Virus record (IMG/VR): IMGVR_UViG_3300045135_000898
Location: 1-64,000 of that record
Strand: one strand, 5' to 3'
Origin: a virus
Length of the DNA: 64,000 bases
In this document: piece by piece, positions 1 through 64,000 of the stretch
How the letters are laid out: each line of letters starts with the position of its first letter
How positions within the stretch are numbered: position 1 is the first letter of the stretch
Notes under the pieces: generated by a model
What the model saw: only the letters and a program-made list of their open reading frames with translations
What the model was told of the DNA's origin: nothing
Databases searched by the model: none
Made by a program: the position numbers and the translations under genes

Positions 1-427
1 TATACAGTTTCGAATAATGTGATTCCCAATCATTAGCAACTTTAGACGTTCCACGAACTGGAATACTATGAACCACTTCTGCTTCATACAGAGCGACTTC
101 AGCAACACGTTTTGCTTCTTCACAATCACCACAGCATGTACTAGTAGCAATAGACTTCAGTGCATCAACAAGAGTTTGCCAGTGTGATTTAGGGACTGCC
201 TTATCGTAATTTTCAACAATATACGTTGGACAGTTTGATTTGTGCTGATCTCCTTCTTTCACACCACAATCAGGACAGTCCGGACCAGCACCCCATTCTA
301 TATCAAGAACTTCTTGAAGAGCAAAGAACAATGACTCTGCTTCATGCTCTGTGATTTGATGCTTAAAGAATTCACCAATGATATCACAATACTCAATAGT
401 AATTGATTCACGATTTGCTTTAGCCAT
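1..427 (-). CDS. Phage protein with Cys clusters, C-terminus cut by window edge
   Basis: An open frame starts at an ATG at 427 and runs without a stop to position 1, so 142 residues are visible and the C-terminus is missing. It has CPDC at residues 51-54 followed by Cys66, and a second cluster CCGDC at 98-102, an arrangement that could hold zinc. I do not recognise the family. The start overlaps the end of the next upstream gene by 8 bases, as is usual in this operon, and it is the last visible gene of the transcript starting near 1025. Codon use matches its neighbours. Confidence 0.7.
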   Translation of the reverse strand, partial: MAKANRESITIEYCDIIGEFFKHQITEHEAESLFFALQEVLDIEWGAGPDCPDCGVKEGDQHKSNCPTYIVENYDKAVPKSHWQTLVDALKSIATSTCCGDCEEAKRVAEVALYEAEVVHSIPVRGTSKVANDWESHYSKLY

Positions 428-656
428 TTTTATTCTCCACTTTACGATACGCTACTGACCAATCACAACCCATAGCTGGACAGATCATTACTAATTCTGG
501 CAATCCGTTTTCATCAAACTCACCGCCATGTCCAGATAGAAAGTATGATCCAGACCATTCTGGTTTAGATTGGAACCAAACATGAGCAAGTTTCTTGTAT
601 AGCTTGAACTCAGCTTCAGTTAGGATTGCTCCGCCATCTTCAAGTAATTCAGGCAT
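420..656 (-). CDS. Hypothetical protein, 78 aa
   Basis: I place the start at the ATG at 656 rather than the TTG at 671, because GGAG lies at a proper Shine-Dalgarno distance before this ATG. The protein is acidic and aromatic-rich, with several Trp and Tyr and the cluster CPAMGCDW near the C-terminus, perhaps metal-binding. No signal peptide or membrane segment is visible and no family is recognised. It is translationally coupled to the genes on both sides and probably early-expressed with them. Confidence 0.6.
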   Translation of the reverse strand: MPELLEDGGAILTEAEFKLYKKLAHVWFQSKPEWSGSYFLSGHGGEFDENGLPELVMICPAMGCDWSVAYRKVENKNG

Positions 657-660
657 CACA

Positions 661-1002
661 TCACTCTCCAAACTTAGCTTTTAGACGCTCGTATTCAGCA
701 CGCTCTTTTTCTTCTTTCTTGGCAGCACGTTTCTCAGCAGCGACTTCTTTCTTGATACGTGCTTCCATTTCTTTAACAGTCTCAGGACGAGGAAACTTAA
801 CCATCAACTGCGTTCCACCATCGTAGCCATAGTATTCAGCTTCAAATTCAATAGCACTAGGATCATCAATGGAGTACTGAAGCGCCACTCGCTTCTGTTC
901 GTCTTTGAACAGCTTCATAATATCTTCAGGTGAACCTTTGATATCAGCCATTTCAAGACTTGGTGCATATGTTTTACGCATTACAGTTTTACGTACGATC
1001 AT
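661..1002 (-). CDS. Hypothetical early protein with charged C-terminal helix
   Basis: The 113-residue protein begins at an ATG preceded by AAGGAATT. The first 60 residues are mixed and the C-terminal 45 are very rich in Lys, Glu, Arg and Ala, predicting a long helix or coiled coil. It is the first gene after the early promoter at 1034-1062 and heads a three-gene unit continuing off the left edge. I do not recognise the family. Confidence 0.6.
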   Translation of the reverse strand: MIVRKTVMRKTYAPSLEMADIKGSPEDIMKLFKDEQKRVALQYSIDDPSAIEFEAEYYGYDGGTQLMVKFPRPETVKEMEARIKKEVAAEKRAAKKEEKERAEYERLKAKFGE

Positions 1003-1033
1003 GATATAATTCCTTAATTCATTTGATAGAGCT

Positions 1034-1062
1034 ATTATACCAAATAGAATCGAGAATGTAAA
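1034..1062 (-). promoter_or_regulatory. Early sigma70-type promoter
   Basis: On the minus strand TTTACA (1062-1057) and TATAAT (1039-1034) are 17 bases apart, and the -35 is part of GTTTAC as in T4 early promoters. It drives the genes ending at 661, 420 and beyond. Confidence 0.85.
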
Positions 1063-1109
1063 CAGTTTTATTGGATTATTTTGGAATAAGAATATAACCG
1101 AAAGGAATA

Positions 1110-1184
1110 TGGTGGGCCAGGAGTGAGTCGAACACTCTTCAATCCCTTATGAGGGGAACGCTTCTACCGATAAGCTACAAGCCC
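1110..1184 (-). tRNA. tRNA with CAT anticodon (Met, or Ile2 if lysidine-modified)
   Basis: The minus strand folds into a full cloverleaf of 75 bases with CCA encoded. The anticodon loop is CTCATAA, the T arm is GAGTG-TTCGACT-CACTC, and the acceptor pairs GGGCTTG with CTGGCCC, with one T-T mismatch at the sixth pair and a mismatch at the top of the anticodon stem. CAT would read AUG, or AUA if the C is converted to lysidine as in the T4 tRNA-Ile. It is the last gene of the RNA operon that starts near 2683. Confidence 0.85.
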
Positions 1185-1190
1185 AAAGAG

Positions 1191-1420
1191 GAGGAGCACT
1201 CGACCGGGTAGTCCCAATCCTTATCTCCATTATCTGCCCCCGTGCACAGAGGACTTACAAAGTGGTTCTTCACGGGCTAAGCCTGCTGTTTCTTCGCTCC
1301 CTCCCATTTAGACTCTGACGTTATCGCCGAGTGGGCCAGAGCGGAATATGCGATTTGGGCATCACCGTGAATATGTAAAGCATCCTCATGCCTGTTTAAG
1401 AGCCGCAATCGTGCTCCCTC
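1191..1420 (-). ncRNA. RNA unit 0, large branched domain
   Basis: A stem of 7 bp (GGAGCAC at 1193-1199 with GTGCTCC at 1411-1417, extendable past a one-base bulge) could close a 230-nt domain. Inside are smaller hairpins, for example CTCTG/CAGAG and CCCGTG/CACGGG pairs. The closing stem is short for its span, so this unit is less secure than the others. Confidence 0.4.
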
Positions 1421-1543
1421 CTACTTCGCCTATAACGCTCAGACGGTCTATATCCACCACAGATATAATGACAACCGTGTAAGAGGTCGGTTAAACCTTA
1501 TGAGGTAGGCCGGTTGGTTAGACCATTTTACCAGATGCTTTAT

Positions 1544-1639
1544 AAAACACACTAGACCGTGGCTGAGAGGCGGCCCCTTTATTCCGAAATCCTCGCCGTG
1601 GAGTCTAGAACACTTTCCACGCTTTACCTAGTGTGCTTT
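1544..1639 (-). ncRNA. RNA unit 1
   Basis: A 12-bp stem pairs 1544-1555 with 1628-1639, with one G-U wobble on the minus strand. Inside, CGTGGA pairs with TCCACG and GGCG with CGCC. The last four bases are shared with the start of unit 2, so the two stems abut or compete. Confidence 0.65.
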
Positions 1640-1729
1640 AGAATAGACTCTAGCGTGGCACCACCTCATCCTTCTGGACTCTGGGCTGACGTTCGATAAC
1701 GACCACATAGAGCTAAAGTCTATTCTAAA
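1637..1729 (-). ncRNA. RNA unit 2
   Basis: An 18-bp stem pairs 1637-1654 with 1712-1729, with a single U-G wobble on the minus strand; it may continue after a 5-nt bulge with GTGG/CCAC. An inner hairpin CGTT-ATCG-AACG is visible. It is the longest closing stem in the array. Confidence 0.7.
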
Positions 1730-1774
1730 GGCGGTTTTAGTTTTAAGACACAGACCGCAAACTGTTCCTTAGCA

Positions 1775-1859
1775 TTTAGAAAGCACACTGGGGTCTGGGT
1801 CACGTCATGAGGGCATCGACCATCCTCCCTCGACTAATCACCGCAATGTGCTTTCTAAA
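1775..1859 (-). ncRNA. RNA unit 3
   Basis: A 16-bp stem pairs 1775-1790 with 1844-1859, with one U-G wobble on the minus strand. GAGGG/CCCTC forms an inner hairpin. The closing stem is nearly the same sequence as that of unit 8 (one base differs on each strand). Confidence 0.7.
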
Positions 1860-1910
1860 GGTGAGGGTTTTACTATTTAACGACGGATAACCCACAACCA
1901 TGTCGAACAT

Positions 1911-1964
1911 AGGTTCTGTTAACAAGCATCTTCCGCTCTTCACCACGCTTAGTGGACAGAACCT
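1911..1964 (-). ncRNA. RNA unit 4, 9-bp hairpin in a less regular domain
   Basis: AGGTTCTGT (1911-1919) pairs perfectly with ACAGAACCT (1956-1964). The surrounding 1860-2070 is part of the same array but I could not find one closing stem for it; AAAGGTG near 1857-1863 could pair with CACCTTT near 1972. Confidence 0.5.
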
Positions 1965-2070
1965 CGGGTAACACCTTTACCGTCACGGACTTGACCTTGT
2001 TACAGGTAGTGCGTGCTCATCTTTCGATGTACCCTGGCACAATACACCGAATCCAAAAGGACCGGGAAAG

Positions 2071-2144
2071 GCACACTAGGGTCCATTTCGGGCTTGTTGA
2101 TGGAGTGACCTTGTTTGCTCCACGAACCTAATGTCCTAATGTGC
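2071..2144 (-). ncRNA. RNA unit 5
   Basis: GCACACTAGG (2071-2080) pairs with CCTAATGTGC (2135-2144) over 10 bp with one wobble on the minus strand. An inner hairpin uses TGGAG and CTCCA. It abuts unit 6 without spacer. Confidence 0.6.
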
Positions 2145-2238
2145 TTTAGAATAAAGACGGTTCTGATGCCACCTACAGAACTGGCTTCCCAATTAAGGTA
2201 CACACCTTGGCATATATGTCTGCAATCTTTATTCTAAA
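2145..2238 (-). ncRNA. RNA unit 6 with predicted pseudoknot
   Basis: A perfect 13-bp stem pairs 2145-2157 with 2226-2238. Inside, 2160-2165 can pair with 2176-2181 (GTTCTG/CAGAAC) and 2166-2171 with 2208-2213 (ATGCCA/TGGCAT); the order of these four strands makes an H-type pseudoknot. A further hairpin AAGGT/ACCTT lies in the long loop. It ends two bases from tRNA-Cys. Confidence 0.7.
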
Positions 2239-2239
2239 T

Positions 2240-2315
2240 TGGAGCTGAGTACAGGATTCGAACCTGTGTATAATGGATTTGCAATCCAGTGCCTAACCTC
2301 TCGGACCAACTCAGC
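2240..2315 (-). tRNA. tRNA-Cys (GCA)
   Basis: The 76-nt minus-strand cloverleaf encodes CCA and has the anticodon loop TTGCAAA. The acceptor is GCTGAGT paired with ACTCAGC, and the discriminator is U73, as expected for Cys. The D arm resembles the shortened form of plastid tRNA-Cys. It lies between RNA units 6 and 7 in the same transcript. Confidence 0.92.
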
Positions 2316-2317
2316 TT

Positions 2318-2407
2318 AAATTGGTCGGGGATTGGTCGGTAGTAGTCGCGACTCCAATACCTAGATGCATTTCGTCTTACATCTTTATCCCCGATAAACT
2401 TTAATTT
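2318..2407 (-). ncRNA. RNA unit 7
   Basis: TCGGGGAT (2325-2332) pairs with ATCCCCGA (2387-2394), and outside an asymmetric internal loop AAATT (2318-2322) pairs with AATTT (2403-2407). The last bases overlap the closing stem of unit 8. Confidence 0.6.
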
Positions 2408-2553
2408 AGAAAGAACACTGTGTAGGATTTGAACCTACGAGCGGGATATCTCCCTATTTGGCTGCCGTATGTTTTACGAGGACTCGAACCTCCACCAGAC
2501 CATCTGGACGACGGAATCGAACCGTCTTACTCCCAATCAATGTTCTTTCTAAA
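2405..2553 (-). ncRNA. RNA unit 8 carrying three T-arm-like hairpins
   Basis: A 13-16 bp stem (2405-2417 with 2541-2553, extending inward past a U-G wobble) closes a multibranched unit. Inside are three hairpins with seven-base tRNA T-loop sequences on the minus strand: TTCAAAT at 2433-2427, TTCGAGT at 2488-2482 and TTCGATT at 2521-2515, each on a 4-5 bp GC-rich stem. Two plain hairpins, CCAGA-TGG-TCTGG and GGGA-GATA-TCCC, lie between them. There is no D arm, anticodon arm or CCA, so these are not tRNA genes. Confidence 0.7.
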
Positions 2554-2689
2554 TCGATCTGCTTAATAGCATCAACAGATCAGAAACATTCCATGCTAAC
2601 CCTTCACTGAGTAGTTAATCTATGACGTTGTATGATTAACTTTTACTTGCCAACTCGTTTCATTGGTTGTTTCTTTAATTTATGTATCT

Positions 2690-2718
2690 ATTATAATCTA
2701 ACTTTCTCTAAAAGTAAA
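2690..2718 (-). promoter_or_regulatory. Early promoter of the RNA operon
   Basis: TTTACT and TATAAT are 17 bases apart on the minus strand, inside GTTTAC and TATAATAG as at the protein-gene promoters. The predicted start near 2683 leads into hairpins GATCTG/CAGATC and AGTTAATC/GATTAACT, then units 8 to 0. Confidence 0.8.
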
Positions 2719-3012
2719 CAATTATTTACATTATTTTTAGATCAATTTGTTATAACGTTATACCTACCTGTTATTTATGGGTGTTACCCCACAGCATACA
2801 CTCTGCTTTTTTGCTAAGTGGATTGGCCACCACTATGCGGAACTCTGTTTACCGGATCTTCCCAACTCGGCAAGAATTTCAGATCCTTCTTTTACGTCAT
2901 AAGATATATACCACAGGTCTAAGCACGTCTTAATTGCTGGATACTATATATCTATCTTCGACTCATGCTCTCACCAACCTCCAACCAACATACGGAGAGC
3001 TCAGGGTTCCTT
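2719..3012 (-). other. Non-coding stretch with strong hairpins
   Basis: No convincing gene is seen here. Read as minus-strand RNA it contains GATATATA/TATATATC, GGATCT/AGATCC and GCTCTC/GAGAGC hairpins, so it may be another structured RNA made by read-through from the gene ending at 3013, or a processing region. The A/T-rich part next to 2719 probably serves as upstream element of the promoter at 2690-2718. Confidence 0.4.
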
Positions 3013-3354
3013 TTATTCTACTACAATCCAATCAATGTTTGAAGGAGTCATGACGCTTTCGTAGCCGTCGTATTCATCAATGAAATAACGATCACCGTCA
3101 ACCATGTAAATTGCTAAGTCAGCGTGGTTACCTGATGCTTCAAGCAAACCCAATTCTTCAACGACTGCGACCAAATCAGGATCGTGCCTATCAAGGTGGC
3201 TATCGTAGCTTAGGTAAAGATCACCTTCTTTCATGAAGTAAGAATCTTTTTCAAACGCATCAACCAACTCAGGACGACGTTCTTTCAAAAGTTTAAGCGC
3301 TTCTTGACTTAAACCAAACCCGCCGTAGCAGGCGTTGTAAACTACCTTAATCAT
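3013..3354 (-). CDS. Conserved phage protein, 113 aa
   Basis: The protein starts MIKVVYNACYGGFGLS and has an acidic C-terminal half rich in Asp, Tyr and Ile. Proteins with this N-terminus are widespread in phages and bacteria, but I know of no assigned function. It is soluble with no membrane segment. It overlaps the upstream gene by one base and belongs to the short early operon from the promoter at 3554. Confidence 0.7.
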   Translation of the reverse strand: MIKVVYNACYGGFGLSQEALKLLKERRPELVDAFEKDSYFMKEGDLYLSYDSHLDRHDPDLVAVVEELGLLEASGNHADLAIYMVDGDRYFIDEYDGYESVMTPSNIDWIVVE

Positions 3355-3527
3355 TATCGCATTACCTTTGCAGTTGCAGTTAATTCAACGCCATCTTCAA
3401 TAGCCCAGATGAAACGATGATCATCTAAACATTTTTTCATGGCTTCAGCTTTAGTAGAACCTGAAACGTTTGTGTAAGTAACACCGCCTTTAGCAGTTTC
3501 AGAAATTGTAACGTTGAACTTATTCAT
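3354..3527 (-). CDS. Hypothetical small early protein, 57 aa
   Basis: I place the start at the ATG at 3527, which has GGAGGAA at the right distance; the ATG at 3542 has none and would lie in the leader. The sequence is Thr-, Ala- and Lys-rich and looks like one small mixed alpha/beta domain. No family recognised. First gene after the promoter at 3554-3582. Confidence 0.6.
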   Translation of the reverse strand: MNKFNVTISETAKGGVTYTNVSGSTKAEAMKKCLDDHRFIWAIEDGVELTATAKVMR

Positions 3528-3553
3528 AATGTATTCCTCCATTTGATAGTACT

Positions 3554-3582
3554 ATTCTATCAAATGATTAAGCAAAAGTAAA
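3554..3582 (-). promoter_or_regulatory. Early promoter
   Basis: TTTACT and TAGAAT, 17 bases apart on the minus strand, with the A/T tract GTGAAAAAAGTT just upstream. The -10 lies between repeats TTTGATAG and CTATCAAA, so it can sit in a hairpin. Drives 3354-3527 and 3013-3354. Confidence 0.8.
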
Positions 3583-3621
3583 CAACTTTTTTCACAGTTT
3601 TTAGAACTTGTTGTTATATCC

Positions 3622-3789
3622 TTATAACGATTCTCTTAAACGTTTTTCTACCTCGCGACAGTACTCAAGCGTACCTTCACAAATGAAATTTTCAGCAATG
3701 CCATTATAGTTTGTGTCGACTAAAGAAACGAGTATGCATTTTCCGTCTACACACTTGATCATATAGTCAATTGGTTTATCATTAGTCAT
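3622..3789 (-). CDS. Hypothetical small protein, 55 aa
   Basis: An ATG at 3789 opens a 55-residue frame ending in TAA at 3622. It starts MTNDKPIDYMIKC and has four Cys residues. The start overlaps the end of the upstream gene by 8 bases, the coupling seen throughout this operon, which supports it as a real gene despite its size. Function unknown. Confidence 0.55.
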   Translation of the reverse strand: MTNDKPIDYMIKCVDGKCILVSLVDTNYNGIAENFICEGTLEYCREVEKRLRESL

Positions 3790-3970
3790 AAACGACTTCC
3801 TTTAATGTTGAACCTTCAAAAACGTAATAGCAGCATACTCTTCCATAAGTAACCATGATTACATCTTTCACAGTAGGCGTGGTAGAGAAGTGTTCAATAC
3901 CACGCTTTTTCATATCGTTTTCAACAGTAGTCATACGAACGACGTTAGTTGCTACAGTTTCAGCTTGCAT
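3782..3970 (-). CDS. Hypothetical small protein, 62 aa
   Basis: ATG start at 3970 with GAGGAC upstream inside the preceding gene, which it overlaps by 11 bases. The protein is Val- and Thr-rich with two adjacent Cys near the C-terminus. No family recognised; it is the second gene after the promoter at 4180. Confidence 0.55.
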   Translation of the reverse strand: MQAETVATNVVRMTTVENDMKKRGIEHFSTTPTVKDVIMVTYGRVCCYYVFEGSTLKEVVYD

Positions 3971-4148
3971 ACATTGCGTCCTCTACAGAATTGATCAATT
4001 TGTAAAGATTACGAACGAATTCTTTATCTTCTTCCTTTTCAGGGTATGTGAAGAACATGTCCCACATTACTGAATCCCAACAAATCTCGCCGCCTTTATT
4101 ATTAGCGTCGACTGATTCCCAAAACGTAGTAAGCATGTTGTTAGTCAT
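3960..4148 (-). CDS. Hypothetical small acidic protein, 62 aa
   Basis: ATG start preceded by AAGGAATACATT, the leader sequence that recurs at other early genes here. The protein is acidic and aromatic-rich (three Trp, three Phe). First gene of the operon from the promoter at 4180-4208; function unknown. Confidence 0.6.
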   Translation of the reverse strand: MTNNMLTTFWESVDANNKGGEICWDSVMWDMFFTYPEKEEDKEFVRNLYKLINSVEDAMYAS

Positions 4149-4179
4149 AATGTATTCCTTGTTTCGATTTGATAGATCT

Positions 4180-4208
4180 ATTATACTGAATAGTCATACC
4201 AATGTAAA
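4180..4208 (-). promoter_or_regulatory. Early promoter
   Basis: TTTACA-17-TATAAT on the minus strand, with GAAAAAAGTT upstream of GTTTAC. Drives the small genes 4148 down to 3622. Confidence 0.85.
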
Positions 4209-4253
4209 CAACTTTTTTCATGGTTTTTAGAACTTTGAAGAATATCCTTATAA

Positions 4254-4685
4254 CTAAACGAACCACTTAGGATCGGTCGCGGTAAGCTTGACGATTTGAT
4301 TCCATAATGAAGTATCTTTAAACTCTTCAACCAACGTCATCTTGTTAATGTCAAAGCAGTACGATTCCTTTCCTGGGCGAATGTTTCTTACCGTGTAGTT
4401 TCGGTCAGTACACTCAAAGATACGGATCTTCTGTCCTTTCCCAGGTTCAATAAAGATAAGACGATCAACCGATACACATTTGCGAATCTGATTGTTTGTC
4501 GGAGTTTGATCAACGACGAAACAGTTCGCTTTATTGTATCGGCCCTGGGTCTTCACTTCAACCTTAGTACCGTCTGGCATAGTAAGATCCTTTTCACGAT
4601 CATACTTATCTTCGGAAAGTATAGCGCCGAATCGTTCAGCGATGATATCCTCTCCAAGTTTGCCTAGCTTTTCTATCCTAGTCAT
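4254..4685 (-). CDS. Putative PD-(D/E)XK nuclease-like protein
   Basis: The 143-residue protein begins with a helix containing Glu12 and then carries an Asp-rich strand followed by KVEVKTQGRY, in the layout E...D...ExK of the restriction-endonuclease-like fold. Such small proteins may act as endonucleases or DNA repair and processing factors in phages. The assignment rests on this one motif. It overlaps the start of no upstream gene but follows the epimerase directly (stop and start share a base), so both are probably co-transcribed. Confidence 0.5.
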   Translation of the reverse strand: MTRIEKLGKLGEDIIAERFGAILSEDKYDREKDLTMPDGTKVEVKTQGRYNKANCFVVDQTPTNNQIRKCVSVDRLIFIEPGKGQKIRIFECTDRNYTVRNIRPGKESYCFDINKMTLVEEFKDTSLWNQIVKLTATDPKWFV

Positions 4686-5656
4686 TACATCTTACCTTTA
4701 TAATATGGCGAGTTTGACATCCATTCATAGTAACGTTCAAACCCTTCTTCAACATCAACCTTAGGATCAAACCCAAAGTCACGACGAGCAGCATCGATAT
4801 TCAATGAACCACGACTTGGAAAGTCAGGATCACGTTCGCCACAATCAATTGAACCATTGCCTGCAATCTTAACTGCTAACTTAGCCGCATCAAGTAAAGT
4901 ATGACCGTGGCTCTTAGTAATGTTATACGTCTTATTGTCTGTATTAGGACTAAGAGCTGCTGCAACAATTCCTTCGGCTGCATCGTCAACATACGTAAAG
5001 TCAAGCGTTTCATCAGCGCCGTTCACTTTAAGTGTTTCGCCGCGCATTGCTTTTGAAAGGAACTTGGAGATTACGCGATCCTCGACATCAAGTGGGCCAT
5101 ACACCGCTGACGGGCGAAGTATGACATGCTTTAATCCTTCGTATTTTCGGCTGTAGTCTCGTACAAGCCATTCTCCTGCCAATTTCATAATTCCGTACTG
5201 TCCTTCTGGACGCATCTCAGAAGCTTCTATCGTGTCGTTTTTGAAGGGTCCATAAGACATCGAAGATGACATATAAAGGAACTTTTTAACCCCGTACTCA
5301 GCCGACAGTTCTAAAAGATGGAGAAGACCTTCGCTCATTACACGAGACCCTGCGCATGGATCAGCATTAACAACCTTTTGGCGAGGAAATGACGCAAGGT
5401 GCAATACAACATCAAAATTATCGTGCGTATGAAAAATGTAACGCATACTCGATTTATCACAAATGTCGAACGGGTAAATTCGAGAATGTTCGATCTTCTT
5501 AAGGCGTTCTGACATCAAATATTCAATTTCGTCACGAGGAATAATCGTGTAGTCAGTTTGGTTATCAACAACCACAACTTGATGTCCAAGATGTTCTAGT
5601 CGCTGAACAACGTTATGACCAATTAAACCTAGGCCGCCAGTGATAAGGAATTTCAT
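4685..5656 (-). CDS. NAD-dependent epimerase/dehydratase (extended SDR)
   Basis: This 323-residue protein is an extended short-chain dehydrogenase of the UDP-sugar epimerase/dehydratase type. The NAD-binding GGLGLIGH is at residues 7-14, a Ser-rich strand SSSMSYGP precedes the catalytic YGIMK (Tyr-x-x-x-Lys), and the length fits the family. It should interconvert or dehydrate a nucleotide sugar. No lipopolysaccharide genes accompany it, so a plausible use is supplying the sugar donor for the glycosyltransferase at 37196-38440; that link is inference. GGAGATATT precedes the ATG. Confidence 0.85.
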   Translation of the reverse strand: MKFLITGGLGLIGHNVVQRLEHLGHQVVVVDNQTDYTIIPRDEIEYLMSERLKKIEHSRIYPFDICDKSSMRYIFHTHDNFDVVLHLASFPRQKVVNADPCAGSRVMSEGLLHLLELSAEYGVKKFLYMSSSMSYGPFKNDTIEASEMRPEGQYGIMKLAGEWLVRDYSRKYEGLKHVILRPSAVYGPLDVEDRVISKFLSKAMRGETLKVNGADETLDFTYVDDAAEGIVAAALSPNTDNKTYNITKSHGHTLLDAAKLAVKIAGNGSIDCGERDPDFPSRGSLNIDAARRDFGFDPKVDVEEGFERYYEWMSNSPYYKGKM

Positions 5657-5667
5657 AATATCTCCAA

Positions 5668-5790
5668 TTAGAAACGGAAGTCTTTCTTAACGATACAGTA
5701 AGTAGTCATTGTACCGACGAAAGTAGCAAAGGCAACACCAAGAGCGATTTCAAGAGTGGCCATAACTTCAGGGGTGATAAGATTAAGCAT
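5668..5790 (-). CDS. Small membrane protein, 40 aa
   Basis: An ATG at 5790 with GGAATAA upstream encodes 40 residues with one hydrophobic helix at about 9-33 and a basic end KKDFRF. It directly follows the promoter at 5823. Function unknown; phage single-span peptides often act at the host membrane. Confidence 0.6.
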   Translation of the reverse strand: MLNLITPEVMATLEIALGVAFATFVGTMTTYCIVKKDFRF

Positions 5791-5822
5791 TTGTTTATTC
5801 CTTGTTTCCATTTGATAGATCT

Positions 5823-5850
5823 ATTATACCAAATCTGGAAATAATGTAAA
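5823..5850 (-). promoter_or_regulatory. Early promoter
   Basis: TTTACA and TATAAT with a 16-base spacer on the minus strand, GAAAAAAGTT upstream. Drives the membrane peptide at 5668-5790 and the epimerase. Confidence 0.82.
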
Positions 5851-5889
5851 CAACTTTTTTCACAATTTATAGAATAATTTATTATATGG

Positions 5890-6015
5890 TTATAACAAAA
5901 ATGAATAAGGGAGACCCTTATGTTTTCGGTCTCCCTTCTTTTGAGCTTTCTTACGATCTTTATGGACCGCAGATTTATTGAACTTCTTAGCGTGTTTAGC
6001 TACCGGATTGTTCAT
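5890..6015 (-). CDS. Small basic phage protein, 41 aa
   Basis: The frame from ATG 6015 begins MNNPVAKHAKKFNKSAVHKD and is rich in Lys, Arg and His, resembling a small conserved phage protein of the same opening; it could bind nucleic acid. The last 15 codons run through a strong inverted repeat at 5907-5937 that looks like a terminator, so the C-terminus doubles as RNA structure. Function unknown. Confidence 0.6.
   Translation of the reverse strand: MNNPVAKHAKKFNKSAVHKDRKKAQKKGDRKHKGLPYSFLL
5907..5937 (-). terminator. Terminator hairpin inside the end of a gene
   Basis: AAGGGAGACC (5907-5916) pairs with GGTCTCCCTT (5928-5937), 10 bp perfect; on the minus strand ATTCATTTTTG follows, and CTTTT follows on the plus strand, so it could act both ways. 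Confidence 0.65.
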
Positions 6016-6175
6016 CTTTGTTTCTCCAATGTTTAGAACAGCTCATCTTATGTCCTTGCGCGCGACTGTTCTCGCATTCTGAACATGGCCATTCATCCTT
6101 AAATATACGCTTAAAACTTTCAGCGTATTTGCCGTGGTCTTGGTGTTTACCACCGCTGTCATATTCCCAACTCAT
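5996..6175 (-). CDS. Hypothetical small protein with CxxC, 59 aa
   Basis: ATG at 6175 opens a frame of 59 residues starting MSWEYDSGGKHQDHGKYAES. It carries CSEC at 31-34 plus Cys46, and several His, which could form a small zinc site. It overlaps the start of the downstream basic protein by 20 bases. No family recognised. Confidence 0.55.
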   Translation of the reverse strand: MSWEYDSGGKHQDHGKYAESFKRIFKDEWPCSECENSRAQGHKMSCSKHWRNKDEQSGS

Positions 6176-6177
6176 AT

Positions 6178-6789
6178 TTACTCCGAAATTTTAATCTTTT
6201 TAACGGTATCGAAAGTAACTATTGATTTTGCAAAATCTGGCATTAAAGGATCTTCATATACCTCCATTCCAGACAAGTCAACCTCTAATACCACAGGATC
6301 TTTTATGTTAAACATATTAATAACTTTATTAATAGCACCTTTAGATTTAACAAGGAAGACTGCTTTATAAACCTGTTCATTTGTGGCGTTTCCTAAAGAT
6401 GGGCGAAATTCATTAGAATGATCTTGTGCTGCCATCGGTTTTAAACCATTTTTTAGTATATCATCCACATATTTTTTATTTGCTATATGATATGCCTTTT
6501 TGGCTCGAACCGCTTTAGAAGGAAATATGAAATTTATGCCATTTCCCGTAGAATATCCTGTATTCGTTTTAACTAATAACATTCGACCTTCGGCAACTTT
6601 TGTGCATTGGTCAATAATTTTCTTCATTTTAGAGTCAATAGATTTAGCACTATCTGGCAACGGAATCGATACTGTCCCATTATACGTGTTATATTCAATT
6701 CCATTTTTACTTAAAATTTGCTCAACTTTAGATATGTGGTTTTGAATAATATTTGATTCTGTTAATGAAAATCTTTTAAATGACTGCAC
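6178..6789 (-). CDS. Putative ADP-ribosyltransferase-fold protein with capsid-targeting-like N-terminus
   Basis: The 203-residue protein starts at a GTG (6789) with AAGGA upstream, and a T4-type late promoter TATAAATA stands at 6828-6821. The first eleven residues, MQSFKRFSLTE, resemble the T4 internal-protein capsid targeting sequence ending in a gp21-type LxE site. Around residues 99-118 it has AYHIANKKYVDDILKNGLKP, the pattern His then I..I...GL seen at the start of KptA/DarT/ART-type domains. So it may be a packaged, co-injected ADP-ribosyltransferase analogous to T4 Alt. The fold call is inference from one motif; no full catalytic triad could be confirmed. Confidence 0.45.
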   Translation of the reverse strand: MQSFKRFSLTESNIIQNHISKVEQILSKNGIEYNTYNGTVSIPLPDSAKSIDSKMKKIIDQCTKVAEGRMLLVKTNTGYSTGNGINFIFPSKAVRAKKAYHIANKKYVDDILKNGLKPMAAQDHSNEFRPSLGNATNEQVYKAVFLVKSKGAINKVINMFNIKDPVVLEVDLSGMEVYEDPLMPDFAKSIVTFDTVKKIKISE

Positions 6790-6820
6790 TTTCGATATTC
6801 CTTTAAGTTTGATATTTATT

Positions 6821-6828
6821 TATTTATA
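6821..6828 (-). promoter_or_regulatory. T4-type late promoter
   Basis: TATAAATA on the minus strand, about 32 bases before the GTG start of the gene ending at 6178. Confidence 0.75.
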
Positions 6829-6855
6829 TCTATCATGCATTTTTTTAATAAGACG

Positions 6856-6940
6856 TGGTGCGGGTACCGAGACTCGAACTCGGATAGCTTTCGCTAGAAG
6901 ATTTTAAGTCTCCCGTGTATACCAATTCCACCATACCCGC
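6856..6940 (-). tRNA. tRNA-Leu (TAA)
   Basis: An 85-nt class II tRNA with a long variable arm, encoded CCA and acceptor GCGGGTA paired with TACCCGC. The anticodon is TAA inside ACTTAAAAT. T4 also carries a tRNA-Leu. Confidence 0.95.
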
Positions 6941-6946
6941 TATTTA

Positions 6947-8257
6947 TTAAAGTTCAGCAAGATCGTCAATGAATTGATCTTTTGGCGCTGTACCTTTCCA
7001 ATATTTAACCTGCTCTTTCGCTTCTTTAATTTGCTGCATCAATTCTTTAATCATATCAGTAGTCAACGTAAGAAGATTCATTCGAAGCAATCGGTCAGTG
7101 TCTGATTCTAACGCTGTAGTTTCAGCAAGGATTTGCTTTTCAACTTGAGACTTATTCTTACCTTTGAATATGATCTTGTCTTCAAGTACAGCCTTAATGA
7201 ACTCGGCTTTAACACTAAGGAATCTTGCCGACTCTTCGAACTTAGCTAACTCCTGAGAAATACGTTTTTCAAGAATTGTCATACGGTAATCAACAAAGTG
7301 TTTAATCAGGTCAAGTTCATTTGAAAAAATCTTAAGTTTACCGTTTTCGTCGATAGTGGTTAAGTTTTCAGTATGAGACTTCTCAAGCTTGAAGAACTTA
7401 ATAACCTTTTCGTCAGTATTCAATGTCTTGGCTACTGTATTGCGAAGCTTAACATCAAATCGGAAACCTTCAGCCGAACATTCATCTTCGTATGATACCA
7501 AATGGCCATCGTCTTCAAGTTTATCAAGTACCTTTATATATCCTTCACGATCGTATCCGTATGGTACTTCAGTAATAACAATGCGAGTAGACGTAGGACG
7601 GTCAAATGTACCTTTACAATTGAACTTGTTATCAAGAACGGCATATTCAGTCGTGCCTTTAAAGTCAGGGAACGATACTGGTACACGTTTCTTGATCTTG
7701 CCTGTAGTGATGTATTCTTTACACGCGTTAATCAGATCTTTTTCTGACCGCGGAAGAATGTTAGTAGCAAACCCTGTAGCGATACCTTTTGTGCCATTAG
7801 CCAATACCAATGGAATAGAAGGAATGTAAAAGGCAGGAGGAGAATGCTCAGGATCCTCGTGAACTGGGGCCAGTGATATGTCCTTAATATATTTTCCAAA
7901 GTTGCTATGTAAGCGAGTGTAAACATAACGTGCTGCTCCTGCCTCTTGTACAAGTCGAGTACCAAACGATCCTCGACCTTCAATCAAGCAAATGTTATTA
8001 TTCCAGGTTGCAGCCATTAACTGACCTGCACCTGCCGCTGAAGCTTCGCCGTGATTGTACCCATAATCAGATACAACACCAGATACGGCTGAGACTTTCT
8101 TAAACTCTTTAGAAGTATTCGCGATTGAAGAGAATAGGTAAAACCGTTGTACAGGTTTTAGACCATCAATCACATTTGGAATCGCACGGCTCTCAATCGT
8201 ATAAAGAGCAAACGATTTCATTTCATTATCAGCAATTTGACTTAGCTTGTATGTCAT
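6947..8257 (-). CDS. 52: DNA topoisomerase medium subunit (gp52)
   Basis: This is the DNA-cleaving, GyrA/ParC-like subunit of the T4-type type II topoisomerase, 436 residues against 442 in T4. The catalytic Tyr is in AARYVYT, about residue 112, and a coiled-coil region rich in Lys and Glu fills the C-terminal third. There is no GyrA beta-pinwheel domain, as in T4. With gp39 it relaxes DNA and supports replication origin firing. It is the first gene after the promoter at 8285, separate from gp39 but in the same neighbourhood. Confidence 0.97.
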   Translation of the reverse strand: MTYKLSQIADNEMKSFALYTIESRAIPNVIDGLKPVQRFYLFSSIANTSKEFKKVSAVSGVVSDYGYNHGEASAAGAGQLMAATWNNNICLIEGRGSFGTRLVQEAGAARYVYTRLHSNFGKYIKDISLAPVHEDPEHSPPAFYIPSIPLVLANGTKGIATGFATNILPRSEKDLINACKEYITTGKIKKRVPVSFPDFKGTTEYAVLDNKFNCKGTFDRPTSTRIVITEVPYGYDREGYIKVLDKLEDDGHLVSYEDECSAEGFRFDVKLRNTVAKTLNTDEKVIKFFKLEKSHTENLTTIDENGKLKIFSNELDLIKHFVDYRMTILEKRISQELAKFEESARFLSVKAEFIKAVLEDKIIFKGKNKSQVEKQILAETTALESDTDRLLRMNLLTLTTDMIKELMQQIKEAKEQVKYWKGTAPKDQFIDDLAEL

Positions 8258-8284
8258 ATGATACCTTTTTCATTTCGTGGTACT

Positions 8285-8313
8285 ATTATATCAAACGCCA
8301 CGATCGATGTAAA
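8285..8313 (-). promoter_or_regulatory. Early promoter of gp52
   Basis: TTTACA-17-TATAAT on the minus strand; leader of about 30 bases to the gp52 start. Confidence 0.82.
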
Positions 8314-8317
8314 TAGG

Positions 8318-8364
8318 AATGCGCACATTTCTTCTCATTTTCTTTAATTTTTCTTTGAAATGTG
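8318..8364 (-). other. Inverted repeat after the gp39 operon
   Basis: GCACATTTC and GAAATGTGC form a 9-bp stem around a 25-nt A/T-rich loop between the gene ending at 8379 and the gp52 promoter. The loop is large and no T-run follows on the minus strand, so it is only a possible terminator. Confidence 0.35.
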
Positions 8365-8378
8365 CACTTCGCTTATCA

Positions 8379-8618
8379 TTAGTCAAAGTTATTAAAACCT
8401 TGCTTCTTATTCTTAATTAGCAAAGAGCGTTCACGTTTGAACTGTTCGTACTTACGCATACCTACTTGCTCAAGTTTATCAAGATCTACTTCGTCTAGTC
8501 CATATTTTTTTGTGTTACGCATGATGTCTTCAACTACTCGAAGCAATTGCTTTTCGTCTTTACATTCTTCAATCATGCCACGGATTTCGTGGTACGTTAC
8601 TTCTGCTTTTACTTTCAT
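8379..8618 (-). CDS. Hypothetical helical protein downstream of gp39
   Basis: I place the start at the ATG at 8618, with AAGGAT upstream, rather than at 8627. The 79 residues are almost entirely charged helix (Glu, Lys, Arg), predicting a small helical bundle. The start overlaps the end of gp39 by four bases, so translation is coupled. It has no counterpart I recognise in T4. Confidence 0.6.
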   Translation of the reverse strand: MKVKAEVTYHEIRGMIEECKDEKQLLRVVEDIMRNTKKYGLDEVDLDKLEQVGMRKYEQFKRERSLLIKNKKQGFNNFD

Positions 8619-10444
8619 ATTAACCAATCCTTACGAAGTTGTGCGTCTTTGCCAAACGCGATTTCAAACCAATTATCGTCGTCGATCTCAACAGTATCCA
8701 GTGTAGGTTCATTGATGATTTTACTGTATTCTTCTTCAGTGTGAGAAGCAAGGCCCTTGATGTATCGGTGGTAATACCCAGTCGATTCTGCCTTGAACTT
8801 CGAAGCTGATTCATAATCATAAAACCATTGTACATCCTTACCTTTACTCGAAATCAAAATTGGTGTACGAGTAATATGTATACGACCTTCACTAAACAGT
8901 CTCGGCCAATACTTGTAAAAGAATGCGAGCAGTAACGGCATAATGTGACCGATACCATCATGGTCGGCATCAGTCAGAGTAGCGACATTCTTGTATGTCA
9001 TATCATCAACACTATCGGGATTGCCAATGTCAAGACCCAGGATAGACACCAATTCAGATAGTTCTTTATTCTTTAATACGTCAGCGGGTTTCATATCCCA
9101 AGTATTCATGATCACACCACGAAGAGGATAGCCACCAACTCGTTTAGGATCGCGAACCTTTAGCAAGTAACCAATCGCCGAATCACCCTCACAAAGAAAT
9201 AAGGTTGAGTCCGTGGTAGTAGCGCTGATGTGTTTGGCGACCTTGATCTTCTTGAGTTTTTTCTGCGCCAATGTCGCTGCGCGTTTATCGGCCGCAAGTT
9301 TCTTAGCAAGTTGGGCTTCAACAATCGGCCCGATGATATCCTCGCTCTGCATAATCTTACGTGCAATCTTAATGAATTCGTCCGATTCAAATTTTGCATA
9401 ATGCTCCTTGACTGCCGTGATATTCGAAGTCAGTCGTTCTTTTGTTTGGCTGTCGTATTTTGGATCGACGAAGTTTCTTGCGAAACTAACGAATGTAAGT
9501 CCGTTCTTAATTGTAGATTTTGCAACCTCAATTTTGTGTTTTCTTTTGATAAGTCCCGTAAGCTCATCAACAATGCCATTAACAATAAAATCGACGTAAG
9601 TGCCGCCCAAACGTGTATTGACACCGTTAACATATGAAGTCGTTCTAAATCCATCTTCAGATCCTGTGATAAAGTAGCTCAAGTTTTCTGCAGCAGATAC
9701 CACGACAGATTGATCGCTGTCGGTTGTAAACAGTGCTGAGTATTTCTTGATGTTTGATTCAGAGATACGCTTACCGTTGAACTTGAACTTGATTTCAGGG
9801 AATGCGATCTGCAGAGAAGTCAGACGATCTTCAATCAATTCAACAGTATGTACATCTGATATATGATCAATACCAAATAAGCTGTAGTCAGGAACGAAAG
9901 AAACAGACGTCCCGCTACCATTCTTGCTTGCCTGCGATACCTTAGTTTCATTACTTCCGTCTTTACAGGCAACCTTGACAAGATTTCCATTCTGCCAAGT
10001 GGCACCGATAAACTTCGAAGACATGAAGTTAGTACAAGCAGAACCAACGCCGTTTGCACCGATAGTAGTACGATCGTCATTAAATGAAGTCCCCGCATTT
10101 GTTTTAGTCCAAGCAGCAACTGGACGTAGCAGGGTTTCTCCTGTATGATCAGTTACTTCTTCTTGTGGGATACCACGACCATTATCTTCAACGGTAATGG
10201 TATCGCCTTTAATTGACACGCTGATTTGATTAGCGTGAGCAAAACCCGTACGAATTGCTTCGTCAATAGAGTTATCGATGATTTCGTCAACCATCTTATT
10301 AATGGCAGGTACGTATTCAACGGTCTGCCATTTACCTAGAACAAAACGTTCAACTTTCTCTACCGAAGTAGAACCTAGATACATCCCAGGACGCAGACGA
10401 ACATGGTCGCGAGGTGAGAGGATCTGAAAGTTTTCTTTAGACAT
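8615..10444 (-). CDS. 39: DNA topoisomerase large subunit, gp39/gp60 in one chain
   Basis: The ATPase and TOPRIM subunit of the type II topoisomerase, 609 residues starting at the ATG with ACAGGAA upstream. GHKL motifs are VDEIIDNSIDEA, VEDNGRGIP and IGANGVGSA; TOPRIM motifs are FLCEGDSA and DADHDG. T4 splits this protein into gp39 and gp60 and makes gp60 by ribosome bypassing; here the chain is continuous, the likely ancestral form. It pairs with gp52 encoded downstream. Confidence 0.96.
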   Translation of the reverse strand: MSKENFQILSPRDHVRLRPGMYLGSTSVEKVERFVLGKWQTVEYVPAINKMVDEIIDNSIDEAIRTGFAHANQISVSIKGDTITVEDNGRGIPQEEVTDHTGETLLRPVAAWTKTNAGTSFNDDRTTIGANGVGSACTNFMSSKFIGATWQNGNLVKVACKDGSNETKVSQASKNGSGTSVSFVPDYSLFGIDHISDVHTVELIEDRLTSLQIAFPEIKFKFNGKRISESNIKKYSALFTTDSDQSVVVSAAENLSYFITGSEDGFRTTSYVNGVNTRLGGTYVDFIVNGIVDELTGLIKRKHKIEVAKSTIKNGLTFVSFARNFVDPKYDSQTKERLTSNITAVKEHYAKFESDEFIKIARKIMQSEDIIGPIVEAQLAKKLAADKRAATLAQKKLKKIKVAKHISATTTDSTLFLCEGDSAIGYLLKVRDPKRVGGYPLRGVIMNTWDMKPADVLKNKELSELVSILGLDIGNPDSVDDMTYKNVATLTDADHDGIGHIMPLLLAFFYKYWPRLFSEGRIHITRTPILISSKGKDVQWFYDYESASKFKAESTGYYHRYIKGLASHTEEEYSKIINEPTLDTVEIDDDNWFEIAFGKDAQLRKDWLI

Positions 10445-10474
10445 AATGTTTCCTGTTTTCATTTGTATGGAGCT

Positions 10475-10503
10475 ATTATACTACAGATCATAGTGCTTGT
10501 AAA
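10475..10503 (-). promoter_or_regulatory. Early promoter of gp39
   Basis: TTTACA-17-TATAAT on the minus strand. It lies back-to-back with the plus-strand late promoter at 10513. Confidence 0.82.
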
Positions 10504-10512
10504 TAGCTAATT

Positions 10513-10520
10513 TATAAATA
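10513..10520 (+). promoter_or_regulatory. T4-type late promoter, plus strand
   Basis: TATAAATA ending 66 bases before the start of the only plus-strand gene, divergent from the gp39 early promoter. Confidence 0.8.
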
Positions 10521-10586
10521 ATAGGATATTTATGAAAATAATATGCTTCAGTGATTGAAAGACTAACTCAACAAAAGGTTACTGAA

Positions 10587-10919
10587 ATGACTGAAGAAAC
10601 TAAGACAATTGATGCAGGCGCGTTAGACGGCGCAGATGCTAACGGCGATGGCCATATTTCAAAAGAAGAACTTGAGATGCACCTTGAGTTCAAACGTAAA
10701 GAGATGGAAGATGCTGATGCTCAGCGTGATGCTATTCGTAAGATGGCATGGTTCTCTTTAATCGGTTTGCTTGTTTACCCAATCGGCATTGCGATTACTT
10801 CATTTGCCGGATTAGAAAAAGCGTCGGAACTTATCGCTGATATTGCTCCGACTTACTTTGCTTCTATCGCAGTATTGGTATCGGCATTCTTTGGCGCTGA
10901 CGCTCTTAAGAAGAAGTAA
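10587..10919 (+). CDS. EF-hand membrane protein, late gene
   Basis: The only plus-strand gene in the window. I place the start at the ATG at 10587 (AAAAGG upstream) instead of the GTG at 10551. Its 110 residues contain a canonical EF-hand loop at 17-28 (Asp17, Asn19, Asp21, Gly22, Ile24, Glu28), then a charged helix and two hydrophobic segments at about 52-72 and 84-105. Similar EF-hand-plus-two-helix proteins occur in marine T4 relatives, without known function. The late promoter suggests a structural, assembly or lysis-stage role. Calcium binding is expected from the motif. Confidence 0.8.
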   Translation: MTEETKTIDAGALDGADANGDGHISKEELEMHLEFKRKEMEDADAQRDAIRKMAWFSLIGLLVYPIGIAITSFAGLEKASELIADIAPTYFASIAVLVSAFFGADALKKK

Positions 10920-11172
10920 ACATCTTATCCATTGCATTCATTACAATTGTGTGCGTTGCTATAATATCGGACACAAGCGTATAAGTAGCAAAATCTAATT
11001 CTGGGCTCAGCTGTAGCTGTTCTCGATATTCCATGAATTCTCGAATATCAGCTGGCCCAGATTCAGTAAACATCCATTCTCCTTCATCATCAATGAAAGA
11101 TGGGATGCCTAGAAGCCAATCATACTTCGATGCTAATAGTATCCGATTCGAGTTCGAGCTCCATTTGCTCAT
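10906..11172 (-). CDS. Hypothetical protein, 88 aa
   Basis: Start chosen at the ATG at 11172, which has GAGGAG at a good distance; an earlier frame start has none. Trp- and acid-rich protein of unknown family. It overlaps the end of the ClpP-like gene by 53 bases in another frame, and its 3' end overlaps the plus-strand EF-hand gene by 14 bases, so the two genes are convergent. Confidence 0.55.
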   Translation of the reverse strand: MSKWSSNSNRILLASKYDWLLGIPSFIDDEGEWMFTESGPADIREFMEYREQLQLSPELDFATYTLVSDIIATHTIVMNAMDKMFTSS

Positions 11173-11752
11173 TGTCGATCTCCTCGGCCTTTTCTTCGAA
11201 CTTACGAACCTTTTCATTCAGACGTTCAATGATTTCATCACCTTCCATCCAAAGATCCTTGTTGTTCAACATCATTTCGATTTCTTCTTCAGTCAAGAAA
11301 TCAGTGTAGATTTCACGAAGAAGACGTTCTGACCATTTACGTTCATATACGATGTTATCGTACATTTCACCACCTTTGCCGACAGTACCACCGCTGTAGT
11401 TATGGAACATAAACATAGAATGTGGACTAATTTCGTATGCATCACCGCATAGCATAATCATTGTTGCAGCTGACATGCATGCGCCTTCAACGCTAATCCA
11501 AACGGTCCCAGGGCAGTCAGTCAGTACTCGCATAAACTGAACTGCGGTAAATAGGTTACCACCTTCGCTGTTAATGTAAATCTTGATAAGATCATTTTCG
11601 GTTGCGTGACGAATCGTATCAAACCAATCGATGTAATCTTCAGCTGATGTGATAGTGCCAGTCAAATAAAACTCATGGACCAATCCACTAGGACGATGCG
11701 TAAAAGCACCTTTAGGCTGGGCCAATTTTACAAGCTGTTCAATTCCTTCCAT
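11120..11752 (-). CDS. ClpP-like serine protease
   Basis: The 210-residue protein has the ClpP fold signature: nucleophile Ser94 in ACMSAAT, general base His117 in MFMFHNYSGG, and the strand KIYINSEGG at 57-65. ClpP-like proteases occur in vibriophages and other marine T4 relatives, where they may act with host ClpX/ClpA or process phage proteins. No phage Clp ATPase is visible nearby. The C-terminal 30 residues are a charged helix beyond the core domain. Coupled to the gene ending at 11739. Confidence 0.88.
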   Translation of the reverse strand: MEGIEQLVKLAQPKGAFTHRPSGLVHEFYLTGTITSAEDYIDWFDTIRHATENDLIKIYINSEGGNLFTAVQFMRVLTDCPGTVWISVEGACMSAATMIMLCGDAYEISPHSMFMFHNYSGGTVGKGGEMYDNIVYERKWSERLLREIYTDFLTEEEIEMMLNNKDLWMEGDEIIERLNEKVRKFEEKAEEIDNEQMELELESDTISIEV

Positions 11753-11897
11753 TTAACTTATCCTCAAGTTCTTTAATTTTATGTTCTAATTCGCTGATGT
11801 ATTGTTTTACGTAGAACTTATCACATGCAGATTCGCAGCAATATTCAAGTTGTTCTTTTGCCTTAACGGCCGAAGAGTTTACGTCTTCTGTATTCAT
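11739..11897 (-). CDS. Small Cys-containing protein, 52 aa
   Basis: Start placed at the ATG at 11897, preceded by GGAGACGATC. The middle has CCESAC and the C-terminus is a charged coiled-coil-like helix. It overlaps the end of the RecB-like exonuclease gene by 35 bases and the ClpP-like start by 14. Function unknown. Confidence 0.5.
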   Translation of the reverse strand: MNTEDVNSSAVKAKEQLEYCCESACDKFYVKQYISELEHKIKELEDKLNGRN

Positions 11898-12555
11898 TGA
11901 TCGTCTCCAATAATTTATCGGTCCAATTATCACGGTGCTCAATGAATACCTGAGCTGGGTTATCATCTACAGCTATAACTGTTACAAGCTGAGTGATTGG
12001 CATGCCAGTACGTTCCTCCCACATAATAGCGTATGCCGATTCTTGAATAAAGTAATTGGTAATCCATTCCTTCTTTTTAGGTTTACGGCTAGTCTTCCAA
12101 TCAATTATTGAAAGTTTACCATCGAATATTCCGACACAGTCGACACGACCAGCGAGTCCTAAATGTTCAGAATATAATGCTGCTTCTTGAGCATAAATTT
12201 CGCCAATACGAGAATCTAAAATTGGCTTAACTCCGTTGAAGTTATCAACGATATTAGGCATAAAGCCTTCGGTGTAATTCTCAACGTTATTAACATAGTT
12301 TTCAATAATTGTATGAACTGCAGTACCACGAGTAGATGCTCGATGGGATATCTTATTGGCTTCTTCTTCACCAACTCTTGCACGCCATTTTTGAATATGT
12401 TCTTCGCTGAGGATTGAAAGTACAGTAGTTACAGATGGTAGCTTTGAACCGTCGGGGGTAACATAACGACGTCCACCCCCTTCAGTAACTGTATTAAGAT
12501 CTTCATAACCAAGGTTTATATCTTTATGTACAAACCGCTTCTTCAATTCGCTCAC
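11863..12555 (-). CDS. RecB-like PD-(D/E)XK exonuclease
   Basis: 230 residues with the RecB/Cas4-type nuclease motifs: a His in the helix HTIIENY, GRVDCVG for the catalytic Asp, LSIIDWKTS for the D-x-K pair, and the downstream QESAYA motif. Related exonucleases of this size occur in marine T4-type phages. It probably acts in recombination or host DNA degradation. The start is a GTG with only a weak ribosome site (GTAGGTAG), inside the end of the 46-aa gene, so translation may be coupled. Confidence 0.85.
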   Translation of the reverse strand: MSELKKRFVHKDINLGYEDLNTVTEGGGRRYVTPDGSKLPSVTTVLSILSEEHIQKWRARVGEEEANKISHRASTRGTAVHTIIENYVNNVENYTEGFMPNIVDNFNGVKPILDSRIGEIYAQEAALYSEHLGLAGRVDCVGIFDGKLSIIDWKTSRKPKKKEWITNYFIQESAYAIMWEERTGMPITQLVTVIAVDDNPAQVFIEHRDNWTDKLLETINEYRRRKLFGR

Positions 12556-12664
12556 GTTTACTACCTACATAATGTATTCGTTTTTCATTTTTACCAAGTT
12601 TGGTTCTAATCTTGTGTTTATTCCGTTTTTTATTTCGAGGATCAAAACGGGCATATTTAGCCAT
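12524..12664 (-). CDS. Small highly basic protein, 46 aa
   Basis: ATG at 12664, encoding MAKYARFDPRNKKRNKHK and further Lys/Arg-rich sequence. Short basic phage proteins with this opening are common and probably bind nucleic acid, but function is unknown. It overlaps the start of the exonuclease by 32 bases and shares a base with the end of the PhoH-like gene. Confidence 0.6.
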   Translation of the reverse strand: MAKYARFDPRNKKRNKHKIRTKLGKNEKRIHYVGSKRERIEEAVCT

Positions 12665-13356
12665 TAGAATTTTACTCCTAGCATTTCTTTAGTCATAATG
12701 TAGTCCCTAACAAAGTCAGAACGTACGATGTCTTCCCAGGTGAATTCAACAATTTTAAACTTGTTCAAATGGGATGCAACTTCAAGGAACTTGAGGATAC
12801 CATCCCGATCACCCGTTTTATGGAAGTCGGATTGATAGTAATCACCGCAAATCATAAGCTTGCAGTTATTACCAATTCGCGTTACAACTGAATCCAATTC
12901 ATGGGCAGTAAGGTTCTGCATTTCATCAACTACGATAATACAGTTATCGAGTGTTACACCACGAATGAAAGACGTTGTCATAAATTCAACTTCACCGCTA
13001 CTTTTTAATTTTTCCCATGCATCATTCATGCCAAATAGATCGGCACAAATTCCACGATACGGTGCTTCATATACGAGTTTCTTTTCTTCTTCATCACCAG
13101 GAAGAAAACCGATGTCACGCGTCGGAACAATTGAGCGTACAACGATTACTTTTTCATAAGGAGTATTACGGTCAAGTACATCTTCCAATGCTAATGACAT
13201 TGCAACGAATGTCTTACCTGTGCCTGCTGAACCGGCAAGGATTACAGAGTAATCTTTTTCATACGCCTTAAAAACCTTTTGCTGATTATCAGTCATTGGT
13301 TCAATACGACGCAGATCTTCTAAACGTAATTTCAATTGTCTAGGTTTCATTGACAT
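12664..13356 (-). CDS. phoH: PhoH-like P-loop ATPase
   Basis: 230 residues with Walker A LAGSAGTGKT near residues 41-50 and Walker B IIVVDEMQN. PhoH-like proteins are nearly universal in marine T4 relatives; they are predicted ATPases linked to RNA or phosphate stress, with the phage role unresolved. Length fits the phage family. It lies in a tight operon between FmdB-like and RecB-like genes with one-base overlaps. Confidence 0.93.
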   Translation of the reverse strand: MSMKPRQLKLRLEDLRRIEPMTDNQQKVFKAYEKDYSVILAGSAGTGKTFVAMSLALEDVLDRNTPYEKVIVVRSIVPTRDIGFLPGDEEEKKLVYEAPYRGICADLFGMNDAWEKLKSSGEVEFMTTSFIRGVTLDNCIIVVDEMQNLTAHELDSVVTRIGNNCKLMICGDYYQSDFHKTGDRDGILKFLEVASHLNKFKIVEFTWEDIVRSDFVRDYIMTKEMLGVKF

Positions 13357-13601
13357 TATTTAGTCCACTTATCCATTTGCTGGCCACGAACTTGATGTCC
13401 GTCTTTAATTTTACTCATAACTTCTTTAAACCCGTTGTCCACTTTGATACCCTGTGAACCTACACCAGACACAATCTTTGGTGCTCCGATGACACGTTTT
13501 AAGTTAGGATTATCTTCAAGATATTGTTTGGAATCTTCCCACGAACTCAACTTATGATGACGTTCGCCGGTTTCAATATCTTCATACTCATAGTTAGGCA
13601 T
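13356..13601 (-). CDS. FmdB-like protein lacking zinc Cys residues
   Basis: The 81 residues begin MPNYEYEDIETGE, the opening of FmdB-type zinc-ribbon regulators, but none of the expected Cys pairs is present. It overlaps the upstream gene by 8 bases. Either it is a divergent member that lost zinc or the resemblance is shallow. Phage relatives exist without known role. Confidence 0.5.
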   Translation of the reverse strand: MPNYEYEDIETGERHHKLSSWEDSKQYLEDNPNLKRVIGAPKIVSGVGSQGIKVDNGFKEVMSKIKDGHQVRGQQMDKWTK

Positions 13602-14142
13602 TAAACCACTCCGGTGTGTTACGTTTAGTCCAAGCCATTTTAAAACGGTCTTTCTTAGTTTTATAATAGCTGCGGTAAGATCCGACTGGATCAGAATTAT
13701 CTATACACTCAGGATTACTACCCATAGCCAACTTAAACGGCGTAAGAGAAGTGTCAGGAATGTTCTTTGGTACAGCGCGTAAAGCATCACGCAGTTTTGT
13801 ATCAGTTGCGTGTACTTTACCATAACGATATGTATACTCGTCGCATAGAGCAATAAAGTGGTCATAAAGCCAATTGTAATTTGTATTAGACTCTCGAGTC
13901 CAAATGCCACTTGGGTGATTATGGTGACAAGCTTTGTAGTAAATTGACTCGTCAGGGTCAGGCAATGCATAATACTTTTGCTTACGGCCTGACTTGGATA
14001 GACGTTGCTCCAGTGTACCGTCAAGCATGCGATGCGCAGTAGACAATAGCTGCGCAGTCTCGACGATCATCTTAACGACGTGCTTGTCGCATTGTAGTTG
14101 AGCCGCAATAACTGGATCATTGTCAAGAACAAAGATATTCAT
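13594..14142 (-). CDS. Conserved phage protein, 182 aa
   Basis: The N-terminus MNIFVLDNDPVIAAQLQCDK followed by HVVKMIVETAQLL marks a family found in many large phages, with conserved His, Asp and Lys residues that suggest an enzyme. Some relatives are annotated as pyrimidine dimer glycosylase-like, but I cannot confirm that here. Positioned between the small gene at 14333 and FmdB-like gene, co-transcribed from the promoter at 14366. Confidence 0.7.
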   Translation of the reverse strand: MNIFVLDNDPVIAAQLQCDKHVVKMIVETAQLLSTAHRMLDGTLEQRLSKSGRKQKYYALPDPDESIYYKACHHNHPSGIWTRESNTNYNWLYDHFIALCDEYTYRYGKVHATDTKLRDALRAVPKNIPDTSLTPFKLAMGSNPECIDNSDPVGSYRSYYKTKKDRFKMAWTKRNTPEWFNA

Positions 14143-14333
14143 TATAGACCTCGAACGATTTCTTTAGCTAGTTTCATATTAAGAATAACTTCTTTGGTTT
14201 TACCATTAATTTCTTTGGTATAAACCTCACCACATAAGCCACGACGACCGCTAGTTTGGCGTGTAAGATATACAAAGCCAGCTGTCTCAAGGGCTGTACG
14301 AGCACGAGAAAAGATTGCACGATTGGTTAACAT
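14142..14333 (-). CDS. Hypothetical small basic protein, 63 aa
   Basis: Starts MLTNRAIFSRARTALETAGF with GGAGAC upstream of the ATG. Basic (Arg/Lys-rich) with a helix-turn-helix-like first half and a short beta second half; it could bind nucleic acid but no family is recognised. First gene after the promoter at 14366. Confidence 0.55.
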   Translation of the reverse strand: MLTNRAIFSRARTALETAGFVYLTRQTSGRRGLCGEVYTKEINGKTKEVILNMKLAKEIVRGL

Positions 14334-14365
14334 AATGTAAGTCTCCGTTAATTTGTAATAGAGCT

Positions 14366-14394
14366 ATTATATCAATGTTTGTGGGGTATGTAAA
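14366..14394 (-). promoter_or_regulatory. Early promoter
   Basis: TTTACA-17-TATAAT on the minus strand. Drives the operon 14333 down to about 10906, including PhoH, the exonuclease and the ClpP-like gene. Confidence 0.82.
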
Positions 14395-14427
14395 TAGATT
14401 TCTTTAGAATATTTCGTTATAAGAAGT

Positions 14428-14448
14428 GGGGACCTTAGAACGGTCCCC
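14428..14448 (-). terminator. Possible terminator hairpin
   Basis: GGGGACC (14428-14434) pairs with GGTCCCC (14442-14448) around a 7-base loop just after the 54-aa gene. Only ACTTCTTAT follows on the minus strand, so the U-tract is weak. Confidence 0.5.
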
Positions 14449-14455
14449 GTGTAGT

Positions 14456-14620
14456 TTAGTGTACTAGTTCAGCCTCTATGTCCGTTATTCGTGAATTTAG
14501 ATATTCAAGTTTGGCTTTCATTTTATGAGCTTGAGGTTTATTTCCCTCCTTTTCAAGACGATACATGAAATGTTTAAGTTCTTTACTATCGCGTTTCAAA
14601 CGTTCAATTTGTGGACACAT
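14456..14620 (-). CDS. Small coiled-coil protein, 54 aa
   Basis: ATG at 14620 with AAGGA upstream, encoding MCPQIERLKRDSKELKHFMY and a continuous charged heptad-like helix. It stands alone between two terminator-like hairpins (14702-14733 upstream, 14428-14448 downstream). No family recognised. Confidence 0.5.
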   Translation of the reverse strand: MCPQIERLKRDSKELKHFMYRLEKEGNKPQAHKMKAKLEYLNSRITDIEAELVH

Positions 14621-14701
14621 AAGAGAATCGATCCTTAGTTGGTAATTTACTTTAAAGAATCATAACAAAGGTACAATGTAAACTCCACCTCCTTTTGAAT
14701 A

Positions 14702-14733
14702 AAAAAGGCCGATAGGATCACTCCCACCGGCCT
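14702..14733 (-). terminator. Rho-independent terminator
   Basis: On the minus strand GGCCG (14733-14729) pairs with CGGCC (14712-14708), extendable inward, followed immediately by TTTTTT. It ends transcripts of the RNase H operon. Confidence 0.85.
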
Positions 14734-14792
14734 AAGGGTAACTTAATCGATAAAACTAAAAACAAACATTACTTTATTTTTATTCATACGAT

Positions 14793-14800
14793 TATTTATA
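14793..14800 (-). promoter_or_regulatory. Orphan late-promoter match
   Basis: TATAAATA on the minus strand, but a strong terminator begins about 60 bases downstream, so any transcript would be short unless it reads through to the 54-aa gene. Confidence 0.35.
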
Positions 14801-14806
14801 TTTTTT

Positions 14807-15253
14807 CTATTTTCTAATCAACCCAGGGAAGGCCTTTTCAACCAAAGCTTTCGTAATACCTTTGTATTTGCCGTCCATTTCTTTGTCTTTCATATAACAG
14901 AGCAGCTTAGCGTCTTCAGGATGAATAGTCTCAAGAAGATCAATAAACATGCGTTCTCGTTTAGGCTGCATCATATTATCGCCTGGACCACCAATAACAA
15001 AGTACTTCAACTTCTGCGTTTGCTTATGCATATACATTGGTCGTTGACGTTGTTTGTTATCAAGATCAAACGGTTCAAATGGTGGCTCGCCTTTTGGCAA
15101 GTTCCATTGGATACTTTCGTCAAACGATCCACGAAGGAAGTCGCGTAAGGCAAGAGTGTTATACTTTTGAAGTACCTCAATCTTCTCTACGCGGGTTGCT
15201 GCTTCAGCTGCCTCTTCAAGGACTTTATGTAACAACAGCTGTTTCATATTCAT
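14807..15253 (-). CDS. Conserved T4-type phage protein downstream of RNase H
   Basis: I place the start at the ATG at 15253, which overlaps the RNase H stop (TAATG) and has GGAG upstream, giving 148 residues. It starts MNMKQLLLHKVLEEAAEAAT and carries a mid-segment rich in Lys, Arg and Gln, then FPGLIRK at the end. Homologues are widespread in marine T4 relatives but I know of no function. The position of T4 dsbA after rnh is not matched here; the DsbA-like protein is at 55021-55335. Confidence 0.6.
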   Translation of the reverse strand: MNMKQLLLHKVLEEAAEAATRVEKIEVLQKYNTLALRDFLRGSFDESIQWNLPKGEPPFEPFDLDNKQRQRPMYMHKQTQKLKYFVIGGPGDNMMQPKRERMFIDLLETIHPEDAKLLCYMKDKEMDGKYKGITKALVEKAFPGLIRK

Positions 15254-16107
15254 TAATGGAAATCTCCTACACAATCAATTAGTTGGCGACAACGATTCTT
15301 AATAAGGTAATTCAGAATCTTCATTTTAGGTGCGACTTTAGCGCTTTCATACGTATTTATAATCGTCTGTTTGATGTCGTCTGGGATCTCAGATAGATCA
15401 ATCAGTTTCTTATTACGAATGTAGTTGCGGTAAACTTCTTCACCCATTGCATCACGTAGGTTTTCTACGTTTTCCATCCAGTGTTCAATCTTTTTCTTAG
15501 TGACAGGTTTTTGGCGTTCACCGTTAACGAATACATCGTCATGACTAAGTACGTTAGGTACGCCATCGCCTGAGTCACCTTTAAAGATATGTTCCATAAT
15601 GTATTGGCGTGGATTCTTTTCCTGCACAAACTTCTTAGTCATTGGACTGTATTGGCGTACGTTATTGTACTTCTGTAACTGAATAAAATCCTTATCAGCT
15701 GAAACAATCATAACGTCATCATGTTTGCCAAACTCTTGAGTTTCTTCAACAAGAGTACCAATGATATCATCGGCTTCGACTCCAGGTACGTATACGACTT
15801 TATATGGAAAGTGGTCAACCAATTCGTCACGTACTTTGTTTAGGATTTCAAATACATGGTTCCAATCGATTAAAGACTTGTCGTCTTCACGTGCTTGGCG
15901 ACGTTTGAATTTGTATTGGGGGTAATAGTCACGGCGCCAAGAACCACCATCACATGCAATAACAACATCACCGTATTCGTTACGGAACTTTTTGTTATAC
16001 ATACGAATTGAGTTTAGGACCATGTGACGAATAAGGTCTTCATTAATCTCAAGCTTTTGTGTAACGACAGCACCAAGGGCAATACCGTTAAAGTCAATAA
16101 TAATCAC
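15253..16107 (-). CDS. rnh: RNase H / 5'-3' exonuclease (T4 Rnh type)
   Basis: A FEN-1/PIN-fold nuclease that removes RNA primers from Okazaki fragments. The acidic active-site cluster is visible: MIIIDFNG, VVIACDGG, VEADDIIG, VSADKDF and GDSGDGVPN in the family order. 284 residues against 305 in T4. The start is a GTG with GGAGACATAGC upstream. Promoter at 16137 stands directly before it. Confidence 0.95.
   Translation of the reverse strand: MIIIDFNGIALGAVVTQKLEINEDLIRHMVLNSIRMYNKKFRNEYGDVVIACDGGSWRRDYYPQYKFKRRQAREDDKSLIDWNHVFEILNKVRDELVDHFPYKVVYVPGVEADDIIGTLVEETQEFGKHDDVMIVSADKDFIQLQKYNNVRQYSPMTKKFVQEKNPRQYIMEHIFKGDSGDGVPNVLSHDDVFVNGERQKPVTKKKIEHWMENVENLRDAMGEEVYRNYIRNKKLIDLSEIPDDIKQTIINTYESAKVAPKMKILNYLIKNRCRQLIDCVGDFH
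15354..15361 (-). promoter_or_regulatory. Possible internal late promoter
   Basis: TATAAATA inside the RNase H gene, about 100 bases before the next gene start at 15253. Its presence inside coding sequence makes chance occurrence likely. Confidence 0.3.
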
Positions 16108-16136
16108 GCTATGTCTCCATTCATTTTCATAGTACC

Positions 16137-16165
16137 ATTATATCAAACCATAATGTTAATGTAAA
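16137..16165 (-). promoter_or_regulatory. Early promoter of rnh
   Basis: TTTACA-17-TATAAT on the minus strand; the 5' leader is about 25 bases. Confidence 0.82.
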
Positions 16166-16172
16166 TAGCAAA

Positions 16173-16442
16173 TTAAGAATTATTTTCAATCTTTACTTGT
16201 TTTGTGATTTCGTCCATCATTTCATGCCATTGGTGATCTTCGCCTGCTTGACGTAGCAATGCTGCATATGTTACATTTAGGACGATACTTAAATCTTCGA
16301 ACAGCTTATCTTCAGGAGTCATGTAATAACGATACTCTTGAAGAGTCGTTAACATATTCTGCATAAGCATTCTGGCCATGTCCAACTCGTGGTCCATGGT
16401 TGGCTTTTCTTCAGCCTTCTTGAATTGTATTATCTTGGCCAT
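16173..16442 (-). CDS. Hypothetical helical protein, 89 aa
   Basis: ATG at 16442, with AAAGG upstream inside the end of the GIY-YIG-like gene (31-base overlap). Met-rich, mostly helical and acidic. No family recognised. It is the last gene of the nrd operon before the rnh promoter. Confidence 0.55.
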   Translation of the reverse strand: MAKIIQFKKAEEKPTMDHELDMARMLMQNMLTTLQEYRYYMTPEDKLFEDLSIVLNVTYAALLRQAGEDHQWHEMMDEITKQVKIENNS

Positions 16443-16854
16443 CCATCAGTCCTTTCACGTGATTACGATGTATCTTAACCTGTATGATACCATTATAGTA
16501 TTCATCAGGTTTAAGTAGAACTTCGCGCTCCACTTGTTCTTTCATTTCTAGGTAAGACATTTCGCCTTTACCTTTACATAGATGGAGTATTTCTCGATGA
16601 AATAGATCACCACCACTGTTTTCGACCAAAGTCTTTATCTCGTCGTTAGAACCATAATAGGTTTTCCAATCTGACTCAACGATCTTCGTTCTACGCCTTT
16701 TTTGACCCTTCAGTGGTGGCAGTCTTCGTTTACTGATTAATGTTTTCTTACCAATGTACTTTTTATTTGTGGACAGATTAGTTAGGACGTAAACGAATCC
16801 TACGTAATCTCCGATGTCTTCCGATGTAAATTCCTTGCCTTTGTAATACCACAT
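16411..16854 (-). CDS. SegE-like GIY-YIG endonuclease
   Basis: 147 residues. GFVYVL at 19-24 and YIGKK at 33-37 form the GIY-YIG core, followed by an Arg/Lys-rich DNA-binding stretch and SDWKTYYGSN, as in the putative SegE-like endonuclease family of T4-type phages. It could be a free-standing homing endonuclease or a resident restriction-type nuclease such as DenA; the family match favours the former. Length is close to a single GIY-YIG domain, so no separate DNA-binding domain is present. Confidence 0.75.
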   Translation of the reverse strand: MWYYKGKEFTSEDIGDYVGFVYVLTNLSTNKKYIGKKTLISKRRLPPLKGQKRRRTKIVESDWKTYYGSNDEIKTLVENSGGDLFHREILHLCKGKGEMSYLEMKEQVEREVLLKPDEYYNGIIQVKIHRNHVKGLMDGQDNTIQEG

Positions 16855-16894
16855 AGTCCATAACCTTATTCATATTATGAACTATTTATGGGCA

Positions 16895-17026
16895 TTATTC
16901 AAAGTCAAGTTCTTCTATGATTTCTTCACCGCAAAAAGGACAGTAACGAAGTTCTGCTTCTTCCTCGGTAAATGCTACATTAAACTCCATGTCACATGAT
17001 CCACACGTTACATTGAATTCATTCAT
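16895..17026 (-). CDS. Zinc-ribbon peptide, 43 aa
   Basis: ATG at 17026, four bases inside the end of nrdC, with AAGGAAC upstream. The 43 residues are a bare zinc ribbon, CGSC at 8-11 and CPFC at 29-32, with an acidic tail. A four-Cys knuckle of this kind commonly binds nucleic acid or partner proteins. Not recognised as a T4 gene. Confidence 0.65.
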   Translation of the reverse strand: MNEFNVTCGSCDMEFNVAFTEEEAELRYCPFCGEEIIEELDFE

Positions 17027-17274
17027 AGTGATAGTTCCTTAACTGATAGCCATTTTACTAATTCGTCATAACCACCGATGTTTGTGTTACCACCTTCTTC
17101 AAGAAGTACAACCTGTGGGAAAGTACGCGCTTGAGGAAACATCTCCATCATTTCATCACGATCAAAATCTGTACCTAGTTTGTTTTCAGCCCAATCGTAA
17201 CCTTTGTTGGTTAAAGTCATTTTAGCTTTTTCGCAGTATGGACAATTAGGCTTACTATAAACTACAAATTTCAT
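17023..17274 (-). CDS. nrdC: Glutaredoxin, NrdC
   Basis: 83 residues with the redox motif CPYC at 11-14, the cis-Pro TFPQV and the GGYDEL segment that binds glutathione. It should reduce the phage ribonucleotide reductase. It overlaps the end of nrdB by four bases, which fits that role. Confidence 0.95.
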   Translation of the reverse strand: MKFVVYSKPNCPYCEKAKMTLTNKGYDWAENKLGTDFDRDEMMEMFPQARTFPQVVLLEEGGNTNIGGYDELVKWLSVKELSL

Positions 17275-18410
17275 AAACTCATTCCTTTCAAAGTATCTTC
17301 ATTAATATCTTGTTTCAGACCACCAATAACGTATGAAGTGATCTCAGTTTCTTGTGGAGCAACTTGTACGTTACCGCCACCAATCCATTTTTCAGTCCAA
17401 GGTAGAGGGTTAGACTGTGGCACAGTATAAGGAGAATGGTAACCAAGAGTACGCATACGCTTAGTGCCAATCCATTCAACATAATCAGACAACAAACGTT
17501 CATTCAGACCAATCATTGAGCCATCTTTAAATAAGTAATGAGCCCAGGCCTTTTCTTGTTCAATTGCAGATTTGAACATTTCAACGATCTGAGGTTCGCA
17601 TTCGATTTTAATCTGAGCAAAGTCAGGATCTTCTTTAGGCAAATTCTTAATGATGTTTTGTGAAGTAGCAAGGTGAACGTTTTCGTCACGAGCAATTAGC
17701 TTAATAATTTTAGCATTACCTTCCATCTTTTTCAATTCAGCAAATGCCCAAGAACATGCAAACGAAACATAGAAACGAACACCTTCAAGAATGTTAACGC
17801 TATTAAGTGCAAGCCATAGCTTTTTCTTTAGTTCTTTCTTGTCAATGTTAACAAATTCGCGTTTACCTGTTACTTTATTTTCAATAGCATAACGACCTTC
17901 ACCGACAAGATCGTACCATTTAGCGTATTCAATAAAGTCGTCGTAGTACTTTGAAATATCTTCAGCACAAGAAGTAATCTCAGGAATGTCAAGCATTTCA
18001 TCGAATACTTTACTTGGGTTACTATACACGTTACGAATAATGTGAGTGTATGAACGGCTGTGAATGGTTTCAAAGAAAGACCAAGTTTCTACATTCGTCT
18101 CAAGTTCAGGAATAGAGACATACGGCAAGAATGCCAAGTTGGGCGAACGGCCCTGCACTGAATCCAACAGAATCTGACGTTTCAGGTTAGATGTAAAGAT
18201 ATGCTGTTCAAATTCTGTTAGCTTACTAAAGTCAATCTTATCCTTCGTAACATCAACTTCTTCAGGACGCCAGAAGAAACCTAGCATCTTATCAGTTAGT
18301 TTGTCGAGTGAAGGGTATTTGATTTGATCATAGCGAGCGATATCCACGGGCTCATCAAAAAACATATTAGATTCAAGATGAGATTTAGTCTTACGTTGGA
18401 ATACCGACAT
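17271..18410 (-). CDS. nrdB: Ribonucleotide reductase small subunit, NrdB
   Basis: Class Ia radical-generating subunit, 379 residues. I place the start at the ATG at 18410, which has GAGAGGA upstream. Diiron ligands are visible in EQHIFTSNLKRQ, ETIHSRSYTH and ARDENVHLA. The C-terminal tail KGMSL is the type that docks in NrdA. Unlike T4 nrdB, no intron interrupts it. It converts ribonucleotides to deoxyribonucleotides with NrdA encoded just upstream. Confidence 0.97.
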   Translation of the reverse strand: MSVFQRKTKSHLESNMFFDEPVDIARYDQIKYPSLDKLTDKMLGFFWRPEEVDVTKDKIDFSKLTEFEQHIFTSNLKRQILLDSVQGRSPNLAFLPYVSIPELETNVETWSFFETIHSRSYTHIIRNVYSNPSKVFDEMLDIPEITSCAEDISKYYDDFIEYAKWYDLVGEGRYAIENKVTGKREFVNIDKKELKKKLWLALNSVNILEGVRFYVSFACSWAFAELKKMEGNAKIIKLIARDENVHLATSQNIIKNLPKEDPDFAQIKIECEPQIVEMFKSAIEQEKAWAHYLFKDGSMIGLNERLLSDYVEWIGTKRMRTLGYHSPYTVPQSNPLPWTEKWIGGGNVQVAPQETEITSYVIGGLKQDINEDTLKGMSL

Positions 18411-18464
18411 TCGATTTTTTCCTCTCTTCATTTCACGGGTAAATTATATATCATATTAAGATCG

Positions 18465-18872
18465 TTAAGCGCCTCGGTAGAGACGCTCAATTTCTTGTTG
18501 TTTGGCGAAAGAGATATTCTTCTTCCATAACCAGTAACCGATGTCGCGTTCGTCGTCCTGAATCATCAGCAGACCCATAGCACGTTTCCAATTACAACCT
18601 TCTTCGCGCATCATCAGCTTGAGCTCATCTTTGAACTCAACCAAAGCTTCTGCTTGCTCTTTTTCTTCACGTGCGATGTCTTCTAACATCATAGTCATCA
18701 TTCGGTCAAGAGCCTCGTTGAATGCCACAGCCGACATCTCAACCCAAGATGTCCATTCACCCATACGCGGACGGTAACCGTAGACATCCTTATGGAAGTC
18801 TGAGAAGAAGATATCTTCCATTTCTTTAATACGAGCGTGAGTACCAGCTTTAGTAGTGATTCGCATAGTCAT
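18465..18872 (-). CDS. Hypothetical helical protein, 135 aa
   Basis: Start placed at the ATG at 18872, preceded by GGAGAG. The protein is rich in Met, Glu and Arg and looks all-helical. It lies between nrdA and nrdB and is transcribed from the promoter at 18994. I recognise no family. Confidence 0.6.
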   Translation of the reverse strand: MTMRITTKAGTHARIKEMEDIFFSDFHKDVYGYRPRMGEWTSWVEMSAVAFNEALDRMMTMMLEDIAREEKEQAEALVEFKDELKLMMREEGCNWKRAMGLLMIQDDERDIGYWLWKKNISFAKQQEIERLYRGA

Positions 18873-18874
18873 AA

Positions 18875-18964
18875 TTACTCTCCAAAAGTTCCGCCAATGA
18901 TAACAAGTGTAACAGCTATGATAGCTGCCCAAGCAACAACATTTAGGATTTCGATTCTAGTCAT
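18875..18964 (-). CDS. Membrane peptide, 29 aa
   Basis: A 29-residue frame, MTRIEILNVVAWAAIIAVTL and a Gly-rich end, is a single hydrophobic helix. Its stop lies three bases before the next start and it directly follows a promoter, both consistent with a real small gene. Function unknown. Confidence 0.45.
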   Translation of the reverse strand: MTRIEILNVVAWAAIIAVTLVIIGGTFGE

Positions 18965-18993
18965 AACGTTTCCTTTCATTAATTTATGGATCT

Positions 18994-19022
18994 ATTATAC
19001 AAAAAAGAAGGGGCAATGTAAA
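18994..19022 (-). promoter_or_regulatory. Early promoter with -35 in a terminator loop
   Basis: TTTACA-17-TATAAT on the minus strand. The TTTACA is the loop of the terminator hairpin 19007-19029. Confidence 0.85.
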
Positions 19023-19029
19023 CCCCTTC
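19001..19029 (-). terminator. Terminator of nrdA overlapping the next promoter
   Basis: GAAGGGG pairs with CCCCTTC around a 9-base loop, followed on the minus strand by TTTTTT. It ends nrdA transcripts while its loop supplies the -35 of the next promoter. Confidence 0.85.
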
Positions 19030-19077
19030 TTTAAGTTTTTTTAGATTAAATTATTCTAAAAGTAGAACGTTTTATTA

Positions 19078-21369
19078 TTAGATCTTACAGCTTTCGCATT
19101 CGCCGTCATCGTAATCAGACTGCTCAAGATCAGGAAGATCTTCGTCAGGTGATTCGCCTGCGCCGTCATGCGTATTGTTATAATAAAGCTGTTTACCACC
19201 GTACTTGTAGAAAGTAACGATATCTTTAAGCAATTGCGACATAGGTACCTTTGAATCATCAAAGTGCTCAGGATTGTAACTAGTGTTTACACTGATACCT
19301 TGGTCAATGTACTTCTGAAGTACAGCACAAACTTTAAGATAACCATCAGGTGATGTTTGATCCCAAAGCAAATCATATTTATTTTTAAGGTGGTGGTACC
19401 CAGGAACAACCTGTGCCATTACACCGTCCTTAGACTGCTTGTATGATACCAACGCGCGAGGTGGTTCAATACCATTCGTACTGTTACTAATCTGAGCTGA
19501 CGTTTCAGCCGGCATTAATGCCATCAGAGTAGAGTTACGAATACCAGTTTGTTTGATCTTAGCTCGTAAACCTTCCCAATCCATACGTTCTTTATGTGGA
19601 ACAAGTTCATCTACATCTTTCTTGTATGTATTATTCGGGAATATACCGCGAGCATACTTTGTCTCACGAATTAGTCCAGGTATACCACGTTCAGCAGCCA
19701 GATCAACAGATGCTTTAATTAGATAATAAGACCATGCCTCAGCGTATTCGTCGATTGTTTCAAGAGCGCCATCATCATATTTAAGACCGCGTTTCGCCAA
19801 GAAGTAAGCTAGGTTAATAATACCTACACCTAATGGACGACGTCCCATTGTTGAAATCTCAGCTGCTTTAACTGGATACGCTTGGTAATCCAATAGCGCA
19901 TCTAGAGCTCGTACAGCAATGTTACAGTACTTTTCAAATTCTGACGGATGGTTAATGACACCCCAGTTAATTGCCGACAACGTACATAGAGAGATCTCGC
20001 CTTCAGAATCATCAACAGAAGATAGAGGTTTTGTGGGTAAGTCAATTTCACAACATAGGTTAGACTGTTTAATTGGAGCAAGACTTTCAATGAATGAGCC
20101 ATGTGTATTAGCGTGGTCTACGTTCATTAGGTAAATACGACCAGTGTCTTTACGTTCCTGTAAGAATGAACTAAACACTTCCATAGCAGGTAAAGTCTTC
20201 TTACGAATATTCTTATCTGCTTCGTACTTTTCGTACAGACGTTTAAATTCATCTTGGTCAGCATAAAACGCATCCATAAGACCAGGAACATCATTAGGAC
20301 TAAACAGTGTAATGTTACCACCCGTTAGTAGACGTTCGTACATTGTCTTATTGAATTGGAATGCATAGTCCATGTGGCGTACACGGTTTTCTTCAGTGCC
20401 TTTGTTATTTTTCAGTACAACAAGGTTTTCAAACTCAAGATGCCAAACTGGAAGGTAAATTGTAGCTGCACCGCCCCTTACACCACCCTGTGAGCAGGAT
20501 TTGACCGCCGCTTGGAAATATTTGAGGAAAGGTATAAGTCCCGTGTGTACAACTGATCCATCGCCGACTCTAGACCCTTCAGCTCGGATCGAACCTGCTC
20601 CAATTCCGATGCCAGCTTTCTTAGAGATATAACGAACCACAGAAGAGGCAGTTGAATTAATAGAATCAAGAGTATCACCGGATTCAATAAGCACGCAAGA
20701 ACTAAACTGGCGAGTGGGAGTTCGTACACCGGCCATAATAGGTGTTGGTAGACTAATAGCGAAGTTGGATACCGCATCATAAAAGTCCTTTACATAATTT
20801 AAACGAGTTTCGGTTGGATAGTTACCAAATAAGGTAGCACCAATCATCATATAAGCAATTTGCGGAGTTTCATAGATTTTTTTAGTAGAACGGTCTTGTA
20901 CAAGGTATTTACCTCGGAACTGTTCCATCGCTACATATGTGAAGCTGTCGTCACGAGAATGCTTGATATAAGCATCTAATTCATTTAACTCTTCTTCAGT
21001 GTATGTAGTAAGAATATCAGCATCGTATACGCCAAAATCAACGTTTGTTTTAATCACATCAATTAAAGGTAATGGCGTGTATTGCTGGTAAACCTCTTTA
21101 CGAAGTTTGTAGTTTACCAAACGAGCTGCAACATATTGATAGTTCGGAGTATTCTCAGAAATCAGTTCAGCTGCTGACTTAATCAACAATTCGTGGATAT
21201 CATCAGATGAAATTTTATCGTATAGCTGAATGTTAGCACGCATTTCAATCTCTGAAATAGAGACGCCATTAATACCTTCGGTGGCCCACTCTAGGACTCG
21301 ATGTACTTTATCTAGGTCGAACGGCTCAAGAGATCCTTTGCGTTTGGTTATCTTGATGGTTTTGATCAT
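19078..21369 (-). CDS. nrdA: Ribonucleotide reductase large subunit, NrdA
   Basis: Class Ia catalytic subunit, 763 residues, complete. An ATP-cone-like N-terminus (residues 9-60) precedes the barrel. Active-site residues are seen in QFSSCVLI (redox Cys), QSNLCCEIDL (Asn, Cys, Glu), the radical-path Tyr pair LYYNNT and the C-terminal CESCKI that is re-reduced by glutaredoxin. It makes dNTPs for phage DNA. It has its own promoter and terminator, separate from nrdB. Confidence 0.98.
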   Translation of the reverse strand: MIKTIKITKRKGSLEPFDLDKVHRVLEWATEGINGVSISEIEMRANIQLYDKISSDDIHELLIKSAAELISENTPNYQYVAARLVNYKLRKEVYQQYTPLPLIDVIKTNVDFGVYDADILTTYTEEELNELDAYIKHSRDDSFTYVAMEQFRGKYLVQDRSTKKIYETPQIAYMMIGATLFGNYPTETRLNYVKDFYDAVSNFAISLPTPIMAGVRTPTRQFSSCVLIESGDTLDSINSTASSVVRYISKKAGIGIGAGSIRAEGSRVGDGSVVHTGLIPFLKYFQAAVKSCSQGGVRGGAATIYLPVWHLEFENLVVLKNNKGTEENRVRHMDYAFQFNKTMYERLLTGGNITLFSPNDVPGLMDAFYADQDEFKRLYEKYEADKNIRKKTLPAMEVFSSFLQERKDTGRIYLMNVDHANTHGSFIESLAPIKQSNLCCEIDLPTKPLSSVDDSEGEISLCTLSAINWGVINHPSEFEKYCNIAVRALDALLDYQAYPVKAAEISTMGRRPLGVGIINLAYFLAKRGLKYDDGALETIDEYAEAWSYYLIKASVDLAAERGIPGLIRETKYARGIFPNNTYKKDVDELVPHKERMDWEGLRAKIKQTGIRNSTLMALMPAETSAQISNSTNGIEPPRALVSYKQSKDGVMAQVVPGYHHLKNKYDLLWDQTSPDGYLKVCAVLQKYIDQGISVNTSYNPEHFDDSKVPMSQLLKDIVTFYKYGGKQLYYNNTHDGAGESPDEDLPDLEQSDYDDGECESCKI

Positions 21370-21406
21370 ATGTTCTTCTCACTTGGTTTAATAATTTATA
21401 GAGCTA

Positions 21407-21435
21407 ATTATATATCATTAGCACTTCGATGTAAA
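21407..21435 (-). promoter_or_regulatory. Early promoter of nrdA
   Basis: TTTACA-17-TATAAT on the minus strand, divergent from the plus-strand promoter at 21469. Confidence 0.82.
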
Positions 21436-21468
21436 TAGCCTTGGTGCATAAAAATGTAAAAAAACATA

Positions 21469-21497
21469 TTTACATCTGAAGAAAAGTGTGGTATAAT
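21469..21497 (+). promoter_or_regulatory. Plus-strand early promoter, antisense to the spanin genes
   Basis: TTTACA-17-TATAAT on the plus strand, inside ATTTACATC and GGTATAATAG, as good a match as any minus-strand early promoter here. Transcription from about 21504 runs into 21531-22209 antisense to the spanin mRNA; no plus-strand gene follows. Confidence 0.75.
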
Positions 21498-21530
21498 AGA
21501 TTAACGATCTGGGGGAAGGTAGATATACCT

Positions 21531-21887
21531 TTATTCAGGCTTTACAGCCTCTTCGTAATAAAGTATAATTTCCTTTTGTTGTTCAATGTAACGACGCAGC
21601 TCAGCGAAGTTAAGAGATAGGTTTTCGTAGTCTTTAATTGAAATAGCAATGTAGACACGGTCGCCGTTTTTATCTTCGAACTCAGTAATGAACTCTTCGT
21701 AATTATCTTTTGTAACAACGTAGATCTTAACTCGATTGAGTTGAGCTTGTTTGGGTCTAGCTACAATTGGAACTTCAGTCTTTACAGTGTTAGTTACTGT
21801 TACTATCTTCGGTTCCGGTATCAGGCTGCTGCACCCCATTAGGGTTAGTGATGTCAGCAAGATCAGTCCATAATTCATCAGTCGCAT
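21531..21887 (-). CDS. Putative outer-membrane spanin lipoprotein (Rz1-like)
   Basis: I place the start at the ATG at 21887 (118 residues); an upstream TTG at 21905 is possible. A signal peptide MRLMNYGLILLTSLTLMGC ends in the lipobox LMGC, predicting an outer-membrane lipoprotein. It starts inside the end of the gene at 21790-22209 in another frame, the overlap typical of Rz/Rz1 spanin pairs that fuse inner and outer membranes at lysis. It is longer than lambda Rz1, with a charged C-terminal half. Confidence 0.65.
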   Translation of the reverse strand: MRLMNYGLILLTSLTLMGCSSLIPEPKIVTVTNTVKTEVPIVARPKQAQLNRVKIYVVTKDNYEEFITEFEDKNGDRVYIAISIKDYENLSLNFAELRRYIEQQKEIILYYEEAVKPE

Positions 21888-22209
21888 TTTGCATTCTCTT
21901 TTCAATTAATCCTGGCTTCTTAAGAGCAAGCTGAGTTAAGTTATGCTTTTGTAGTGTGTTCCTTAACTCATCGCCGTATTGTTCAGCCTTTTGTAAATCA
22001 GCGGAAAGCTGTAGGTTCATCTCATTAAGACGTTTAGTTTCAGATTCCATTAGCCTTAACGAGTCTTCACTCAGTTTCACTGCGGTTTCCATCTTGGCGA
22101 CATTTGCTCTTGCAGTTTCAAGATCGGACTGCAACTTGGTGACATACCAATAGCCACCAGCTGCTGCAGTAAGAACCGCAGTGATAATCATAATTCTAAT
22201 ATACATCAT
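21790..22209 (-). CDS. Putative inner-membrane spanin (Rz-like)
   Basis: 139 residues: an N-terminal membrane helix (about 5-24) and a long coiled coil (about 27-95), the layout of i-spanins. The C-terminal part overlaps the lipoprotein gene by about 98 bases. With it, this should complete host lysis after endolysin action. It lies at the end of the late block, consistent with late expression. Confidence 0.65.
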   Translation of the reverse strand: MMYIRIMIITAVLTAAAGGYWYVTKLQSDLETARANVAKMETAVKLSEDSLRLMESETKRLNEMNLQLSADLQKAEQYGDELRNTLQKHNLTQLALKKPGLIEKRMQNATDELWTDLADITNPNGVQQPDTGTEDSNSN

Positions 22210-22224
22210 ATAATTATATATCTC

Positions 22225-23004
22225 TTATTTTTCGTGTTTCTTAATCAATTTCTCAATGAAAGACATACCTTGTGCGCGACGGTACATGCGCTCCATATCG
22301 CCTTTCTTACGTTTGTCTCGTTTAGCATATCCCGTTGGATTAAGGTCTACACCACCGCCTGCTACTGAATTAGCCGCGACTTCTTCTTTGATTGGTTTAA
22401 GATACTTACCAGCAGCCACTGTGGTTTTTCCATCGTCCCATTCTACTTCAACGCGGCCACCAGCTTTGTCACCACCTTTCACAACAGTACCTTTATTACC
22501 GTTGTGAATATTTTGAACTCGCATGTTTTTAATTAGTTTACCTTCTTCAAGCTCAACCTCTTCCATCATACCGTACATTTTATCCAACTCACGTGCATCG
22601 GTACCACGGAATAATTTGGCCGCATCAGCAGCGCTACGACCAGTGTCCTTCATCCATTCAAGAGCTTTGCTATAGTTCTTGTTGAACTTTTTACTTAGCA
22701 TTACCTTAAGCTCTTCCCAAGGAGAACGTTCTTGAAGCTCCGTTGATTCTTTAACAGATTCTTTAGGTACGCAATTAGGAACTTCCTTACCGTCTTTCTT
22801 TTTCGTACCTAATTGTACATAGCCTTTCCAGCAAGGATCGTCGTCAGACTTTTCAAGCTCTTCCTGCTTGTATTTCTTTTTACCTTTCTCTTTACGGAGT
22901 TCGTATTCTAATTCCTTTTTACGGAATGAAGAAGCACGAGAAGGGCCAATACGGTCACCAAACTTATCGTATTTTGCTTCAGTGAATTGCTTAAATGTTT
23001 TCAT
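22225..23004 (-). CDS. Putative internal head protein with targeting N-terminus
   Basis: 259 residues, strongly charged. The opening MKTFKQFTEA closely resembles the T4 internal-protein capsid targeting sequence. A mid segment DDDPCWKGYVQLGTKKKDG and NCVPK occurs in proteins of marine T4 relatives. LQE, VELEEG and similar LxE sites could be cut by the prohead protease. I infer a packaged or scaffold-associated protein; no enzyme motif is seen. Confidence 0.55.
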   Translation of the reverse strand: MKTFKQFTEAKYDKFGDRIGPSRASSFRKKELEYELRKEKGKKKYKQEELEKSDDDPCWKGYVQLGTKKKDGKEVPNCVPKESVKESTELQERSPWEELKVMLSKKFNKNYSKALEWMKDTGRSAADAAKLFRGTDARELDKMYGMMEEVELEEGKLIKNMRVQNIHNGNKGTVVKGGDKAGGRVEVEWDDGKTTVAAGKYLKPIKEEVAANSVAGGGVDLNPTGYAKRDKRKKGDMERMYRRAQGMSFIEKLIKKHEK

Positions 23005-23309
23005 TAGTTATCTACCTTTGCTCCTGCGCGCCACTGATAGCACGACCAATATTTAGCTTTCCATTTTGGGCCTGGATCTTTATCGCATCCATGGCGAGCA
23101 CGGAATGATTTGCGACGTTCAGGATCATCTCGTTTGATTTCCATATTAGGATCACCAAATTTAACCATAACGATGTTTCCTTTATCGTTACGAACGTATA
23201 CACCGAACTTTTTCTTTTCGCCTGAAGGTAGACGGAAAGGATCGTTCAGTTTTACCTTACGTCCTTGATATTCGGCTTGTTCAGAAATAAACTCTTTGAA
23301 ATTGATCAT
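23004..23309 (-). CDS. Small basic protein with targeting N-terminus (DUF6321-like)
   Basis: 101 residues. After MINFKEFISEQ comes a basic domain with FGDPNMEIKRDDPERRKSF, then a Cys/Trp-rich end, CDKDPGPKWKAKYWSC. This domain is common in marine T4 relatives and resembles what I know as DUF6321; function unknown. The first ten residues match the capsid targeting pattern ISE seen in four neighbours. Confidence 0.6.
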   Translation of the reverse strand: MINFKEFISEQAEYQGRKVKLNDPFRLPSGEKKKFGVYVRNDKGNIVMVKFGDPNMEIKRDDPERRKSFRARHGCDKDPGPKWKAKYWSCYQWRAGAKVDN

Positions 23310-23893
23310 CGTTTTAAATCCTGTGCGGTAACATACAAATCTTGACCAGATATCATATGTTTAACTTTATAGATGGATTGTCCTAGTACCGTATCGATAG
23401 GATCACTTACTGATTCTACGACAATCTTATGATTCTTTTTACCAATGATTTCTCCTGTAATTGGAGAAGCAATATCATACGTAAGTTTGTATTCGCCTTG
23501 GCCTAGCTTACCTTCAGTAACGATCCAAACATTCGTGTCTTCTACTAAAGTATCATTAAGGTCCATACCTAATTCAGCAAATACTTGCTCGAACTCATCA
23601 TCGTTAAAATTGAAGTTTTCTCTTAGTAGGTATAATGCGGTCGCGTACGATGCAAGTTTGCTACGACCACCTGGGAGCATTTCAATAGTACGCTTAATGT
23701 TAAAAGCAAGACGGTCGAATAAAGTGTAAGATTCTTTTTCTTCGACTGTCTTAAGATCTCGTGTTTTACGAAGCACTTTGCCTTTATCGTCGATGATGCC
23801 GTATTTGAACGCATCCATGTCTTCCCAATCCGTAGTCAATTTACGTAGGAACTTATAGACGAAAAACGCGCCAGCTGCGTTACTTAAACTCAT
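23306..23893 (-). CDS. Conserved T4-type virion-associated protein
   Basis: 195 residues, starting with a short hydrophobic helix (MSLSNAAGAFFVYKFLRKL) followed by WEDMDAFKYGIIDDKGKVLR. Similar proteins occur next to internal-head-type genes in marine T4 relatives, with no assigned role. The overlaps of four bases at both ends show it is part of the same late transcript as 22225-24258. Confidence 0.55.
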   Translation of the reverse strand: MSLSNAAGAFFVYKFLRKLTTDWEDMDAFKYGIIDDKGKVLRKTRDLKTVEEKESYTLFDRLAFNIKRTIEMLPGGRSKLASYATALYLLRENFNFNDDEFEQVFAELGMDLNDTLVEDTNVWIVTEGKLGQGEYKLTYDIASPITGEIIGKKNHKIVVESVSDPIDTVLGQSIYKVKHMISGQDLYVTAQDLKR

Positions 23894-24258
23894 ATCTTTC
23901 TCAGTGCCTCTACTATCTTAGTATCCAACGGGATTTCTGGTAATGCGTCATCGCCGATGTAATTAAGATATATCAAAAATGTTTTAAGGTACGACCAATG
24001 TTTACGACTAACTTTGTAGAATGTTAGCTTATGACCGCCTTCTATACCAAACACATTATAAATTACAATCAGATGATTAAGAATTAACCTTTCTTGTAAA
24101 TCATCGTTTACTTCGTATCTTTTAAACAATCGTTTAAGATACTTAAATCTGTTCAAGTCGTCGTTGAATTCGTCAACGCTTGTACATTGAGGATTATCGT
24201 ATACATGCATAGCATACATAGCGAAGTTATCCTCATTAATGATGTCGAATAAATGCAT
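23890..24258 (-). CDS. Conserved T4-type protein, first gene of late operon
   Basis: 122 residues, MHLFDIINEDNFAMYAMHVY at the N-terminus, then a helical domain with conserved Tyr, Leu and Arg. Homologous small proteins occur in the same context in marine T4 relatives; function unknown. The N-terminal LFDIINE could also be a cleavable INE targeting sequence. The late promoter at 24292-24299 starts just before it. Confidence 0.6.
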   Translation of the reverse strand: MHLFDIINEDNFAMYAMHVYDNPQCTSVDEFNDDLNRFKYLKRLFKRYEVNDDLQERLILNHLIVIYNVFGIEGGHKLTFYKVSRKHWSYLKTFLIYLNYIGDDALPEIPLDTKIVEALRKI

Positions 24259-24261
24259 AAA

Positions 24262-24292
24262 AACCCTATAAAGATCAACTCAATATAGGGTT
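24262..24292 (-). terminator. Terminator overlapping a late promoter
   Basis: On the minus strand AACCCTATA pairs with TATAGGGTT and is followed by TTTATG. The upstream arm overlaps the last base of TATAAATA, so only read-through RNA from the gene ending at 24305 can fold it; RNA started at the late promoter lacks that arm. Confidence 0.65.
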
Positions 24293-24299
24293 ATTTATA
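24292..24299 (-). promoter_or_regulatory. T4-type late promoter
   Basis: TATAAATA on the minus strand. Predicted to drive 24258 down to the spanin genes at 21531. Confidence 0.8.
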
Positions 24300-24304
24300 T
24301 GCTA

Positions 24305-24529
24305 TTACTTTTTCTTTTTACGAGATACTTTCTTAACAATCTTTTCGACAATTGTATCTTCGGCAGGTTCTTCTACTTCAGCAACTTCAACCGCAGGAGC
24401 AGGTTTAACACCGTTCCATTCTGCGATCTGTTCTGCTGTTAGGCGAGCAACCTTTAGTCGTTCGCCTTTTGCATTGTAGTAACCGTCTTCTTTTGCGATA
24501 GCATCTTTAAGCCAAGTTGGTTTAGCCAT
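24305..24529 (-). CDS. Small protein with Ala/Glu linker and Lys tail, 74 aa
   Basis: A short ordered N-terminus, MAKPTWLKDAIAKEDGYYNA, is followed by a Pro/Ala/Glu-rich linker and a Lys-rich end KKVSRKKKK. Looks partly disordered. Three bases after the prohead-like polyprotein. No function known. Confidence 0.55.
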   Translation of the reverse strand: MAKPTWLKDAIAKEDGYYNAKGERLKVARLTAEQIAEWNGVKPAPAVEVAEVEEPAEDTIVEKIVKKVSRKKKK

Positions 24530-24531
24530 TC

Positions 24532-26253
24532 TTATTCTCCTAGTGCTTTTGCCATTAGCTTTTCAGCTTCCTTGGCACTTACTTTAAATTTCTTAACGAT
24601 CATTTTAACTGCATCTTCAGGACGTTTAGCATTTGCCATGATATCAGCAACTGCGTCCATTGATACTTTAGCTTCAGAAAGATCAGAAACAAGGTTCTTT
24701 AGAGTTTCAGATTTGTAACCAGCGTTTTCAGGCAACTTACCACGTTTAACTCCGTTGCGAACCTTCCATGCGTCTTTCCCATAGTCACGCATTTTTACAC
24801 CTTTCTTGGCTGCTTTCTTTTCAGCCTTGTCGATGTCAACCATATTGCGAGCGTGAGTCTTAGCGTGTTTAGGATCTTGCTTCTTGTGCTGATCCTGACG
24901 TTCTTTGGCTTTACGCGACATGTAGTCAGCGCCAGCTTTAGACTTAGGAATAGTGAAAGTAACTTCATCAATTTGTTCAACTGACTCATTCATTTCAGGA
25001 TCAAGCTTATCAGCTAGTTTATCAAAACGGTCCATGTAGTTAATCGAAGGATGACGTAAGTCGTAACCTTTTGCAGATAGCTCCATGTAAACGTCAGCAT
25101 CAATAAAGTTCCAATTAACTTTACCGCCTTTGTAGTTGCCTTTATCAGCTAAAGCTTTCTTCATTGACTTTTCAAATTCTTTATCAGAAAGAACATTACG
25201 AAGTTTCTTACCTTCTGAAAGCTCAGAAGATTCAAGAATAAGATCTTTAGGATCGACATTCATCTGACCTGTACCAACCTTAACCATAACTTTAGAACCC
25301 ATCATACCAACAACTGTTCCTTCGTCATCCTTTGCTAAAGCGTCATATTTTCTAACGTTCTTGATCTTAACAGAGTCACCTTTGTTAAATTTGGCTTCTA
25401 CAACTACTTCAACGCCTTCTTTAAGATCTACATTGCCTGTGCTAGTATAGAAGAACTTATCTCCAACCATACCATACACGTTACCACGTTTAGTATCAAT
25501 AGCAACTTCATCGCCAGCTTTAAGATCAACGGTTGCAGTTTTACCTTTACGTGTAAAGTTCTTCAATACCGGAACATAGCCGTTATCTGTATCGAAACTA
25601 TTGCCACGAACTGGCATAACTTTAGCTGTAACTTTTTGAGCAGAAGCAATCTTAGCAACTTCACCTGAGAAATCTTTGATAGCATCTTTAGCATCAAATT
25701 TCATAAATTCTTCTAACTGTTCAACTTCTTCGTTTATTTTCTCAACAGCTTTCTTGTAGTCAAGTTTTGGTTTAGAGTAATAAGCAACTTCTTTACCGTT
25801 CTCTTTAACTTTGATACCAACACCGTCGTTGACGATTTCGTAATCACCGTATTTGTATGAAGTGTAACCAGCTTTCTTAGAAACCTTACATTCGATGCCA
25901 GCTTTTTTCAGAGCACGTGGCATAATGTTGTCGACGTAATCGCGAGTAGAAGCTTCAGTTAATTCAACTGATTCTTTTTTCATTGACTTTTTAATCGCTT
26001 TACGACGATTGGCAAGGTACTCATCAGAGTCATCTACGTCGCCATCGTTATCAACATCGGCATCAGCCTTTCCTACAGGATCAAGAGCTTCCTTTTTACC
26101 TTTACGACCACACGCTTCTTCAACGTCGTCTTTCTTTTCGTCTTCAGCCTGATCACCGCCAACAGGCTTTGCCGCTGGATCTTCCGCTTCGGCCTTCATT
26201 TTCATTTTCTTGTATGCTTCAGCAATACCGTTTAGTTTATCGTCAATAAACAT
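24532..26253 (-). CDS. Repetitive prohead-type polyprotein with many LxE sites
   Basis: 573 residues, strongly charged and built of blocks separated by gp21-like cleavage motifs: ELTEA near residue 96, QLEEF, ELSEG, DLSEA and a final ALGE. Between them are KOW/SH3-like pieces (AKFNKGDSVKIKN, GDEVAIDTKRGNVYGM) and a Ca-type acidic loop DVDNDGDVDDSDEY near residues 67-80. I infer a large internal or scaffold protein processed in the prohead. No enzymatic motif is visible. It precedes the spanin-terminated late block. Confidence 0.55.
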   Translation of the reverse strand: MFIDDKLNGIAEAYKKMKMKAEAEDPAAKPVGGDQAEDEKKDDVEEACGRKGKKEALDPVGKADADVDNDGDVDDSDEYLANRRKAIKKSMKKESVELTEASTRDYVDNIMPRALKKAGIECKVSKKAGYTSYKYGDYEIVNDGVGIKVKENGKEVAYYSKPKLDYKKAVEKINEEVEQLEEFMKFDAKDAIKDFSGEVAKIASAQKVTAKVMPVRGNSFDTDNGYVPVLKNFTRKGKTATVDLKAGDEVAIDTKRGNVYGMVGDKFFYTSTGNVDLKEGVEVVVEAKFNKGDSVKIKNVRKYDALAKDDEGTVVGMMGSKVMVKVGTGQMNVDPKDLILESSELSEGKKLRNVLSDKEFEKSMKKALADKGNYKGGKVNWNFIDADVYMELSAKGYDLRHPSINYMDRFDKLADKLDPEMNESVEQIDEVTFTIPKSKAGADYMSRKAKERQDQHKKQDPKHAKTHARNMVDIDKAEKKAAKKGVKMRDYGKDAWKVRNGVKRGKLPENAGYKSETLKNLVSDLSEAKVSMDAVADIMANAKRPEDAVKMIVKKFKVSAKEAEKLMAKALGE

Positions 26254-26263
26254 GTTTTTACCC

Positions 26264-26530
26264 CTAGTGTAAAATGATTAAAGCTGCAATAATACCGACT
26301 ACGCCGGCGGCCAAAGCAGCACTGATGTATTTATGAGAATTGGCAAATGTCTTAAGGTTACCTAGTGCTTCCTCAAGATCTTTGATTCGGTTACTATGTT
26401 CTGTGGTTTTATCATCAAGATAATCAATACGACGTTCAGCTTCTCGGATAGACTCGATTACTTCACTGATTTTGTCGATTTTCTTTTCAATACGATCAAG
26501 AATAAGATCTATATTATCGCTATTAGACAT
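26264..26530 (-). CDS. XhlA-like coiled-coil protein with C-terminal membrane helix
   Basis: 88 residues: coiled coil at about 5-65 with heptad Ile/Leu, then one hydrophobic helix at 70-87. The plan is that of XhlA/hemolysin-type or holin-accessory proteins, and spanin genes lie 4 kb downstream, so a lysis role is possible. An i-spanin-like or membrane-tethering function is equally compatible. Confidence 0.5.
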   Translation of the reverse strand: MSNSDNIDLILDRIEKKIDKISEVIESIREAERRIDYLDDKTTEHSNRIKDLEEALGNLKTFANSHKYISAALAAGVVGIIAALIILH

Positions 26531-27377
26531 CTTCTGTCACCGTGTCCTTTCCATCGAGAGATTCAACGTCGTCAAGCCACTTACGGATTTTCTTACCTTC
26601 TTGTGTCTCAACAATTAAGTAGTTCGCGCCACGTGATACAATAGTGGCAAGTTCACCGCTTTCTGAAATAACAACGTGTTCGTCTTTTTCAAACAAATCG
26701 CCAGCAACGTATGCTTCTCGCGTTTCTGATACAGATTCAAACTGTACATGCTCTCGGAACGAACGTGATTCTTTAAGACCCATTGCTTTACGAAGATCGT
26801 TAAACAATTGTTGGCCTTCTTTGAATCCACTTGGTAAACCTTTATTAAATGAAAGTAGATCATTGGCAGCTGCAGCAGCTCGCATTTTAGATGCTGACAT
26901 ACCAGATACATCATCAGCGTCAGGATCGCGCTCACCTGCCGATACAATTACAACGCCGTTTTCAAAATTGTAAAAACCGTGACGACCTTCTACACCGTTA
27001 TATTTGTTACATAGCGCGTCAAACTCATGGACACGGTCTGAGCCAACAACCATTTGAACTTCGGTGTAACCTTTCTTGTATAACTGTACTAGGATATCGA
27101 ATACCATGCGTACTTTTTTGTCAAGGATAATCTTACGAGCATGGCGCGGAAACATCTTGCGCATGTACTTGACTTTTGTTTGGTAATCGAAAGGATTCTT
27201 TTTAGCATCATTAGACTGAGATGCGTAAATGAAGTAGTCACCACCACGAGCTTCGTTTGCTACTTTATCGAGTAGCTTTTCGTGGCCTACTGTTGGAGGA
27301 TTAAATCGACCAAATGTAAAGGTAGCTTTTTTACCTTTTTCTTCGGTCAAGAATTGGGAAAAAGACTTAATGCTCAT
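26523..27377 (-). CDS. Cytidylyltransferase-type nucleotidyltransferase with targeting N-terminus
   Basis: 284 residues. After MSIKSFSQFLTEEKG, a CTS-like leader ending in LTE, comes FGRFNPPTVGH (22-32), the nucleotidylyltransferase signature (T/H)xGH, and later SGMSASKMR, the variant of the ISSTxxR motif. The fold fits NadD/NadR- or CTP-transferase-type enzymes. The C-terminal 90 residues are an SH3-like, Val-rich domain. Packaging with the head plus a nucleotide-transfer domain suggests an effector injected into the host; the substrate is unknown. Confidence 0.65.
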   Translation of the reverse strand: MSIKSFSQFLTEEKGKKATFTFGRFNPPTVGHEKLLDKVANEARGGDYFIYASQSNDAKKNPFDYQTKVKYMRKMFPRHARKIILDKKVRMVFDILVQLYKKGYTEVQMVVGSDRVHEFDALCNKYNGVEGRHGFYNFENGVVIVSAGERDPDADDVSGMSASKMRAAAAANDLLSFNKGLPSGFKEGQQLFNDLRKAMGLKESRSFREHVQFESVSETREAYVAGDLFEKDEHVVISESGELATIVSRGANYLIVETQEGKKIRKWLDDVESLDGKDTVTEDV

Positions 27378-27769
27378 TACTTATCACTGCCTCCGCCACG
27401 TTTCTTAGCAAGTTCTTGCTTTTTAACTTGTGGCAGTAGTTTACGAGCGATGCGATCGATTGCACCTTTCTTTTTATCAACTTGTTTTTCTAGGTTTTGG
27501 CGACCAGAGAATGATAGCTCGCTCTTGTCTTTACCTTTTAGCAGTTTCTTTTCTAATGAATCACGAGCTTGTTTACGAGCACGCTTTTTAAGCTTTTCTG
27601 GTGAAGCAATTCGTTTTTCAGCCTTCTTGCGTCCCATAGCAATCTTTGCTTTGTTCTTACGCATAGTTGCTTTAGCTTTCATGCGTTGCTGAAGTGTCAT
27701 TGCTTCGTCGAGATCTGCGTCTTCGACCAAATCATCACAAATCTCTAAATATTCTTTTAATGATAGCAT
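27377..27769 (-). CDS. Highly basic T4-type protein with DLDEA leader
   Basis: 130 residues. The N-terminus MLSLKEYLEICDDLVEDADL ends in LDEAM, a possible prohead cleavage site, and what follows (MTLQQRMKAKATMRKNKAK) is extremely Lys/Arg-rich and helical. This core is conserved in marine T4 relatives. DNA binding inside the head is a reasonable guess; nothing in the sequence proves it. Confidence 0.55.
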   Translation of the reverse strand: MLSLKEYLEICDDLVEDADLDEAMTLQQRMKAKATMRKNKAKIAMGRKKAEKRIASPEKLKKRARKQARDSLEKKLLKGKDKSELSFSGRQNLEKQVDKKKGAIDRIARKLLPQVKKQELAKKRGGGSDK

Positions 27770-27803
27770 TTCTTATTTCCCATTCGGATGCTGACCTACA
27801 AAA

Positions 27804-29042
27804 TTAGGCTCGAGACGGCGTGTCCCAGCCTTTCACAATTTCAGGACTGAAGTTATTAAAGCTAAACTCCATTCGGTCAACCAGTTTAACGGCGCCGCCT
27901 TTCATATGGTCGATAGCCACGAACCCTTCGGCTCCTGTTACCTTGTAACCATTTTTAGTTTTTACAAAAGTATTTATACTATTTAATTTATTAAGTTTAC
28001 GTATGATTATTAACTTAGCGTCAACAATTGCTTTTTGCAAATCAAACACAAGCTTTAAGTTAGCCTTATTTGATTCATCGAAAAACTTAAGGAATTCGTC
28101 ACGTTTAGCCGATTGAGCAGACTTGCCTTTCTCAGTTTTACGTTTATCAATTTCCTTTTGATATTTATCATGGATAAACTTCATCAGTCCGTCCACGTGC
28201 TTGCGAGTATCCTTAATGGTTTCGCCTTTACGAACAAATGAGTTATTAAAGGTTTCAATAGTTCGAGCAAGATCTTGGTTGGCTTCAATCTGCTTAAGAG
28301 TTGTACCACTAATCTTGCGGAAGATACGACCTGCATTTGAAAGAGCAGCAGTAACTTCATCAGTATCTTTCTTTGTAAATGTTACAGTACCGGACAAGTC
28401 GTGTAGACCTGCGTCAACAATCCAAGATGATGTTTTCTTGAACTTAGACGCGTCAACACCGTAACTTGCTTTCATTTCTTCAAAAGAAGCTCCGCTGTAA
28501 GAGGTGTGGAATACCACGCCAATTGGTGCTTTGGCGATACGTTTACCTTCTTCTGAGTCTTTTGGGACTGCGTACAAAATCGTGTTCGGATGAAATGTAA
28601 CATATGATTCACCTTCGATTTTTTCTGTTTTAAGGTCATCGTTTGTGAACATAATATCGCCTTGAACGACACCCTTAATGCCAAGTTTTGATAACTCAGC
28701 AAGAGCAACCTTCATTTTGTTATTAAGTTCTCCATTTGCAATATCTTCGTCGATATCTGCATTCGTTTTATACACCTTAGGGTTCTTATTAAAGATACCT
28801 TTTTTGGCTACAAAGAATTTACCGTCGCTTGGATCAATACCAGCAAATACGGCAGGAGCGCCATCCCACTTCACAGTCACGTCCGTAGCACCTTTCGAGG
28901 AACCGGCTAGCATGTCACGAAGCGACCTGAGAGCAAGGATGGCGTCCCTTGCACCTTTTACACCGCCATAGATCACCTGATCTTCAAGGTGAGTCATGTG
29001 AGTATTCTTTTCTTCAGTAATAAACGACTTAAAATCAATCAT
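27804..29042 (-). CDS. Ligase-fold nucleotidyltransferase candidate with targeting N-terminus
   Basis: 412 residues. The leader MIDFKSFITE fits the capsid targeting pattern. VKWDGAPAVFAG near residues 57-68 matches the KxDG adenylation motif (Lys58, Asp60, Gly61) of DNA and RNA ligases and capping enzymes; EGFV at 372-375 and VKLVDR further on resemble motifs IV and V, though their distance from motif I is unusually large. Resembles a family known to me from marine T4 relatives (DUF6267-like). Covalent nucleotidyltransferase activity is inference. Confidence 0.5.
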   Translation of the reverse strand: MIDFKSFITEEKNTHMTHLEDQVIYGGVKGARDAILALRSLRDMLAGSSKGATDVTVKWDGAPAVFAGIDPSDGKFFVAKKGIFNKNPKVYKTNADIDEDIANGELNNKMKVALAELSKLGIKGVVQGDIMFTNDDLKTEKIEGESYVTFHPNTILYAVPKDSEEGKRIAKAPIGVVFHTSYSGASFEEMKASYGVDASKFKKTSSWIVDAGLHDLSGTVTFTKKDTDEVTAALSNAGRIFRKISGTTLKQIEANQDLARTIETFNNSFVRKGETIKDTRKHVDGLMKFIHDKYQKEIDKRKTEKGKSAQSAKRDEFLKFFDESNKANLKLVFDLQKAIVDAKLIIIRKLNKLNSINTFVKTKNGYKVTGAEGFVAIDHMKGGAVKLVDRMEFSFNNFSPEIVKGWDTPSRA

Positions 29043-29043
29043 C

Positions 29044-30333
29044 TTAATGAGCCTTTAAATATGGACCGGACATTTCAGATTCAGAAGCGGCATAGCCTAG
29101 AATCGCTGAAACGATATCTCGTTTCTTGTCGTCATTCTGTTTTAGGAAATGATATAGGAATTGAGATCCCATAATCATTGAAGTAAAGAATGTATCGTCT
29201 TTCTGAGATAATTGCTGAACAAACTCTTCTTGAGACATGTTCTTGCCTTCGATGTAATTATGGAATGTCAAGAATTTCTTAACGTTTGCTTCAGTTCGCT
29301 GAGCAAGTTCTTTTTGTGGAATAAAATCAATGCCAGTGTGGCGTTTCATAATTGACGCAATTGGACCGCCTGAAATTTTACCTTGGTTTGCAAACTGACC
29401 TTTGATTTCGCCTTGCCAAGTTGAACCAAACGTGCGGAACTGGATTTCGCCACCATCGTAACGGATGTAAATATCGTTAGAAAGGAAAAAGCCTTTCTTA
29501 CCTGAAGTCCAACCGGTGTACTCGTATGACTTACGCGATTTATCAATGTTCTTAGGATCAAGACGTGCTGTACGACCAACCTTCTTAAGAGATACGCCAA
29601 TGATATCGCCTGACATATACGCATCAAGCATCATGCCGTTCAATTCAACAAGAGTGCTTGCCTGGGTTAGGTCGATGTTTTCTCCTTTAGCCGTAACCAT
29701 GTAAATGTCAGCAGGAGACCACTTATTCAAGTTAGAGAATTCCTTCTCCACTTTGTTTAGTTTCTTCCAATGATTTTCAAGACGGTCTACCCAACGTGAT
29801 CCGCGGTGGAATTTGTAACGCTTGGTACGGAATTTATTTTCAATGGCATCAGCGATGACGATACTTGAATTACGCCAATCTTCTGGAAGATCGTTAATAA
29901 TGCGATCAAGTTTATCATCAATATCGAAGTACTTGGTAACTTTACGGAATGTAGAAGCAGTGTAATCGCCTTTACCGTACCACGCTGCAGCGAGGTAAAC
30001 ACATTGAGCACATTCAGCCATTTTGGTAACATCAGCGCCAGCACCAGAGCCGCCTTTACCTTTTGGATGTTTTACTTCAATCTTCCAACCATCTTTGGTC
30101 TCAACACGACCAACTGATGAACTGCCACCTTTAGGATTATATTTAGCATCAAGCTTTTTAGCAATATCTTTTAAAGCTGCTTCACGGTCGCCTTTTACTT
30201 CAACGGTGATTTGTTTGCCTTTTACTCCGCGGATATCTTTATAACCCGCTTCCTTTAGACGAGTTTGCAAATCGTCCTTGCTCATCGCTTCCTTAAGAAA
30301 CGTTCTAAATAAAATTCCTACCGGTGCTACCAT
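29044..30333 (-). CDS. Conserved T4-type late protein, 429 aa
   Basis: The N-terminus contains FRTFLKEAMS, again a targeting-like sequence. The middle is basic, with GSSSVG linkers, then a large all-helical to mixed domain without known catalytic motif. Trp, Lys and Tyr are frequent. Late promoter TATAAATA at 30372-30365 lies 32 bases upstream. It is first in the packaged-protein operon; function unknown. Confidence 0.55.
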   Translation of the reverse strand: MVAPVGILFRTFLKEAMSKDDLQTRLKEAGYKDIRGVKGKQITVEVKGDREAALKDIAKKLDAKYNPKGGSSSVGRVETKDGWKIEVKHPKGKGGSGAGADVTKMAECAQCVYLAAAWYGKGDYTASTFRKVTKYFDIDDKLDRIINDLPEDWRNSSIVIADAIENKFRTKRYKFHRGSRWVDRLENHWKKLNKVEKEFSNLNKWSPADIYMVTAKGENIDLTQASTLVELNGMMLDAYMSGDIIGVSLKKVGRTARLDPKNIDKSRKSYEYTGWTSGKKGFFLSNDIYIRYDGGEIQFRTFGSTWQGEIKGQFANQGKISGGPIASIMKRHTGIDFIPQKELAQRTEANVKKFLTFHNYIEGKNMSQEEFVQQLSQKDDTFFTSMIMGSQFLYHFLKQNDDKKRDIVSAILGYAASESEMSGPYLKAH

Positions 30334-30364
30334 TGTTCTAATCCGTTTAATTTAAAATTAATTA

Positions 30365-30372
30365 TATTTATA
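30365..30372 (-). promoter_or_regulatory. T4-type late promoter
   Basis: TATAAATA on the minus strand immediately after a terminator; drives 30333 down toward 26264. Confidence 0.8.
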
Positions 30373-30374
30373 AC

Positions 30375-30397
30375 AAAAAAGCCCCTATGAAAGGGGC
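30375..30397 (-). terminator. Rho-independent terminator
   Basis: GCCCCT pairs with AGGGGC with TTTTTT following on the minus strand. Ends the transcript of the small gene at 30413 and isolates the late promoter. Confidence 0.85.
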
Positions 30398-30412
30398 GAA
30401 GAGGCTTGGAGA

Positions 30413-30694
30413 TTAAGAACGGTTGTAGACATAAACATCGATCTTGGTGGCATTTGCGATACCTCCTACGATGTTTCCTGCCCAATCATATGATAGTTTG
30501 GACATCTTACCAGTGTAAGGATTGTACTTATCCATTTTAACAAGAGGTTTACGGCCACGAAGAACAACTCGTTTCTTTACGCTTTTACCTTTATTCATAA
30601 TTGATACCGCTTTACGAAGTTCTTCAATCTGAAGCATATCAGAAGCAGAGTTGATGTCAGCAGTAAAGATGTAAGAAGTAGATGTACGTTTCAT
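30413..30694 (-). CDS. Hypothetical basic protein, 93 aa
   Basis: Starts MKRTSTSYIFTADINSASDM; rich in Lys, Arg and Ser. A single early gene from the promoter at 30726, ended by the terminator at 30375. No family recognised. Confidence 0.55.
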   Translation of the reverse strand: MKRTSTSYIFTADINSASDMLQIEELRKAVSIMNKGKSVKKRVVLRGRKPLVKMDKYNPYTGKMSKLSYDWAGNIVGGIANATKIDVYVYNRS

Positions 30695-30725
30695 AATATA
30701 GTTTCCTTCAATTGATTATGGTTCT

Positions 30726-30753
30726 ATTATACCAAATTTTCGAAAGATGTAAA
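30726..30753 (-). promoter_or_regulatory. Early promoter
   Basis: TTTACA and TATAAT with a 16-base spacer on the minus strand; GGTATAATAG as at other sites. Confidence 0.78.
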
Positions 30754-30759
30754 TAGTTT

Positions 30760-30942
30760 TTACCAAGATCTTTTAGAATTGTTTGATCTAATACGCATAT
30801 CTGATATAACGATAGGAATTAAAAATACAGCAAAAATAGCTGGGAATACGATCCAAGGAGGAGCAACTCCATCAACAATTCTGAAGTAAACTGCGGTTGC
30901 AACAATCATAAGTGATAAGATTAATACTGTAATGTTATTCAT
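30760..30942 (-). CDS. Small two-span membrane protein, 60 aa
   Basis: Start placed at the ATG at 30942 (GGAAGG upstream). Two hydrophobic helices, about 3-20 and 30-45, with a basic C-terminus SNNSKRSW. Last of a three-gene unit with the SprT-like gene; function unknown. Confidence 0.55.
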   Translation of the reverse strand: MNNITVLILSLMIVATAVYFRIVDGVAPPWIVFPAIFAVFLIPIVISDMRIRSNNSKRSW

Positions 30943-31150
30943 TTTTACCTTCCTCACGGAGTTTCATAATTAAGTCAGTGTAGCTTTCTTCGGTTAAGAT
31001 GTTATGTCGTTCAAGCAAATTTAGAGTATTCGTTGACCCTGTTACAACACCTTGGTTATGTCCGAAGAAAAATCCTTTGCGATACATACTTACCATTGAT
31101 GCAATCCACACTAGTCCTAGAGTTCCTAGCATCCAATAATTAAGAGTCAT
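30935..31150 (-). CDS. Small single-span membrane protein, 71 aa
   Basis: N-terminal hydrophobic helix (about 3-21) then a soluble segment with Asn, Leu, Glu. Overlaps the SprT-like gene by 11 bases and the next membrane protein by 8, so it is co-translated. Unknown. Confidence 0.55.
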   Translation of the reverse strand: MTLNYWMLGTLGLVWIASMVSMYRKGFFFGHNQGVVTGSTNTLNLLERHNILTEESYTDLIMKLREEGKNE

Positions 31151-31556
31151 TTCTAAATTCCTTATATAACGATTCTTCTAAACCGTAAGCTTCAATCTCC
31201 CACGGCTGCTTTTCATACTTATGTTTGGAAATACGGCCTTTCCAAAGCATTTGCCAACTGCCGCGTTTAGTAAGTACATCTTTAAGGTGGCCTCGGACGT
31301 ACTGTCGAACGTGAACCATTTCATGAAGGACTGTTCCAACCATTTCCTTATCAGTCATCTTAGAATTAAGAGTGATTACGAAATGACGTGGTCCAAGACG
31401 TTCGCAGTAGCCGTACTCATCAAGCTCCATTGGGTACGATTCTACCTCAATGAATAAAGTACTCGTCCGTGGCATCAGACGGGAAATAGCCCAACGAACT
31501 ACCTTTTCAGGGTCCGTTGGGAATTTACGAGTTGAATCGACTGTAACCAAATTCAT
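31140..31556 (-). CDS. SprT-like zinc metallopeptidase
   Basis: 138 residues with HEMVH (His78, Glu79, His82) and, downstream, PWEIEAYGLE, matching the third-ligand region of SprT/peptidase-like domains. Domain of this size occurs in phages and may process a host or phage protein. Catalysis is inferred from motif only. First gene after the promoter at 31581. Confidence 0.7.
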   Translation of the reverse strand: MNLVTVDSTRKFPTDPEKVVRWAISRLMPRTSTLFIEVESYPMELDEYGYCERLGPRHFVITLNSKMTDKEMVGTVLHEMVHVRQYVRGHLKDVLTKRGSWQMLWKGRISKHKYEKQPWEIEAYGLEESLYKEFRNDS

Positions 31557-31580
31557 ACCATTTCTCCATTTGATATAGCG

Positions 31581-31609
31581 ATTATACTATAGAAAAACAG
31601 AAATGTAAA
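31581..31609 (-). promoter_or_regulatory. Early promoter
   Basis: TTTACA-17-TATAAT on the minus strand, driving the SprT-like gene. Confidence 0.8.
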
Positions 31610-31658
31610 TGGTTTTTACCATTAAATTTTTTAATAATAACAGTCTACAGTATAAATT

Positions 31659-32336
31659 TTATTTATCAGATACTACCTGACTGGCATATGGGAAAATAGC
31701 CAAAATAGCCTCCGCTACAGCCTTAGCGACCTCGCGATGCTCCTTTTGAGTCTCTGGACCAGTTCGAAGCTCGATAAAGTGAATCCAGCTGCGTATAGAG
31801 CCTTGCATGTACATTCGCGATGGTGTTAGACCTTCGGGTAGCAGAGCTCGACGCTGTTCCTTGGCGATACCAAGATTTGCCGCATTTGTGTATTCCTTTT
31901 TAACGAAACCAGCAACTCGCTGTTGGATTCTAAACCATTCTTCGTTAATTTTTTCGTCTTCTGTTGCATTTGAATTTTGACGGTTTTTATCGTCTTGAAG
32001 TCGAGCTTCACGGAACTCAAATTCAAATCCATCTTCCAATGGATCAGCATAACGCTGACTATATTCTTGGAAAGCAAACGATCGATGTCGAAGGATCTGA
32101 CGAGCAATATCACGCGTCGTTTCAATCTCAATCGTAGCAGTAGCCATTTCAAATGGTGACCAATGCTTATGTTTAATCAAGTAATTAAGAAGACGTTCTG
32201 TCGTCTCCATATTCATTTGGTTAGAAGGATTTGAAACACGGGCACAGTACGAAATAAGGTCTTGTACGTTCTCCATGTTCAGTTCTTCTTTAGCGCCTTC
32301 AGCGGGCTGAGTGTAACCAATTAGTCGTGCTTTCAT
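31659..32336 (-). CDS. thyX: Flavin-dependent thymidylate synthase, ThyX
   Basis: 225 residues with the ThyX signature RHRX7S (Arg83-His84-Arg85, Ser93) and the RALLPEGLTPSRMY segment. It methylates dUMP to dTMP using FAD and methylene-tetrahydrofolate. T4 instead has a ThyA-type synthase (td). It follows the gp41 helicase gene by six bases and is likely co-transcribed with the recombination genes. Confidence 0.95.
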   Translation of the reverse strand: MKARLIGYTQPAEGAKEELNMENVQDLISYCARVSNPSNQMNMETTERLLNYLIKHKHWSPFEMATATIEIETTRDIARQILRHRSFAFQEYSQRYADPLEDGFEFEFREARLQDDKNRQNSNATEDEKINEEWFRIQQRVAGFVKKEYTNAANLGIAKEQRRALLPEGLTPSRMYMQGSIRSWIHFIELRTGPETQKEHREVAKAVAEAILAIFPYASQVVSDK

Positions 32337-32342
32337 TTTGCC

Positions 32343-33746
32343 TCACATTTTAAAATTTGAAAAATCTTTCCTATCACGTTCACCGAAACTATTTATCGGT
32401 CCATTATCGGCTGGTGCCGCTGCAGCATTACCACCGCTAATTAAAGTTTGAGCTGATGCTTCAACATCATACAGTTTCATCTTAGCACGATCAACTCCGA
32501 TGACGAACCTTTTGTTATGACCTGGGTCGTTATAACGATTTTTTAACTGCTTGACCATAATTTGACCAAGGTTTTCTAGTTCTTCATTTGAAATAAGTGC
32601 GAACATAAAGTCAGCTGTCGCTGGTAGACCGAAGGATTCAGAAGTATCCTCGAGGCCAACATCTGTATTTCCATAACCTGAACGAGTGGTCTGAGTTGCG
32701 CTGACAATAGGTACATCATATTCGACTGCAAGTCCACGAATTTCCTCCGCAATAGATTTAATCAATGAATATGTATTCACCGAACCACCAAGACCTTTCA
32801 TACGAGATGACGAACAAATGTTTAGGTAATCGATGAAGATAATATCTGGTTCAAACTTTTTCTTAAGTTTGATTTCATTAAGCAATGCTCTGAAATGACC
32901 AACATGGGCTGCACCTGTAGGATATTCCTTAATGATTAATTTACCATTTGTTTTGGCTGCAACTTTAGCAACCTTAGATTCAAACATATCTTTTGATAAC
33001 GTCTGAAGTTGGTCAATTGGAGTATTGAACAAGTTAGCATCGATACGTTCTGCGATACGTTCTTCAGCCATTTCCATTGTAATGTAAAGAACATTCTTAC
33101 CTTGCGATAAAGCAGAACCTGCCATATGACACATGAATAACGATTTACCTACACCTGTACCTGCCAATGCAATGTTAAGTGTTTTATTTGGTAAGCCACC
33201 TTTTGTGATATCGTTAAACAGTTCAAGATCGAATGGCATACGAGATTCATCACGGTGGTAGAACTCATAACGGCCATCAGCATTTTCAATATAATCGTGG
33301 CCAACGTTAGTATCAAAGGTTACTGATAATGCTTTTGTAAGTAAGTCAGGTAACGCGTTCTTCGACAAAGATTCATGGTTTCCATCAATGATGTTAATAG
33401 ATTCCATGATTGCTAAGTAGATTGCACGATCCTGACACCACTTTTCGGTGTGTTCCATTAACCATTCAAGGTTTGTGTCATCAGGTTTAGAGATTTCGCC
33501 AATCACGACGGCAGCATCGGAAAACTGCTCGTCTGTAATATTGGTGTCTTGCATTTCAATTGATAGCGCCTCAGCGTTGGGAAGCTTGTTATACTTCCCA
33601 ACGAACGCAACGATCTGATCAAATACAGCACGGTGAATACCTTCAAAGTAATCCTTTTTAAGGAAAGGAATTACCTTGCGAGTAAACTGCTCATTATTTA
33701 GCAGGTTCCTCAGTATCGTTGTCTGTAGTGTCGGAGTCGTCATCAT
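32343..33746 (-). CDS. 41: Replicative DNA helicase (gp41)
   Basis: DnaB-family helicase of the T4 primosome, about 467 residues. Walker A LAGTGVGKS, Walker B DIIFIDYLNIC and the RecA-like motifs follow an N-terminal helical domain. T4 gp41 is 475 residues. I start at the ATG at 33746, three residues into the frame, behind AGGTGG. It lies after the uvsX-adjacent gene, so the order uvsX, small gene, 41 is as in T4. Confidence 0.95.
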   Translation of the reverse strand: MMTTPTLQTTILRNLLNNEQFTRKVIPFLKKDYFEGIHRAVFDQIVAFVGKYNKLPNAEALSIEMQDTNITDEQFSDAAVVIGEISKPDDTNLEWLMEHTEKWCQDRAIYLAIMESINIIDGNHESLSKNALPDLLTKALSVTFDTNVGHDYIENADGRYEFYHRDESRMPFDLELFNDITKGGLPNKTLNIALAGTGVGKSLFMCHMAGSALSQGKNVLYITMEMAEERIAERIDANLFNTPIDQLQTLSKDMFESKVAKVAAKTNGKLIIKEYPTGAAHVGHFRALLNEIKLKKKFEPDIIFIDYLNICSSSRMKGLGGSVNTYSLIKSIAEEIRGLAVEYDVPIVSATQTTRSGYGNTDVGLEDTSESFGLPATADFMFALISNEELENLGQIMVKQLKNRYNDPGHNKRFVIGVDRAKMKLYDVEASAQTLISGGNAAAAPADNGPINSFGERDRKDFSNFKM

Positions 33747-34044
33747 TACCACCTATTCTATAATTTCCTGAATTAAGATTATCTTCAATAATAAACTGAA
33801 GTATCCGTCCAATGTATTCTTGGAATTCATCATCTTCAATTAAAGCATCATCGCCTTCAACGAGCTGCCACGTAAACATAAGGCGAGCAGTTTCTTCGTA
33901 ATCTTCTTCATCAACCTTAATACGAACATTTCCATACTGATACTTAACGTCCTTATACGGATCTTCAAGAATCTGAACCGTATAGAACGTATCATCAGCA
34001 CGTTCAACTAGCTTGAACGTATCATCGGTAATATTATACTCCAT
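33694..34044 (-). CDS. Conserved small protein between uvsX and gp41
   Basis: Start at the ATG at 34044 (AGGAG upstream), 116 residues starting MEYNITDDTFKLVERADDTF. Very acidic C-terminal tail (DDDSDTTDNDTEEP). It occupies the position of T4 gene 40, but I see no clear sequence similarity. Acidic soluble protein of this context is common in marine T4 relatives. Confidence 0.6.
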   Translation of the reverse strand: MEYNITDDTFKLVERADDTFYTVQILEDPYKDVKYQYGNVRIKVDEEDYEETARLMFTWQLVEGDDALIEDDEFQEYIGRILQFIIEDNLNSGNYRIGGNDDDSDTTDNDTEEPAK

Positions 34045-34045
34045 T

Positions 34046-35101
34046 TTATGACTCCTGTAAATCAATTTCTTCTAAGAAATCTTCAGATAGCTGTGACTTA
34101 TAACCGATGGTGTATTGTTGCTTAATTGCTTCTTTGAACTTTTCGTTCTGAATCAATTTAGAATAGAATTCATTGTCAATTTGATTCGCACGGAGTTTCT
34201 TCTCTTGGATTTCACCGGTTGCAAAATCCATTACTTGGTACCATGAACCACTCTTAACTATAAACCCAAGAGCGAGCGCCAAGTCCAATAGTCCAGAATA
34301 CTGCTCAATACCAGCGTCCCAGCTAACAGAAATAGGAATTTTCGATTTTTCTTTAACATATCGAGATTTTTCTACATTGATTACAAAGTCATAACCTGTA
34401 ACCTCTGTGCCTGTTTTATTCTGACGACGACCAAGGATCCAAATATTATCAGCTGAGTAGTAAATACCTGTACCGCCTGAAACGACAGCTTTAGGAAACA
34501 GACCCATTTCTTGATACGTGTGGTTAATCGCCAATAGTGGAATGTCTTTCATTGCAAGATATGGAGTCGTCATACGGAACAGGCCTTTAAGGGCCTTAGC
34601 ACGCGACATATCAGCAACGGACTTTTCGTTAATAGCATCTTCAAGTTCTTTCTTAGATGCAAGGTTACCAATTGAGTCGATAACAACGATGACTTTTTCG
34701 CCACGCTCGATTGCTTCAAGCTGGTTAATCAAATCAAACTTAAGTTTCTCAACATCAGTGATAGGTGTATGAAGTACTCGTTCGGTCGGAATTCCAAACG
34801 TTTCAAAGTATGCTTGCGGTGAACCAAACTCTGAATCATAAAACAGCATAACTGCTTCAGGATACTTACGAAGATATGCGCCTGCCATGAGTAGAGCAAA
34901 CGATGTCTTAAAGTGTTTAGATGGACCAGCAAGTACAGTCAGACCTGGAGAAAGACCGCCGTCTACGCTGCCTGACAAAGCAACGTTAATCATAGGAACA
35001 TCGGTAGTTACCATGTCCTTATCAGAAAAGAATTTAGACTCAGATAGAATCGCCGTTTGATCGATACGGCTGTTCTTTTTGAGTTTATCCATTAGTCCCA
35101 T
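34046..35101 (-). CDS. uvsX: UvsX recombinase
   Basis: RecA-like strand-exchange protein, 351 residues. Walker A GPSKHFKTS at 59-67 and Walker B KVIVVIDSIGN are clear, and the C-terminus is acidic. It catalyses homologous pairing needed for recombination-dependent replication, acting with gp32 and UvsY. GAGGATT precedes the ATG. Confidence 0.97.
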   Translation of the reverse strand: MGLMDKLKKNSRIDQTAILSESKFFSDKDMVTTDVPMINVALSGSVDGGLSPGLTVLAGPSKHFKTSFALLMAGAYLRKYPEAVMLFYDSEFGSPQAYFETFGIPTERVLHTPITDVEKLKFDLINQLEAIERGEKVIVVIDSIGNLASKKELEDAINEKSVADMSRAKALKGLFRMTTPYLAMKDIPLLAINHTYQEMGLFPKAVVSGGTGIYYSADNIWILGRRQNKTGTEVTGYDFVINVEKSRYVKEKSKIPISVSWDAGIEQYSGLLDLALALGFIVKSGSWYQVMDFATGEIQEKKLRANQIDNEFYSKLIQNEKFKEAIKQQYTIGYKSQLSEDFLEEIDLQES

Positions 35102-35103
35102 TA

Positions 35104-35430
35104 TTAATCCTCTTTAAATTTTACAATCCACTGGTCTTTATCTGCCCAAGATCCACGGCTGGCAAAAAACGATCCAACCACACCTGGGAAAGTAGCATTC
35201 AGACGATCACGTGGCATGGTCATCTGATATTCAAATAGCTCCTTAGAAGATACAGGCTCGGCGTCGCCTAGTTCAAATGTTTCGCCGGTTTTTGCGTTTT
35301 CCATCACGATGTTTTTTGCTGCAATGGCGTATTGACCACGATCAAGCGTTTTATAAACTGCAGTAGCTTTAAAACCTTTTTCGTGAGTAAGAGTCGAGCC
35401 TACATCGGCTGCAGAGATCGCACGTTTCAT
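35104..35430 (-). CDS. Hypothetical protein, 108 aa
   Basis: Start placed at the ATG at 35430, behind GAGGAC. Begins MKRAISAADVGSTLTHEKGF with a mixed beta-rich body. Placed immediately upstream of uvsX in the same transcript. No family recognised. Confidence 0.55.
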   Translation of the reverse strand: MKRAISAADVGSTLTHEKGFKATAVYKTLDRGQYAIAAKNIVMENAKTGETFELGDAEPVSSKELFEYQMTMPRDRLNATFPGVVGSFFASRGSWADKDQWIVKFKED

Positions 35431-35445
35431 AATATAAGTCCTCAA

Positions 35446-35817
35446 TTAAAGAAGCACAGCTTCAACAGATTGGCCTGAGCTATTTTCAAGAGCTACAGCA
35501 AAACGAAATGCAGTTGACGAGTTATTCACTCGAGCAATACCATGATGATTTGATGGTTCCAACGCGTCGCCTTTTGAACAAGCAGTTGCGATAAGAACAG
35601 TTGCACGACCTTTAATCGTAACATATACTCCAGTATTAAGACGATCATTCATACCTAATGCAGGCTTATCGGCAATTACACCAACCACTGAATGCGGTTC
35701 ACGGTCGCTTACCGCCATTAATTCTGCGCTACCGCCACAGCCGACAACAGTACCAACAGGGTATTCTTTGTCTGTTGAATAACGCTCAGCTAAACTGGCA
35801 TTCATTGGATTATTCAT
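35446..35817 (-). CDS. Beta-rich phage protein, tail-fibre/decoration-like domain
   Basis: 123 residues, Gly/Ala/Val/Asn-rich, opening MNNPMNASLAERYSTDKEYP and with GVIADKPALGMND and VYVTIKGRATV, features common in a small domain found in tail fibres and head-decoration-like proteins. It may be structural, but an early-type promoter stands in front of it. Conflict noted; the family call is tentative. Confidence 0.45.
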   Translation of the reverse strand: MNNPMNASLAERYSTDKEYPVGTVVGCGGSAELMAVSDREPHSVVGVIADKPALGMNDRLNTGVYVTIKGRATVLIATACSKGDALEPSNHHGIARVNNSSTAFRFAVALENSSGQSVEAVLL

Positions 35818-35850
35818 AATATAAGTCCTCTTTGTTTATTTGATAGATCT

Positions 35851-35879
35851 ATTATATCAAAGATAATGACCGATGTAAA
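35851..35879 (-). promoter_or_regulatory. Early promoter with -35 inside a hairpin
   Basis: TTTACA-17-TATAAT on the minus strand. GACCGATG and CATCGGTC flank the -35 region and form an 8-bp hairpin, so the promoter is in a stem-loop cassette. Confidence 0.82.
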
Positions 35880-35918
35880 CAACTTTTTTCACATCGGTCA
35901 TAATGTTTCTTATTGTGT

Positions 35919-35984
35919 ATAATGTATACTATACTGAACATTATTACATATTTTCGTCATAATGTTCACTATTCTTAACATTAT
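35919..35984. repeat. Two operator-like inverted repeats
   Basis: ATAATGT (35919-35925) and ACATTAT (35938-35944), then ATAATGTT (35959-35966) and AACATTAT (35977-35984), two spaced dyads of the same sequence between the methyltransferase end and the promoter at 35851. They could bind a dimeric regulator; none is identified. Confidence 0.5.
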
Positions 35985-37189
35985 AAGAAGGCTTCGAGAG
36001 TATTCGTAGCAAGATTGCCAACATCAATCGATTGGCGGTGATTGTTCTGTTTAACGAAGTCAGTTTCAGTCATTGGTAGTTCACCGCGGACAAACTTAAT
36101 TGCTTCTTCAACCATAGATGCAGCAGTGCATACAGGAACGTTCTGAGCAATCATATTCATTTTAGCCAAACCCCCTTGAAGCTCAAAATCATGCGGGAAT
36201 GCCATCATATGTAATGCTTCACGGATATTCAAAGAACGATCTTCTTCAGGGTGTACTGTGTCAGCGAGGTTACGACCAATAACAGCATTCATAGCATCGT
36301 CAAAAATATGCGTTGAGCTATCCCAAATTCCCATACCTTTACTGAACTTCATAATAGCATGGTCAGCAAGCTGTACACCTTTCGTATCACCGGTTTCAGC
36401 AAACCAATCTCGAGCTTCATTAAGCAAACCGGCGCGCTGAATAAACGAAAATGCAGTATTACGACCTGCACCAATTACAACTTCACGAGCATCTTTACCA
36501 AACTTGTGTTCAATAAACTTGAAGTATGATTCACGAGTACCTACACGATCGTTGATAACAAGGTCTTGTTGAATTGCATTTTTAGGAATTTCACGAAGGT
36601 ATTCTTTAAAGTTTTTGCGAGGTTCTTTATACCAATGCATAATTGGTGCTTTGCCGCCTTTCCAAAAAATATAGAAAGTACGATCACGATTTTGAGGTAC
36701 ACCATGAAGAGAAGTAGTTGTCTTGTACAGTGTCATGGCATAGCCGTTTTCACGAGCAATTTCAAGAAGCTTATCAGCAACAGGTTTACCTTTGTTCGTA
36801 TAAAGCGCAGGGGCATTCTCTCCAATGATTACGTCAGCTTTAAACTTTTGCATACCATCGGTAGCCGATTGATACATCCATTTGTTTACTTCGGCATCAG
36901 CGCCTTTTGCTTCTTTACTCTTACCAGTATTAAGCTGAGATAGGCCTGCACAAGGCGGGGTTGCAACGAGAATGTTAACCTTTGGTAGACTTGGAGTTTC
37001 ATCTATAGTAACATACTGTAGACCACTTCGTCCAAGGGTTTCCTTTTGATAGTTAACGTATTGCCCATCGTTTCCGGCAAAACCGTCGTAAGAATAAATG
37101 TTAGTAGGTGGTACGCCTGTGGCCTTTTCAGCGCCTAGAGGTAAACCGCCAATAAGTGGAATTAGCGGTGCCCATGTAATATCGTTCAT
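35981..37189 (-). CDS. C5-cytosine methyltransferase family protein
   Basis: 402 residues. Motif IV PPCAGLSQ with Cys80, ENAPALY (ENV box), GVPQNRDRTFYI (motif VIII) and the terminal QNVPVCTA (motif X) are present. Motif I reads LIPLIGGLPLG, with Phe and Gly of FxGxGG replaced. It may methylate cytosine or, since the phage makes hydroxymethyl-dCMP, act on modified bases or non-catalytically; both are inference. It is followed by a glycosyltransferase gene, seven bases upstream in transcription. Confidence 0.75.
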   Translation of the reverse strand: MNDITWAPLIPLIGGLPLGAEKATGVPPTNIYSYDGFAGNDGQYVNYQKETLGRSGLQYVTIDETPSLPKVNILVATPPCAGLSQLNTGKSKEAKGADAEVNKWMYQSATDGMQKFKADVIIGENAPALYTNKGKPVADKLLEIARENGYAMTLYKTTTSLHGVPQNRDRTFYIFWKGGKAPIMHWYKEPRKNFKEYLREIPKNAIQQDLVINDRVGTRESYFKFIEHKFGKDAREVVIGAGRNTAFSFIQRAGLLNEARDWFAETGDTKGVQLADHAIMKFSKGMGIWDSSTHIFDDAMNAVIGRNLADTVHPEEDRSLNIREALHMMAFPHDFELQGGLAKMNMIAQNVPVCTAASMVEEAIKFVRGELPMTETDFVKQNNHRQSIDVGNLATNTLEAFL

Positions 37190-37195
37190 AATTAA

Positions 37196-38440
37196 TTATC
37201 CAAAAAAGTCAGTCAAGTCAAAAGTTTCAATTACTTTCTTTTCAAAGTTAGCAAGGACAGGTGGTTCATAACCTTCAATCAATTCCTGCATAACGACTTG
37301 GTTAAGTTGAGTTCCATCGTAGTATTCTGGCTTGCAGAACATATCCTGTAATTCCTGAATAGCTGAATTATATATCTTATCATCTGACAGTGCAGCTACT
37401 GCTTTAGCAAGATCAGCTGGAGTTTCAGGTCGTAACCATTTAGGTACTTTTAGATTATCCTGCTCATCATATGTCGGATGGAAGAAAGGAATAACTCCAG
37501 CATGGATCATTTCCACGTATTTTGAAGTAGTCCAGCCTTTAGCAATTGGGATGATAAATGTTGCCCTAACCGACTTAAGCTTTTCTTGCAAATCTTCAAG
37601 GGCCATAGAACCTTTAAAGCGATCATCTTCCAACGTGGCTTCGTGATCCCATTTTCCGTAGATTTCGACGTCGTCGTTTCCATCAAGTACCCACTCCTTT
37701 AGCATTTTGTATCGTGACGGTGTACCTTCATTTAACACAACCATAAAGTCGGTTAAACGAGTAAAAGCCGGACCTGGGTAAGGAGCTTCAGGTTTACCTC
37801 GACCGTACAAAAAGATTTTTTCCATTTCAGCATACTTCGCAGGCACTTCAGTTTCAACACGAGTTTGATCTGCATAGCTACGAGATGCCGTACGTTTGTA
37901 GTTATATGTATATTGCGAAAGGCTAATCTTAGGATCAACAAAACAGTCTTTGCTTTGCGCAAGAGTGTAGCGTGGATCATTGCAGATTTCAATGACATTC
38001 ATTTCTGGATTTTCATTTAGCCATTTCGTAATAGGCGTAGTGTAGTTACGAGTCATGTCAATAATCGCAACAGTCTTACTAGGATCTCGTTGACCCCAAA
38101 TGCGATCAGGTATTGATACATTACCAACCTGACCCATCATCATAATAAAGTGGTCAGGCTGAAATCCAAGATCATCAAAGTACTTAATTACTCGGTCTTG
38201 GTCAGCTGGACCTTTATGTCCTTCAAATGCATCTTTTACATTATCGTAAGGAAACAGATCAATTCGCTGTTCTTCGGTAAGACGGTTGAAGTCAGATCTA
38301 CCAATGATATGAAAAGTAATATCTGGATTATTATTGGCAAGAATTCGTAACATCGAAGGTGCTTCATTGTCCCCTCCGACTGGACTAAACGCTGTTACGA
38401 ATTTAATTGACTTGCCAAGTTTTGCAAATGCTATATTCAT
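37196..38440 (-). CDS. GT-B type glycosyltransferase, putative DNA sugar transferase
   Basis: 414 residues. The C-terminal half carries a nucleotide-sugar-binding stretch KGWTTSKYVEMIHAGVIPF and FHPTYDEQDN, like GT-B glycosyltransferases. The final residues TFDLTDFFG match the C-terminal clamp-binding-like tail of the polymerase; T4 alpha-glucosyltransferase is known to interact with the clamp gp45. Its neighbours (methyltransferase homologue, gp42, sugar nucleotidyltransferase) support a role in glycosylating hydroxymethylcytosine in DNA. The sugar is unknown. Confidence 0.7.
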   Translation of the reverse strand: MNIAFAKLGKSIKFVTAFSPVGGDNEAPSMLRILANNNPDITFHIIGRSDFNRLTEEQRIDLFPYDNVKDAFEGHKGPADQDRVIKYFDDLGFQPDHFIMMMGQVGNVSIPDRIWGQRDPSKTVAIIDMTRNYTTPITKWLNENPEMNVIEICNDPRYTLAQSKDCFVDPKISLSQYTYNYKRTASRSYADQTRVETEVPAKYAEMEKIFLYGRGKPEAPYPGPAFTRLTDFMVVLNEGTPSRYKMLKEWVLDGNDDVEIYGKWDHEATLEDDRFKGSMALEDLQEKLKSVRATFIIPIAKGWTTSKYVEMIHAGVIPFFHPTYDEQDNLKVPKWLRPETPADLAKAVAALSDDKIYNSAIQELQDMFCKPEYYDGTQLNQVVMQELIEGYEPPVLANFEKKVIETFDLTDFFG

Positions 38441-38790
38441 TTATCTGCCCATTCTATAAATTGTGAAAGGTTCATCGCCTTATCGTCAACATAATAAGTA
38501 GATGAGTACGGTTTACCGAAGATAAGATTATCATACGGTACGTTGTAAGTATTTAGCCAGTCTTCTGTAACAACAAGTACGTCATCTAAGATTTTATTAA
38601 GGTCTCCATTATGAGTCAGCATACGACGAGCTGAACTGATCGTGATATGGAAACCTTCATTCTTAAGTTTATGCATTCTTTCAATAATTGCAGTATTAGG
38701 TCTTGCCAACCCATACTTACGATACGTGGATTTTTCAGAATGATTTGGAAAACAAATTGTATCGTCAAGATCAAACACTATACTCTTCAC
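38437..38790 (-). CDS. HAD-family phosphatase
   Basis: 117 residues starting at a GTG (GAGGAG upstream). FDLDDTICF is the DxDxT nucleophile motif, and YYVDDKAMN the distal acidic motif; the cap is minimal, as in sugar-phosphate or capsule-biosynthesis HADs. It overlaps the flanking genes by a few bases, so it likely works with them, for example dephosphorylating a sugar intermediate. Confidence 0.75.
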   Translation of the reverse strand: MKSIVFDLDDTICFPNHSEKSTYRKYGLARPNTAIIERMHKLKNEGFHITISSARRMLTHNGDLNKILDDVLVVTEDWLNTYNVPYDNLIFGKPYSSTYYVDDKAMNLSQFIEWADK

Positions 38791-40264
38791 TAAGGTACTC
38801 CTCTACATAATATTTAAAGCGTGACTGACGTTCAGGGTCGTCGTAATGAAGTGGTATGCAAGTAGCAATCAATAAACAACCTGCATCAATGATTTCTTTA
38901 ACTGGTAAGTTGTACTCTTTAAGCTTACGCACAAAGATGTCTTTAACATACTCGTTATGTTTAACGTTTGCAACCATTGCGCCGTAGCCATGATACAAGT
39001 CATGTGCTAGTTTTGCAAAATCATAAATATGATCGCCTTCAGTACCAACATATGATCCGTACGCTCCTCGTGGGTCAATCAGTTTAATTTGATTCGTTTG
39101 TTGGTTATAAAGAATGTTACCGAAATGAAGATCGCCGTGCATACCTGTAATAGGACGAGTAATGCGATAAGCTGCTTCACTAATTTTCAACAGCTTTTGG
39201 CGATCATTCTCAGTAAACTTAACGTTACGTAAACGCTTAGTCGTTTTCGTTACCCACATGTCTTCAGCTAATTGGTCAAACTCTCGGATGAATACTTCGT
39301 CATCACAAAGTTCATTGAAGTAATTGAGTTTGATTTTAAATACTTTATCTATGATGTATTCCCATGCCGACTCGCTAAGGTTTTCATATAACATTAAGTC
39401 AGAAAGAAGCGTACCACTCTCGTACGACATTACAAGATCATGTTTGGTTTCAAGTACGCGAGGAACGAACATTGATTGTTCAGGAGTAAGCATACGGTAC
39501 CACTTTTTCTCGGTACGAATAGTTTCAACTGAAGTGGCATTATGATAGTCAGGTGACTTACGAACAGTGCCAAGATCAGGATCATACATCATATCATTGA
39601 ACGCACGACTCTTCAAATTCAGTAATTTTGCGCATGTTTCATAATATGTAGGTAAATCGCCGATATCATACCACTTATTGGTCAGAACACGCTCGTATTT
39701 GCCGTAAACTTCAAGGGCATGTGAAATATCGTATTGTTCCACAGTATTAAAGGCGTTTTGGGCAGAAATCCCATTTTTAAATGAATATAGGCCGACTAAA
39801 GCAACCGCATCAGATATCTTATTGGTTGGCTTATTATAATACGCTTCGCCATCCCACATACACCAAGCTGATTGATTATCTACCTCTTTACATAAAAGGA
39901 AGTCAGAACCAAATGGCATATCTTCTTCAAGAATGATTGCGTCGCCTAACCAAACAACGACAGGTTTAGATGGATCCTCAAGAGCATTCATACCGCGAGC
40001 AATCGCATCGCGTGGGCCATCATAATTAGGTTGGTTCGCGAACTTGACATCAGGGTGACGTCTGCTGCAGTATTCACGGATATCGTTAAACTTACCATCA
40101 ACGATTACAATCTCGGCGATATCAGCAGTCTTACGAGCTTGTTCAATAATATAGTCAAGACACGGCTTACCGTTAACGCGAACCATAACTTTGGAAGTGT
40201 TACTAGAAAGCGGACGCAGCCTAGTGGCAGCACCCGCAGCTGGTATGATTAAATTTACAGACAT
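38771..40264 (-). CDS. Sugar-nucleotidyltransferase / kinase fusion
   Basis: 497 residues in two domains. The first 230 have the nucleotidyltransferase start IPAAGAATRLRPL at 7-19 and the Lys in SKVMVRVNGKP. The rest is an aminoglycoside-type kinase with HGDLH followed by GNILY and a DPRG metal motif near residues 375-395. The combination would phosphorylate a sugar and couple it to a nucleotide, supplying the donor for the adjacent glycosyltransferase. Substrate unknown. First gene after the promoter at 40291. Confidence 0.75.
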   Translation of the reverse strand: MSVNLIIPAAGAATRLRPLSSNTSKVMVRVNGKPCLDYIIEQARKTADIAEIVIVDGKFNDIREYCSRRHPDVKFANQPNYDGPRDAIARGMNALEDPSKPVVVWLGDAIILEEDMPFGSDFLLCKEVDNQSAWCMWDGEAYYNKPTNKISDAVALVGLYSFKNGISAQNAFNTVEQYDISHALEVYGKYERVLTNKWYDIGDLPTYYETCAKLLNLKSRAFNDMMYDPDLGTVRKSPDYHNATSVETIRTEKKWYRMLTPEQSMFVPRVLETKHDLVMSYESGTLLSDLMLYENLSESAWEYIIDKVFKIKLNYFNELCDDEVFIREFDQLAEDMWVTKTTKRLRNVKFTENDRQKLLKISEAAYRITRPITGMHGDLHFGNILYNQQTNQIKLIDPRGAYGSYVGTEGDHIYDFAKLAHDLYHGYGAMVANVKHNEYVKDIFVRKLKEYNLPVKEIIDAGCLLIATCIPLHYDDPERQSRFKYYVEEYLSEEYSV

Positions 40265-40290
40265 AAGGCATTACTCCAATTCATTTATCC

Positions 40291-40319
40291 ATTATACACT
40301 ATGTATGCCTAAATGTAAA
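40291..40319 (-). promoter_or_regulatory. Early promoter of the sugar-modification operon
   Basis: TTTACA-17-TATAAT on the minus strand, in front of the nucleotidyltransferase-kinase gene; the operon continues to about 35981. Confidence 0.82.
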
Positions 40320-40322
40320 TAG

Positions 40323-40784
40323 CTAAAAGTGATTTAATTCAACAACTTCAAAATCAATGCCAACTTCATTGAACATTGCTTTGGTATCCTCAAACGATAC
40401 TTTCCACTTAACTCCCATTTTATCAAACGATAAAGGAAGCCCAATTACAACTCGCTTAGTTCCTACTTGGATAAGTCCCTTTGCGCATTCAGAGCAAACA
40501 GGTAATCCATAAACGTAAACAGTCGAGCCGTCAAGACTTACGCCGTTATATGTAGCATTATAGATGACATTCTTTTCAGCGTGTACGACATATGTGTATT
40601 TCTCTTCACGATTATTTAGCCTTTCAGAAGAATCATCAATACCACGAGGAAATCCGTTATAGCCTTGCGAAAGAATTCGTTTATTATCGTCTACAGCAAT
40701 GGCGCCGATTTTAGCTGATGGGTCTTTTGACCACATCGCCACTTCTTTAGCCATTGCCATAAAGCGTTCATCCCATTTATTCAT
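40323..40784 (-). CDS. cd: dCMP deaminase
   Basis: 153 residues, starting at the ATG at 40784. Zinc site: His68 and Glu70 in HAE, Cys97 and Cys100 in PVCSEC. Converts dCMP to dUMP for thymidylate synthesis, here via ThyX. The stop-start overlap TAATG with the upstream gene shows coupling to the gene at 40784-41470. Confidence 0.93.
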   Translation of the reverse strand: MNKWDERFMAMAKEVAMWSKDPSAKIGAIAVDDNKRILSQGYNGFPRGIDDSSERLNNREEKYTYVVHAEKNVIYNATYNGVSLDGSTVYVYGLPVCSECAKGLIQVGTKRVVIGLPLSFDKMGVKWKVSFEDTKAMFNEVGIDFEVVELNHF

Positions 40785-41470
40785 TAGTCCCACAACGCCT
40801 CATAATATTTACCAAACAATCGGAAACCGTTACTGATGCGTTCTTGATATGCTTTACGACCTTCCATGTCAATTTCGAATGTATGGTTAGGTCCGTGTTT
40901 CATTTCAAAGTATTGAGCGTCTTCTTTAGCCACTTCATAACCGTCTTCATCGACAGGTGAAAAATAAACGTCATGTTCACCGCTACAGAATTGATCTTCC
41001 CAATCATCATTAAGTTTCGATTCAAAGGCAAAGATCATTTCGCCCATTACCCATTCCCAACGCTTAAAGAATTTGTCATCAGTGGTACCATCTTTCTGGT
41101 ATGCAGTCTCTTCAACCGATGTTGCCCATAGTTCTTCAGGCACATCTTCAGAGTCAACCTGTGGTGCTCCATGTTTAGTCTCTTTAAGTTGCTTCAACAT
41201 TGGCACCATAATATGTGCTAACGTATGGTCCATGCTCCAAGTATCCCACGGATCAAGTTTTACTTTAATCTTCTGCTCACGTTTATCCAAGAAGTAATTA
41301 ATTGGACTATAAAGATTTTGTAAGATATCATCAAACTTATCAAGGAAGCGTTCAAACTTCGTCTGCTTGCTTTCGCTAGGCCAATGACTAAAGCCATACT
41401 TCTTAGTCATATAGTCAGCGTATATTGTTGCTCGTAAACGACTTGGATATGGGCCAATACGTACTTTCAT
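40784..41470 (-). CDS. Conserved phage protein, 228 aa
   Basis: Opens MKVRIGPYPSRLRATIYADY and has HTLAHIMVPML and a Trp/Glu-rich mid domain. Homologues are frequent in large marine phages, always of unknown function. It sits between gp42 and dCMP deaminase in one transcript, so a role in nucleotide or DNA modification metabolism is possible but unsupported by motifs. Confidence 0.6.
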   Translation of the reverse strand: MKVRIGPYPSRLRATIYADYMTKKYGFSHWPSESKQTKFERFLDKFDDILQNLYSPINYFLDKREQKIKVKLDPWDTWSMDHTLAHIMVPMLKQLKETKHGAPQVDSEDVPEELWATSVEETAYQKDGTTDDKFFKRWEWVMGEMIFAFESKLNDDWEDQFCSGEHDVYFSPVDEDGYEVAKEDAQYFEMKHGPNHTFEIDMEGRKAYQERISNGFRLFGKYYEALWD

Positions 41471-41471
41471 A

Positions 41472-42161
41472 TTACTCTCCTAGAAGATGGAAGTGGCGAC
41501 TATACACATGTAAATTCTGAACTTGCCAATGGATATCACCTGATGATAACAAAGGACCAAAAGTATCTTCTGCAAAGCTAGCATTGTAATTACTCACCAT
41601 TAAGTCAAGTAAGTAGCGTTGCCAAGCGTAATCATTTTTGTAACCAAAGATTACATCGTTTGATCGCATCTGAACTACACAGTGCATTTTACCGTTGCGG
41701 ATGTAGTATGTAACAGAGTTAGTACAAATGAAGTCAGATTTACCGTTTTCATTATACTCAGTCCAAATTGATGGGCGAGTGTAAATCATCGAGGCGCGAC
41801 GAGAATCAGGATTATTGATTAACTCATACAATGCTTTTTCAAACTGATTAAAGTACTTATTTGAAAACACAAGAGTACCGTAGTTTGAATTAATGTTGCC
41901 ATGATGATCGCCTGTCATTTTCCATGCAGCAGGAGGTTCTTTTTGTCCATGATAAATGTCGTTGATGTTAGTCGACATTGAGAGATACCAATCAATTTCA
42001 GAAGCAACGTACTCTTCATTCACTGTACCAAAGATGGATGGTTCGTCAGCTAGGAAAGATGCACCAAGCATTTCGATAGTCTTACCACCGTTACGATCTT
42101 GTGTAAAACGCTCAGCCGCAAGTTCAGCTTTAAAATATTCGCGGATGTCTTGTACATTCAT
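41472..42161 (-). CDS. 42: dCMP hydroxymethylase (gp42)
   Basis: 229 residues from the ATG at 42161 (GAGGAA upstream). Close to T4 gp42 across its length, including GASFLADEPSIFG, SDFICTNSV (nucleophile Cys146) and KNDYAWQ (Asp177, the residue that distinguishes hydroxymethylation from methylation). It makes 5-hydroxymethyl-dCMP, so the genome likely contains hydroxymethylcytosine, which the clustered glycosyltransferase could modify. T4 gene 1 kinase is not in this window. Confidence 0.95.
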   Translation of the reverse strand: MNVQDIREYFKAELAAERFTQDRNGGKTIEMLGASFLADEPSIFGTVNEEYVASEIDWYLSMSTNINDIYHGQKEPPAAWKMTGDHHGNINSNYGTLVFSNKYFNQFEKALYELINNPDSRRASMIYTRPSIWTEYNENGKSDFICTNSVTYYIRNGKMHCVVQMRSNDVIFGYKNDYAWQRYLLDLMVSNYNASFAEDTFGPLLSSGDIHWQVQNLHVYSRHFHLLGE

Positions 42162-42165
42162 AATA

Positions 42166-42348
42166 TTACTCTTCCTCTTCAATTACAAGATTGCCTGGGA
42201 TATGATATCCGCATGCTCGTAAGAATTCAGCATATGCTTCTAACATATGATCAAGATTTGCTTCATCAGCCAATTCCATTTTTACAGAATTCACTGCAGT
42301 ATACGGAGAATGCATTTCTGGTCTTTTGTAAATTAGTTTAAATGGCAT
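42166..42348 (-). CDS. Hypothetical small protein, 60 aa
   Basis: Starts MPFKLIYKRPEMHSPYTAVN, ends in EEEE; a small mixed alpha/beta domain. Overlaps the upstream gene by one base and is followed by gp42 in the same transcript. No family recognised. Confidence 0.55.
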   Translation of the reverse strand: MPFKLIYKRPEMHSPYTAVNSVKMELADEANLDHMLEAYAEFLRACGYHIPGNLVIEEEE

Positions 42349-42659
42349 TACATATCTCCGTAAAAACGATCGTCTTGTTCAGGGCCTTCGAGAGTCTGGA
42401 TTTTAAGGATCATAAGCTGAGTGATGGCATGATCAAGATGAGGTAAGCCAGATTCTGGATCATTGTCTTCACCAGCCCAGAATGCATTAAGATGACGCTG
42501 TGCCGATGAGTAAGTACGGCCAAATGAAGTATTGCCAACATCGTGGCGCCAATTGTTTTCACCGTACTTTTCAGCGCCAAATCCTAGAACGCGGGCTACT
42601 GCCATGATACATTCTGCAGGGATTAGGTGAATAGGCGCTTTGCCGTTATCATATTTCAT
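42348..42659 (-). CDS. dATP/dGTP diphosphohydrolase N-terminal-like protein (DUF5664-like)
   Basis: 103 residues with KYDNGKAPIHLIPAE, FGAEKYGENNWRHD and the helical RTYSSAQRHLNAFWAGE, the pattern of the phage DUF5664 group, an all-helical relative of NTP pyrophosphatases. It may adjust purine or modified dNTP pools. The single-domain length suggests it acts with a partner. Confidence 0.65.
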   Translation of the reverse strand: MKYDNGKAPIHLIPAECIMAVARVLGFGAEKYGENNWRHDVGNTSFGRTYSSAQRHLNAFWAGEDNDPESGLPHLDHAITQLMILKIQTLEGPEQDDRFYGDM

Positions 42660-42841
42660 ACTTTTACCTTTTCAAATTTACGACGTGATTTATAAAATGC
42701 GAGTGGCTTTTTAAACTCAACAAGTTCGTTTGTACCTTCTTTTATATAGCCTGTAAGCTTGCCAGCTTGGTTAAGAAAGTAAATGTGCTCAGGGTAACGA
42801 AAACCATCAGCAGTACCAGTAATTTCTTTTAGACCTTCCAT
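42656..42841 (-). CDS. Hypothetical small basic protein, 61 aa
   Basis: Start placed at the ATG at 42841. Ends in SRRKFEKVKV, basic; N-terminal half MEGLKEITGTADGFRYPEHI. Unknown. First gene after the promoter at 42871. Confidence 0.5.
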   Translation of the reverse strand: MEGLKEITGTADGFRYPEHIYFLNQAGKLTGYIKEGTNELVEFKKPLAFYKSRRKFEKVKV

Positions 42842-42870
42842 AAACAAAAACTCCTCGATTTGATATAGCT

Positions 42871-42899
42871 ATTATACCAAAACCGAGGACTACTGTAAA
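42871..42899 (-). promoter_or_regulatory. Early promoter in an inverted repeat
   Basis: TTTACA-17-TATAAT on the minus strand; CCTCG (42853) and CGAGG (42884) flank the -10 and can form a hairpin. Confidence 0.82.
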
Positions 42900-42931
42900 T
42901 AGCTTTTTTAGAATAATTTGTTATAACCATA

Positions 42932-43858
42932 TTACTGATTTTTATATGCGTATTCTATCGCGCGGTCGGCTTCCAACTCAAGTGGTCGGTTTTCGTACCA
43001 ATTACCAGTTTCCATATCTATTTCACGGGCAAGTTGAGCGATTTCTCGAGATGTAATTGGATAACCTGCATCGATAGCTTTATAAGCAATTGATACCATC
43101 ATCTTGTACATTCCGTGATACCAACCAGTGTCAGTGATATTACGATATGAATCAACGGCTACCTTAGATACAAACGGGCAATCATGATATGACTTCCAAG
43201 AAAACTTTGTATTTTCCATTGAGTCTTTACGATGCTGCACAATCATTTGTTGCATAGAGTCAGGTAGTCGTTCAAAGAATGATTTGCCGCTTTTCTTTAT
43301 CTCTATCGGATGCTTAGCAATAAGAGCATCAGGGTCAATATAAGACCCAGAATTGACGAAGATAAAATTGTTAGCACCATCATAATTCGCAGGCGTGTAG
43401 TACATTCGGCTAAGGTCTTTAGTTTGTCGATCTCCAACTGAGTCAAGCTCAGTGTTGAGAGCGTACCAAAACTGTTTGATTCGATCCGCCTTAACAGCTC
43501 CTTTAAGTGGAAAGACGAGTCTAAACTTCGGATGATCGACAGTACTGCTAGCAGTGCTATAACAAACGTAATACCAATCACCATACCTAGTACGTAATTC
43601 ATTTTCTAGATCTCCTTCAAATACGTGTTCGTCTACGTCGACTGCAGCCCAACGACCCCACTCGGTAACATTTCTGTTAGCACGAGTGGTACCGTCTTCG
43701 TAAACTGCTGGAGAGATGAGTTCAGCATCTTTCTTGTCTTTAATATCACGCTTAGACAATTTGAACAACAAGGCTTCAAATTCTTCCCAAGATTGGAAGG
43801 ACATGTTCTTGTTAGTCTTGTTATCATAGATGCTTTTAAAGACAGTCAAAGAGTACAT
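42932..43858 (-). CDS. AEP-type primase-like protein
   Basis: 308 residues with archaeo-eukaryotic primase motifs: DxD in AAVDVDEH (Asp74, Asp76), a Ser-x-His-like segment STVDHPKFRLVF (Ser105, His109), and a third acidic region DLSRMYYT. T4 uses the unrelated DnaG-like gp61, which is not seen in this window, so this may be an additional or replacement primase or primase-polymerase. Activity is predicted only. It overlaps the MazG-like gene start by one base. Confidence 0.6.
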   Translation of the reverse strand: MYSLTVFKSIYDNKTNKNMSFQSWEEFEALLFKLSKRDIKDKKDAELISPAVYEDGTTRANRNVTEWGRWAAVDVDEHVFEGDLENELRTRYGDWYYVCYSTASSTVDHPKFRLVFPLKGAVKADRIKQFWYALNTELDSVGDRQTKDLSRMYYTPANYDGANNFIFVNSGSYIDPDALIAKHPIEIKKSGKSFFERLPDSMQQMIVQHRKDSMENTKFSWKSYHDCPFVSKVAVDSYRNITDTGWYHGMYKMMVSIAYKAIDAGYPITSREIAQLAREIDMETGNWYENRPLELEADRAIEYAYKNQ

Positions 43859-44259
43859 TACAGGTCTCCGTGATTTCCTTCATGCGATGGCGCCTGCCAT
43901 CCTTCAGGTTTAACAAGATCAGGCAGACCAAATGGATTTGGGCGACCTTCTTTAACACCAACGTTTTTAGATAGGTTAGCATGTAGGACTTCATCCCATG
44001 CTTGATTTGCATCAACGCCAAATACGTTGAGCGTGCCAATTGCAAATACGCAAAGGTCAATCAAACCATCAACGATTTCTTCAGGGTCTCCTGCGTCAAC
44101 CGCATCGTAAGTTTCGTATAGTTCTTCTTTACACATATCGATACGGAAACGAAGATACTTGGCCATCATTTCATGGTCATCTTTGTTTGCCTCAAACCAA
44201 TCATGTACGCCAAACTTGACGTGCATATTGTCGATATCTTTTACCCAGTTATTAGACAT
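43858..44259 (-). CDS. MazG-like NTP pyrophosphatase, putative dCTPase
   Basis: 133 residues, all helical, with the EE..E...D metal pattern (CKEELYETYDAVDAGDPEEI and DGLIDLCVF) of the MazG/HisE superfamily. T4 gp56, the dCTPase-dUTPase that excludes unmodified dCTP, belongs to this superfamily, so this is a candidate functional equivalent in a hydroxymethylcytosine phage. Substrate not shown by sequence. Confidence 0.7.
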   Translation of the reverse strand: MSNNWVKDIDNMHVKFGVHDWFEANKDDHEMMAKYLRFRIDMCKEELYETYDAVDAGDPEEIVDGLIDLCVFAIGTLNVFGVDANQAWDEVLHANLSKNVGVKEGRPNPFGLPDLVKPEGWQAPSHEGNHGDL

Positions 44260-44288
44260 AATGTTCTCCTTTCATAATTTAGAATACT

Positions 44289-44318
44289 ATTATAACACAC
44301 TTTTACTAGAAATGTAAA
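44289..44318 (-). promoter_or_regulatory. Early promoter
   Basis: TTTACA and TATAAT, 18 bases apart, on the minus strand; drives the MazG-like gene and primase-like gene. Confidence 0.75.
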
Positions 44319-44325
44319 CATGTTT

Positions 44326-45609
44326 TTAAAGTTTTTCACCGGCTTCAAATCCACGGAAACATTTAAAACGAGGGAAACGTAAGCTATAAGTACCATCTTG
44401 GTTTTGTGTAATGGCATCAGCTTTAATTTCCACGAGCTGACCGATTACTTCAGACTTGGAATTCCAAATGTTATCGCGGTCAGCATCAGTAAGGCCAGAG
44501 CCAACATTAACAGCGATTTCTCGACCAGTATCGGATCCTCGGCATACAAGCGCTCCAGTCGAACCCACATATTTACCAGTGCCTTCTTCAACATCGACGA
44601 CCTCCAAAGTTACTTCGATGACGGGTTTAATTTTTAACCATGATTTTGTTCGTTTGGTTTCATAAGGCGCTTCAGGGTCTTTAAGCATAATCCCTTCATA
44701 TCCACCTTCAATAGCTTTTGCATTAATTTCACGGAAGATACGTTGACCAATTTGAGTGTCGAGATCAACAGGAGTTTGCTGAACTACCTTAACACAATCT
44801 TCATCTTTGACTGTATTTTTAAGAATCTCAGAACGCACTCGTTGAGGAGCAGTATCGGTACCTTGACGGAATGAACGATACGAAACAATGTCGAACAAAT
44901 ACAAACAAGCATCATCGGTCTGAACATCGTCTTTACGGTGTACCTGCTTCATCAGATCCTGAAACGAAGAAGACATAACCTCGCCATCAAGAACGAACGG
45001 AGTATCAATAGCATATTTGGATAAGGCTTCTTCAATTTTAGGAAAGTTCGTTAGTCGTTTACCATTACGGCTATGCATATCAACACGGCCATCTGGATGA
45101 ACAATTGAGATTACACGTACACCATCAAGTTTAACCTCAACGTACTTCTCTCCACCGATTTTCTTTTCCTTTGCGCCATCCTTAGCAAGCTGACATGAAA
45201 AAACAGGTACAGCTTTATCGCCTGCTACTTTATTCCAAGTAGTCACGTTAACACCACAACGCATGTCTTTAAGTAATGCACGACGATAAAAGTTATTCCA
45301 ATCATCGGCATTTACAAGTTCAGCCACACGAGAGATTTCTTCGGCCGCAGCATTGCCTGTAAGAGTACGAGATGAAAGGTCGTTCATTAAAGACGTAACA
45401 TATTGAAGAGCATATTCTTCGTTAAGTCCTGCTGAATTGGTTGACTCAGGTACTTGTTTAACTCCGAATGTTTCATACGTGTCAAGTGCACGACGAAACA
45501 TTTCGACAAAACCAATAGGAGGATTGTTAATAGCCTGAGTAAGGATTGCTTCTTTGTCAAGCCTGGAGTTGGTTGACTCCAGACGTTTCATAATATTTGC
45601 CAATGACAT
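44326..45609 (-). CDS. 30: ATP-dependent DNA ligase (gp30)
   Basis: 427 residues; T4 gp30 has 487. The adenylated Lys is in EVKLDGVR, followed by motif III FVLDGEVM, motif IV EGIMLKDP and motif V SWLKIKP in order. Seals nicks in Okazaki fragments and repair. Complete N-terminal DNA-binding domain. It lies downstream of a hypothetical protein and is probably co-transcribed from the promoter at 46038. Confidence 0.96.
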   Translation of the reverse strand: MSLANIMKRLESTNSRLDKEAILTQAINNPPIGFVEMFRRALDTYETFGVKQVPESTNSAGLNEEYALQYVTSLMNDLSSRTLTGNAAAEEISRVAELVNADDWNNFYRRALLKDMRCGVNVTTWNKVAGDKAVPVFSCQLAKDGAKEKKIGGEKYVEVKLDGVRVISIVHPDGRVDMHSRNGKRLTNFPKIEEALSKYAIDTPFVLDGEVMSSSFQDLMKQVHRKDDVQTDDACLYLFDIVSYRSFRQGTDTAPQRVRSEILKNTVKDEDCVKVVQQTPVDLDTQIGQRIFREINAKAIEGGYEGIMLKDPEAPYETKRTKSWLKIKPVIEVTLEVVDVEEGTGKYVGSTGALVCRGSDTGREIAVNVGSGLTDADRDNIWNSKSEVIGQLVEIKADAITQNQDGTYSLRFPRFKCFRGFEAGEKL

Positions 45610-45620
45610 TATATAATTCC

Positions 45621-46004
45621 TTAGAAGTGTGGATCGTAGTAGTATTCACGAGTACCGACAGACAGACCGCCATCACTGATCTTGATCCAACGACCTGTGT
45701 CAGGGTTAACGAATACTTTCTGAAAACCTGAAGAGCCGTCAGTTTTGAATCGGAAAGTATCGAAGTATTCGCTTGTGCCATCGACGATGTCAAAGTTACC
45801 TGAACGATCTTCGTGGTATTTCACTTCGTCACGGCGAACATCAAGGTAAGTGTAAGCACCTTTCTTGAATACGTTAACGATAGTGCCAGGATGACGGTCT
45901 GTCCAAGAAAGGAAGGTAGCATGTGTACCTACTTTAATTTCTGAAGTAACCGTGTTAGACATAAGGTGGTTAACCAATGAGCCAGTCTGAGTACCAAGTT
46001 TCAT
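45621..46004 (-). CDS. Hypothetical protein, 127 aa
   Basis: Starts MKLGTQTGSLVNHLMSNTVT, with Trp/Tyr-rich beta-like sequence HATFLSWTDRHPGT, likely a beta-barrel or SH3-type fold. No family recognised. First gene from the promoter at 46038, just upstream of gene 30. Confidence 0.6.
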   Translation of the reverse strand: MKLGTQTGSLVNHLMSNTVTSEIKVGTHATFLSWTDRHPGTIVNVFKKGAYTYLDVRRDEVKYHEDRSGNFDIVDGTSEYFDTFRFKTDGSSGFQKVFVNPDTGRWIKISDGGLSVGTREYYYDPHF

Positions 46005-46037
46005 AACGATGTTTCCTATTCATTAATTTATGGATCT

Positions 46038-46066
46038 ATTATACAAACTATTAATGAATGTGTAAA
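46038..46066 (-). promoter_or_regulatory. Early promoter inside a 10-bp inverted repeat
   Basis: TTTACA-17-TATAAT on the minus strand. The -10 lies between perfect repeats ATTCATTAAT (46018-46027) and ATTAATGAAT (46050-46059), the clearest promoter stem-loop cassette in the window. Confidence 0.85.
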
Positions 46067-46131
46067 CAACTTTTTTCACAATTTTTAGATCAATTGTGAA
46101 TAAAAAGTGAGACTGTTAGAACGAAATGATA

Positions 46132-46362
46132 TTAGGCTTTTTTCCAAGTATACTCGACAAGACTGTTGTCTACAAAGATAGTCTCATCTTCAGTATTCTT
46201 AATTACCTTACGTACATCAAGTCGTTGGTGCTCATCTAGACGAAGGAAGTGTCCTTCAATGGGTGGTGAATCGTAATGATATTGATAAACATCATTTTCT
46301 TTCTTAATCGCTGTTGATTCGTGTGTCTCTATGTGTCGGTAATCGCTTTCGATTATGTACAT
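46132..46362 (-). CDS. Hypothetical protein, 76 aa
   Basis: Starts MYIIESDYRHIETHESTAIK; rich in His, Glu and Asp, with alternating hydrophobic residues suggesting beta strands. Unknown. Follows a small frame in the same transcript as gp43. Confidence 0.5.
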   Translation of the reverse strand: MYIIESDYRHIETHESTAIKKENDVYQYHYDSPPIEGHFLRLDEHQRLDVRKVIKNTEDETIFVDNSLVEYTWKKA

Positions 46363-46402
46363 CTCAGTTCCTGCGTTAATAGTTAGTGTACATCGGTATT
46401 TA

Positions 46403-46570
46403 TCAATGGTACACTCTTGACGCTATGACTTCTTGTATAGCATCATGGATTGCGTGCAGTTCCTGAATACTAATTTCCTCAAGAGGGATCTTTCCTTCAA
46501 GGATCATTTGTACTCGTCCGGTATCAAGTCCGACCATTTCATCAACTTCTGTTTCTTCGCATCCGCGCAT
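46403..46570 (-). CDS. Hypothetical small acidic protein, 55 aa
   Basis: ATG at 46570 with GAGGAAC upstream, inside the end of the MazG-like gene (67-base overlap). Encodes MRGCEETEVDEMVGLDTGRV and a charged helix. The good ribosome site supports it. Unknown function. Confidence 0.45.
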   Translation of the reverse strand: MRGCEETEVDEMVGLDTGRVQMILEGKIPLEEISIQELHAIHDAIQEVIASRVYH

Positions 46571-46764
46571 TCTGTTAGTTCCTCTTCTGTAATATAACCA
46601 TGCTCAATGAATAAGGCGAGCATACACGCGACGTCGCCTAATTCTTGTTTAAGATTTTCTTCGCTATCAGGAGAAAGGCCAAACCGTTTGATCTTAGACA
46701 TAATCATAATAAGTTCAGCGCATTCTTCTCCAGTGACAGTGAATAGTTCGTCTTCTAAGTTCAC
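46504..46764 (-). CDS. MazG-like NTP pyrophosphatase
   Basis: 86 residues starting at a GTG that overlaps the polymerase stop. EECAELIMIMSK and QELGDVACMLALF give the EExxE...ExxD pattern of single-domain MazG-like enzymes. It hydrolyses NTPs or dNTPs, cleaning up non-canonical nucleotides; substrate unknown. Directly downstream of gp43. Confidence 0.75.
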   Translation of the reverse strand: MNLEDELFTVTGEECAELIMIMSKIKRFGLSPDSEENLKQELGDVACMLALFIEHGYITEEELTECADAKKQKLMKWSDLIPDEYK

Positions 46765-49292
46765 CCAAAGAAATCCTCGAGGCTAACAACCTCTTCTGAT
46801 GTCCAACCGATTGCATCAAGAATTGGTGTAACCGCATCTAGGAATGTTTTGTTGAACATTGTTTCGTAATCGATGTACTTATGTAATTGCATTTCAACTG
46901 GAAGATAATCAGGAAACGAAATAACATTTTCACGAATAGGATTAGGTTTACGCAAGTAACAGAACTTGACTTTATCGCCATTCTGAATCTTTTCGTATGC
47001 TTTAAGACCTTTATCCTCAAGCGTGTTATTGTACATCAGTGCGCCACGAACATGAATAGGAGTACCTTTCTTGTACACCGTTTTATTGTCGCGCCACTTG
47101 ATTACATCGGATACCCCACGAGGAAATGATACGTCCTCAGGCGGCAACGTAGTAAAGTGATCTTTAAATTGCTGGATTGCTTTTTGAGTGTTAGACTCTG
47201 AACCTGTCATAATTACTTTGAACATATTCTTCATAGCAGAACGACATACTTCAGGAGTACTTGACTTAATAGCCTCGATACCCATGATCTTAAGTTTAGG
47301 TTCTTTGTACTCAACGCCTTCAGAGTTATGTACATTAAGAATATAACGTTTCTTAGCAGTCCATACACCTTTATCTGCAATGACCTCACGTTCCATAACC
47401 ATCTTCTGAGCATACGAATTCATATGTACAGCAAGTTCGTCGTAAGACTTTGCGATCATTGGTTCAAATTGGTCAGAGACCATCTTATCAACCAAATCAA
47501 CTACTTCTTTGATTGGTTTTTTGTCGAAGCCAAGCTTTTTAACCAAAGGACCAAAGTTAACGTAGTTAGAGTCAGTATCAATAGCGATGACATAATCAAA
47601 TTTGTTTGTACCACATATCTTGTTCATAAAACCGTTAAACGAGTGTTCAGCCCAACGAATAGCAAGCTGACCTGTAAGCGTAATACCTTCGGCGACACGA
47701 AGATCGTAATAACGGAACCAACGGTTACCCATCGCACCATATAATGAGTTCATCAAGATCTTGGCAGCCATTTGTTGGTTATCCAAAGTTGCTACTTGTT
47801 TTTCCAACTTATAAACTTCAATCTTGTTTGACTTATCAACGTTCACCAATTCTTGTTGAGCAGCTAGCATCTTTTTCTTAGTTGCTTTACGCTCAGCATA
47901 AATGGTTTCGATGATTCCTGGAATAACTCCTTGCTTGTCTTTGCGATACAGTGTACCGTTAGCTGCCATAGCATATTCGTCAGGTCTAGGATTACTAGGA
48001 TTAGTGCGAGTAAGACAGTTATCAACATTAACGCCTGGGACTACGTCATTTACGATAGTTTCAGGAGACATGTTACATTGCATAATGATGTGTGGGTATA
48101 GTGAGTTCAAGTCGAACGAAACTACCCAGTCATGCATACCAACTTGTGGAGCTTTAACGTAACCACCTGCAAAGTCAGACTTCATCTTGTCTTCGTTAGG
48201 AGGTACGACTACACCTTTATCATGTAGGTCACGGTATAGAATAGAATCCCAAATCGCGGTTGTACCTAATGTGTCACCATAATTGACACCACCGCGGTAC
48301 GCAAGTGTCATAGCTAAGTTAATCAGACCAAGCTTGTCATCAAGTCGGTAAACAATGCCAACGTCTTTGATGTTATAGTCACCAAACTTTTGAGGATCCT
48401 TTTCATATAGATCCTGGAGGTCTTTGTACTCTTCGTAAGACAATTTCTTTTCACCAAGTTCGACGTGTGCGATGTGGTCAAGCTTGTACGATTCCTGAGC
48501 CGTGTAAGTAAACTTTTTGTAAAGTTCAATGTAGTCAAGTTCAGTTACACCAAGGATTTCGTAAAACATTTGTTCACGACCATTTACCTTAATGTTGCGT
48601 TGATTGACCTTACCCCAAGGAGATAACTTCTGAGCAAAGTCTTCACCTAGCAAACGGAGGATACGATTAATGACATACGGCGTATCGAAGAAACGACAGT
48701 TCCAGCCTGAAATGATATCAGGCGTATTAACCGGAGATGACCACCAACCTACGAATGCTGAAAGCAAGTTAGCTTCAGTTTCGCAATAAAAGTATTCAAC
48801 ATCCATACCTTCAAGATCAAGCTCAGTCTTAGACTTATCCCATTCTTTTAAGTACCAAAGGTAATACTTGTTTTCTTGGTTATTGCGGTATGCGATAGCG
48901 TTGATAGGGTTAAGAGCTTCAGATGGATCAGAGTAACCATCTTCAGTTTTCATAACCTCGATATCGTAAAAGCCAACGTTCACGGTGTCAGGATCAAACT
49001 CGATATGACCTGGGAAACGTTCTTGTAGATGCTGAACAACATAGTTGGTGTTACCGTACACCTTGAAGTTAGGCATATCTTTGTAACGCTCGATGAAGTC
49101 TTTAGCTTCACGCATGTCATCCAATTGGATAGACGAAACCCTTACGCCGTCAAGCGCAAAGGTTTCCGATTTTGGATCCGGCACGAATAGTGTCGGTTTG
49201 AAACGAACCTTCTCATGGACCCGATGGCCATTCTTATAGCCGCGGTAAAGAAGGTTGTTTCCATAACGTATAACTGATGTGTAAAATTCCAA
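46761..49292 (-). CDS. 43: DNA polymerase (gp43), family B
   Basis: 843 residues against 898 in T4; the reading frame is complete and starts at a TTG with GGAGG upstream. Exo motifs: GFYDIEVM, a FDTPYV segment and IKDVGIVYRLD. Polymerase motifs: A FDLNSLYPHI, B KILMNSLYGAMGN, C AIDTDSNYV. The C-terminus SLEDFFG is a clamp-binding-like tail. Replicates phage DNA with gp44/62 and gp45. Not split or intron-interrupted. Confidence 0.98.
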   Translation of the reverse strand: MEFYTSVIRYGNNLLYRGYKNGHRVHEKVRFKPTLFVPDPKSETFALDGVRVSSIQLDDMREAKDFIERYKDMPNFKVYGNTNYVVQHLQERFPGHIEFDPDTVNVGFYDIEVMKTEDGYSDPSEALNPINAIAYRNNQENKYYLWYLKEWDKSKTELDLEGMDVEYFYCETEANLLSAFVGWWSSPVNTPDIISGWNCRFFDTPYVINRILRLLGEDFAQKLSPWGKVNQRNIKVNGREQMFYEILGVTELDYIELYKKFTYTAQESYKLDHIAHVELGEKKLSYEEYKDLQDLYEKDPQKFGDYNIKDVGIVYRLDDKLGLINLAMTLAYRGGVNYGDTLGTTAIWDSILYRDLHDKGVVVPPNEDKMKSDFAGGYVKAPQVGMHDWVVSFDLNSLYPHIIMQCNMSPETIVNDVVPGVNVDNCLTRTNPSNPRPDEYAMAANGTLYRKDKQGVIPGIIETIYAERKATKKKMLAAQQELVNVDKSNKIEVYKLEKQVATLDNQQMAAKILMNSLYGAMGNRWFRYYDLRVAEGITLTGQLAIRWAEHSFNGFMNKICGTNKFDYVIAIDTDSNYVNFGPLVKKLGFDKKPIKEVVDLVDKMVSDQFEPMIAKSYDELAVHMNSYAQKMVMEREVIADKGVWTAKKRYILNVHNSEGVEYKEPKLKIMGIEAIKSSTPEVCRSAMKNMFKVIMTGSESNTQKAIQQFKDHFTTLPPEDVSFPRGVSDVIKWRDNKTVYKKGTPIHVRGALMYNNTLEDKGLKAYEKIQNGDKVKFCYLRKPNPIRENVISFPDYLPVEMQLHKYIDYETMFNKTFLDAVTPILDAIGWTSEEVVSLEDFFG

Positions 49293-49317
49293 AGCTTACC
49301 TCCATAACAATAGTACA

Positions 49318-49346
49318 ATTATATCAAAGGATGAGGCTGATGTATA
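49318..49346 (-). promoter_or_regulatory. Early promoter of gp43
   Basis: TATACA and TATAAT, 17 bases apart, on the minus strand; the -35 is one base off the common TTTACA. Confidence 0.65.
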
Positions 49347-49351
49347 TAGTT

Positions 49352-49639
49352 TTACACAATTATTTTCTGGTCTGGTACCACGATCTGAGATGGGTTAACG
49401 GCTTCAACGTACTGTTTAGCCATTTCTTCAACTGGGTTGATAACGAACATGATTGCATCAGTTTTAACAGTAACTGAATCGTCTGCGTTATACGGCATCC
49501 AAGAAGCAAACGTTAGACGACCTTCTTGCATAGGAATTAGTAGGAGTGGGTTTTTCAAAGTTACAGATGAACCTTCCTGGGTTACTTCTGCGATTACTTC
49601 TTCACCTGTGGTTAGGCGTGTGATCTGTACTGTAGACAT
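49352..49639 (-). CDS. Conserved phage protein, LSm-like beta barrel candidate
   Basis: 95 residues: ITRLTTGEEVIAEV, FASWMPYNADD, MFVINPVEEM and a Val-rich end QIVVPDQKIIV. The strand pattern resembles Sm/LSm-type small beta barrels and occurs widely in marine T4 relatives with no assigned role. The assignment to the Sm fold is inference. Confidence 0.55.
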   Translation of the reverse strand: MSTVQITRLTTGEEVIAEVTQEGSSVTLKNPLLLIPMQEGRLTFASWMPYNADDSVTVKTDAIMFVINPVEEMAKQYVEAVNPSQIVVPDQKIIV

Positions 49640-49660
49640 AATATATCCTCAAGATAAAAT

Positions 49661-49683
49661 AGAGGCCGACCAATTCGACCTCT
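49661..49683 (-). terminator. Terminator hairpin
   Basis: On the minus strand AGAGGTCGA pairs with TCGGCCTCT (one G-U) around ATTGG, then ATTTTAT. It lies between the 15-aa peptide and the LSm-like gene, so it ends the small-gene transcript. Confidence 0.65.
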
Positions 49684-49692
49684 GTGCATTAT

Positions 49693-49740
49693 TTATTTAC
49701 CAAACAATTCATCATATTCTTCGTTGGTATAAGGCCACAT
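49693..49740 (-). CDS. 15-aa peptide MWPYTNEEYDELFGK
   Basis: ATG at 49740 with AAAAAGGAC at Shine-Dalgarno distance and stop TAA at 49695. The peptide ends in a motif (YDELFGK) like the C-terminal tails of the polymerase and gp55, so it might bind the sliding clamp. It lies directly after the gene at 49743 in the same late transcript. So short a gene is judged by its ribosome site and by the motif. Confidence 0.45.
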   Translation of the reverse strand: MWPYTNEEYDELFGK

Positions 49741-49742
49741 AA

Positions 49743-49964
49743 TTAGTCCTTTTTAGAAACGAATGAATATAGTTCTTTTGCCTTTTCAGTAAGCTCGTCC
49801 ATGCTGTATGGTTTCATAGCTTCCTGTAGTTCTTCAGCCGTTTTCTTACCTTCTTCAAACATCTTCTGAGTGAACTCCATGTTCATCGTCCAAGCGTTAT
49901 CAAGGTAATCTTTAGCCATTGCTAGCATTTCTGTACGGATTTCGAAAGGGTTTTTATTAGACAT
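49743..49964 (-). CDS. Conserved small T4-type helical protein, 73 aa
   Basis: MSNKNPFEIRTEMLAMAKDY and a long amphipathic helix ending in SKKD. Similar proteins are common in marine T4 relatives near gene 43, function unknown. Transcribed from the late promoter at 50230. Confidence 0.6.
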   Translation of the reverse strand: MSNKNPFEIRTEMLAMAKDYLDNAWTMNMEFTQKMFEEGKKTAEELQEAMKPYSMDELTEKAKELYSFVSKKD

Positions 49965-49998
49965 GTATAATCTCCTGTGTGTGTATGTGTTATAGAAA

Positions 49999-50196
49999 TT
50001 AAATAGCGGCGATTTCGTCGAATTTAATTTCTTTCTTGCTAAGGATTGCTTTCTTCAATGAGTATTCACTTACATTGCGAAAGTCCTTATTCTGTGTAAC
50101 AAGGTAGCGAGCAAGTTCTGCTGCAGCTTGTTCTTCACGAACTCGGATCATGCGGATCATTGCTCGCTTTAAAGCACGTTTAACTTTTCGTAACAT
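49999..50196 (-). CDS. Small basic helical protein, 65 aa
   Basis: Starts MLRKVKRALKRAMIRMIRVR, a basic amphipathic helix, followed by Ala/Glu-rich helix. Late promoter TATAAATA at 50237-50230. Possibly nucleic-acid- or membrane-binding; unknown. Confidence 0.55.
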   Translation of the reverse strand: MLRKVKRALKRAMIRMIRVREEQAAAELARYLVTQNKDFRNVSEYSLKKAILSKKEIKFDEIAAI

Positions 50197-50229
50197 TTTC
50201 TTTTCCTGTGTGAGTGTCAGTTACGAAGT

Positions 50230-50237
50230 TATTTATA
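50230..50237 (-). promoter_or_regulatory. T4-type late promoter
   Basis: TATAAATA on the minus strand, 34 bases before the start at 50196. Confidence 0.75.
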
Positions 50238-50248
50238 CTTTAGTGTAC

Positions 50249-50334
50249 GATTTTTAGGTAACTCGGCCGAGTATATTTATTAACCTTATGGTTAACTTTT
50301 ATTAACTCATTGGCCGAGTTAACTATATGGTTAA
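50249..50334. repeat. Inverted repeats downstream of Hsp20
   Basis: TAACTCGGCC and GGCCGAGTTA, a palindrome CTCGGCCGAG, and two copies of TTAACC/GGTTAA dyads lie between the hsp20 stop and the late promoter at 50230. They can form a large cruciform or stem-loop. No T-run makes it a plain terminator. Confidence 0.55.
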
Positions 50335-50335
50335 C

Positions 50336-50770
50336 CTATTCGGCTAAGTATTGTTGCTCTTTACTCCGACCAATAGGAATCATCTTAGGACGTTTCTCTT
50401 CAGGAATGATTTCTTGTAGAGAGATGCTAAGAATACCGTCTTCCATAGATGCGCCCATAACTTCGATGTTCTCAGAAATGGTAAATGATTTACGGAATTT
50501 TTTGGCAGAGATACCCTTATGAAGGAACGTCATAGAATCATCAGATGTAGTGTAGTTTTCTACAGTCTGAACCGTAAGTACGCCTTTCTCAAGTTTAATC
50601 TCGACGTCGTCTTGATTATAACCAGCAAGTGCCAGTTCAAGAAGGTACTCAGAATCAGTAATCTTGATGATGTTATGAGGTGGAAAAGATACTTGTTTGG
50701 CGGTGTTCATTCGCTCAAGTTCATTGAACAAACGGTCAAAGCCAACAAATGAAGGGTGTTGTAGAGTCAT
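50336..50770 (-). CDS. Hsp20 / IbpA-like small heat-shock protein
   Basis: 144 residues: an N-terminal arm with FVGFDRLFNELER, the alpha-crystallin domain (about 35-120, ELALAGYNQDDVEIKLEKG) and a C-terminal IPIG tail with the I-x-I motif. Prevents protein aggregation; phage sHSPs occur in cyanophages and other T4 relatives. Late promoter at 50833-50840. Confidence 0.92.
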   Translation of the reverse strand: MTLQHPSFVGFDRLFNELERMNTAKQVSFPPHNIIKITDSEYLLELALAGYNQDDVEIKLEKGVLTVQTVENYTTSDDSMTFLHKGISAKKFRKSFTISENIEVMGASMEDGILSISLQEIIPEEKRPKMIPIGRSKEQQYLAE

Positions 50771-50832
50771 AGTTGTTTCTCCTATTTAAAGCAAGAATTA
50801 AATTGCGGACCAGATTATTCTGCATCCGCTAT

Positions 50833-50840
50833 TATTTATA
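50833..50840 (-). promoter_or_regulatory. T4-type late promoter of hsp20
   Basis: TATAAATA on the minus strand, about 63 bases before the hsp20 start. Confidence 0.75.
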
Positions 50841-50845
50841 CAAGT

Positions 50846-51850
50846 TTATGGATTTATATCACTAACTTGTACATTTTCAAATGCTGAAACTGAGTTAGTA
50901 GAACTCAATCCAGCTATTGGACCGCTAGCGGTCCATTGTTTTTCTTCTGTAGTATAAATTACTTGGCTACTAAAAGTAGCCGTAAGATTATAAGTTAATA
51001 ATCCACCGGAATTTGTAATGGTGCCAGTTGTTGATCCATCAGGACCATTGGACCAAGCAGGTACCGTTTGACCATCTTCTACCCCATCAAACATTATTGG
51101 GCCGAGGTCCCATGTAAACCCAGGAATCACCCCTGTGGTACGAGGTTCAGTCGTTATATTTAGTACGACAGAAGAACTCATGTTTAACCATGCGTGCCAA
51201 TCTAAAGCATTCCTAAGATCTGAGCTACGAGTGATTAGATTAGGATCAATGAAAATCTTAGGTTTATATTGTGCAATATTTTTTGGATCGCCATTATCAA
51301 ACCATTCAACAAACCAGTCTGGGAAATGAGTCTTTGGGTCAAAGTCGTAAGCTGTGCCGCCAGTCCAAGTTACCTCTCCAGTAACTGGATCAACTTCCCA
51401 TGTTGCACGTCCGAGTGTTACGGACCACGCCCAACCATCTGTTAGAGTTGAACCTAAGTAACCAATCCAATCTGAAGATGTTTTCATTTGGCCAGGTGCT
51501 GTTGCTCTGAATTCAGTGGCAACACCGTAGTCATCATACCAAAGACCGCCTTCGAACTTTCCGTTTGTGTTTAATGTTGAATCATAATTATTGATCTTTT
51601 CTAAGATTTTATTTTGCATCCAAACATGCATATTGTTTGTAGCATAATCAATCAGCTGAGCTTCTTCTGTTCCGGTGTCACGGGTTAAAGCTTCAACAAA
51701 TACCTTTGCTGCAGCATAAAAGTTCATCGGATTAAGAGTGAAATCGCCTAATCCGTTTGAAACTTTTGGTGCAGCTGCGTGAGCAAACCCTTCATTGTAA
51801 TTGACAGCCGTTAGGGTTTCAGTAAGTGCTGAAGATTTCATTCCCATCAT
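50846..51850 (-). CDS. Probable late structural protein, 334 aa
   Basis: Gly/Thr/Asn/Trp-rich, beta-heavy sequence; N-terminal KSSALTETLTAV resembles a cleaved LTE head-protein leader. C-terminal 130 residues (TAVNYNEG at start; GFTWDLGPIMFD, TTGTITNSGG, LTYNLTATF later) have immunoglobulin-like strand patterns. I infer a head or tail decoration or fibre protein; no family recognised. Late promoter at 51875. Confidence 0.55.
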   Translation of the reverse strand: MMGMKSSALTETLTAVNYNEGFAHAAAPKVSNGLGDFTLNPMNFYAAAKVFVEALTRDTGTEEAQLIDYATNNMHVWMQNKILEKINNYDSTLNTNGKFEGGLWYDDYGVATEFRATAPGQMKTSSDWIGYLGSTLTDGWAWSVTLGRATWEVDPVTGEVTWTGGTAYDFDPKTHFPDWFVEWFDNGDPKNIAQYKPKIFIDPNLITRSSDLRNALDWHAWLNMSSSVVLNITTEPRTTGVIPGFTWDLGPIMFDGVEDGQTVPAWSNGPDGSTTGTITNSGGLLTYNLTATFSSQVIYTTEEKQWTASGPIAGLSSTNSVSAFENVQVSDINP

Positions 51851-51874
51851 TAAATCCTACTTAATATTTAAGTA

Positions 51875-51882
51875 TATTTATA
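51875..51882 (-). promoter_or_regulatory. T4-type late promoter
   Basis: TATAAATA on the minus strand, 25 bases before the start at 51850. Confidence 0.78.
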
Positions 51883-51884
51883 CA

Positions 51885-52136
51885 TCAATCGATGTAAGCG
51901 AGAATAAATTTCTCACTAATGATGGCACCTTTAGTACCTTCGTGTGTTACAGGAGCAGCTTCACCCCATTTAACGTAACACTTTAGTCCAGGTTTTGCTT
52001 CAGCTTCTGGACCTGCTGCTAGGATCACCGCTGGCTTAATGCCAGTCTCAACTTCGCCGGTTAGGATAATTCCTGCCTTTGTAGTTGATTCACGTTGAAC
52101 CTCAGTAACGAAAAGATTATCATATGTTGGTTTCAT
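51885..52136 (-). CDS. 31: GroES-like co-chaperonin (gp31-like)
   Basis: 83 residues: MKPTYDNLFVTEV, the mobile-loop equivalent TTKAGIILTGE, GIKPAVILAAGPEAEAKPG and the C-terminal SEKFILAYID follow the GroES/gp31 fold. In T4, gp31 replaces GroES with GroEL for capsid folding. Short for the family but the pattern is consistent. Position after RegA is not as in T4. Shares the chaperone neighbourhood with Hsp20. Confidence 0.75.
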   Translation of the reverse strand: MKPTYDNLFVTEVQRESTTKAGIILTGEVETGIKPAVILAAGPEAEAKPGLKCYVKWGEAAPVTHEGTKGAIISEKFILAYID

Positions 52137-52137
52137 T

Positions 52138-52551
52138 TCACTTATTGCCTATATTATATTTGGGACACAGATTCCAATCGTGTTTATCTTTAAAACCAAT
52201 AACTTTAATTTGACGCAGTGGAGCTATGTTACTGGCTTGGTCACGATTCACGACATCGATTAGACCCCAATCACTTAACAAAGTCGCAATCGTGTTACGA
52301 CGCTGGATATCATTCTCCATCAGATTAGAAGGCTTTCCATCTAATAGGAACAATTCTTTAAAATGCACAATGAAATAGCGACCTTGCTTATGTAGGATAT
52401 GGCAAGATTGATACAGTGTACGATCTTTTCTTGATGCGACTCCGATACGAGTCAACGTTTCTCGGACTTTGAGGAAATCGTCCGGTTCATTGATGGTAAC
52501 TTCCAGCATCATTGCCGGAGTCCATTCAATTGGTTTTTTATTTTCTTCCAC
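52138..52551 (-). CDS. regA: RegA translational repressor
   Basis: Contains the T4 RegA sequence signature PDDFLKVRETLTRIG, LYQSCHILHKQG and the C-terminal FKDKHDWNLCPKYNIGN. It binds the ribosome sites of many early mRNAs. The frame opens with a GTG at 52551 behind AAAGGTG, giving 137 residues; T4 RegA alignment starts at the ATG at 52509 (123 residues, T4 has 122), so both starts are possible. Order 45-44-62-regA is as in T4. Confidence 0.95.
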   Translation of the reverse strand: MEENKKPIEWTPAMMLEVTINEPDDFLKVRETLTRIGVASRKDRTLYQSCHILHKQGRYFIVHFKELFLLDGKPSNLMENDIQRRNTIATLLSDWGLIDVVNRDQASNIAPLRQIKVIGFKDKHDWNLCPKYNIGNK

Positions 52552-52915
52552 CTTTGTTCACCTTTTGCTTTAACATTTCAATTTGTTCATTATTTAGTAA
52601 GGTCAAAGCTTGGCGAGCTTTTTCATCATTATAGCCATAATATTCTTTGACCAATTCAATCGATTCAGACTGCTCAGGTTTAAACCATTTTGAGAATCTT
52701 TTTCGTTTACGAATTGTATTTATAAGAAAATCGAATTGTAAACGATTGTCGATTTGATGGTATTTATTCATCTCGTTGGCATAGAATATTGTGTCGTTAA
52801 AATAAGAAAGGCCACGATTGACCATGAATGCCGAGTACTTCTTTTCGGCATCGTCGTCAACCATGATATCCTTCTTGGTGGAGTTAATTGCATTGAGATA
52901 TTCAAATGGATTCAT
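52538..52915 (-). CDS. 62: Clamp loader small subunit (gp62)
   Basis: 125 residues, shorter than T4 gp62 (187). MNPFEYLNAINSTKKDIMVD and YSAFMVNRGLSYFNDT and KRKRFSKW match the marine T4-type gp62 family. Forms the clamp loader with gp44. Overlaps regA by 14 bases. Confidence 0.9.
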   Translation of the reverse strand: MNPFEYLNAINSTKKDIMVDDDAEKKYSAFMVNRGLSYFNDTIFYANEMNKYHQIDNRLQFDFLINTIRKRKRFSKWFKPEQSESIELVKEYYGYNDEKARQALTLLNNEQIEMLKQKVNKGGRK

Positions 52916-53496
52916 GATATAGCCTGTGCAAGAGTTTGTAGTCGCATTACATCCATTGCGATATCATGACGTGGATCATGAGCAATGAACTTATCATCAA
53001 GTCCTTCTGGAATAAACTTATTGCTAAGTCCAGATCCATAAGACATACCTTCAATCATTGAGCGAGTATCACGAATAGTCCACCAAGGATATGGTTCAGG
53101 TTTACCAATATCCTTCATAATCTGTTCAGTGATAATAGGATCAAACGTATTACCGCGAGTGTAAATTGCTTTGACTCCTTCGCACCCTTCTTTGAAAATA
53201 TCATACAGCGCAGTGATTGATAAATCGTCTGCAGTAGGAGTTAACTGTGCATCACGTAGTTCCTTAGGACGTTCTCCCCACCAAGCAAGAGTATCTTTAT
53301 CGATTTTCTTGCCGTAGTTTTTAACTTGATCTTCAACGTCAAATTTAAATTCAACGCATGATTCAACAAGTTCAGAGAATGAGTAAGGATTTGATGTAAA
53401 GCGGTCAGTATCAAACTCAACGACAGCCAAAGATAAAACCGGTAGGGTACTTGGGTCCTTACCTAAGGTTTCGTAGTCATAAATTGCGCATTTCAT
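52912..53496 (-). CDS. dexA: DexA-like 3'-5' exonuclease
   Basis: 194 residues of DnaQ fold: DYE at 7-9 (Exo I), TFDPIITEQI (Exo II), and the C-terminal AHDPRHDIAMDVM (Exo III). DexA of T4 has the same C-terminal pattern GFVAHDSIHD. Degrades single- or double-stranded DNA ends; role in DNA recycling or recombination. Confidence 0.9.
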   Translation of the reverse strand: MKCAIYDYETLGKDPSTLPVLSLAVVEFDTDRFTSNPYSFSELVESCVEFKFDVEDQVKNYGKKIDKDTLAWWGERPKELRDAQLTPTADDLSITALYDIFKEGCEGVKAIYTRGNTFDPIITEQIMKDIGKPEPYPWWTIRDTRSMIEGMSYGSGLSNKFIPEGLDDKFIAHDPRHDIAMDVMRLQTLAQAIS

Positions 53497-53666
53497 ATTA
53501 TTAATCCTATACCGTGATTTGCGATTGCATTCAAAATAATAAAGATACCAACAACGACTTCGAATAACACAAGTACAGTCCTTACGATTGCAACCTTATC
53601 GGCTTCTCTGTCGGTTTTACCAGTTTTTGATCCTAACGCTTTTGCCCATATTTTCCACCACATCAT
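53493..53666 (-). CDS. Small membrane protein between gp44 and dexA, 57 aa
   Basis: ATG at 53666, overlapping the gp44 stop, and TGA overlapping the dexA start (ATGA). Soluble basic N-terminus MMWWKIWAKALGSKTGKTDR, then a hydrophobic helix at about 28-50. Proteins of this form occur in many T4-type phages at this place; function unknown. Confidence 0.65.
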   Translation of the reverse strand: MMWWKIWAKALGSKTGKTDREADKVAIVRTVLVLFEVVVGIFIILNAIANHGIGLII

Positions 53667-54601
53667 TTCCACTCAGTGTTGGCCATGAGTTCAGTCATAC
53701 AGGCAACGACGTTAAGTTCAGCATCAGCAACAAACGCTGCTTTATACTGATAGTCAGCAAGAATCAAGACAATCTGAGGGACAGACTGTTGTTGAGCCTT
53801 ATCAGCCATTACATCGTAAATTGAGCGGAAAATAACTTGAGGTTCAACATCAATATTATCAACAACCCACTTACGCATTGTCTTGAAGTCTTTTTCCTTC
53901 AACGATTTGACCAAAGCATTAATGCTATCCTCAGTCATATCGACCAATGCGCCAGCATCGATCTTACCTGATACGGAATAACGCTGTACTTCGTTTAGAA
54001 CACGACGCCAATCTGGGAAGTGTTTTTCAACAAGCATAGCAAGTGCTTTAGGTTCAAAGTCAACGTTTTCGGTTTGGAGAATACCGCCTAAACGTTTGAA
54101 GAAAGATGCTGCGATCTGTGGCTTCTGTGAAACTGGAATCGCAAACTCATAAACTGAACATCGAGAATGGAGAGGCTCGATGATACGATTCTTAAAGTTA
54201 CACGTGAGGATAAAGCGACAGTTATTACTAAACTCCTCAATGAAGCCACGGAGCGCAGGCTGAGTTGACTGAGGATTAAGGTAATCAGCCTCATCGAGGA
54301 TAACTACTTTATAACCACCAGTCAGTGAGACTGTAGATGCGAATTGCTTGATCTTCCCACGAAGAGTATCAATGTTACCTTCTTCAGAACCGTTAATGAT
54401 GATATAGTCGAGATCAAGCTCATTACATAATGCACGAGCAACAGTGGTCTTACCAACACCGGCAGTACCACTAAACATCATATTAGGCAATTCACCGCCT
54501 TCTACAATCTTCGAGAAAGTATCCTTTAGCGATTGCGGCAGGATACATTCGTCGATCTTACGTGGACGATACTTTTCGACCCACAGGAATTCATTAGACA
54601 T
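53663..54601 (-). CDS. 44: Clamp loader large subunit (gp44)
   Basis: 312 residues, AAA+ ATPase: Walker A GTAGVGKTT, Walker B VVILDEADYL, and the SRC arginine finger LHSRCSVY. Opens and loads gp45 on primed DNA. Promoter at 54629. Confidence 0.97.
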   Translation of the reverse strand: MSNEFLWVEKYRPRKIDECILPQSLKDTFSKIVEGGELPNMMFSGTAGVGKTTVARALCNELDLDYIIINGSEEGNIDTLRGKIKQFASTVSLTGGYKVVILDEADYLNPQSTQPALRGFIEEFSNNCRFILTCNFKNRIIEPLHSRCSVYEFAIPVSQKPQIAASFFKRLGGILQTENVDFEPKALAMLVEKHFPDWRRVLNEVQRYSVSGKIDAGALVDMTEDSINALVKSLKEKDFKTMRKWVVDNIDVEPQVIFRSIYDVMADKAQQQSVPQIVLILADYQYKAAFVADAELNVVACMTELMANTEWK

Positions 54602-54628
54602 TTACAGATTCTCCATTATAAAAAACAT

Positions 54629-54658
54629 ATTATATCACATTCAACCAACAAATGTAAA
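54629..54658 (-). promoter_or_regulatory. Early promoter of gp44
   Basis: TTTACA and TATAAT, 18 bases apart, on the minus strand. Confidence 0.75.
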
Positions 54659-54675
54659 TAGCTAATTTGAAAAAT

Positions 54676-54751
54676 TGGTGCCGGCACCAAGAGTCGAACT
54701 CGGGACATCTTCATTACAAGTGAAGCGCTCTACCTACTGAGCTATACCGGC
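54676..54751 (-). tRNA. tRNA-Thr (TGT)
   Basis: 76-nt cloverleaf with encoded CCA; anticodon loop CTTGTAA, acceptor GCCGGTA with TGCCGGC. T4 also has tRNA-Thr(TGT). Confidence 0.95.
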
Positions 54752-54883
54752 ATAAAACCTCTTACGAGGTTGGTGCGATCTAATACGTGCCTAGATGCGC
54801 ATGGCAGGGATGTAAGCTAGTTCCCTGTTTTTGATACACTCATTGACATGGCTTCACTCATAGTTAATCAATGTATCGAAATT
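54752..54883 (-). ncRNA. Structured spacer between tRNA-Thr and tRNA-Asn
   Basis: No gene. Read on the minus strand, CAGGGA/TCCCTG, a CATCTA/TAGATC pair, and GATACA...TGTATC stems are visible and cover most of the 132 bases. Like the 1.2-2.6 kb region, it looks like structured RNA in a tRNA transcript, though less regular. Confidence 0.4.
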
Positions 54884-54959
54884 TGGCTCCTCGACCTGGA
54901 CTCGAACCAGGGACCAATAGATTAACAGTCTACTGCTCTACCAACTGAGCTATCGAGGA
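54884..54959 (-). tRNA. tRNA-Asn (GTT)
   Basis: 76-nt cloverleaf with CCA; anticodon loop CTGTTAA, acceptor TCCTCGA with TCGAGGA, discriminator G. Confidence 0.96.
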
Positions 54960-55020
54960 ATAAAGCCTTTTCGCGGCCAACGATCATTCACTATGTGGGG
55001 AATGATACCCAAATTATATA

Positions 55021-55335
55021 TTAACCGAACAATTCTTCGTAGAGACCTTCGATCTCTTCATACTCGGTTTGTACCTGGGCAAAAGTTTGTTTATGGTACA
55101 TAGACGCCAACTTCTTGATGTATTTCTTATCTACACCAGTTTCATCGGCAACTTTATCTACAGCTTCTTTTTGAAAATCACGTTCAGCATCAATACGAGT
55201 CATGCTGTTGCTGATTTCGCCAATAGCTTTCGACAGACGTTCTTTATCTTTAGGATTGGTAATCATTTCAAGTAGTGCTCCAAATTGTTTACGGATTTCT
55301 GTACGTACGATATCGTCACGTGCTTCTGTGTTCAT
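55021..55335 (-). CDS. dsbA: DsbA-like DNA-binding late-transcription protein
   Basis: 104 residues. The C-terminal half DETGVDKKYIKKLASMYHKQ aligns with T4 DsbA (ELGVDGKMFNRLLALYHKD), a dsDNA-binding protein near late promoters. Ends GLYEELFG, a clamp-tail-like motif. Charged N-terminal helix is longer than in T4 (89 aa). Shares the tRNA-containing transcript with gp45. Confidence 0.8.
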   Translation of the reverse strand: MNTEARDDIVRTEIRKQFGALLEMITNPKDKERLSKAIGEISNSMTRIDAERDFQKEAVDKVADETGVDKKYIKKLASMYHKQTFAQVQTEYEEIEGLYEELFG

Positions 55336-55363
55336 AATAAGGTCCTAAGATAAGTGCCGCGGA

Positions 55364-55603
55364 TTACTCCGCAGCGGTTTCTTCAGTTTCAGCTTCTTCA
55401 GTTTCTTCCTGAGCTGGGGCATTAGCCTGTACGAATGCAGCGATGCGACCACGTACTTGGCCAACAGATTCCAATTCAGCACCTTCGAATGCACCTCGTT
55501 TTGAGCATACATCGATGATTTGAATTACTGCAGCAAGATCGCCAAGGCCAAGGCCGACAGCTTGTTCTTCGGTTGCAGTTTCAGTTGCAGTGGTATCAGT
55601 CAT
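55364..55603 (-). CDS. Conserved small protein next to gp45, 79 aa
   Basis: Start placed at the ATG at 55603 (GGAGAATG upstream). Acidic N- and C-terminal tails flank GLGDLAAVIQIIDVCSKRGA and GAELESVGQVRGRI, a small helical core found beside gp45 in marine T4 relatives. Function unknown. Confidence 0.6.
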   Translation of the reverse strand: MTDTTATETATEEQAVGLGLGDLAAVIQIIDVCSKRGAFEGAELESVGQVRGRIAAFVQANAPAQEETEEAETEETAAE

Positions 55604-55604
55604 A

Positions 55605-56279
55605 TCATTCTCCTGTAGTTGATGACTTTTCAAGGGCGATGAAGTATTCAGTTCCATCTTCGTTAGTGAATCGGGAGATTAGCTTCGAAGAAATATCAAC
55701 GTTGTAATCACCTGATGTCAGTTTAAAATTAGCAATTGTAAATACATATTTGAAACCTGATGTTTCAGATGTACCTGCCTGTAGTTCAATCTTGAACGAG
55801 TTAGCAGTTGAGTTTTTAGTGTCAGTAACAATACCAACAAGTTGTCCATCTTCTTCAGTGATAACCAACTCTGATACACCAAGAGCAGATGCCGCTTTAC
55901 GAATAGAAGCAAGATCTTCGGAAGTAAGAGTAAAGTTAACATCAACTGCCGGCATATTTATATCCTTACCTGGAGTAGTGAGGATTTCCGGATCAGAGAA
56001 GAAGTAACGAACTGAACTGCGACCTTCGCGTACAGTTACGCTGTTCATATCAGGTGCAAAGTCAAGATCTGGGTCATTAAACATACCGTACACCGATAGG
56101 AATTCGCCAAGATCGTAAATACCAAATGTACCTTCGAATGTTTCAGCGACTTCAGCTTTAGCTAGAACGTTCTTAGCTTCAGCCATTGTACGAAGTACGT
56201 TACCTTCTTGGATAACGATGTTTGAGTTGATGGTCGCAAAGTTCTTAAGCAGATTGACCGTATCAGCAGAAAGTTTCAT
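55605..56279 (-). CDS. 45: Sliding clamp (gp45)
   Basis: 224 residues from the ATG at 56279, which gives the T4-like start MKLSADTVNLLKNFATINSN; the GTG at 56291 is a less likely start. It encircles DNA for the polymerase and, with gp55 and gp33, activates late promoters. T4 gp45 has 228 residues. It is first in the transcript from 56316. Confidence 0.96.
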   Translation of the reverse strand: MKLSADTVNLLKNFATINSNIVIQEGNVLRTMAEAKNVLAKAEVAETFEGTFGIYDLGEFLSVYGMFNDPDLDFAPDMNSVTVREGRSSVRYFFSDPEILTTPGKDINMPAVDVNFTLTSEDLASIRKAASALGVSELVITEEDGQLVGIVTDTKNSTANSFKIELQAGTSETSGFKYVFTIANFKLTSGDYNVDISSKLISRFTNEDGTEYFIALEKSSTTGE

Positions 56280-56315
56280 AGTGTAGTTCACCTTTTTTCA
56301 TTAGACAGTAGAGCT

Positions 56316-56344
56316 ATTATACAACAGTTTAAACCAAATGTAAA
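56316..56344 (-). promoter_or_regulatory. Early promoter of gp45
   Basis: TTTACA-17-TATAAT on the minus strand. Confidence 0.82.
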
Positions 56345-56347
56345 TAG

Positions 56348-56635
56348 CTAGCAAGGATTAAATGGGCCTTTTAATCGTTCTTGTTGAATTCTATATATAA
56401 GCAGATATCCAAGCAAGTCAAGAATAACATCTTCGCCTGCATTGTCTCCACGTTTCAGTCGACTGAGCTTGTCGTCAATACGAACGTTCAATTGCTCAAG
56501 TGCGTCTGACTTTGAAAAGATACGTACAGGGTCCAATGCCGAATCACCGTACGCTTCATTCTTTTTCGTTAGCAAATTTTCGATTTCAAATAAGACCGAA
56601 GCCAATTCACTTTTAAACTTTTCTTGATTATCCAT
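56348..56635 (-). CDS. Helical nucleotide-pyrophosphatase-like protein, 95 aa
   Basis: Start placed at the ATG at 56635 with GGAG upstream. KKNEAYGDSALDPVRIF, LEQLNVRIDDKLSRLK and VILDLLGYLLIYRI are typical of a phage family related to all-helical NTP pyrophosphatases (DUF1599-like, tentative). May modulate dNTP pools. Encoded between CobS-like and gp45 genes. Confidence 0.6.
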   Translation of the reverse strand: MDNQEKFKSELASVLFEIENLLTKKNEAYGDSALDPVRIFSKSDALEQLNVRIDDKLSRLKRGDNAGEDVILDLLGYLLIYRIQQERLKGPFNPC

Positions 56636-56645
56636 TATATCTCCA

Positions 56646-57806
56646 TTAGTTAAATGCAGCAGAGATGGCGTCATCGATCGCTGATTCGCGGTCCATGATT
56701 TCGCCTTCAACTTCGGTGGTACCTAGGCTGCCATCTACTTTACTATATAAGTCAAGGAATGCTTCCTTAACATCGGCGTCGAAACGATTCACACAAAGTT
56801 CAACAGCTTTCTTACGATCTTCGAAGATGCTGTACGTCTGTGCGATGTGACATAGACGGCGTGTCGAGATTACCTCGTCCACACCACCATCATCGTAGGT
56901 CTTACGGATAGTTTCAGACCAAATTGCCAACAACTCTGCAAATTCGTTATCAGTAGCATTAAATTTATCAAGATGCTTATTGATAATCTTACGCTCAGTT
57001 GCAAGAGTTGGATAAGGCTGTTCCATTGTAATGGTAAAACGCTCTAGGAACGCCTCATCGATGATGGTAGCCGCGATAAAGCGACCGTCTTCAGAGCCAC
57101 GACCTTTTGTGTTCGCAGTAGCGACCACGTTGAAACCTGGAGCAGGAGTAACCACTTCACCAGTTTTCTTAATCATTACCGGCTTACCTTCGAGGACGCC
57201 CTGCAAGGCCATGATCTTGTTGGAGCCACGATCGATCTCGTCAATTAGAAGCAAAGCACCAGCTTCCATGGCTTTCACAACAGGACCTTTAGCAAAAACT
57301 GTCTCACCTTTAATGAGACGGAAACCGCCTAGCAGGTCGTCCTCGTCGGTCTCAGGAGTAATCTGAACTCGAACGTACTCACGATTAAGTTTAGCACAAG
57401 CTTGCTCAACCATCGTGGTTTTACCGTTACCGCTCAATCCTGAGATGTAAGTCGGATAAAATTGTTTTGATCCTACGATCATTTCGATGTCTTTAGAGTT
57501 ACCCCATGCGACGTAACAGTCATCTTTAGAGGGAACATACACATCTTCGTTCATAACTGATTGTACAGCGGAAGCCAATGGTTTCTTCTCCTCGGTAATA
57601 GGGTTATCTTGACGGAATGCAACTACCGCACCGGCCATGTCATAAACACCACGACGAACCGATGGGAACTGCTTAACATATTTATAAGCCTCGGCATTAC
57701 GCATACCGAGAGATTTTGTAACTTCAAGTACATGGCGAGGAGCGAATTCAGTCTGATCCACGAAGCGAGCCGCGAGTTCAGCAGTGATACGATCAAATGT
57801 AGACAT
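56646..57806 (-). CDS. CobS/MoxR-like AAA+ ATPase
   Basis: 386 residues: N-terminal helical domain, Walker A SGLSGNGKTT, Walker B ALLLIDEID and sensor 1 VVATANTKG. CobS belongs to MoxR-like AAA+ chelatase ATPases. The genes for cobalt insertion are not otherwise present; in marine T4 relatives this ATPase pairs with the CobT-like VWA protein. Role unknown, perhaps protein remodelling. Confidence 0.88.
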   Translation of the reverse strand: MSTFDRITAELAARFVDQTEFAPRHVLEVTKSLGMRNAEAYKYVKQFPSVRRGVYDMAGAVVAFRQDNPITEEKKPLASAVQSVMNEDVYVPSKDDCYVAWGNSKDIEMIVGSKQFYPTYISGLSGNGKTTMVEQACAKLNREYVRVQITPETDEDDLLGGFRLIKGETVFAKGPVVKAMEAGALLLIDEIDRGSNKIMALQGVLEGKPVMIKKTGEVVTPAPGFNVVATANTKGRGSEDGRFIAATIIDEAFLERFTITMEQPYPTLATERKIINKHLDKFNATDNEFAELLAIWSETIRKTYDDGGVDEVISTRRLCHIAQTYSIFEDRKKAVELCVNRFDADVKEAFLDLYSKVDGSLGTTEVEGEIMDRESAIDDAISAAFN

Positions 57807-57840
57807 AATGTAATCCTCAGTTTTTCAAATTGATAGGGCT

Positions 57841-57869
57841 ATTATACCCCATCTCAATCATAATGTAAA
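57841..57869 (-). promoter_or_regulatory. Early promoter of the CobS-like gene
   Basis: TTTACA-17-TATAAT on the minus strand. Confidence 0.82.
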
Positions 57870-57908
57870 TAGTTTTGTTAGAATAATTTGTTCTAACAGA
57901 GAAGGTTT

Positions 57909-58130
57909 TTATACCTCCTCGATGAAGTCCTCGGCAGGAGTATAACCAAGTTGTTCAGTAAGTTCGGTGATGTAATGAATGTTATCAGAAGAAAAGCGGT
58001 AAAGAGGATTGCCGCCGCCTGGGCCAAATTCTTTAATAAGTTCAGCGATACAGCCGTGATCTTCAGCGAATTGTTTTACAGCAGAAAAAGAAGTTTCAGC
58101 AGTAATGTCAAGATAAGCAGTGTAAGTCAT
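57909..58130 (-). CDS. Hypothetical protein, 73 aa
   Basis: Start placed at the ATG at 58130 (AAAAGGAATCGC upstream). MTYTAYLDITAETSFSAVKQ and a Gly-rich turn FGPGGGNP, then an acidic end. Small mixed alpha/beta protein; unknown. Single gene between the CobT- and CobS-like genes, with promoters on both sides. Confidence 0.55.
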   Translation of the reverse strand: MTYTAYLDITAETSFSAVKQFAEDHGCIAELIKEFGPGGGNPLYRFSSDNIHYITELTEQLGYTPAEDFIEEV

Positions 58131-58161
58131 GTGCGATTCCTTTTGTTTAATTGATGGAGCT

Positions 58162-58190
58162 ATTATACCCCACCATCTGCTACTTGTAAA
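58162..58190 (-). promoter_or_regulatory. Early promoter with small flanking repeat
   Basis: TTTACA-17-TATAAT on the minus strand; GATGG and CCATC flank the -10. Confidence 0.82.
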
Positions 58191-58231
58191 CATTTTTTTT
58201 CACCTTTTTAGAACTTTGAGGAATAACCTTA

Positions 58232-60355
58232 TTACGCTACGGCCTGAGCAAATTGTACGGCCATTGCGCGGTTACCTTTTTTCGATTTAGCGAACTTCTT
58301 GAATGCTCGAGCGATATCGCCTTTCTTAGCATTATCCTTGACATCAAACTCATCGTCAATAGCATCCTGACGACCGTCAAGAACGAAGTAAGTATCATAG
58401 CCGATGGCACCAACCTGGGCAACCTTCTTATCACGAAGTTCTTTACGGATTTCAGAGTATTCATTGTAAAAGCGGTGGCGAATATCACGAAGGTTATTAA
58501 TGATAAAGTAACCTACAATGTTAATACCACTCTTACGCATACACTCAAGAATTTCCTTAGTACCTGCAGAACGGCTATGACGCTTGATTTTAACATTTTT
58601 GTTATTCATACGAAGAATGATATCGTTGTAGCCATAACTGCCATTACCAACAACGTCCAACCAACCGCCTTCACCATCCGTAATTGTAACTAGGTTGATC
58701 TTCTGAACTGCATTCTTACCTTTAAACTCTTTAATAAGTTCATTCATAATGATAAGAGTTTCATTCAGAGGAGTACCACCAAGCGCGTCGATATCCGACA
58801 TGAATGGCATTGACCAACGATCACGGCTATAAGCAACGTACAAAGATTGGGCTGCTGCTGTGAAATCAGTCTTGTTCATAGTAGAAGATAACTGCTGTAC
58901 AAGATTCAGTGAACTACAGTTAATTTCACCGTCTTTCTGATTCAGATTTTCGTGTTGGTTTTTCCATGAATTAGTCGTAAATGAGTAAATCTCAAATGGG
59001 ATACCAACTTTACGACAGAACATAGCAAGAACGATTGCTTGGTCGATAACATTACGAAGTACGTCTTGCATAGAACCGCTGAAGTCAATTACAGCAACCA
59101 AGCCGTGGTTCTTAGCATCAGCAAGTGTAGTTGAACGAAGGAACAAATCATCATTGAACTTGTATGAATGTAGTTTAGTTACGTCAAGTGAACCTGATTT
59201 TGAAGTTTTAGCACGAGCATGTTGGAATGCAGCTTTACGCATTTCAAACTCTTTAGCCATAGTGTTAACGGTTTTCTTAGATTCATCCATGAAATTGTTA
59301 AACTCGTTAACGGCTTCTTCATACTGATTAGCAACATAGCGATCCGTTGCGATAACCGAAGAAACGTGTTCACGTCGCATAGCTACCGCTTCTTTAGCAG
59401 GAACCAATACGTTTTTGATAGTTTCTTTTGAAATACCAATAGTAACAGTAGGTAGATCACCACGTCCGTTTGTTTCAAGCAGCTCTTCTTCTTTTTCACG
59501 GAAAGCGTTATCAGTCATAACTTCATCGATATTGCCATCTTGACCAGCCGATTTAATTGGCTCTGACTTAGATTCTTCTTTTACTTCATCATTATTATCA
59601 GCAGGAGCTGTATCTTTTCCAAAATCTTCAGACTTATTTTCTGAACCTTCGTCTTGTTTGGAGTTGCTCTCAGCTTTGCTGCTTTCATCCTGACTTTCGT
59701 CGTTAGATTCAACTTCAACTTCAGTGTCTCCACTTGAAGGTGTAAAATCATCGTCATCACCCGATTCTTGAACCGACGGAGCTTCTCCTGGGTTACAACA
59801 TTCATCTTTCTTTTTCTCCTTCAACCATTCGTAGATAGTTGCACAAGCTTCAAGTACTTCTTCAAATGTGGTAGGACTTGTAGCAATTTTTACGTAATCA
59901 AGCTCTTCAGCTGTAAATGGAACATCCATAAGATCACGAGCTTTAGCTTTAATGTTAAGACGATCCATGAAACCTAGAGATTCCATAGGACGATCAGCTG
60001 TACCAAAGAAATCACGTTCGATCAATTCCATGTAACCACGCTTAAATGAACCTTTTAGCCCAGGGTATTTAGCCTGCACCAAACGTTCAATACGGATATC
60101 TTCAATGATATTGATATATGAGCGAGGGAAGTCGTATGACTTGTCAGATTCGTGCCATCCTTCAGAAGGCGTATAAAGGGCGTGGCCTACCTCATGTCCT
60201 GTAAGTAGGTCTTCAAGGTCTTTGCCGATTTCCTTCCAAATCGGCATGTATAGTACACGATTTACGACATCGAATGCTGCCGTACGAGTACCTTTGTATA
60301 CTACATCTATATTTTCAGTGGCAAGTAGTTTGGCTAATACAGAAGTACGAGACAT
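58232..60355 (-). CDS. CobT-like VWA protein with HExxH
   Basis: 707 residues. HEVGH at 54-58 in GHEVGHALYTPSE suggests a zinc site in the N-terminal domain; an Asp/Glu/Ser-rich linker spans about 200-290; the C-terminal VWA domain has the MIDAS motif VIDFSGSMQD. CobT-like VWA proteins partner with CobS/MoxR-type ATPases, here encoded nearby at 56646. The substrate is unknown; metallopeptidase or chelatase-type activity are both possible. Confidence 0.8.
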   Translation of the reverse strand: MSRTSVLAKLLATENIDVVYKGTRTAAFDVVNRVLYMPIWKEIGKDLEDLLTGHEVGHALYTPSEGWHESDKSYDFPRSYINIIEDIRIERLVQAKYPGLKGSFKRGYMELIERDFFGTADRPMESLGFMDRLNIKAKARDLMDVPFTAEELDYVKIATSPTTFEEVLEACATIYEWLKEKKKDECCNPGEAPSVQESGDDDDFTPSSGDTEVEVESNDESQDESSKAESNSKQDEGSENKSEDFGKDTAPADNNDEVKEESKSEPIKSAGQDGNIDEVMTDNAFREKEEELLETNGRGDLPTVTIGISKETIKNVLVPAKEAVAMRREHVSSVIATDRYVANQYEEAVNEFNNFMDESKKTVNTMAKEFEMRKAAFQHARAKTSKSGSLDVTKLHSYKFNDDLFLRSTTLADAKNHGLVAVIDFSGSMQDVLRNVIDQAIVLAMFCRKVGIPFEIYSFTTNSWKNQHENLNQKDGEINCSSLNLVQQLSSTMNKTDFTAAAQSLYVAYSRDRWSMPFMSDIDALGGTPLNETLIIMNELIKEFKGKNAVQKINLVTITDGEGGWLDVVGNGSYGYNDIILRMNNKNVKIKRHSRSAGTKEILECMRKSGINIVGYFIINNLRDIRHRFYNEYSEIRKELRDKKVAQVGAIGYDTYFVLDGRQDAIDDEFDVKDNAKKGDIARAFKKFAKSKKGNRAMAVQFAQAVA

Positions 60356-60380
60356 ATGATTTCCTCCATTTGATAGAGCT

Positions 60381-60409
60381 ATTATATCTATAGTTTCGCC
60401 TTCTGTATA
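60381..60409 (-). promoter_or_regulatory. Early promoter of the CobT-like gene
   Basis: TATACA-17-TATAAT on the minus strand, as at gp43. Confidence 0.65.
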
Positions 60410-60466
60410 TAGCCAGAGTGAAAAAAGTTAGAATATTTAGGAATATCCTTAGAACTTTCAGGAATA

Positions 60467-62185
60467 TCAGGCTGACATAACGCTAAAATTATGTTCCTTC
60501 TTGAACTCGATTTTTGATCTAAACTTACCTTCAAGTAGGTCGCCTTTGTGAGAAATAACAAACACGTTACTATCATCACCAAAGGTGCTAAGAATCTTTA
60601 GAAGGTTATCAACACCATCATGGTCTAGACTTGAGTCGAATGTTTCATCAAGAATCAGTAAGTTCGTATTGGTTGAGTTTTTCATACGAGCAATCTGACG
60701 CCATGCAAACAAAAGACTAAGGTCAATACGCTGCTTTTCGCCTTCAGAAAAAGAAGCATAGTTAAAAGCATCGCGATGACGAGACTTGATTGTTTCATTG
60801 AAGTTTTCATCAAGATGGAATGCCACGAAGAAATCCATAACCTGAAGATACTGATTGATCAACTTGTTCATTACAGGCAAGTATTCTTTAATGATCTTAG
60901 TCTTAATGCCAGTATCTTTTAGCATTTCAGATGCAGCATCATTATAGGCACGGTCTTCAAGTAATGCAAGTTTCTTTTCAGTAAGTGTATCACGATCTTC
61001 CATCATCGCAGTCAAATCTTCCGATGCTTTCTTGGCATCACCTGTAGTCGAAGATAAATTAGAAATGTCGGATTCAATTTCAACGATTTCAGATTGGATG
61101 CGAGCAATGTCTCGGTTATTCGCATTCATATCATTCTGCGTATCTTTTAGCTTTTGGTTATGTTCTTCAAGATCGCCGACTTTAGCGCCAATTTCATTCA
61201 ATTCAATACGTGCTTTATCCATAACCTCAGACAGATCTTTAGCACGAGTCTTAGAGTCGGTGAGACGCTCTTCTTTTAGCTCTTCAGTCAATTCTTGATG
61301 ACAAGTTGGACAATGATCGTTATCTTCAAAGAATTTAGCTTCTTCAGCAATCATACGCATCTTTTGTTTAAACTGACCGTTATACTCAACCATCTTATTA
61401 TATTTTCGTTGAGTGATACGCAGGTTTTGGAGTACGTCTTCTTGATGCTGTTCAAGATAACTTGAAAGATCGATGTTTTGCTGCTGCAGCTCAAGGATCG
61501 TTGCTTGCAACTCGTCAATCTTAGCTGTCTTTTGACGTACTTGCTCTTCATTCAAATCAGTAATGTCTTTAAGGTACTTGCGTTGAATACCAATCTTTTC
61601 TTTAATTACATCGATTTGATATGTTGCATCAGTAATCTGTTCTTTAAGCTTGGCTGCCTTTTCCCTAAGAACTTGGTTCATTTTTGAAAAAATACCAATG
61701 TCAAGTAGATCCTCAATTACAGCACGACGAGTATGCGCAGGTAGTTGCATAAATGGAATAAAAGATGAACTACCAAGAACCACGATCTGATGGAATGACT
61801 TATGATTAAGCTTCAGGATATTCTGCTCAAGGTACTTTTGGTAATCCTTTGCCGCAGCTGATTGGTTAATCATATTACCATTCTGATAAATCTCAAATTT
61901 GTTTGGCTTCATACCACGAACAACTTTGAACTGATGGCTACCAATTTCAAATTCGACTTCAACAACACTTTGTTTGTTATTAATTGAGTTGACAAGCTGA
62001 GGTTTGTTAACTGCACGGTGTGGTTTACCAAACAAAGCAAATGACAGCGCATCAAGCATTGTCGATTTACCTGCTCCGTTATGTCCAACAATAAGAGTAG
62101 TTGGTGAACGATCTAACTGGATTTCAGTGAACTTGTTACCAGTACTTAGGAAGTTCTTATAGCGAAGATGACGAAATGTAATCAT
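60467..62185 (-). CDS. 46: SbcC-like exonuclease subunit (gp46)
   Basis: 572 residues from the ATG at 62185. Walker A VGHNGAGKST, a zinc-hook Cys pair CPTC in the coiled coil, the signature FSEGEKQRIDL and Walker B LLILDETFDSSLD. With gp47 it resects ends for recombination and degrades host DNA. Complete and of T4 size. Confidence 0.96.
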   Translation of the reverse strand: MITFRHLRYKNFLSTGNKFTEIQLDRSPTTLIVGHNGAGKSTMLDALSFALFGKPHRAVNKPQLVNSINNKQSVVEVEFEIGSHQFKVVRGMKPNKFEIYQNGNMINQSAAAKDYQKYLEQNILKLNHKSFHQIVVLGSSSFIPFMQLPAHTRRAVIEDLLDIGIFSKMNQVLREKAAKLKEQITDATYQIDVIKEKIGIQRKYLKDITDLNEEQVRQKTAKIDELQATILELQQQNIDLSSYLEQHQEDVLQNLRITQRKYNKMVEYNGQFKQKMRMIAEEAKFFEDNDHCPTCHQELTEELKEERLTDSKTRAKDLSEVMDKARIELNEIGAKVGDLEEHNQKLKDTQNDMNANNRDIARIQSEIVEIESDISNLSSTTGDAKKASEDLTAMMEDRDTLTEKKLALLEDRAYNDAASEMLKDTGIKTKIIKEYLPVMNKLINQYLQVMDFFVAFHLDENFNETIKSRHRDAFNYASFSEGEKQRIDLSLLFAWRQIARMKNSTNTNLLILDETFDSSLDHDGVDNLLKILSTFGDDSNVFVISHKGDLLEGKFRSKIEFKKEHNFSVMSA

Positions 62186-62448
62186 TAGCACTTCCTCAAT
62201 ACATTAAGCTCGGCCGTTACACGATAACGCATACGCTCGTAATCGCGCTCTTTGTTAATGATTACCACTTTCTGATCAATAAGCATTTTGGCCAATTCAT
62301 GAACCATTTTATCTCTAAGCATGGCACCAGCATCACCAGCACCCATATGTGCTAATTCAATATCATTAATCCATACGTCTGTCGCAAACCCGTCGCATTC
62401 CCACAGGCCATTACGATATTCAATTTTCGATCCAGGTTTAAAACTCAT
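62185..62448 (-). CDS. Hypothetical small protein between gp46 and gp47
   Basis: 87 residues, MSFKPGSKIEYRNGLWECDG then helical HELAKMLIDQKVVI; basic C-terminus. T4 has small genes at this place. Single-base overlaps with both neighbours indicate coupled translation. Unknown. Confidence 0.6.
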   Translation of the reverse strand: MSFKPGSKIEYRNGLWECDGFATDVWINDIELAHMGAGDAGAMLRDKMVHELAKMLIDQKVVIINKERDYERMRYRVTAELNVLRKC

Positions 62449-63509
62449 TATGCAATCTCCATATTTGACGCTTCAGTAAATAACGTACGCATTAGTACTT
62501 TCATCTTATCTTTATCAAGGTCAGTCTCAACAGCCTCAACGTAAGAATCAAGCAACGATGGCGTATCCTCTACCGAGATACTTTCATCTTCAACGTTTTC
62601 GCCCAAGAACTCAGAAAAAGTTTCAGCAATTTTCAATTCATGAGTATCAACATTTTGTAAGCGGTCAATAAACTTATCAAAAGAATACGGATCCGACTTC
62701 TTAACAACAACCACCTTAACGAATTTGTCTTTAACTGATTCAACGTCGTATGTACTATAATCGTTTTCTTCGTCGTTGTAAACAATCTTTTCAAACATAG
62801 TGATTGGATTGCGTACAGGAGTCAATTCACGTGTTTCAGTATCAAAAACATGGAAGTACTTAGGGTCGTCAGCATCAGCCCAGGTAAATTCCATTTGAGA
62901 TCCAAGGTAGCGAATGTTGCCTTCTTCAGATGCAGTGTGGAAATGACCTGACCAAACATGCTCAAATCTTGATAGTACGCTTGCATCCATGCCGTGCATG
63001 TTCTTAACGCCTTTCATAAGATCAAACCCAGCAAGCTCAAAGTGGCCACCAAGAATTGACGCCTTACAGTTTTTAAGGAACTTCATGGAGTCGGTATAGT
63101 TCTCATTATTGATCCAAGGAATAAGAGCAATTGAACAACCATCGTAATCCATTACTCGTGGTTCCATAATAATGTTAACATTGCCTGTGTAATAACCAAG
63201 TAGCTCTTTAAGCGAACATAAATCATTAGTGTTTTTGTAAAATACGTCATGGTTACCTGGGATAATATCCATGGTAATACCTTCACGTTTTAGTACGTCA
63301 AGAAACACTTTACGGTTATGGTTCAATGCTTTAAAGTTTACATATTTACGATGTTCATAATAATCGCCCAGGTGGATAATGGTTTTGATACCATGTTCCT
63401 TTAGGTATGGAAAGAAGACATCCGAATAAAACGCCTCCTGATAGTTCATAAACACTTCAGAGCTGTTACGTGCTCCACAGTGAGTATCATTCAAAATCGC
63501 AATTTTCAT
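62448..63509 (-). CDS. 47: Mre11/SbcD-like nuclease subunit (gp47)
   Basis: 353 residues, metallophosphoesterase motifs ILNDTHC, IIHLGDYYEH, IPGNHDVFY, GGHFE and VWSGHFH in order. Forms the recombination exonuclease with gp46. T4 gp47 has 339 residues. Directly follows gp55 in the transcript. Confidence 0.96.
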   Translation of the reverse strand: MKIAILNDTHCGARNSSEVFMNYQEAFYSDVFFPYLKEHGIKTIIHLGDYYEHRKYVNFKALNHNRKVFLDVLKREGITMDIIPGNHDVFYKNTNDLCSLKELLGYYTGNVNIIMEPRVMDYDGCSIALIPWINNENYTDSMKFLKNCKASILGGHFELAGFDLMKGVKNMHGMDASVLSRFEHVWSGHFHTASEEGNIRYLGSQMEFTWADADDPKYFHVFDTETRELTPVRNPITMFEKIVYNDEENDYSTYDVESVKDKFVKVVVVKKSDPYSFDKFIDRLQNVDTHELKIAETFSEFLGENVEDESISVEDTPSLLDSYVEAVETDLDKDKMKVLMRTLFTEASNMEIA

Positions 63510-64000
63510 TAACCAAGTTCTCCAAAGAACAACTCAAGACCTTCTGGGTTGCTCTTATCTTCTTTCTTTTCGTATTTAGCGAATTCTTTAATTACACGGT
63601 CTTGGTCGTGTACTCGTTCAATGCGTGATCTCAATTCATCGACAAATGCGTATTCATCACCTGCTTCATATCCATTTTCATCTTGGACTGTAAAGAAGTC
63701 TTCGTATCCACCTTTCTCAATGAATTTAAATTTTACGTCCTGCTGTTTCTTTTCCTTTTGGATTCGACGTAAGAACGCGTAATATGAGATCTGCGTAAAA
63801 TACGCAAATGCATTTGGTAGACCAGTACGAGTTGCCTTCTCAATGTCATAGTTCATGATTGCCTTAAGACTATTTTCAACAGCATCCATCACCATCTCTT
63901 CACGGTATGTGTACCTAATGAAGTTAGACTTGTATGATAGACCTTCTGCAATCTTAAGAAAACACTCAGCTATGTAATCTGGAATGATAGGAACAACTTC
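63509..64000 (-). CDS. 55: Late sigma factor (gp55), N-terminus cut by window edge
   Basis: Visible residues run from EVVPIIPDYIAECFLKIAEG through GLELFFGELG. The region with FAYFTQISYYAFLRRIQKEK matches T4 gp55 [20 protein letters not shown]. The C-terminus GLELFFG is the type of tail by which T4 gp55 binds gp45. It recognises the TATAAATA late promoters listed here. The open frame continues unbroken off the right edge, so the true start is outside the window. Confidence 0.92.
   Translation of the reverse strand, partial: EVVPIIPDYIAECFLKIAEGLSYKSNFIRYTYREEMVMDAVENSLKAIMNYDIEKATRTGLPNAFAYFTQISYYAFLRRIQKEKKQQDVKFKFIEKGGYEDFFTVQDENGYEAGDEYAFVDELRSRIERVHDQDRVIKEFAKYEKKEDKSNPEGLELFFGELG

Follow-up and report, generated by a model that had tools for sequence, protein, structure and literature searches.

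Structured RNAs encoded next to phage tRNA genes are already known, mostly without an assigned function. Among the closest described systems are the stable species 1 and 2 RNAs of phage T4 (rnaC and rnaD), whose genes adjoin the phage tRNAs and the first of which has a T-arm-like 3' end. In type III toxin-antitoxin loci, tandem near-identical RNA repeats are followed by a toxin gene. In C. difficile, AbiF is neutralised in trans by the abiF RNA, which also binds the protein (PMC12373285). An abiF sRNA has also been reported in cyanophage S-CREM1, a tRNA-rich T4-like phage for which, unlike the phage studied here, the accessible text of the report describes no array of units (PMC9964418).

Here we describe a marine phage locus in which about ten folded non-coding RNAs lie in a string with tRNA-Met and tRNA-Cys. 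The window analysed is a stretch of 64,000 nucleotides (positions 1 to 64,000 of the 81,970-base virus record IMGVR_UViG_3300045135_000898), and the interval studied spans its positions 1185-2683. The DNA polymerase of this phage is nearest to those of T4-like phages (51% to Phage C48C1, 48-49% to T4-like cyanophages). Like GOLLD and ROOL, the array is phage-borne, lies beside tRNAs and has pseudoknots; unlike them, it consists of modular RNAs found in pieces and is matched by neither Rfam model even in permissive scans, which leaves identity with either family unsupported and bears out a judgement that the first-pass annotation had made by eye. A homo-multimeric cage is a further trait expected of GOLLD and ROOL members. 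The array shares its setting and, in part, a tRNA-like 3' end with rnaC and rnaD, and no sequence match to them was seen (T4 was searched with the core described below only, and rnaC and rnaD were compared by eye); the two T4 genes are located away from the T4 copy of that core.

Organization and orientation of the locus

The longest open reading frame within 1185-2683 encodes 67 amino acids; a protein-coding reading was dropped on this ground, in keeping with the earlier claim that the interval holds no protein gene. An Rfam 15 scan, permissive scan included, returned tRNA-Met and tRNA-Cys as the sole matches in the window, ruling out a single Rfam family that would explain it, and cloverleaf calls by ARAGORN and Infernal gave the same two tRNAs and no complete tRNA in the units, unit C included. 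No description of the core or of the long-stem units was found in a literature search that covered few subscription journals. The features, in the order of the minus strand, are as follows.

2782-3012, minus strand: domain A, structured and non-coding, upstream of the promoter-like site (alignment with L179 and L176)
2690-2718, minus strand: sigma-70-type promoter-like site, TTTACT-17-TATAAT (promoter scan; block conserved in L179)
2556-2670, minus strand: leader, conserved in L179 and in part also in L176
2403-2555, minus strand: unit C, 18-bp closing stem (stem scan)
2316-2404, minus strand: hairpin D, predicted from the window sequence alone
2240-2315, minus strand: tRNA-Cys (GCA) (tRNA calls and Rfam)
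2145-2238, minus strand: unit E, 14-bp closing stem, 1-2 nt past the CCA of tRNA-Cys (stem scan, closing-stem covariation)
2071-2144, minus strand: unit F, closing stem of about 10 bp (related units in L179, L186 and L188)
1966-2041, minus strand: extended core with GNRA-loop hairpin, three-way junction and pseudoknot GGGUA/UACCC (covariation, six sequences)
1970-2013, minus strand: 44-nt three-way-junction core (model R1, E 1e-20; covariation in 21 sequences)
1905-1965, minus strand: hairpin 3' of the core, conserved in L179, L186 and L188
1775-1859, minus strand: unit G, 16-bp closing stem, inner helix and pseudoknot GGYC/GRCC (covariation)
1636-1730, minus strand: unit H, 19-bp closing stem (stem scan, closing-stem covariation)
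1544-1639, minus strand: unit I, closing stem with GGTAAAGCGTGGAAAGTG (relatives in L176, two copies, L179 and L180)
1349-1369, minus strand: diverged abiF-like motif with GATGCCCAAATC (K-domain alignment; undetected by Rfam here)
1185-1290, minus strand: domain K, conserved hairpin domain 3' of the abiF or abiF-like motif (found six times across five phages)
1110-1184, minus strand: tRNA-Met (CAT) (tRNA calls and Rfam)

At least six closed units had been proposed in the first-pass annotation, and all six given there with coordinates were recovered, displaced by a few bases at most; the domains at 2782-3012 and 1185-1290, the core at 1966-2041 and three tRNA T-arm-like sequences in unit C (2425-2435, 2480-2490 and 2513-2523) had escaped it. 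With a minimum of 12 bp and at most two G-U pairs, four minus-strand stems were observed (units C, E, G and H) against 0.17 expected from 200 dinucleotide shuffles, the longest shuffled stem reaching 15 bp, which rules out chance inverted repeats as their source. Two stems are weaker, that of unit I (15 bp with three G-U pairs) and that of unit F. On the plus strand the closing stems are broken to 13-14 bp because one odd position turns A-C; in homologous units it is U.G in 8 of 11 stems and otherwise C-G or U-A. The earlier argument that this position forms a G-U pair only as minus-strand RNA, and with it the assignment of the array to that strand, therefore holds. Folding energy cannot by itself settle the strand, since 1500-2240 (741 bases) folds better than 20 shuffles in both orientations (z of -3.8 for minus and -5.3 for plus); what decides is the G-U argument together with the orientation of the tRNAs.

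An early promoter had been placed at 2690-2718. The minus-strand TTTACT-17-TATAAT is indeed there, within a block 92% identical to L179; in the promoter scan, such sites were no commoner than in shuffles. In domain A, RNAalifold placed 42 pairs, 8 of them with a double change, in an alignment of only three sequences (window, L179 and L176). AT-rich promoter-like segments recur in the window (2710-2762, 3574-3626, 46019-46095, 30689-30760, 42851-42935 and 57825-57890), several of them matched by regions of L179.

Covariation and modularity of the units

Relatives were sought through neighbouring genes and conserved motifs, and related arrays were found in five other uncultured phages (L179, L186, L188, L180 and L176); a search through the open reading frame at 664-1002 yielded none. 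The L179 array has the same order from tRNA-Met to tRNA-Cys. Between phages, the pieces are 71-92% identical in DNA, their order varies and interiors are swapped, and it is these matching pieces in a different order and with replaced interiors that mark the array as modular. Within the window the unit interiors appear unrelated to one another, and the closing stems share a uniform outer UUUAGAA/UUCUAAA.

Compensatory change maintains the folds in the related arrays. In unit G, compared in five phages, all 28 pairs are 100% paired and 10 of them are double-changed, pseudoknot GGYC/GRCC included; in the extended core, compared in six sequences, all 25 pairs are paired and nine are double-changed, the pseudoknot GGGUA/UACCC becoming GGGAG/CUCCC in L180. 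The three-way-junction core of 21 phages has 40 double-change cells against 15 in shuffles, and the closing stems of 11 units have 19 against 5.0, a level reached by none of 500 shuffles in either case. Positions 1-4, 6 and 7 of the closing stems are invariant, most of positions 8-13 covary, and the odd U.G pair stands at position 14. In all four alignments, none of 500 shuffles equalled the observed percentage paired, double-change cells or covariation score, and all three lay far above slid controls, over which structures derived from the very sequences tested have an advantage. Weaker measures were further pair types in unit G (167 of 500 shuffles) and pairs with a double change in the core (57 of 500). 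The array-unit alignments are small (5-6 sequences), and the closing-stem set includes paralogues, the arms of listed units having been joined by us with a neutral spacer. Exceptions are the KLB31 core, whose outer helix is broken and both sides of which look recombinant, and one L188 stem with a mismatch. With Rfam returning tRNAs only and the homologues covarying strongly, the first-pass reading of a possibly new, polycistronic group of structured RNAs is supported.

A two-armed stem pattern run over 2.9 million viral contigs gave seven matches, namely four arrays already known to us and three further loci (L218, L219 and L220) that hold 5, 21 and 23 tRNAs, respectively, and from all three of which the core is absent. 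Units were also found directly between tRNAs. Some start 1-2 nt past the CCA of a tRNA, as seen in L179, L220 and the window, or past a tRNA-like CCA end, as in L180, which is suggestive of their release in the manner of tRNAs.

The core and the abiF-like motif in other phages

The core is common to T4-like, rV5-like and Vibrio phages. Its T4 copy lies at about 64.8 kb, upstream of or around the start of vs.8, with further copies in T4 relatives; in Vibrio phages 1.012.O and 1.193.O it falls within unannotated gaps. With the 181-base T-even element as query, 1,004 phage records were matched, the weaker ones only in part. Model R1, run over 68 loci, gave 28 matches below 1e-11, including four loci left out of its alignment (L211, L217, L206 and L203) and the second copies in L205 and L207, and scored L187 and L189, in which the P1 loop is replaced, lower. 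T4-like and rV5-like phages carry the core without the other array units. Rfam returned no family at the core loci, and a likeness to a segment of RNase P was dropped for want of Rfam support. Five bacterial matches to part of the core were attributed to chance (four at 14-18 bits with R1, one scoreless), and L037, picked up by a loose regular expression, was judged false.

We note a few further loci. Kanagawavirus carries two tandem core copies (L205:595-639 and 733-775; L207:506-550 and 619-661), and in the second L205 copy an A-U pair of helix P1 has changed to G-C by compensation. In Vibrio phage 1.161.O, 2.1 kb without an annotated gene (L210:629-2718) are homologous to the array region of 1.193.O, and a search of this segment with R1 gave no match. 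A 16-bp closing stem in Vibrio phage 1.012.O (L182:3514-3608) encloses a tRNA-like element that includes a T-arm.

One module resembles a known antitoxin RNA. L186 carries an abiF RNA (RF03085) scoring 45.4 bits against a gathering score of 37 and identical to the consensus at 32 of 32 positions, and L179 a diverged copy containing AAUGCUCAAAUC, at 33.8 bits (E 9e-4) under that score; in the window, the permissive scan gave no match to this model. The abiF motif, or its core GAUGCYYAAAUC, nonetheless stands at the same place before all six copies of domain K (two in L186 and one each in L179, the window, L188 and L176), and among 220 loci the 12-mer GATGCYYAAATC is confined to the array loci and L187. 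The latter has a compact version directly following a thyX-like gene (L187:8040-8280), in which a core with an inserted P1 loop precedes an abiF-like motif that contains GATGCTCAAATC. The module differs from known abiF RNA in its diverged window copy, in the conserved K domain that follows and in its gene context, no Abi_2 toxin gene having been found in the seven records searched, all of them fragments. For a comparison with type III toxin-antitoxin loci, this toxin search covered the AbiF class, and the unit interiors look unlike one another. Taken with the behaviour of the C. difficile RNA, the motif suggests that the abiF/K module may mimic an antitoxin.

Alternative explanations and proposed role

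The locus is almost certainly a genuine array of structured non-coding RNAs; covarying stems and pseudoknots in the aligned sequences indicate that its modules are real RNA structures, and modular. The array is probably cut into discrete RNAs alongside the tRNAs. More tentatively, at least some of these may serve as anti-defence decoys, by analogy with antitoxin RNAs. As a whole, we put the probability of our best explanation, polycistronic modules that undergo tRNA-type processing and act as decoys at least in part, at roughly 0.4. A single untranslated minus-strand transcript would comprise tRNA-Cys, separately folding RNA modules and tRNA-Met; host tRNA-processing enzymes, aided by the UUUAGAA/UUCUAAA closing stems, would cut it into stable small RNAs, some of which would disarm host defence ribonucleases normally occupied by their own antitoxin RNAs or by tRNAs. 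The clearest case would be the abiF/K module, given the L186 copy identical to the AbiF antitoxin RNA consensus. It is for this module that the sequences argue; no other resembles a known antitoxin RNA, and decoy roles for the others are proposed by analogy. Shuffling of the modules would fit selection from varying host defences.

Stable small RNAs of the species 1/2 type, several of them tRNA-derived and with a role other than that of antitoxins (such as one in translation or in the maturation of tRNAs), would account for the T-arm-like sequences of unit C, for the tRNA-like element of L182 and for the similar genomic setting and T-arm-like end of T4 rnaC. T-arms are, however, absent by inspection from most units (E, F, G, H, I and the core), and the abiF match would be left unaccounted for, which makes this reading somewhat unlikely. 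We consider it unlikely that the modules are domains of one large ornate RNA that, like GOLLD or ROOL, forms a particle which is large or multimeric and has the tRNAs within it or at its flanks: the adjoining tRNA-Met and tRNA-Cys, several pseudoknots and a GNRA loop are in its favour, and GOLLD, too, adjoins tRNAs and is variable in one half (PMC12286853), but neither model matched, units sit directly between tRNAs, and modules occur alone or reordered, the core by itself in T4-like and rV5-like phages and units without the core in L218-L220.

The position of the core ahead of vs.8 in T4-like phages would suit a cis element in nascent RNA, such as an antiterminator or a 5'-UTR switch. This is improbable in view of the mid-array placement of the window core and, by eye, of a promoter-like sequence that separates the core from the following gene in an rV5-like phage (L200:1110-1165) and of a hairpin resembling a terminator some 100 nt past the core in 1.012.O. 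Small mobile or palindromic DNA repeats with terminal inverted repeats would explain the shared outer 7 bp (UUUAGAA) and the shuffled order, and yet are very hard to reconcile with arm middles that covary by compensation, a U.G pair that exists only as minus-strand RNA, interiors that fold and covary, and a stem pattern whose seven matching contigs all carry arrays.

Returning to processed modules acting in part as decoys, this explanation leaves the retention of the core in T4-like and rV5-like phages unexplained. A broader version is possible, if doubtful: the array may be a modular RNA anti-defence cassette of interchangeable antitoxin and tRNA mimics, expressed and processed in tRNA-like fashion, with a core useful to T4-like, rV5-like and Vibrio phages. 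The locus brings to light two or more families not described before: the long-stem units, and the three-way-junction core, which T4 shares with about 1,000 other phage records. The proposed role makes a concrete prediction for laboratory phages, namely that array RNAs would disarm toxin-type defences, and, if it is true, T4 would gain an overlooked RNA open to deletion and study.

Follow-up and report, generated by a model that had tools for sequence, protein, structure and literature searches.

In a 64,000-nt window taken from an incomplete 82 kb record of a T4-like virus, we identified a locus that very likely directs the formation of glycosyl-5-hydroxymethylcytosine (glycosyl-hmC). The new element of this locus is a family of cytosine-C5-methyltransferase homologues (C5MT) with a rewritten AdoMet motif, which accompanies gp42. 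The initial annotation had proposed that the phage makes its own activated sugar and attaches it to hydroxymethylcytosine (hmC), and this proposal is supported by several lines of evidence: the identity of gp42 and its Cys and Asp specificity residues; a glycosyltransferase (GT) whose model is nearest to T4 beta-glucosyltransferase (BGT), with donor-site residues aligned at weak probability; the occupation of the GT slot by AGT or TAGT in relatives; homology of the fusion and HAD proteins to the RB69 module, at the same position between gp43 and uvsX; tight linkage and synteny, with the donor activities recurring in other arrangements; a promoter and a hairpin that frame four genes; and a C5MT whose motif I is rewritten yet whose catalytic residues are invariant in 65 sequences. 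The following features were detected.

31659..32336, minus strand: ThyX (PF02511, 2.5e-41)
35866..35901, minus strand: terminator-like hairpin of 14 pairs after the C5MT gene (RNA fold -19.3 kcal/mol, z -5.8)
35981..37189, minus strand: C5MT, cytosine-C5-methyltransferase homologue (PF00145, 7e-19; AlphaFold2 pLDDT 93.7)
37196..38440, minus strand: GT-B glycosyltransferase, predicted to be T4 beta-glucosyltransferase-like (AlphaFold2 model, pLDDT 91)
38437..38790, minus strand: HAD phosphatase (TIGR01689, 7e-24, under the curated cut-off; phrog_1238, 6e-22)
38771..40264, minus strand: fused nucleotidyltransferase and APH-type kinase of the RB69 ORF53_52c family (PF00483, PF01636, phrog_4098)
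40291..40319, minus strand: phage promoter immediately upstream of the fusion gene (TTTACA-N17-TATAAT)
40323..40793, minus strand: dCMP deaminase (PF00383, 5e-21; phrog_174, 8e-43)
40784..41470, minus strand: phrog_11543 protein, a family with a function-less annotation (5e-52)
41472..42161, minus strand: gp42, dCMP hydroxymethylase (PF00303, 4e-15; phmmer to the T4 enzyme 1b49, E 2e-68)
42348..42659, minus strand: neighbouring dATP/dGTP diphosphohydrolase N-terminal-type protein (PF18909, 1e-29)
43858..44259, minus strand: MazG/PRA-PH type nucleotide pyrophosphohydrolase (PF01503, 2e-10; phrog_671, 6e-25)

The earlier identification of gp42 with conserved Cys146 and Asp177 was borne out by alignment to T4 gp42, in which these residues correspond to the catalytic Cys148 and to the dCMP-specifying Asp179, where canonical thymidylate synthase (TS) has Asn. 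The protein has 229 aa from its ATG, with an alternative TTG start called at 42182. The adjacent phrog_11543 protein is conserved next to gp42 in loci L018, L026 and L089, and the MazG/PRA-PH protein is a candidate for dCTP removal. ThyX would supply dTMP, leaving the TS-family gene free to serve as a hydroxymethylase. A homologue of the dNMP kinase of locus L006 was not found in the incomplete 82 kb record, which tells little since the record is partial.

The gp42, fusion, HAD and GT genes all lie on the minus strand, at or very near the positions first assigned to them, and the HAD gene shares 20 nt with the fusion gene and 4 nt with the GT gene. The promoter pattern occurs in 25 exact copies (spacer 16-18) across the 82 kb record and, with at most one mismatch, in 24 copies in the window against 1.0 expected. 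This promoter and the hairpin frame the fusion, HAD, GT and C5MT genes, which are predicted to form a co-transcribed operon with C5MT as its fourth gene. A distant epimerase had also been listed with the cluster. The gene (4685-5656) is real (PF01370, 4e-45), but we found no tie to the cluster: it lies 30 kb away and encodes a generic SDR with only 22-26% identity to the SDRs near other C5MT loci, and we rejected it as a pathway member. A megablast search of 18 kb against phages returned no match.

The C5MT gene had been overlooked, although the interval annotated initially starts at its first position. The AlphaFold2 model of its product compares well with DNMT1, M.HaeIII and M.HhaI (Z ~25), whereas direct phmmer of the single sequence against the PDB gave no match. 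Catalytic motifs IV (PC), VI (EN) and VIII (QxRxR) are kept, motif X is intact as well, and C80, E124, N125, Q166, R168 and R170 are invariant across 65 aligned sequences. In contrast, the AdoMet motif I FxGxG has become [IV]PL[IVA]GG in 65/65 of the aligned sequences and in 133/136 of those from loci (PLIGG in the source virus), with an invariant Leu in place of the first Gly, and the adenosine-stacking Phe18 and Trp41 and the ribose-binding Glu40 of M.HhaI are not retained. From these motifs, we infer that C5MT may act on hmC in DNA without AdoMet. Our leading reading, which we hold tentatively, is that Cys80 attacks C6 of hmC or glycosyl-hmC and that AdoMet is not used canonically. In its wider form, which we advance with slightly more reserve, a widespread C5MT-fold family would have left AdoMet chemistry to become a dedicated hmC DNA enzyme, whose Cys would attack C6 of hmC or glycosyl-hmC so that the substituent at C5 is exchanged, removed or newly installed. 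Such a step would be common to cytosine hypermodification pathways that otherwise differ, in phages from marine and fresh waters.

An ordinary AdoMet-dependent methyltransferase that protects residual cytosines would account for the fold, for the intact motifs IV, VI, VIII and X and for motif III Asp63, which is mostly kept (48/65), but it fits poorly with the Leu in motif I and the lost Phe18, Trp41 and Glu40 contacts; moreover, if hmC replaces C, C5 is already substituted. We therefore consider this explanation rather unlikely. There are partial parallels to C5MT among known systems. The best PDB profile match of the family is CmoX (8YF3), a DNA cytosine C5-carboxymethyltransferase that is likewise a C5-methyltransferase fold put to new use by a phage within a hypermodification locus (PMC12783734). 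CmoX keeps the cofactor residues Phe25, Glu47, Phe48 and Asp69 together with Arg350 (PMC12783734), whereas C5MT is mostly without these cofactor contacts and has Asn350 for the Arg. Because this Arg is absent (Asn350 in 65/65, at the position of M.HhaI Asn304), CmoX-type carboxymethylation was rejected. Atypical chemistry of C5-methyltransferases, as in M.HhaI with formaldehyde and M.SssI with thiols, indicates that such an active site is able, in the absence of AdoMet, to attach a 5-hydroxymethyl group or to derivatise one (PMC7176277, PMC11347137), but these are side activities that ordinary methyltransferases show in vitro and not the work of a dedicated enzyme. A search of the incomplete 82 kb record for a TET/JBP dioxygenase (PF12851) gave no match, and its control was silent too.

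By sequence homology, the donor half of the locus is not new, since the fusion and HAD proteins are homologous to ORF53_52c and ORF051c of the published RB69 arabinosyl-hmC module (ORF055c, ORF53_52c, p051 and p048; PMC6024577). The fused nucleotidyltransferase-kinase noted previously consists of an NTP_transferase domain (PF00483, 5e-14; residues 1 to ~210) and an APH domain (PF01636, 2e-6; ~240 to 497), and it matches phrog_4098, the PHROG of RB69 p052/p053, over nearly its full length (3e-25; hhalign 1e-9 and 6e-9 to p053 and p052). The HAD phosphatase, likewise confirmed, matches the EcbF/BcbF capsule phosphatases (TIGR01689) and belongs to the family of RB69 p051 (phrog_1238; blastp to p051, 2e-7). 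The combination is indeed absent from T4, as first stated, but was already known from RB69. Kinase, phosphatase and nucleotidyltransferase together fit conversion of a phosphorylated sugar to a sugar-1-phosphate, so the donor logic looks ADP-heptose-like and the suggested salvage-type pathway is unsupported. We specifically rejected MurU/AmgK/MupP-like salvage, as the match of the nucleotidyltransferase to MurU was weak (3e-5, far below cut-off) and the HAD is EcbF/BcbF-like.

Both this locus and that of RB69 lie between DNA polymerase (gp43) and uvsX and contain the homologous fusion, the HAD and an Asp-type TS-family enzyme. The source virus differs in its GT, in the extra C5MT in the operon, in that no SIS isomerase was found and in its gp42, which is of the T4 type and not of the divergent RB69 p048 type. 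A pentose on cytosine has been reported for Shewanella phage Thanatos, whose locus (TH1_060, TH1_062, TH1_063) encodes, by its published architecture, a protein of 561 aa, near a hydroxymethylase, whose N-terminus is of glycosyltransferase/nucleotidyltransferase type and whose C-terminus is a phosphotransferase; by description, it differs in having a separate UDP-xylose pyrophosphorylase and no reported C5MT (PMC12838424).

Homology of the fusion to ORF53_52c and of the HAD to p051, at the same genome position, would also suit RB69-type arabinosyl-hmC, a special case of glycosyl-hmC in which NDP-arabinose is made from arabinose-5-phosphate. This is doubtful, however, as no SIS arabinose-5-phosphate isomerase was found in the incomplete 82 kb record, in 13 contigs from relatives (54-221 kb) or in Pseudoalteromonas phage XG4 and Enterococcus phage 9183, whose genomes are complete. 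Furthermore, the GT is unrelated to the proposed RB69 arabinosyltransferase ORF003c (hhalign E 0.3), which we rejected as a homologue, and, to our knowledge, Gram-positive hosts lack the Kdo pathway, the would-be source of arabinose-5-phosphate.

The GT sequence had no match in Pfam, PHROG, NCBIfam or the PDB (including direct phmmer to the PDB), but its AlphaFold2 model agrees with the GT-B type assigned to it before. GT-B folds are common; the best structural match was T4 BGT (1j39; Z 21.9, rmsd 3.8 over 313 aligned), against Z 18.7 for the best non-DNA GT. R243, K307 and E310 align with the UDP-binding BGT residues R195, R269 and E272 at a weak hhalign probability (8%), and Asp155-x-Arg157 was paired by eye only with BGT Asp100-x-Arg102, of which Asp100 is catalytic. 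This predicted fold and weak profile alignment suggest that the GT is BGT-like, and like b-gt its gene adjoins hmC genes. It shares only 13% identity and no common sequence family with BGT, and its donor is probably not UDP-glucose. In L018-type loci, the GT slot is occupied by homologues of T4 AGT (1y6f, E 1e-17; PF11440 above its cut-off), and in L091 by TAGT (PF20691, 1e-19); the AGT family gave no match in the source 82 kb record, where the search control was silent too.

For linkage across relatives, loci retrieved by a gene were not counted as evidence for that gene. All 14 GT-anchored loci with enough flank contained gp42, HAD and C5MT. Fusion-anchored loci contained HAD in 42/42, C5MT in 37/42 and gp42 in 36/42 cases, and gp42 stood alongside C5MT in 30 of the 35 C5MT-anchored loci. 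There was no visible gp42 within 9 kb in L014, L098, L102, L104, L106, L107 and Bacillus phage G, the last of which has an Asp-type TS-family gene near the locus. Elsewhere, the same three donor activities are arranged differently, with analogous sets substituting for one another rather than being lost: L059 has a HAD-APH fusion and a TagD-like cytidylyltransferase, and phage G encodes the APH-like, HAD and NTase proteins in individual genes, accompanied by AGT and C5MT. This substitution, and the presence of HAD in all 14 GT-anchored loci whose flanks were long enough, argue against T4-like glucosylation from host UDP-glucose, with the fusion and HAD serving another purpose; it is improbable, even though the GT is BGT-like and hosts have UDP-glucose. 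Modification of host surface glycans, proposed for pelagimyophage glycosyltransferases in superinfection exclusion (PMC7029224), matches the capsule-biosynthesis type of the HAD and nucleotidyltransferase but is very improbable for a cassette that lies in the replication module adjoining gp42, shares an operon with a DNA-C5MT fold and has its GT swapped for the DNA glycosyltransferases AGT and TAGT.

Taken together, these data suggest a pathway to glycosyl-hmC in which gp42 would convert dCMP to hydroxymethyl-dCMP, which then enters DNA. Going by family membership, the fusion kinase domain would phosphorylate a sugar phosphate at C1, the HAD would strip the other phosphate from the sugar, and the nucleotidyltransferase domain would form the NDP-sugar. 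The fold, residues and slot exchange of the GT point to it as the enzyme that would attach this sugar to hmC in DNA through the hydroxymethyl group. C5MT, predicted to be on the same transcript, may attack C6 of hmC or glycosyl-hmC via Cys80, in a manner non-canonical for AdoMet.

Cultured carriers include phages XG4, S-TIM5 and G. Homologues of gp42, fusion, HAD, GT and C5MT are all present in XG4, and cyanophage S-TIM5 has C5MT together with an Asp-type ThyA, as read in its relative S-TIM61. The sugar cassette is also carried by the cultured Enterococcus phage 9183, in which no C5MT was found; the papers examined on pelagimyophages and on phage 9183 contained no report of glycosyl-hmC modification. 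The "thymidylate synthase" of phages 9183 and G has the dCMP-specific Asp and is thus probably a hydroxymethylase. These carriers make the C5MT and sugar-cassette predictions testable, and cultured phages could reveal the C5MT step. RB69-type donor genes are now tied to a whole class of uncultured phages from aquatic habitats and to phages of Gram-positive hosts (Enterococcus 9183 and Bacillus phage G), and since Asp-type "thymidylate synthases" occur with donor genes there, glycosylated hmC likely extends far beyond T-even phages. A large and apparently cofactor-rewired C5MT family accompanies hmC synthesis; if C5MT does act on hmC without AdoMet, this would amount to a new enzymatic principle by which DNA bases are written or edited, and the enzyme would be a possible tool for hmC labelling.

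The virus record is 82 kb long, with the window covering bases 1 to 64000, and its ORF translations (gp43, uvsX, gp41, gp44, gp45, and NrdA-type genes) indicate a distant T4-like phage. The 18 kb around the locus had no DNA-level match in the phage collection. With high probability, the locus is a glycosyl-5-hydroxymethylcytosine (hmC) cassette; gene identities, homology to the RB69 module, predicted glycosyltransferase (GT) and cytosine-C5-methyltransferase homologue (C5MT) folds, residue conservation, linkage, and the promoter family were established directly. Its central genes are as follows.

41472-42161, minus strand, gp42, dCMP hydroxymethylase
38771-40264, minus strand, nucleotidyltransferase-APH-type kinase fusion
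38437-38790, minus strand, HAD phosphatase
37196-38440, minus strand, GT-B glycosyltransferase (GT)
35981-37189, minus strand, C5MT

Minus-strand transcription would run through genes for a MazG-type pyrophosphohydrolase, primase, dATP/dGTP diphosphohydrolase, gp42, a phrog_11543 protein, and dCMP deaminase, then the fusion, HAD, GT, C5MT, two small genes, uvsX, gp41, and ThyX. gp42 matched the solved T4 dCMP hydroxymethylase (E 2e-68), with T4 Cys148 and Asp179 aligned to Cys146 and Asp177. The phrog_11543 gene (40784-41470) overlaps the deaminase gene and also adjoins gp42 in related loci L018, L026, and L089. Because the intergenic distances from the fusion through C5MT are -20, -4, and +6 nt, a TTTACA-N17-TATAAT promoter (40319-40291) stops 26 nt upstream of the fusion gene, and a 14-pair hairpin (z -5.8) lies 3′ of C5MT, these four genes read as a separate predicted transcription unit. 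With at most one mismatch, the promoter motif occurs 24 times in the window versus 1.0 expected from shuffles. The highly uniform TTTACA-N16-18-TATAAT family, far commoner than chance, has 25 sites in the 82-kb record (e.g., 40319-40291 and 35879-35851), often with AG and a similar downstream context 3′ of the site.

Linkage was counted with each distinct sequence taken once and loci with too-short flanks excluded. gp42, HAD, and C5MT were present in 14/14 GT-anchored loci; fusion-anchored loci carried HAD (42/42), C5MT (37/42), and gp42 (36/42), and gp42 was present in 30 of 35 C5MT-anchored loci, absences being weak evidence because the contigs are fragments. The background frequency of gp42 is 1176 matches in 50,697 phage records. 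Elsewhere, a peroxiredoxin gene lies immediately 3′ of gp42 (L010:4842-5393), and a FabF-like ketoacyl synthase sits between gp42 and dCMP deaminase within an hmC cassette (L022:5630-6868).

The donor half of the cassette is of an already known kind. The fusion matched phrog_4098, which also holds RB69 ORF053c and ORF052c, across nearly its full length, and its profile aligned to these at 1e-9 and 6e-9; HAD falls in phrog_1238, as does RB69 p051. ADP-heptose synthesis employs a C1 kinase, a phosphatase, and a nucleotidyltransferase, and the donor genes appear by analogy to follow the same logic, so that synthesis would begin from a sugar phosphate, in an order of steps that we infer. Relatives retain all three activities in differing arrangements: L059 has a TagD-like cytidylyltransferase and a HAD-APH fusion (the latter from motifs and phrog_1238), and in Bacillus phage G the three are separate genes. 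In RB69 the donor genes lie between gp43 and uvsX, as here, and UDP-arabinose synthesis was proposed for ORF53_52c by Thomas et al. (PMC6024577). Shewanella phage Thanatos TH1_060 is described as having the fusion's two-domain make-up (PMC12838424). Arabinose cannot be assumed, however, since no RB69-type SIS isomerase was found in the 82-kb record or in the complete genomes of Pseudoalteromonas phage XG4 and Enterococcus phage 9183.

GT was not recognized by any sequence library searched. Its AlphaFold2 model (43 sequences; pLDDT 91) was closest to T4 beta-glucosyltransferase (BGT; Z 21.9, rmsd 3.8 Å, 313 residues), versus Z 18.7 for BshA, the top non-DNA glycosyltransferase, and 16.6 for T4 AGT, which places GT in a predicted BGT-like branch unnamed in any library. 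In a weak profile alignment R243, K307, and E310 fall on BGT R195, R269, and E272; E26 and D155-x-R157 were paired with E22 and D100-x-R102 by eye only. The GT slot holds a T4 AGT homologue in L018 (1y6f, 1e-17) and TAGT in L091. Our strongest argument is that cassettes thus swap one DNA glycosyltransferase for another, so GT would transfer the sugar to hmC in DNA. A second GT-sized protein family lies between GT and C5MT (L010:9244-10377, L003:4238-5344); neither Pfam nor NCBIfam recognizes it, and it may attach another sugar.

Cultured phages carry related sets. In Enterococcus phage 9183, a siphophage, an Asp-type gene annotated "thymidylate synthase" and a dUTPase gene precede HAD, fusion, and GT (L002:10776-15209), predicting glycosylated hydroxymethylcytosine. 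The jumbo Gram-positive Bacillus phage G (L261, 210459-230140 and 233481-234188) apparently has a so far unrecognized glycosyl-hmC gene set: gp301 (C5MT homologue), gp306/gp313 (AGT), gp309 (nucleotidyltransferase), gp310 (HAD), gp311 (APH-like kinase), and a second, Asp-type thymidylate-synthase-family gene. Since the annotated ThyA of cyanophage S-TIM61 (L004:8715-9551) has Asp at the dCMP position, its sequence suggests that S-TIM5-like cyanophages produce hmC. A thymidylate-synthase-family enzyme with this Asp was found in 3/3 C5MT lineages examined in the phage collection (XG4, S-TIM group, phage G). Between gp42-deaminase and C5MT, L238:1593-5361 and L232:3643-7995 encode an inositol-1-phosphate synthase homologue, a 5-hmdU DNA kinase helical-domain protein, a PLP-type-looking protein, and one protein common to both (phrog_13881 in L238); these are possibly other cytosine hypermodifications, not necessarily sugars, sharing the C5MT.

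The C5MT model (65 sequences; pLDDT 93.7) has the C5-methyltransferase fold (Z about 25 versus DNMT1, M.HaeIII, and M.HhaI), and Cys80, Glu124-Asn125, Gln166, Arg168, and Arg170 are retained in 65/65 sequences. The AdoMet loop FxGxG, in contrast, is replaced by [IV]-P-L-[IVA]-G-G in all 65. Against an M.HhaI reference sequence, whose motifs agree with five phage enzymes, Leu12 occupies the Gly20 position, and Phe18, Glu40, and Trp41 correspond to Ile/Val10, variable residue 35, and mostly Gly/Ala/Asp at 36. PL[IVA]GG occurs in 133/136 C5MT locus sequences, the exceptions being one truncated, phage G (another variant), and one seemingly different canonical enzyme. As the replacement is invariant, decay seems less likely than a new ligand or role. 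That phages repurpose this fold is clear from CmoX (PMC12783734), but CmoX retains the adenosine contacts and carries Arg where the C5MT family has Asn. Ordinary C5-methyltransferases form hmC adducts (PMC11347137) and, in vitro without AdoMet, couple C with formaldehyde and hmC with thiols (PMC7176277), making AdoMet-free chemistry on hmC possible by analogy. Any role of C5MT in the locus is one that we infer; this apparently cofactor-rewired family is the part of the locus that should surprise a specialist.

Follow-up and report, generated by a model that had tools for sequence, protein, structure and literature searches.

The phage DNA polymerase gp43 and late sigma factor gp55 are textbook clamp binders, and those of T4 end SLDFLFG and SLDFLYEAND, respectively. 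A short motif can also link a C5 methyltransferase to a clamp, as with DNMT1 and PCNA in replication-coupled methylation, although that system serves eukaryotic maintenance methylation and its motif is not C-terminal. The clamp motifs of T4 gp43, gp55 and gp33 are described as alike and interchangeable in PMC2988020, and the motif carriers named in PMC7892883 are the polymerase, ligase, gp33 and gp55. In the pull-down reported in PMC13216743, gp45 co-purified with T4 α-glucosyltransferase and not with β-glucosyltransferase; clamp interaction is presented in that report as not mainly behind the excess of α-glucosylation or the glucosylation ratio in T4.

The window that we analysed comprises 64,000 nucleotides, positions 1–64,000 of an 81,970-base IMG/VR record. 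This record encodes a T4-like gene set of gp43, gp45, gp44, phrog_225 (the second clamp-loader subunit of the contig), RegA, gp46/47-like genes, gp55, UvsX and ligase, and the nearest annotated relative of its polymerase is that of phage C48C1 (51% identity), followed by cyanophage enzymes. A search for gp33 across the contig returned no match, and a candidate homologue at 57,909–58,193 was dropped, no relatives of it having been found.

According to the original prediction, five proteins of this window share a clamp-docking tail that connects replication, sugar modification and late transcription. All five lie on the minus strand, and re-reading them from that strand gave the C-termini exactly as they had been written. 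They are the family-B polymerase gp43 (46,761–49,292; phrog_262, E=0), whose tail VVSLEDFFG contains the reference clamp-binding motif SLEDFFG; gp55 (63,509–64,000 in the window, with its start at 64,096 beyond it; phrog_234, 8.8e-25), which has the tail GLELFFGELG and ends PEGLELFFGELG; a 414-aa GT-B-type glycosyltransferase (GT; 37,196–38,440) ending VIETFDLTDFFG, in which the tail FDLTDFFG (codons at 37,199–37,222) follows a variable linker; a DsbA-like protein (55,021–55,335; PF11126, 8.8e-14) ending IEGLYEELFG; and a 15-aa micropeptide (49,693–49,740), MWPYTNEEYDELFGK. The proposed docking partner, the gp45 sliding clamp, is encoded on the same strand at 55,605–56,291 (phrog_223, 1.6e-73). 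As in the T4/RB69 clamp motif of gp43, gp55, gp33 and DNA ligase, a short hydrophobic-acidic C-terminus follows a variable linker; however, the form found here is mostly LxxFF, and it is also carried by the GT and a C5 methyltransferase. In contigs L394 (328 kb), L395 (342 kb) and L396 (83 kb), gp43 ends NTLFEFE, TNLFEF and DDLFSFN, tails that we take to be nearer the RB69 type than LEDFF.

Polymerase-type tails in the modification cassette

A 7-column profile made from 18 gp43 tails scored highest, among the 126 predicted genes of the 82-kb contig, on gp43 (22.9 bits), the GT (12.2), gp55 (12.2) and the DsbA-like protein (5.0). The GT and gp55 scores lie above those of all 5,424 internal windows from this genome, while 0.9% of these windows match or exceed the DsbA score. 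The GT and gp55 tails are beyond chance; the DsbA tail, judged by score alone, is not.

Relatives of the GT were collected by a single-sequence scan (12) and an alignment scan (161, of which the best 80 were used). With these best 80 included, the motif is present in 27 of 29 distinct 14-aa tails and 87 of 89 full-end sequences, and many tails are letter-identical to those of gp43 (TLEDFFG; TLEDFFA is also common to both). In an alignment of seven diverse homologues, L409, F412 and F413 are invariant and the linker between them and the catalytic part is variable; across 36 motif-bearing C-termini, column entropy is 1.05–2.56 bits in the linker compared with 0.00–0.18 at the L, F and F positions. 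The exceptions are the GT of contig L178, which ends SLEELLN, and that of Pseudoalteromonas phage XG4, which has no tail. Further tailless relatives occur in Enterococcus phages 9183 and Planchet, where a DNA polymerase III gene adjoins the cassettes; another, known as a partial sequence, comes from an Agathobaculum phage. gp45 was present on 31 of the 37 GT contigs searched. Nearly all homologues from gp45-bearing phages keep the tail, with XG4 an exception, and those from phages of another type lack it.

Matches to the GT were absent from Pfam, PHROG and NCBIfam, and BLAST found no meaningful similarity to T4 β-glucosyltransferase. Its AlphaFold2 model is moderately confident (pLDDT 75.5, pTM 0.77) and has T4 β-glucosyltransferase (1qkj) as its best PDB match (E 1.2e-9, TM 0.49/0.56, 12% identity), with T4 α-glucosyltransferase (1y6f) also among the structure matches; the predicted fold is GT-B, like that of T4 β-glucosyltransferase. 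Past residue 387 the model is mostly coil, with a short, low-confidence helix at 409–413.

The C5-cytosine DNA methyltransferase adjoining the GT (35,981–37,189, minus strand; PF00145) is an additional tail bearer that the original prediction did not include, although its tail in the window, NTLEAFL, is of the FL and not the FF type. Under a strict pattern, 26 of 30 distinct methyltransferase tails and 67 of 75 sequences carry the motif, and under a looser one 37 of 38 distinct C-termini do; the tails outside the strict pattern are TLEEFI, TLEELIE and ATLESFI, and the XG4 enzyme has none. The GT and methyltransferase tails covary, both being degenerate in L178, both absent in XG4 and both present in the other 26 distinct pairs. 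The L178 contig (23 kb, perhaps a fragment) combines SLEELLN on the GT with TLEELIE on the methyltransferase, and searches of it yielded no gp45 and no family-B polymerase.

A wider scan covered 2,352 unique proteins of the fetched loci, with 22,301 internal windows as the null (maximum 11.1 bits). At or above 6.5 bits it returned 130 proteins, comprising 46 GTs, 35 gp43, two gp55 and 47 others, most of the latter being the methyltransferase adjoining the GT. The tail was also detected on D12 adenine methyltransferases of C48C1 (TLDAFFG) and contig L084 (TLDDFFVS), on C48C1 CDS0066 (SLEEFFV), which has weak oxygenase-like matches, and on a 98-aa protein of contig L129 (TLELFFD) with weak HNH matches. 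Among ten D12 relatives from cultures (nine cyanophages and C48C1), the motif is mostly absent and clear only in C48C1; the enzymes of S-WAM1, S-SZBM1 and P-TIM40 have PLExxx endings, and the C5 enzyme of S-TIM5 has no tail.

Specificity was assessed with one loose pattern applied to distinct C-termini of matches covering at least 90% of the query. The h-x-x-a-a spacing was found in 36 of 38 GT and 56 of 58 gp43 C-termini, in 12 of 15 for DsbA, and in two of three for gp55, for which only three C-termini survive the coverage filter (gp55 relatives elsewhere end DSDLTEFLE, DSDLVEFLQ and DSDLSEWMED). The pattern was absent from the replication proteins gp44 (0/62), gp45 (0/48), gp46 (0/19), gp47 (0/12) and ligase (0/2), from RegA (0/83) and a 95-aa phrog_527 protein (0/22), and from two suppliers in the cassette, the nucleotidyltransferase-kinase (0/17) and the dCMP deaminase (0/33). 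Few matches were seen for Hsp20 (2/99), UvsX (1/7) and a 228-aa cassette protein (1/1, YYEALWD), and more for the HAD (8/35) and thymidylate-synthase-like (7/33) proteins, the examples shown for these two being of a non-FF type.

Upstream of the GT and on the same strand lie genes for a thymidylate-synthase-type enzyme, possibly a pyrimidine hydroxymethylase (41,472–42,182), a dCMP-deaminase-type enzyme (40,323–40,793), a sugar nucleotidyltransferase fused to an APH-type kinase (38,771–40,264) and a HAD/PNKP-type phosphatase (38,437–38,790); the deaminase and the fusion protein carry no clamp tail. Downstream are the C5 methyltransferase and UvsX. Enterococcus phages 9183 and Planchet have a comparable cassette, in which the Planchet annotation reads thymidylate synthase/pyrimidine hydroxymethylase. 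This content points to base hypermodification with DNA as the probable acceptor, and the thymidylate-synthase-like, deaminase and sugar-nucleotide genes suggest that the GT would act on hydroxymethylated DNA. Within the cassette, the FF-type tail marks the enzymes expected to act on DNA, and not those making nucleotides or sugars.

Proposed docking on the sliding clamp

Since the GT and the C5 methyltransferase share the clamp tail of the polymerase, the DNA-modifying enzymes of these phages probably ride the gp45 clamp, and we consider docking through polymerase-type tails the most likely reading of the sequences. The h-x-x-aromatic-aromatic motif at the very C-terminus of each enzyme, borne on a flexible linker, would enter a hydrophobic pocket of the gp45 trimer in the manner of the gp43 and gp55 tails, and sugar and methyl groups could then be placed on new DNA just behind the fork. 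The same h-x-x-a-a spacing occurs in the PIP motif (QXXhXXaa) of PCNA clients such as archaeal Fen1, and the peptide given for structure 1RXM, KTTQSTLDSFFK, is very like TLEDFFG (PMC4929162); however, PCNA is another clamp and the phage tails lack the conserved Gln. T4 α-glucosyltransferase offers a precedent for clamp binding by a phage enzyme that glucosylates DNA, as reported in PMC13216743, whereas binding is predicted for the present GT, whose model is nearest to the β-enzyme that did not bind gp45 in that study.

Several observations count against docking. In XG4 the GT and methyltransferase are tailless even though homologues of gp43 and gp45 are present. T4 α-glucosyltransferase, a known clamp binder, has no such C-terminus, so that in T4 neither docking nor function requires a tail at this end. 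Most D12 methyltransferase relatives from cultured cyanophages are also without the motif, the GT model is only moderately confident, and the GT shows no sequence similarity to T4 β-glucosyltransferase. A different explanation would be that the two enzymes have ordinary amphipathic C-termini, which resemble the clamp motif by chance or through shared composition. The motif is indeed short, and loose matches to it arise elsewhere, as in the HAD, thymidylate-synthase-like and Hsp20 proteins above, but those shown are not of the FF type. Moreover, many tails of the GT and the methyltransferase score above 11.1 bits, a value that none of the 22,301 internal windows exceeds, and conservation climbs again past the variable linker, which makes such a resemblance improbable compared with docking on gp45.

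The DsbA-like protein and the micropeptide

The role of DsbA is described in PMC2988020 as yet to be discovered. In the window protein, the PF11126 match spans residues 39–103 of 104 and the C-terminus is modelled within a helix at 85–103 (pLDDT 65.7), so its ending is not a tail added to the family domain through a flexible linker. Close relatives end LYE[EDSQ]LFG, and T4 DsbA ends VVELYDTVFSK; the LYxx-hydrophobic ending is a feature of the whole family, T4 included, and the family is not known to bind the clamp. DsbA might nonetheless be a clamp-docked late-transcription factor in these phages, replacing the docking function of gp33. The endings of the close relatives would fit this proposal, as would the KVP40 endings, NLYEKLFDEE in DsbA and SDLGQWV in gp33, and the statement in PMC2988020 that clamp binding by gp33 of vibriophage and S-PM2 is not obvious from sequence. 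However, the T4 protein has its LYxx ending even though T4 gp33 keeps a motif of its own (NTLDFLL; the C48C1 gp33 ends NTLDV), some DsbA relatives end LYETIVG or VYKDVIG without an aromatic pair, the end is modelled as helical and the profile score is not exceptional. We regard this role as a tentative possibility that is more doubtful than not.

The micropeptide ORF is preceded by a Shine-Dalgarno-like AAGGA six bases ahead of its ATG. It starts two bases past the stop codon of a 73-aa gene (49,743–49,964, minus strand) and stops nine bases before a terminator-like hairpin on the same strand (49,661–49,683). The 73-aa protein has 383 relatives among viral contigs and a weak phasin-like match, but in 50,697 phage records it has a single match, a distant one in Roseobacter phage CRP-9. 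A degenerate DNA pattern leaving the tail free matched 17 viral contigs, 16 with 14–17-aa peptides having [FLW]F at positions 12–13 and one with a fusion to a peptidase-like frame; with only MWP fixed after AAGGACTAA, all matches behind a 73-aa-type gene were such a peptide or that fusion. In pairwise comparisons of codons 10–13, 131 of the single-base differences were synonymous and 136 nonsynonymous, where a synonymous fraction of 0.115 would be expected; the pairs are not independent and the set was selected for [FLW]F. The 15-aa ORF is in all likelihood a genuine gene of T4-like phages. No match to the peptide pattern was obtained in the prokaryote genome collection.

A freer pattern, in which the start codon, tail and ninth residue were unconstrained, gave 111 ATG-started MWPYTxEE frames among at least 120 stretches. 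Among the matches listed, 110 of the 111 frames are 32 aa or shorter, and they come from at least 110 viral contigs and represent 80 distinct peptides; these have L, I, V, F or M at position 12 in all 80, D or E at position 10 in 68 and F, W or Y at position 11 in 60, and only one is of the FF type. The family consensus is MWPYT[DE]EEx[DE][FWY][LI][SN], mostly 13–18 aa, often near Hsp20, 73-aa and gp43 genes or near lysozyme. The 131 distinct contexts, 28 of them of the FF-type subgroup to which the window peptide belongs, include at least 64 with Hsp20 upstream, at least 35 with gp43 within 2 kb downstream and at least 30 with lysozyme downstream, the 30 counted being all non-FF; many of the loci stop short of 2 kb. 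After removal of five that came from the peptide scan itself, 63 of the 68 distinct stretches kept downstream of the 73-aa gene remained, and by eye 13 of these had the peptide immediately behind that gene, including one fusion. In L024/L087 (a 141-kb contig), MWPYTEEEYN continues in frame into a peptidase-like reading frame, and the fusion apparently arose by loss of the terminator region. Another tiny ORF, MLDPDHTYLRYL[AS]EKKKGGK, follows the 73-aa gene in L079, L085 and L089, and in L079 and L085 sits ahead of MWPYT[ED]EELDFINGKKK.

The conserved core of the micropeptide is the N-terminal MWPYTxEE and not the clamp motif. A clamp role had at first been favoured by the FF-like free tails, all but one fusion, and by the codon comparison, and it fell with the freer scan and the pairing with gp43. 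As a free copy of the docking motif, the peptide would be a clamp ligand, a proposal that draws on the [FLW]F found at 12–13 in 16 of the 17 loci of the tail-free scan and on a position 0.4–1.5 kb upstream of gp43 wherever both were placed on one locus. Yet the FF type is one in 80 among the distinct peptides listed, the invariant MWPYTxEE has no counterpart in the gp43, GT or methyltransferase tails, and in 33 distinct peptide–gp43 tail pairs gp43 stays at [ST][LI][ED]xFF or nearly so while the peptide tail varies. We therefore give a ligand little credence, and as the function of the family a clamp role is not supported. TIP, a 64-aa PCNA inhibitor of Thermococcales, is a very small clamp-binding protein that has a domain (PMC4929162); for the 15-aa phage peptide, clamp binding is conjectural. 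Alternatively, the peptide could act as a leader or arrest peptide, its translation deciding whether the terminator behind it is read through. The hairpin lies just past the stop codon and, in most FF-type loci, the ORF starts within about 10 bases of the end of the 73-aa gene; on the other hand, such a hairpin, read by eye, follows many 73-aa genes without a micropeptide, and the peptide also occurs in other contexts, for instance ahead of lysozyme genes, leaving this function unlikely, if less so than that of a clamp ligand. The most speculative scenario, which we consider very improbable, is that MWPYTxEE peptides of 13–18 residues form a new class of T4-like phage regulators, of which the subgroup in the window has drifted into a free-standing clamp ligand, competing for gp45 with the tails of the polymerase, GT and methyltransferase and thereby timing the switch between replication, modification and late transcription. 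The presence of gp45 on seven of 25 micropeptide contigs had raised the idea of a peptide from phages without gp45; this was set aside, as gp43 was found on four of 11 gp45-negative contigs, so that a divergent gp45 may be missed and its absence is not claimed. In another search, gp45 or gp43 was found on 18 of 25 contigs.

Possible replication-coupled modification in uncultured T4-like phages

The original prediction of one shared docking tail is borne out in part. It holds for gp43 and gp55, as known clamp binders, and is supported for the GT, whose polymerase-type tail is kept in nearly all relatives from gp45-bearing phages, while for the 15-aa peptide it is not supported; among homologues the motif persists in the GT family, and the peptide family taken together does not conserve it. 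Neither such GT or methyltransferase tails nor the peptide were described in the titles and abstracts that searches of open-licence PMC papers listed, and the string MWPYT matched zero papers.

The micropeptide, mostly of 13–18 residues and present in at least 110 viral contigs, is small enough for gene callers to miss. The polymerase-type tail provides a simple sequence rule for spotting DNA-acting enzymes among unknown phage genes, and its yield here includes D12 adenine methyltransferases and two proteins with weak resemblance to an oxygenase and to HNH proteins, respectively. If the GT and the C5 methyltransferase do dock on gp45, hypermodification would be replication-coupled in a large group of uncultured T4-like phages, and new DNA would be covered before it meets host restriction or CRISPR nucleases.
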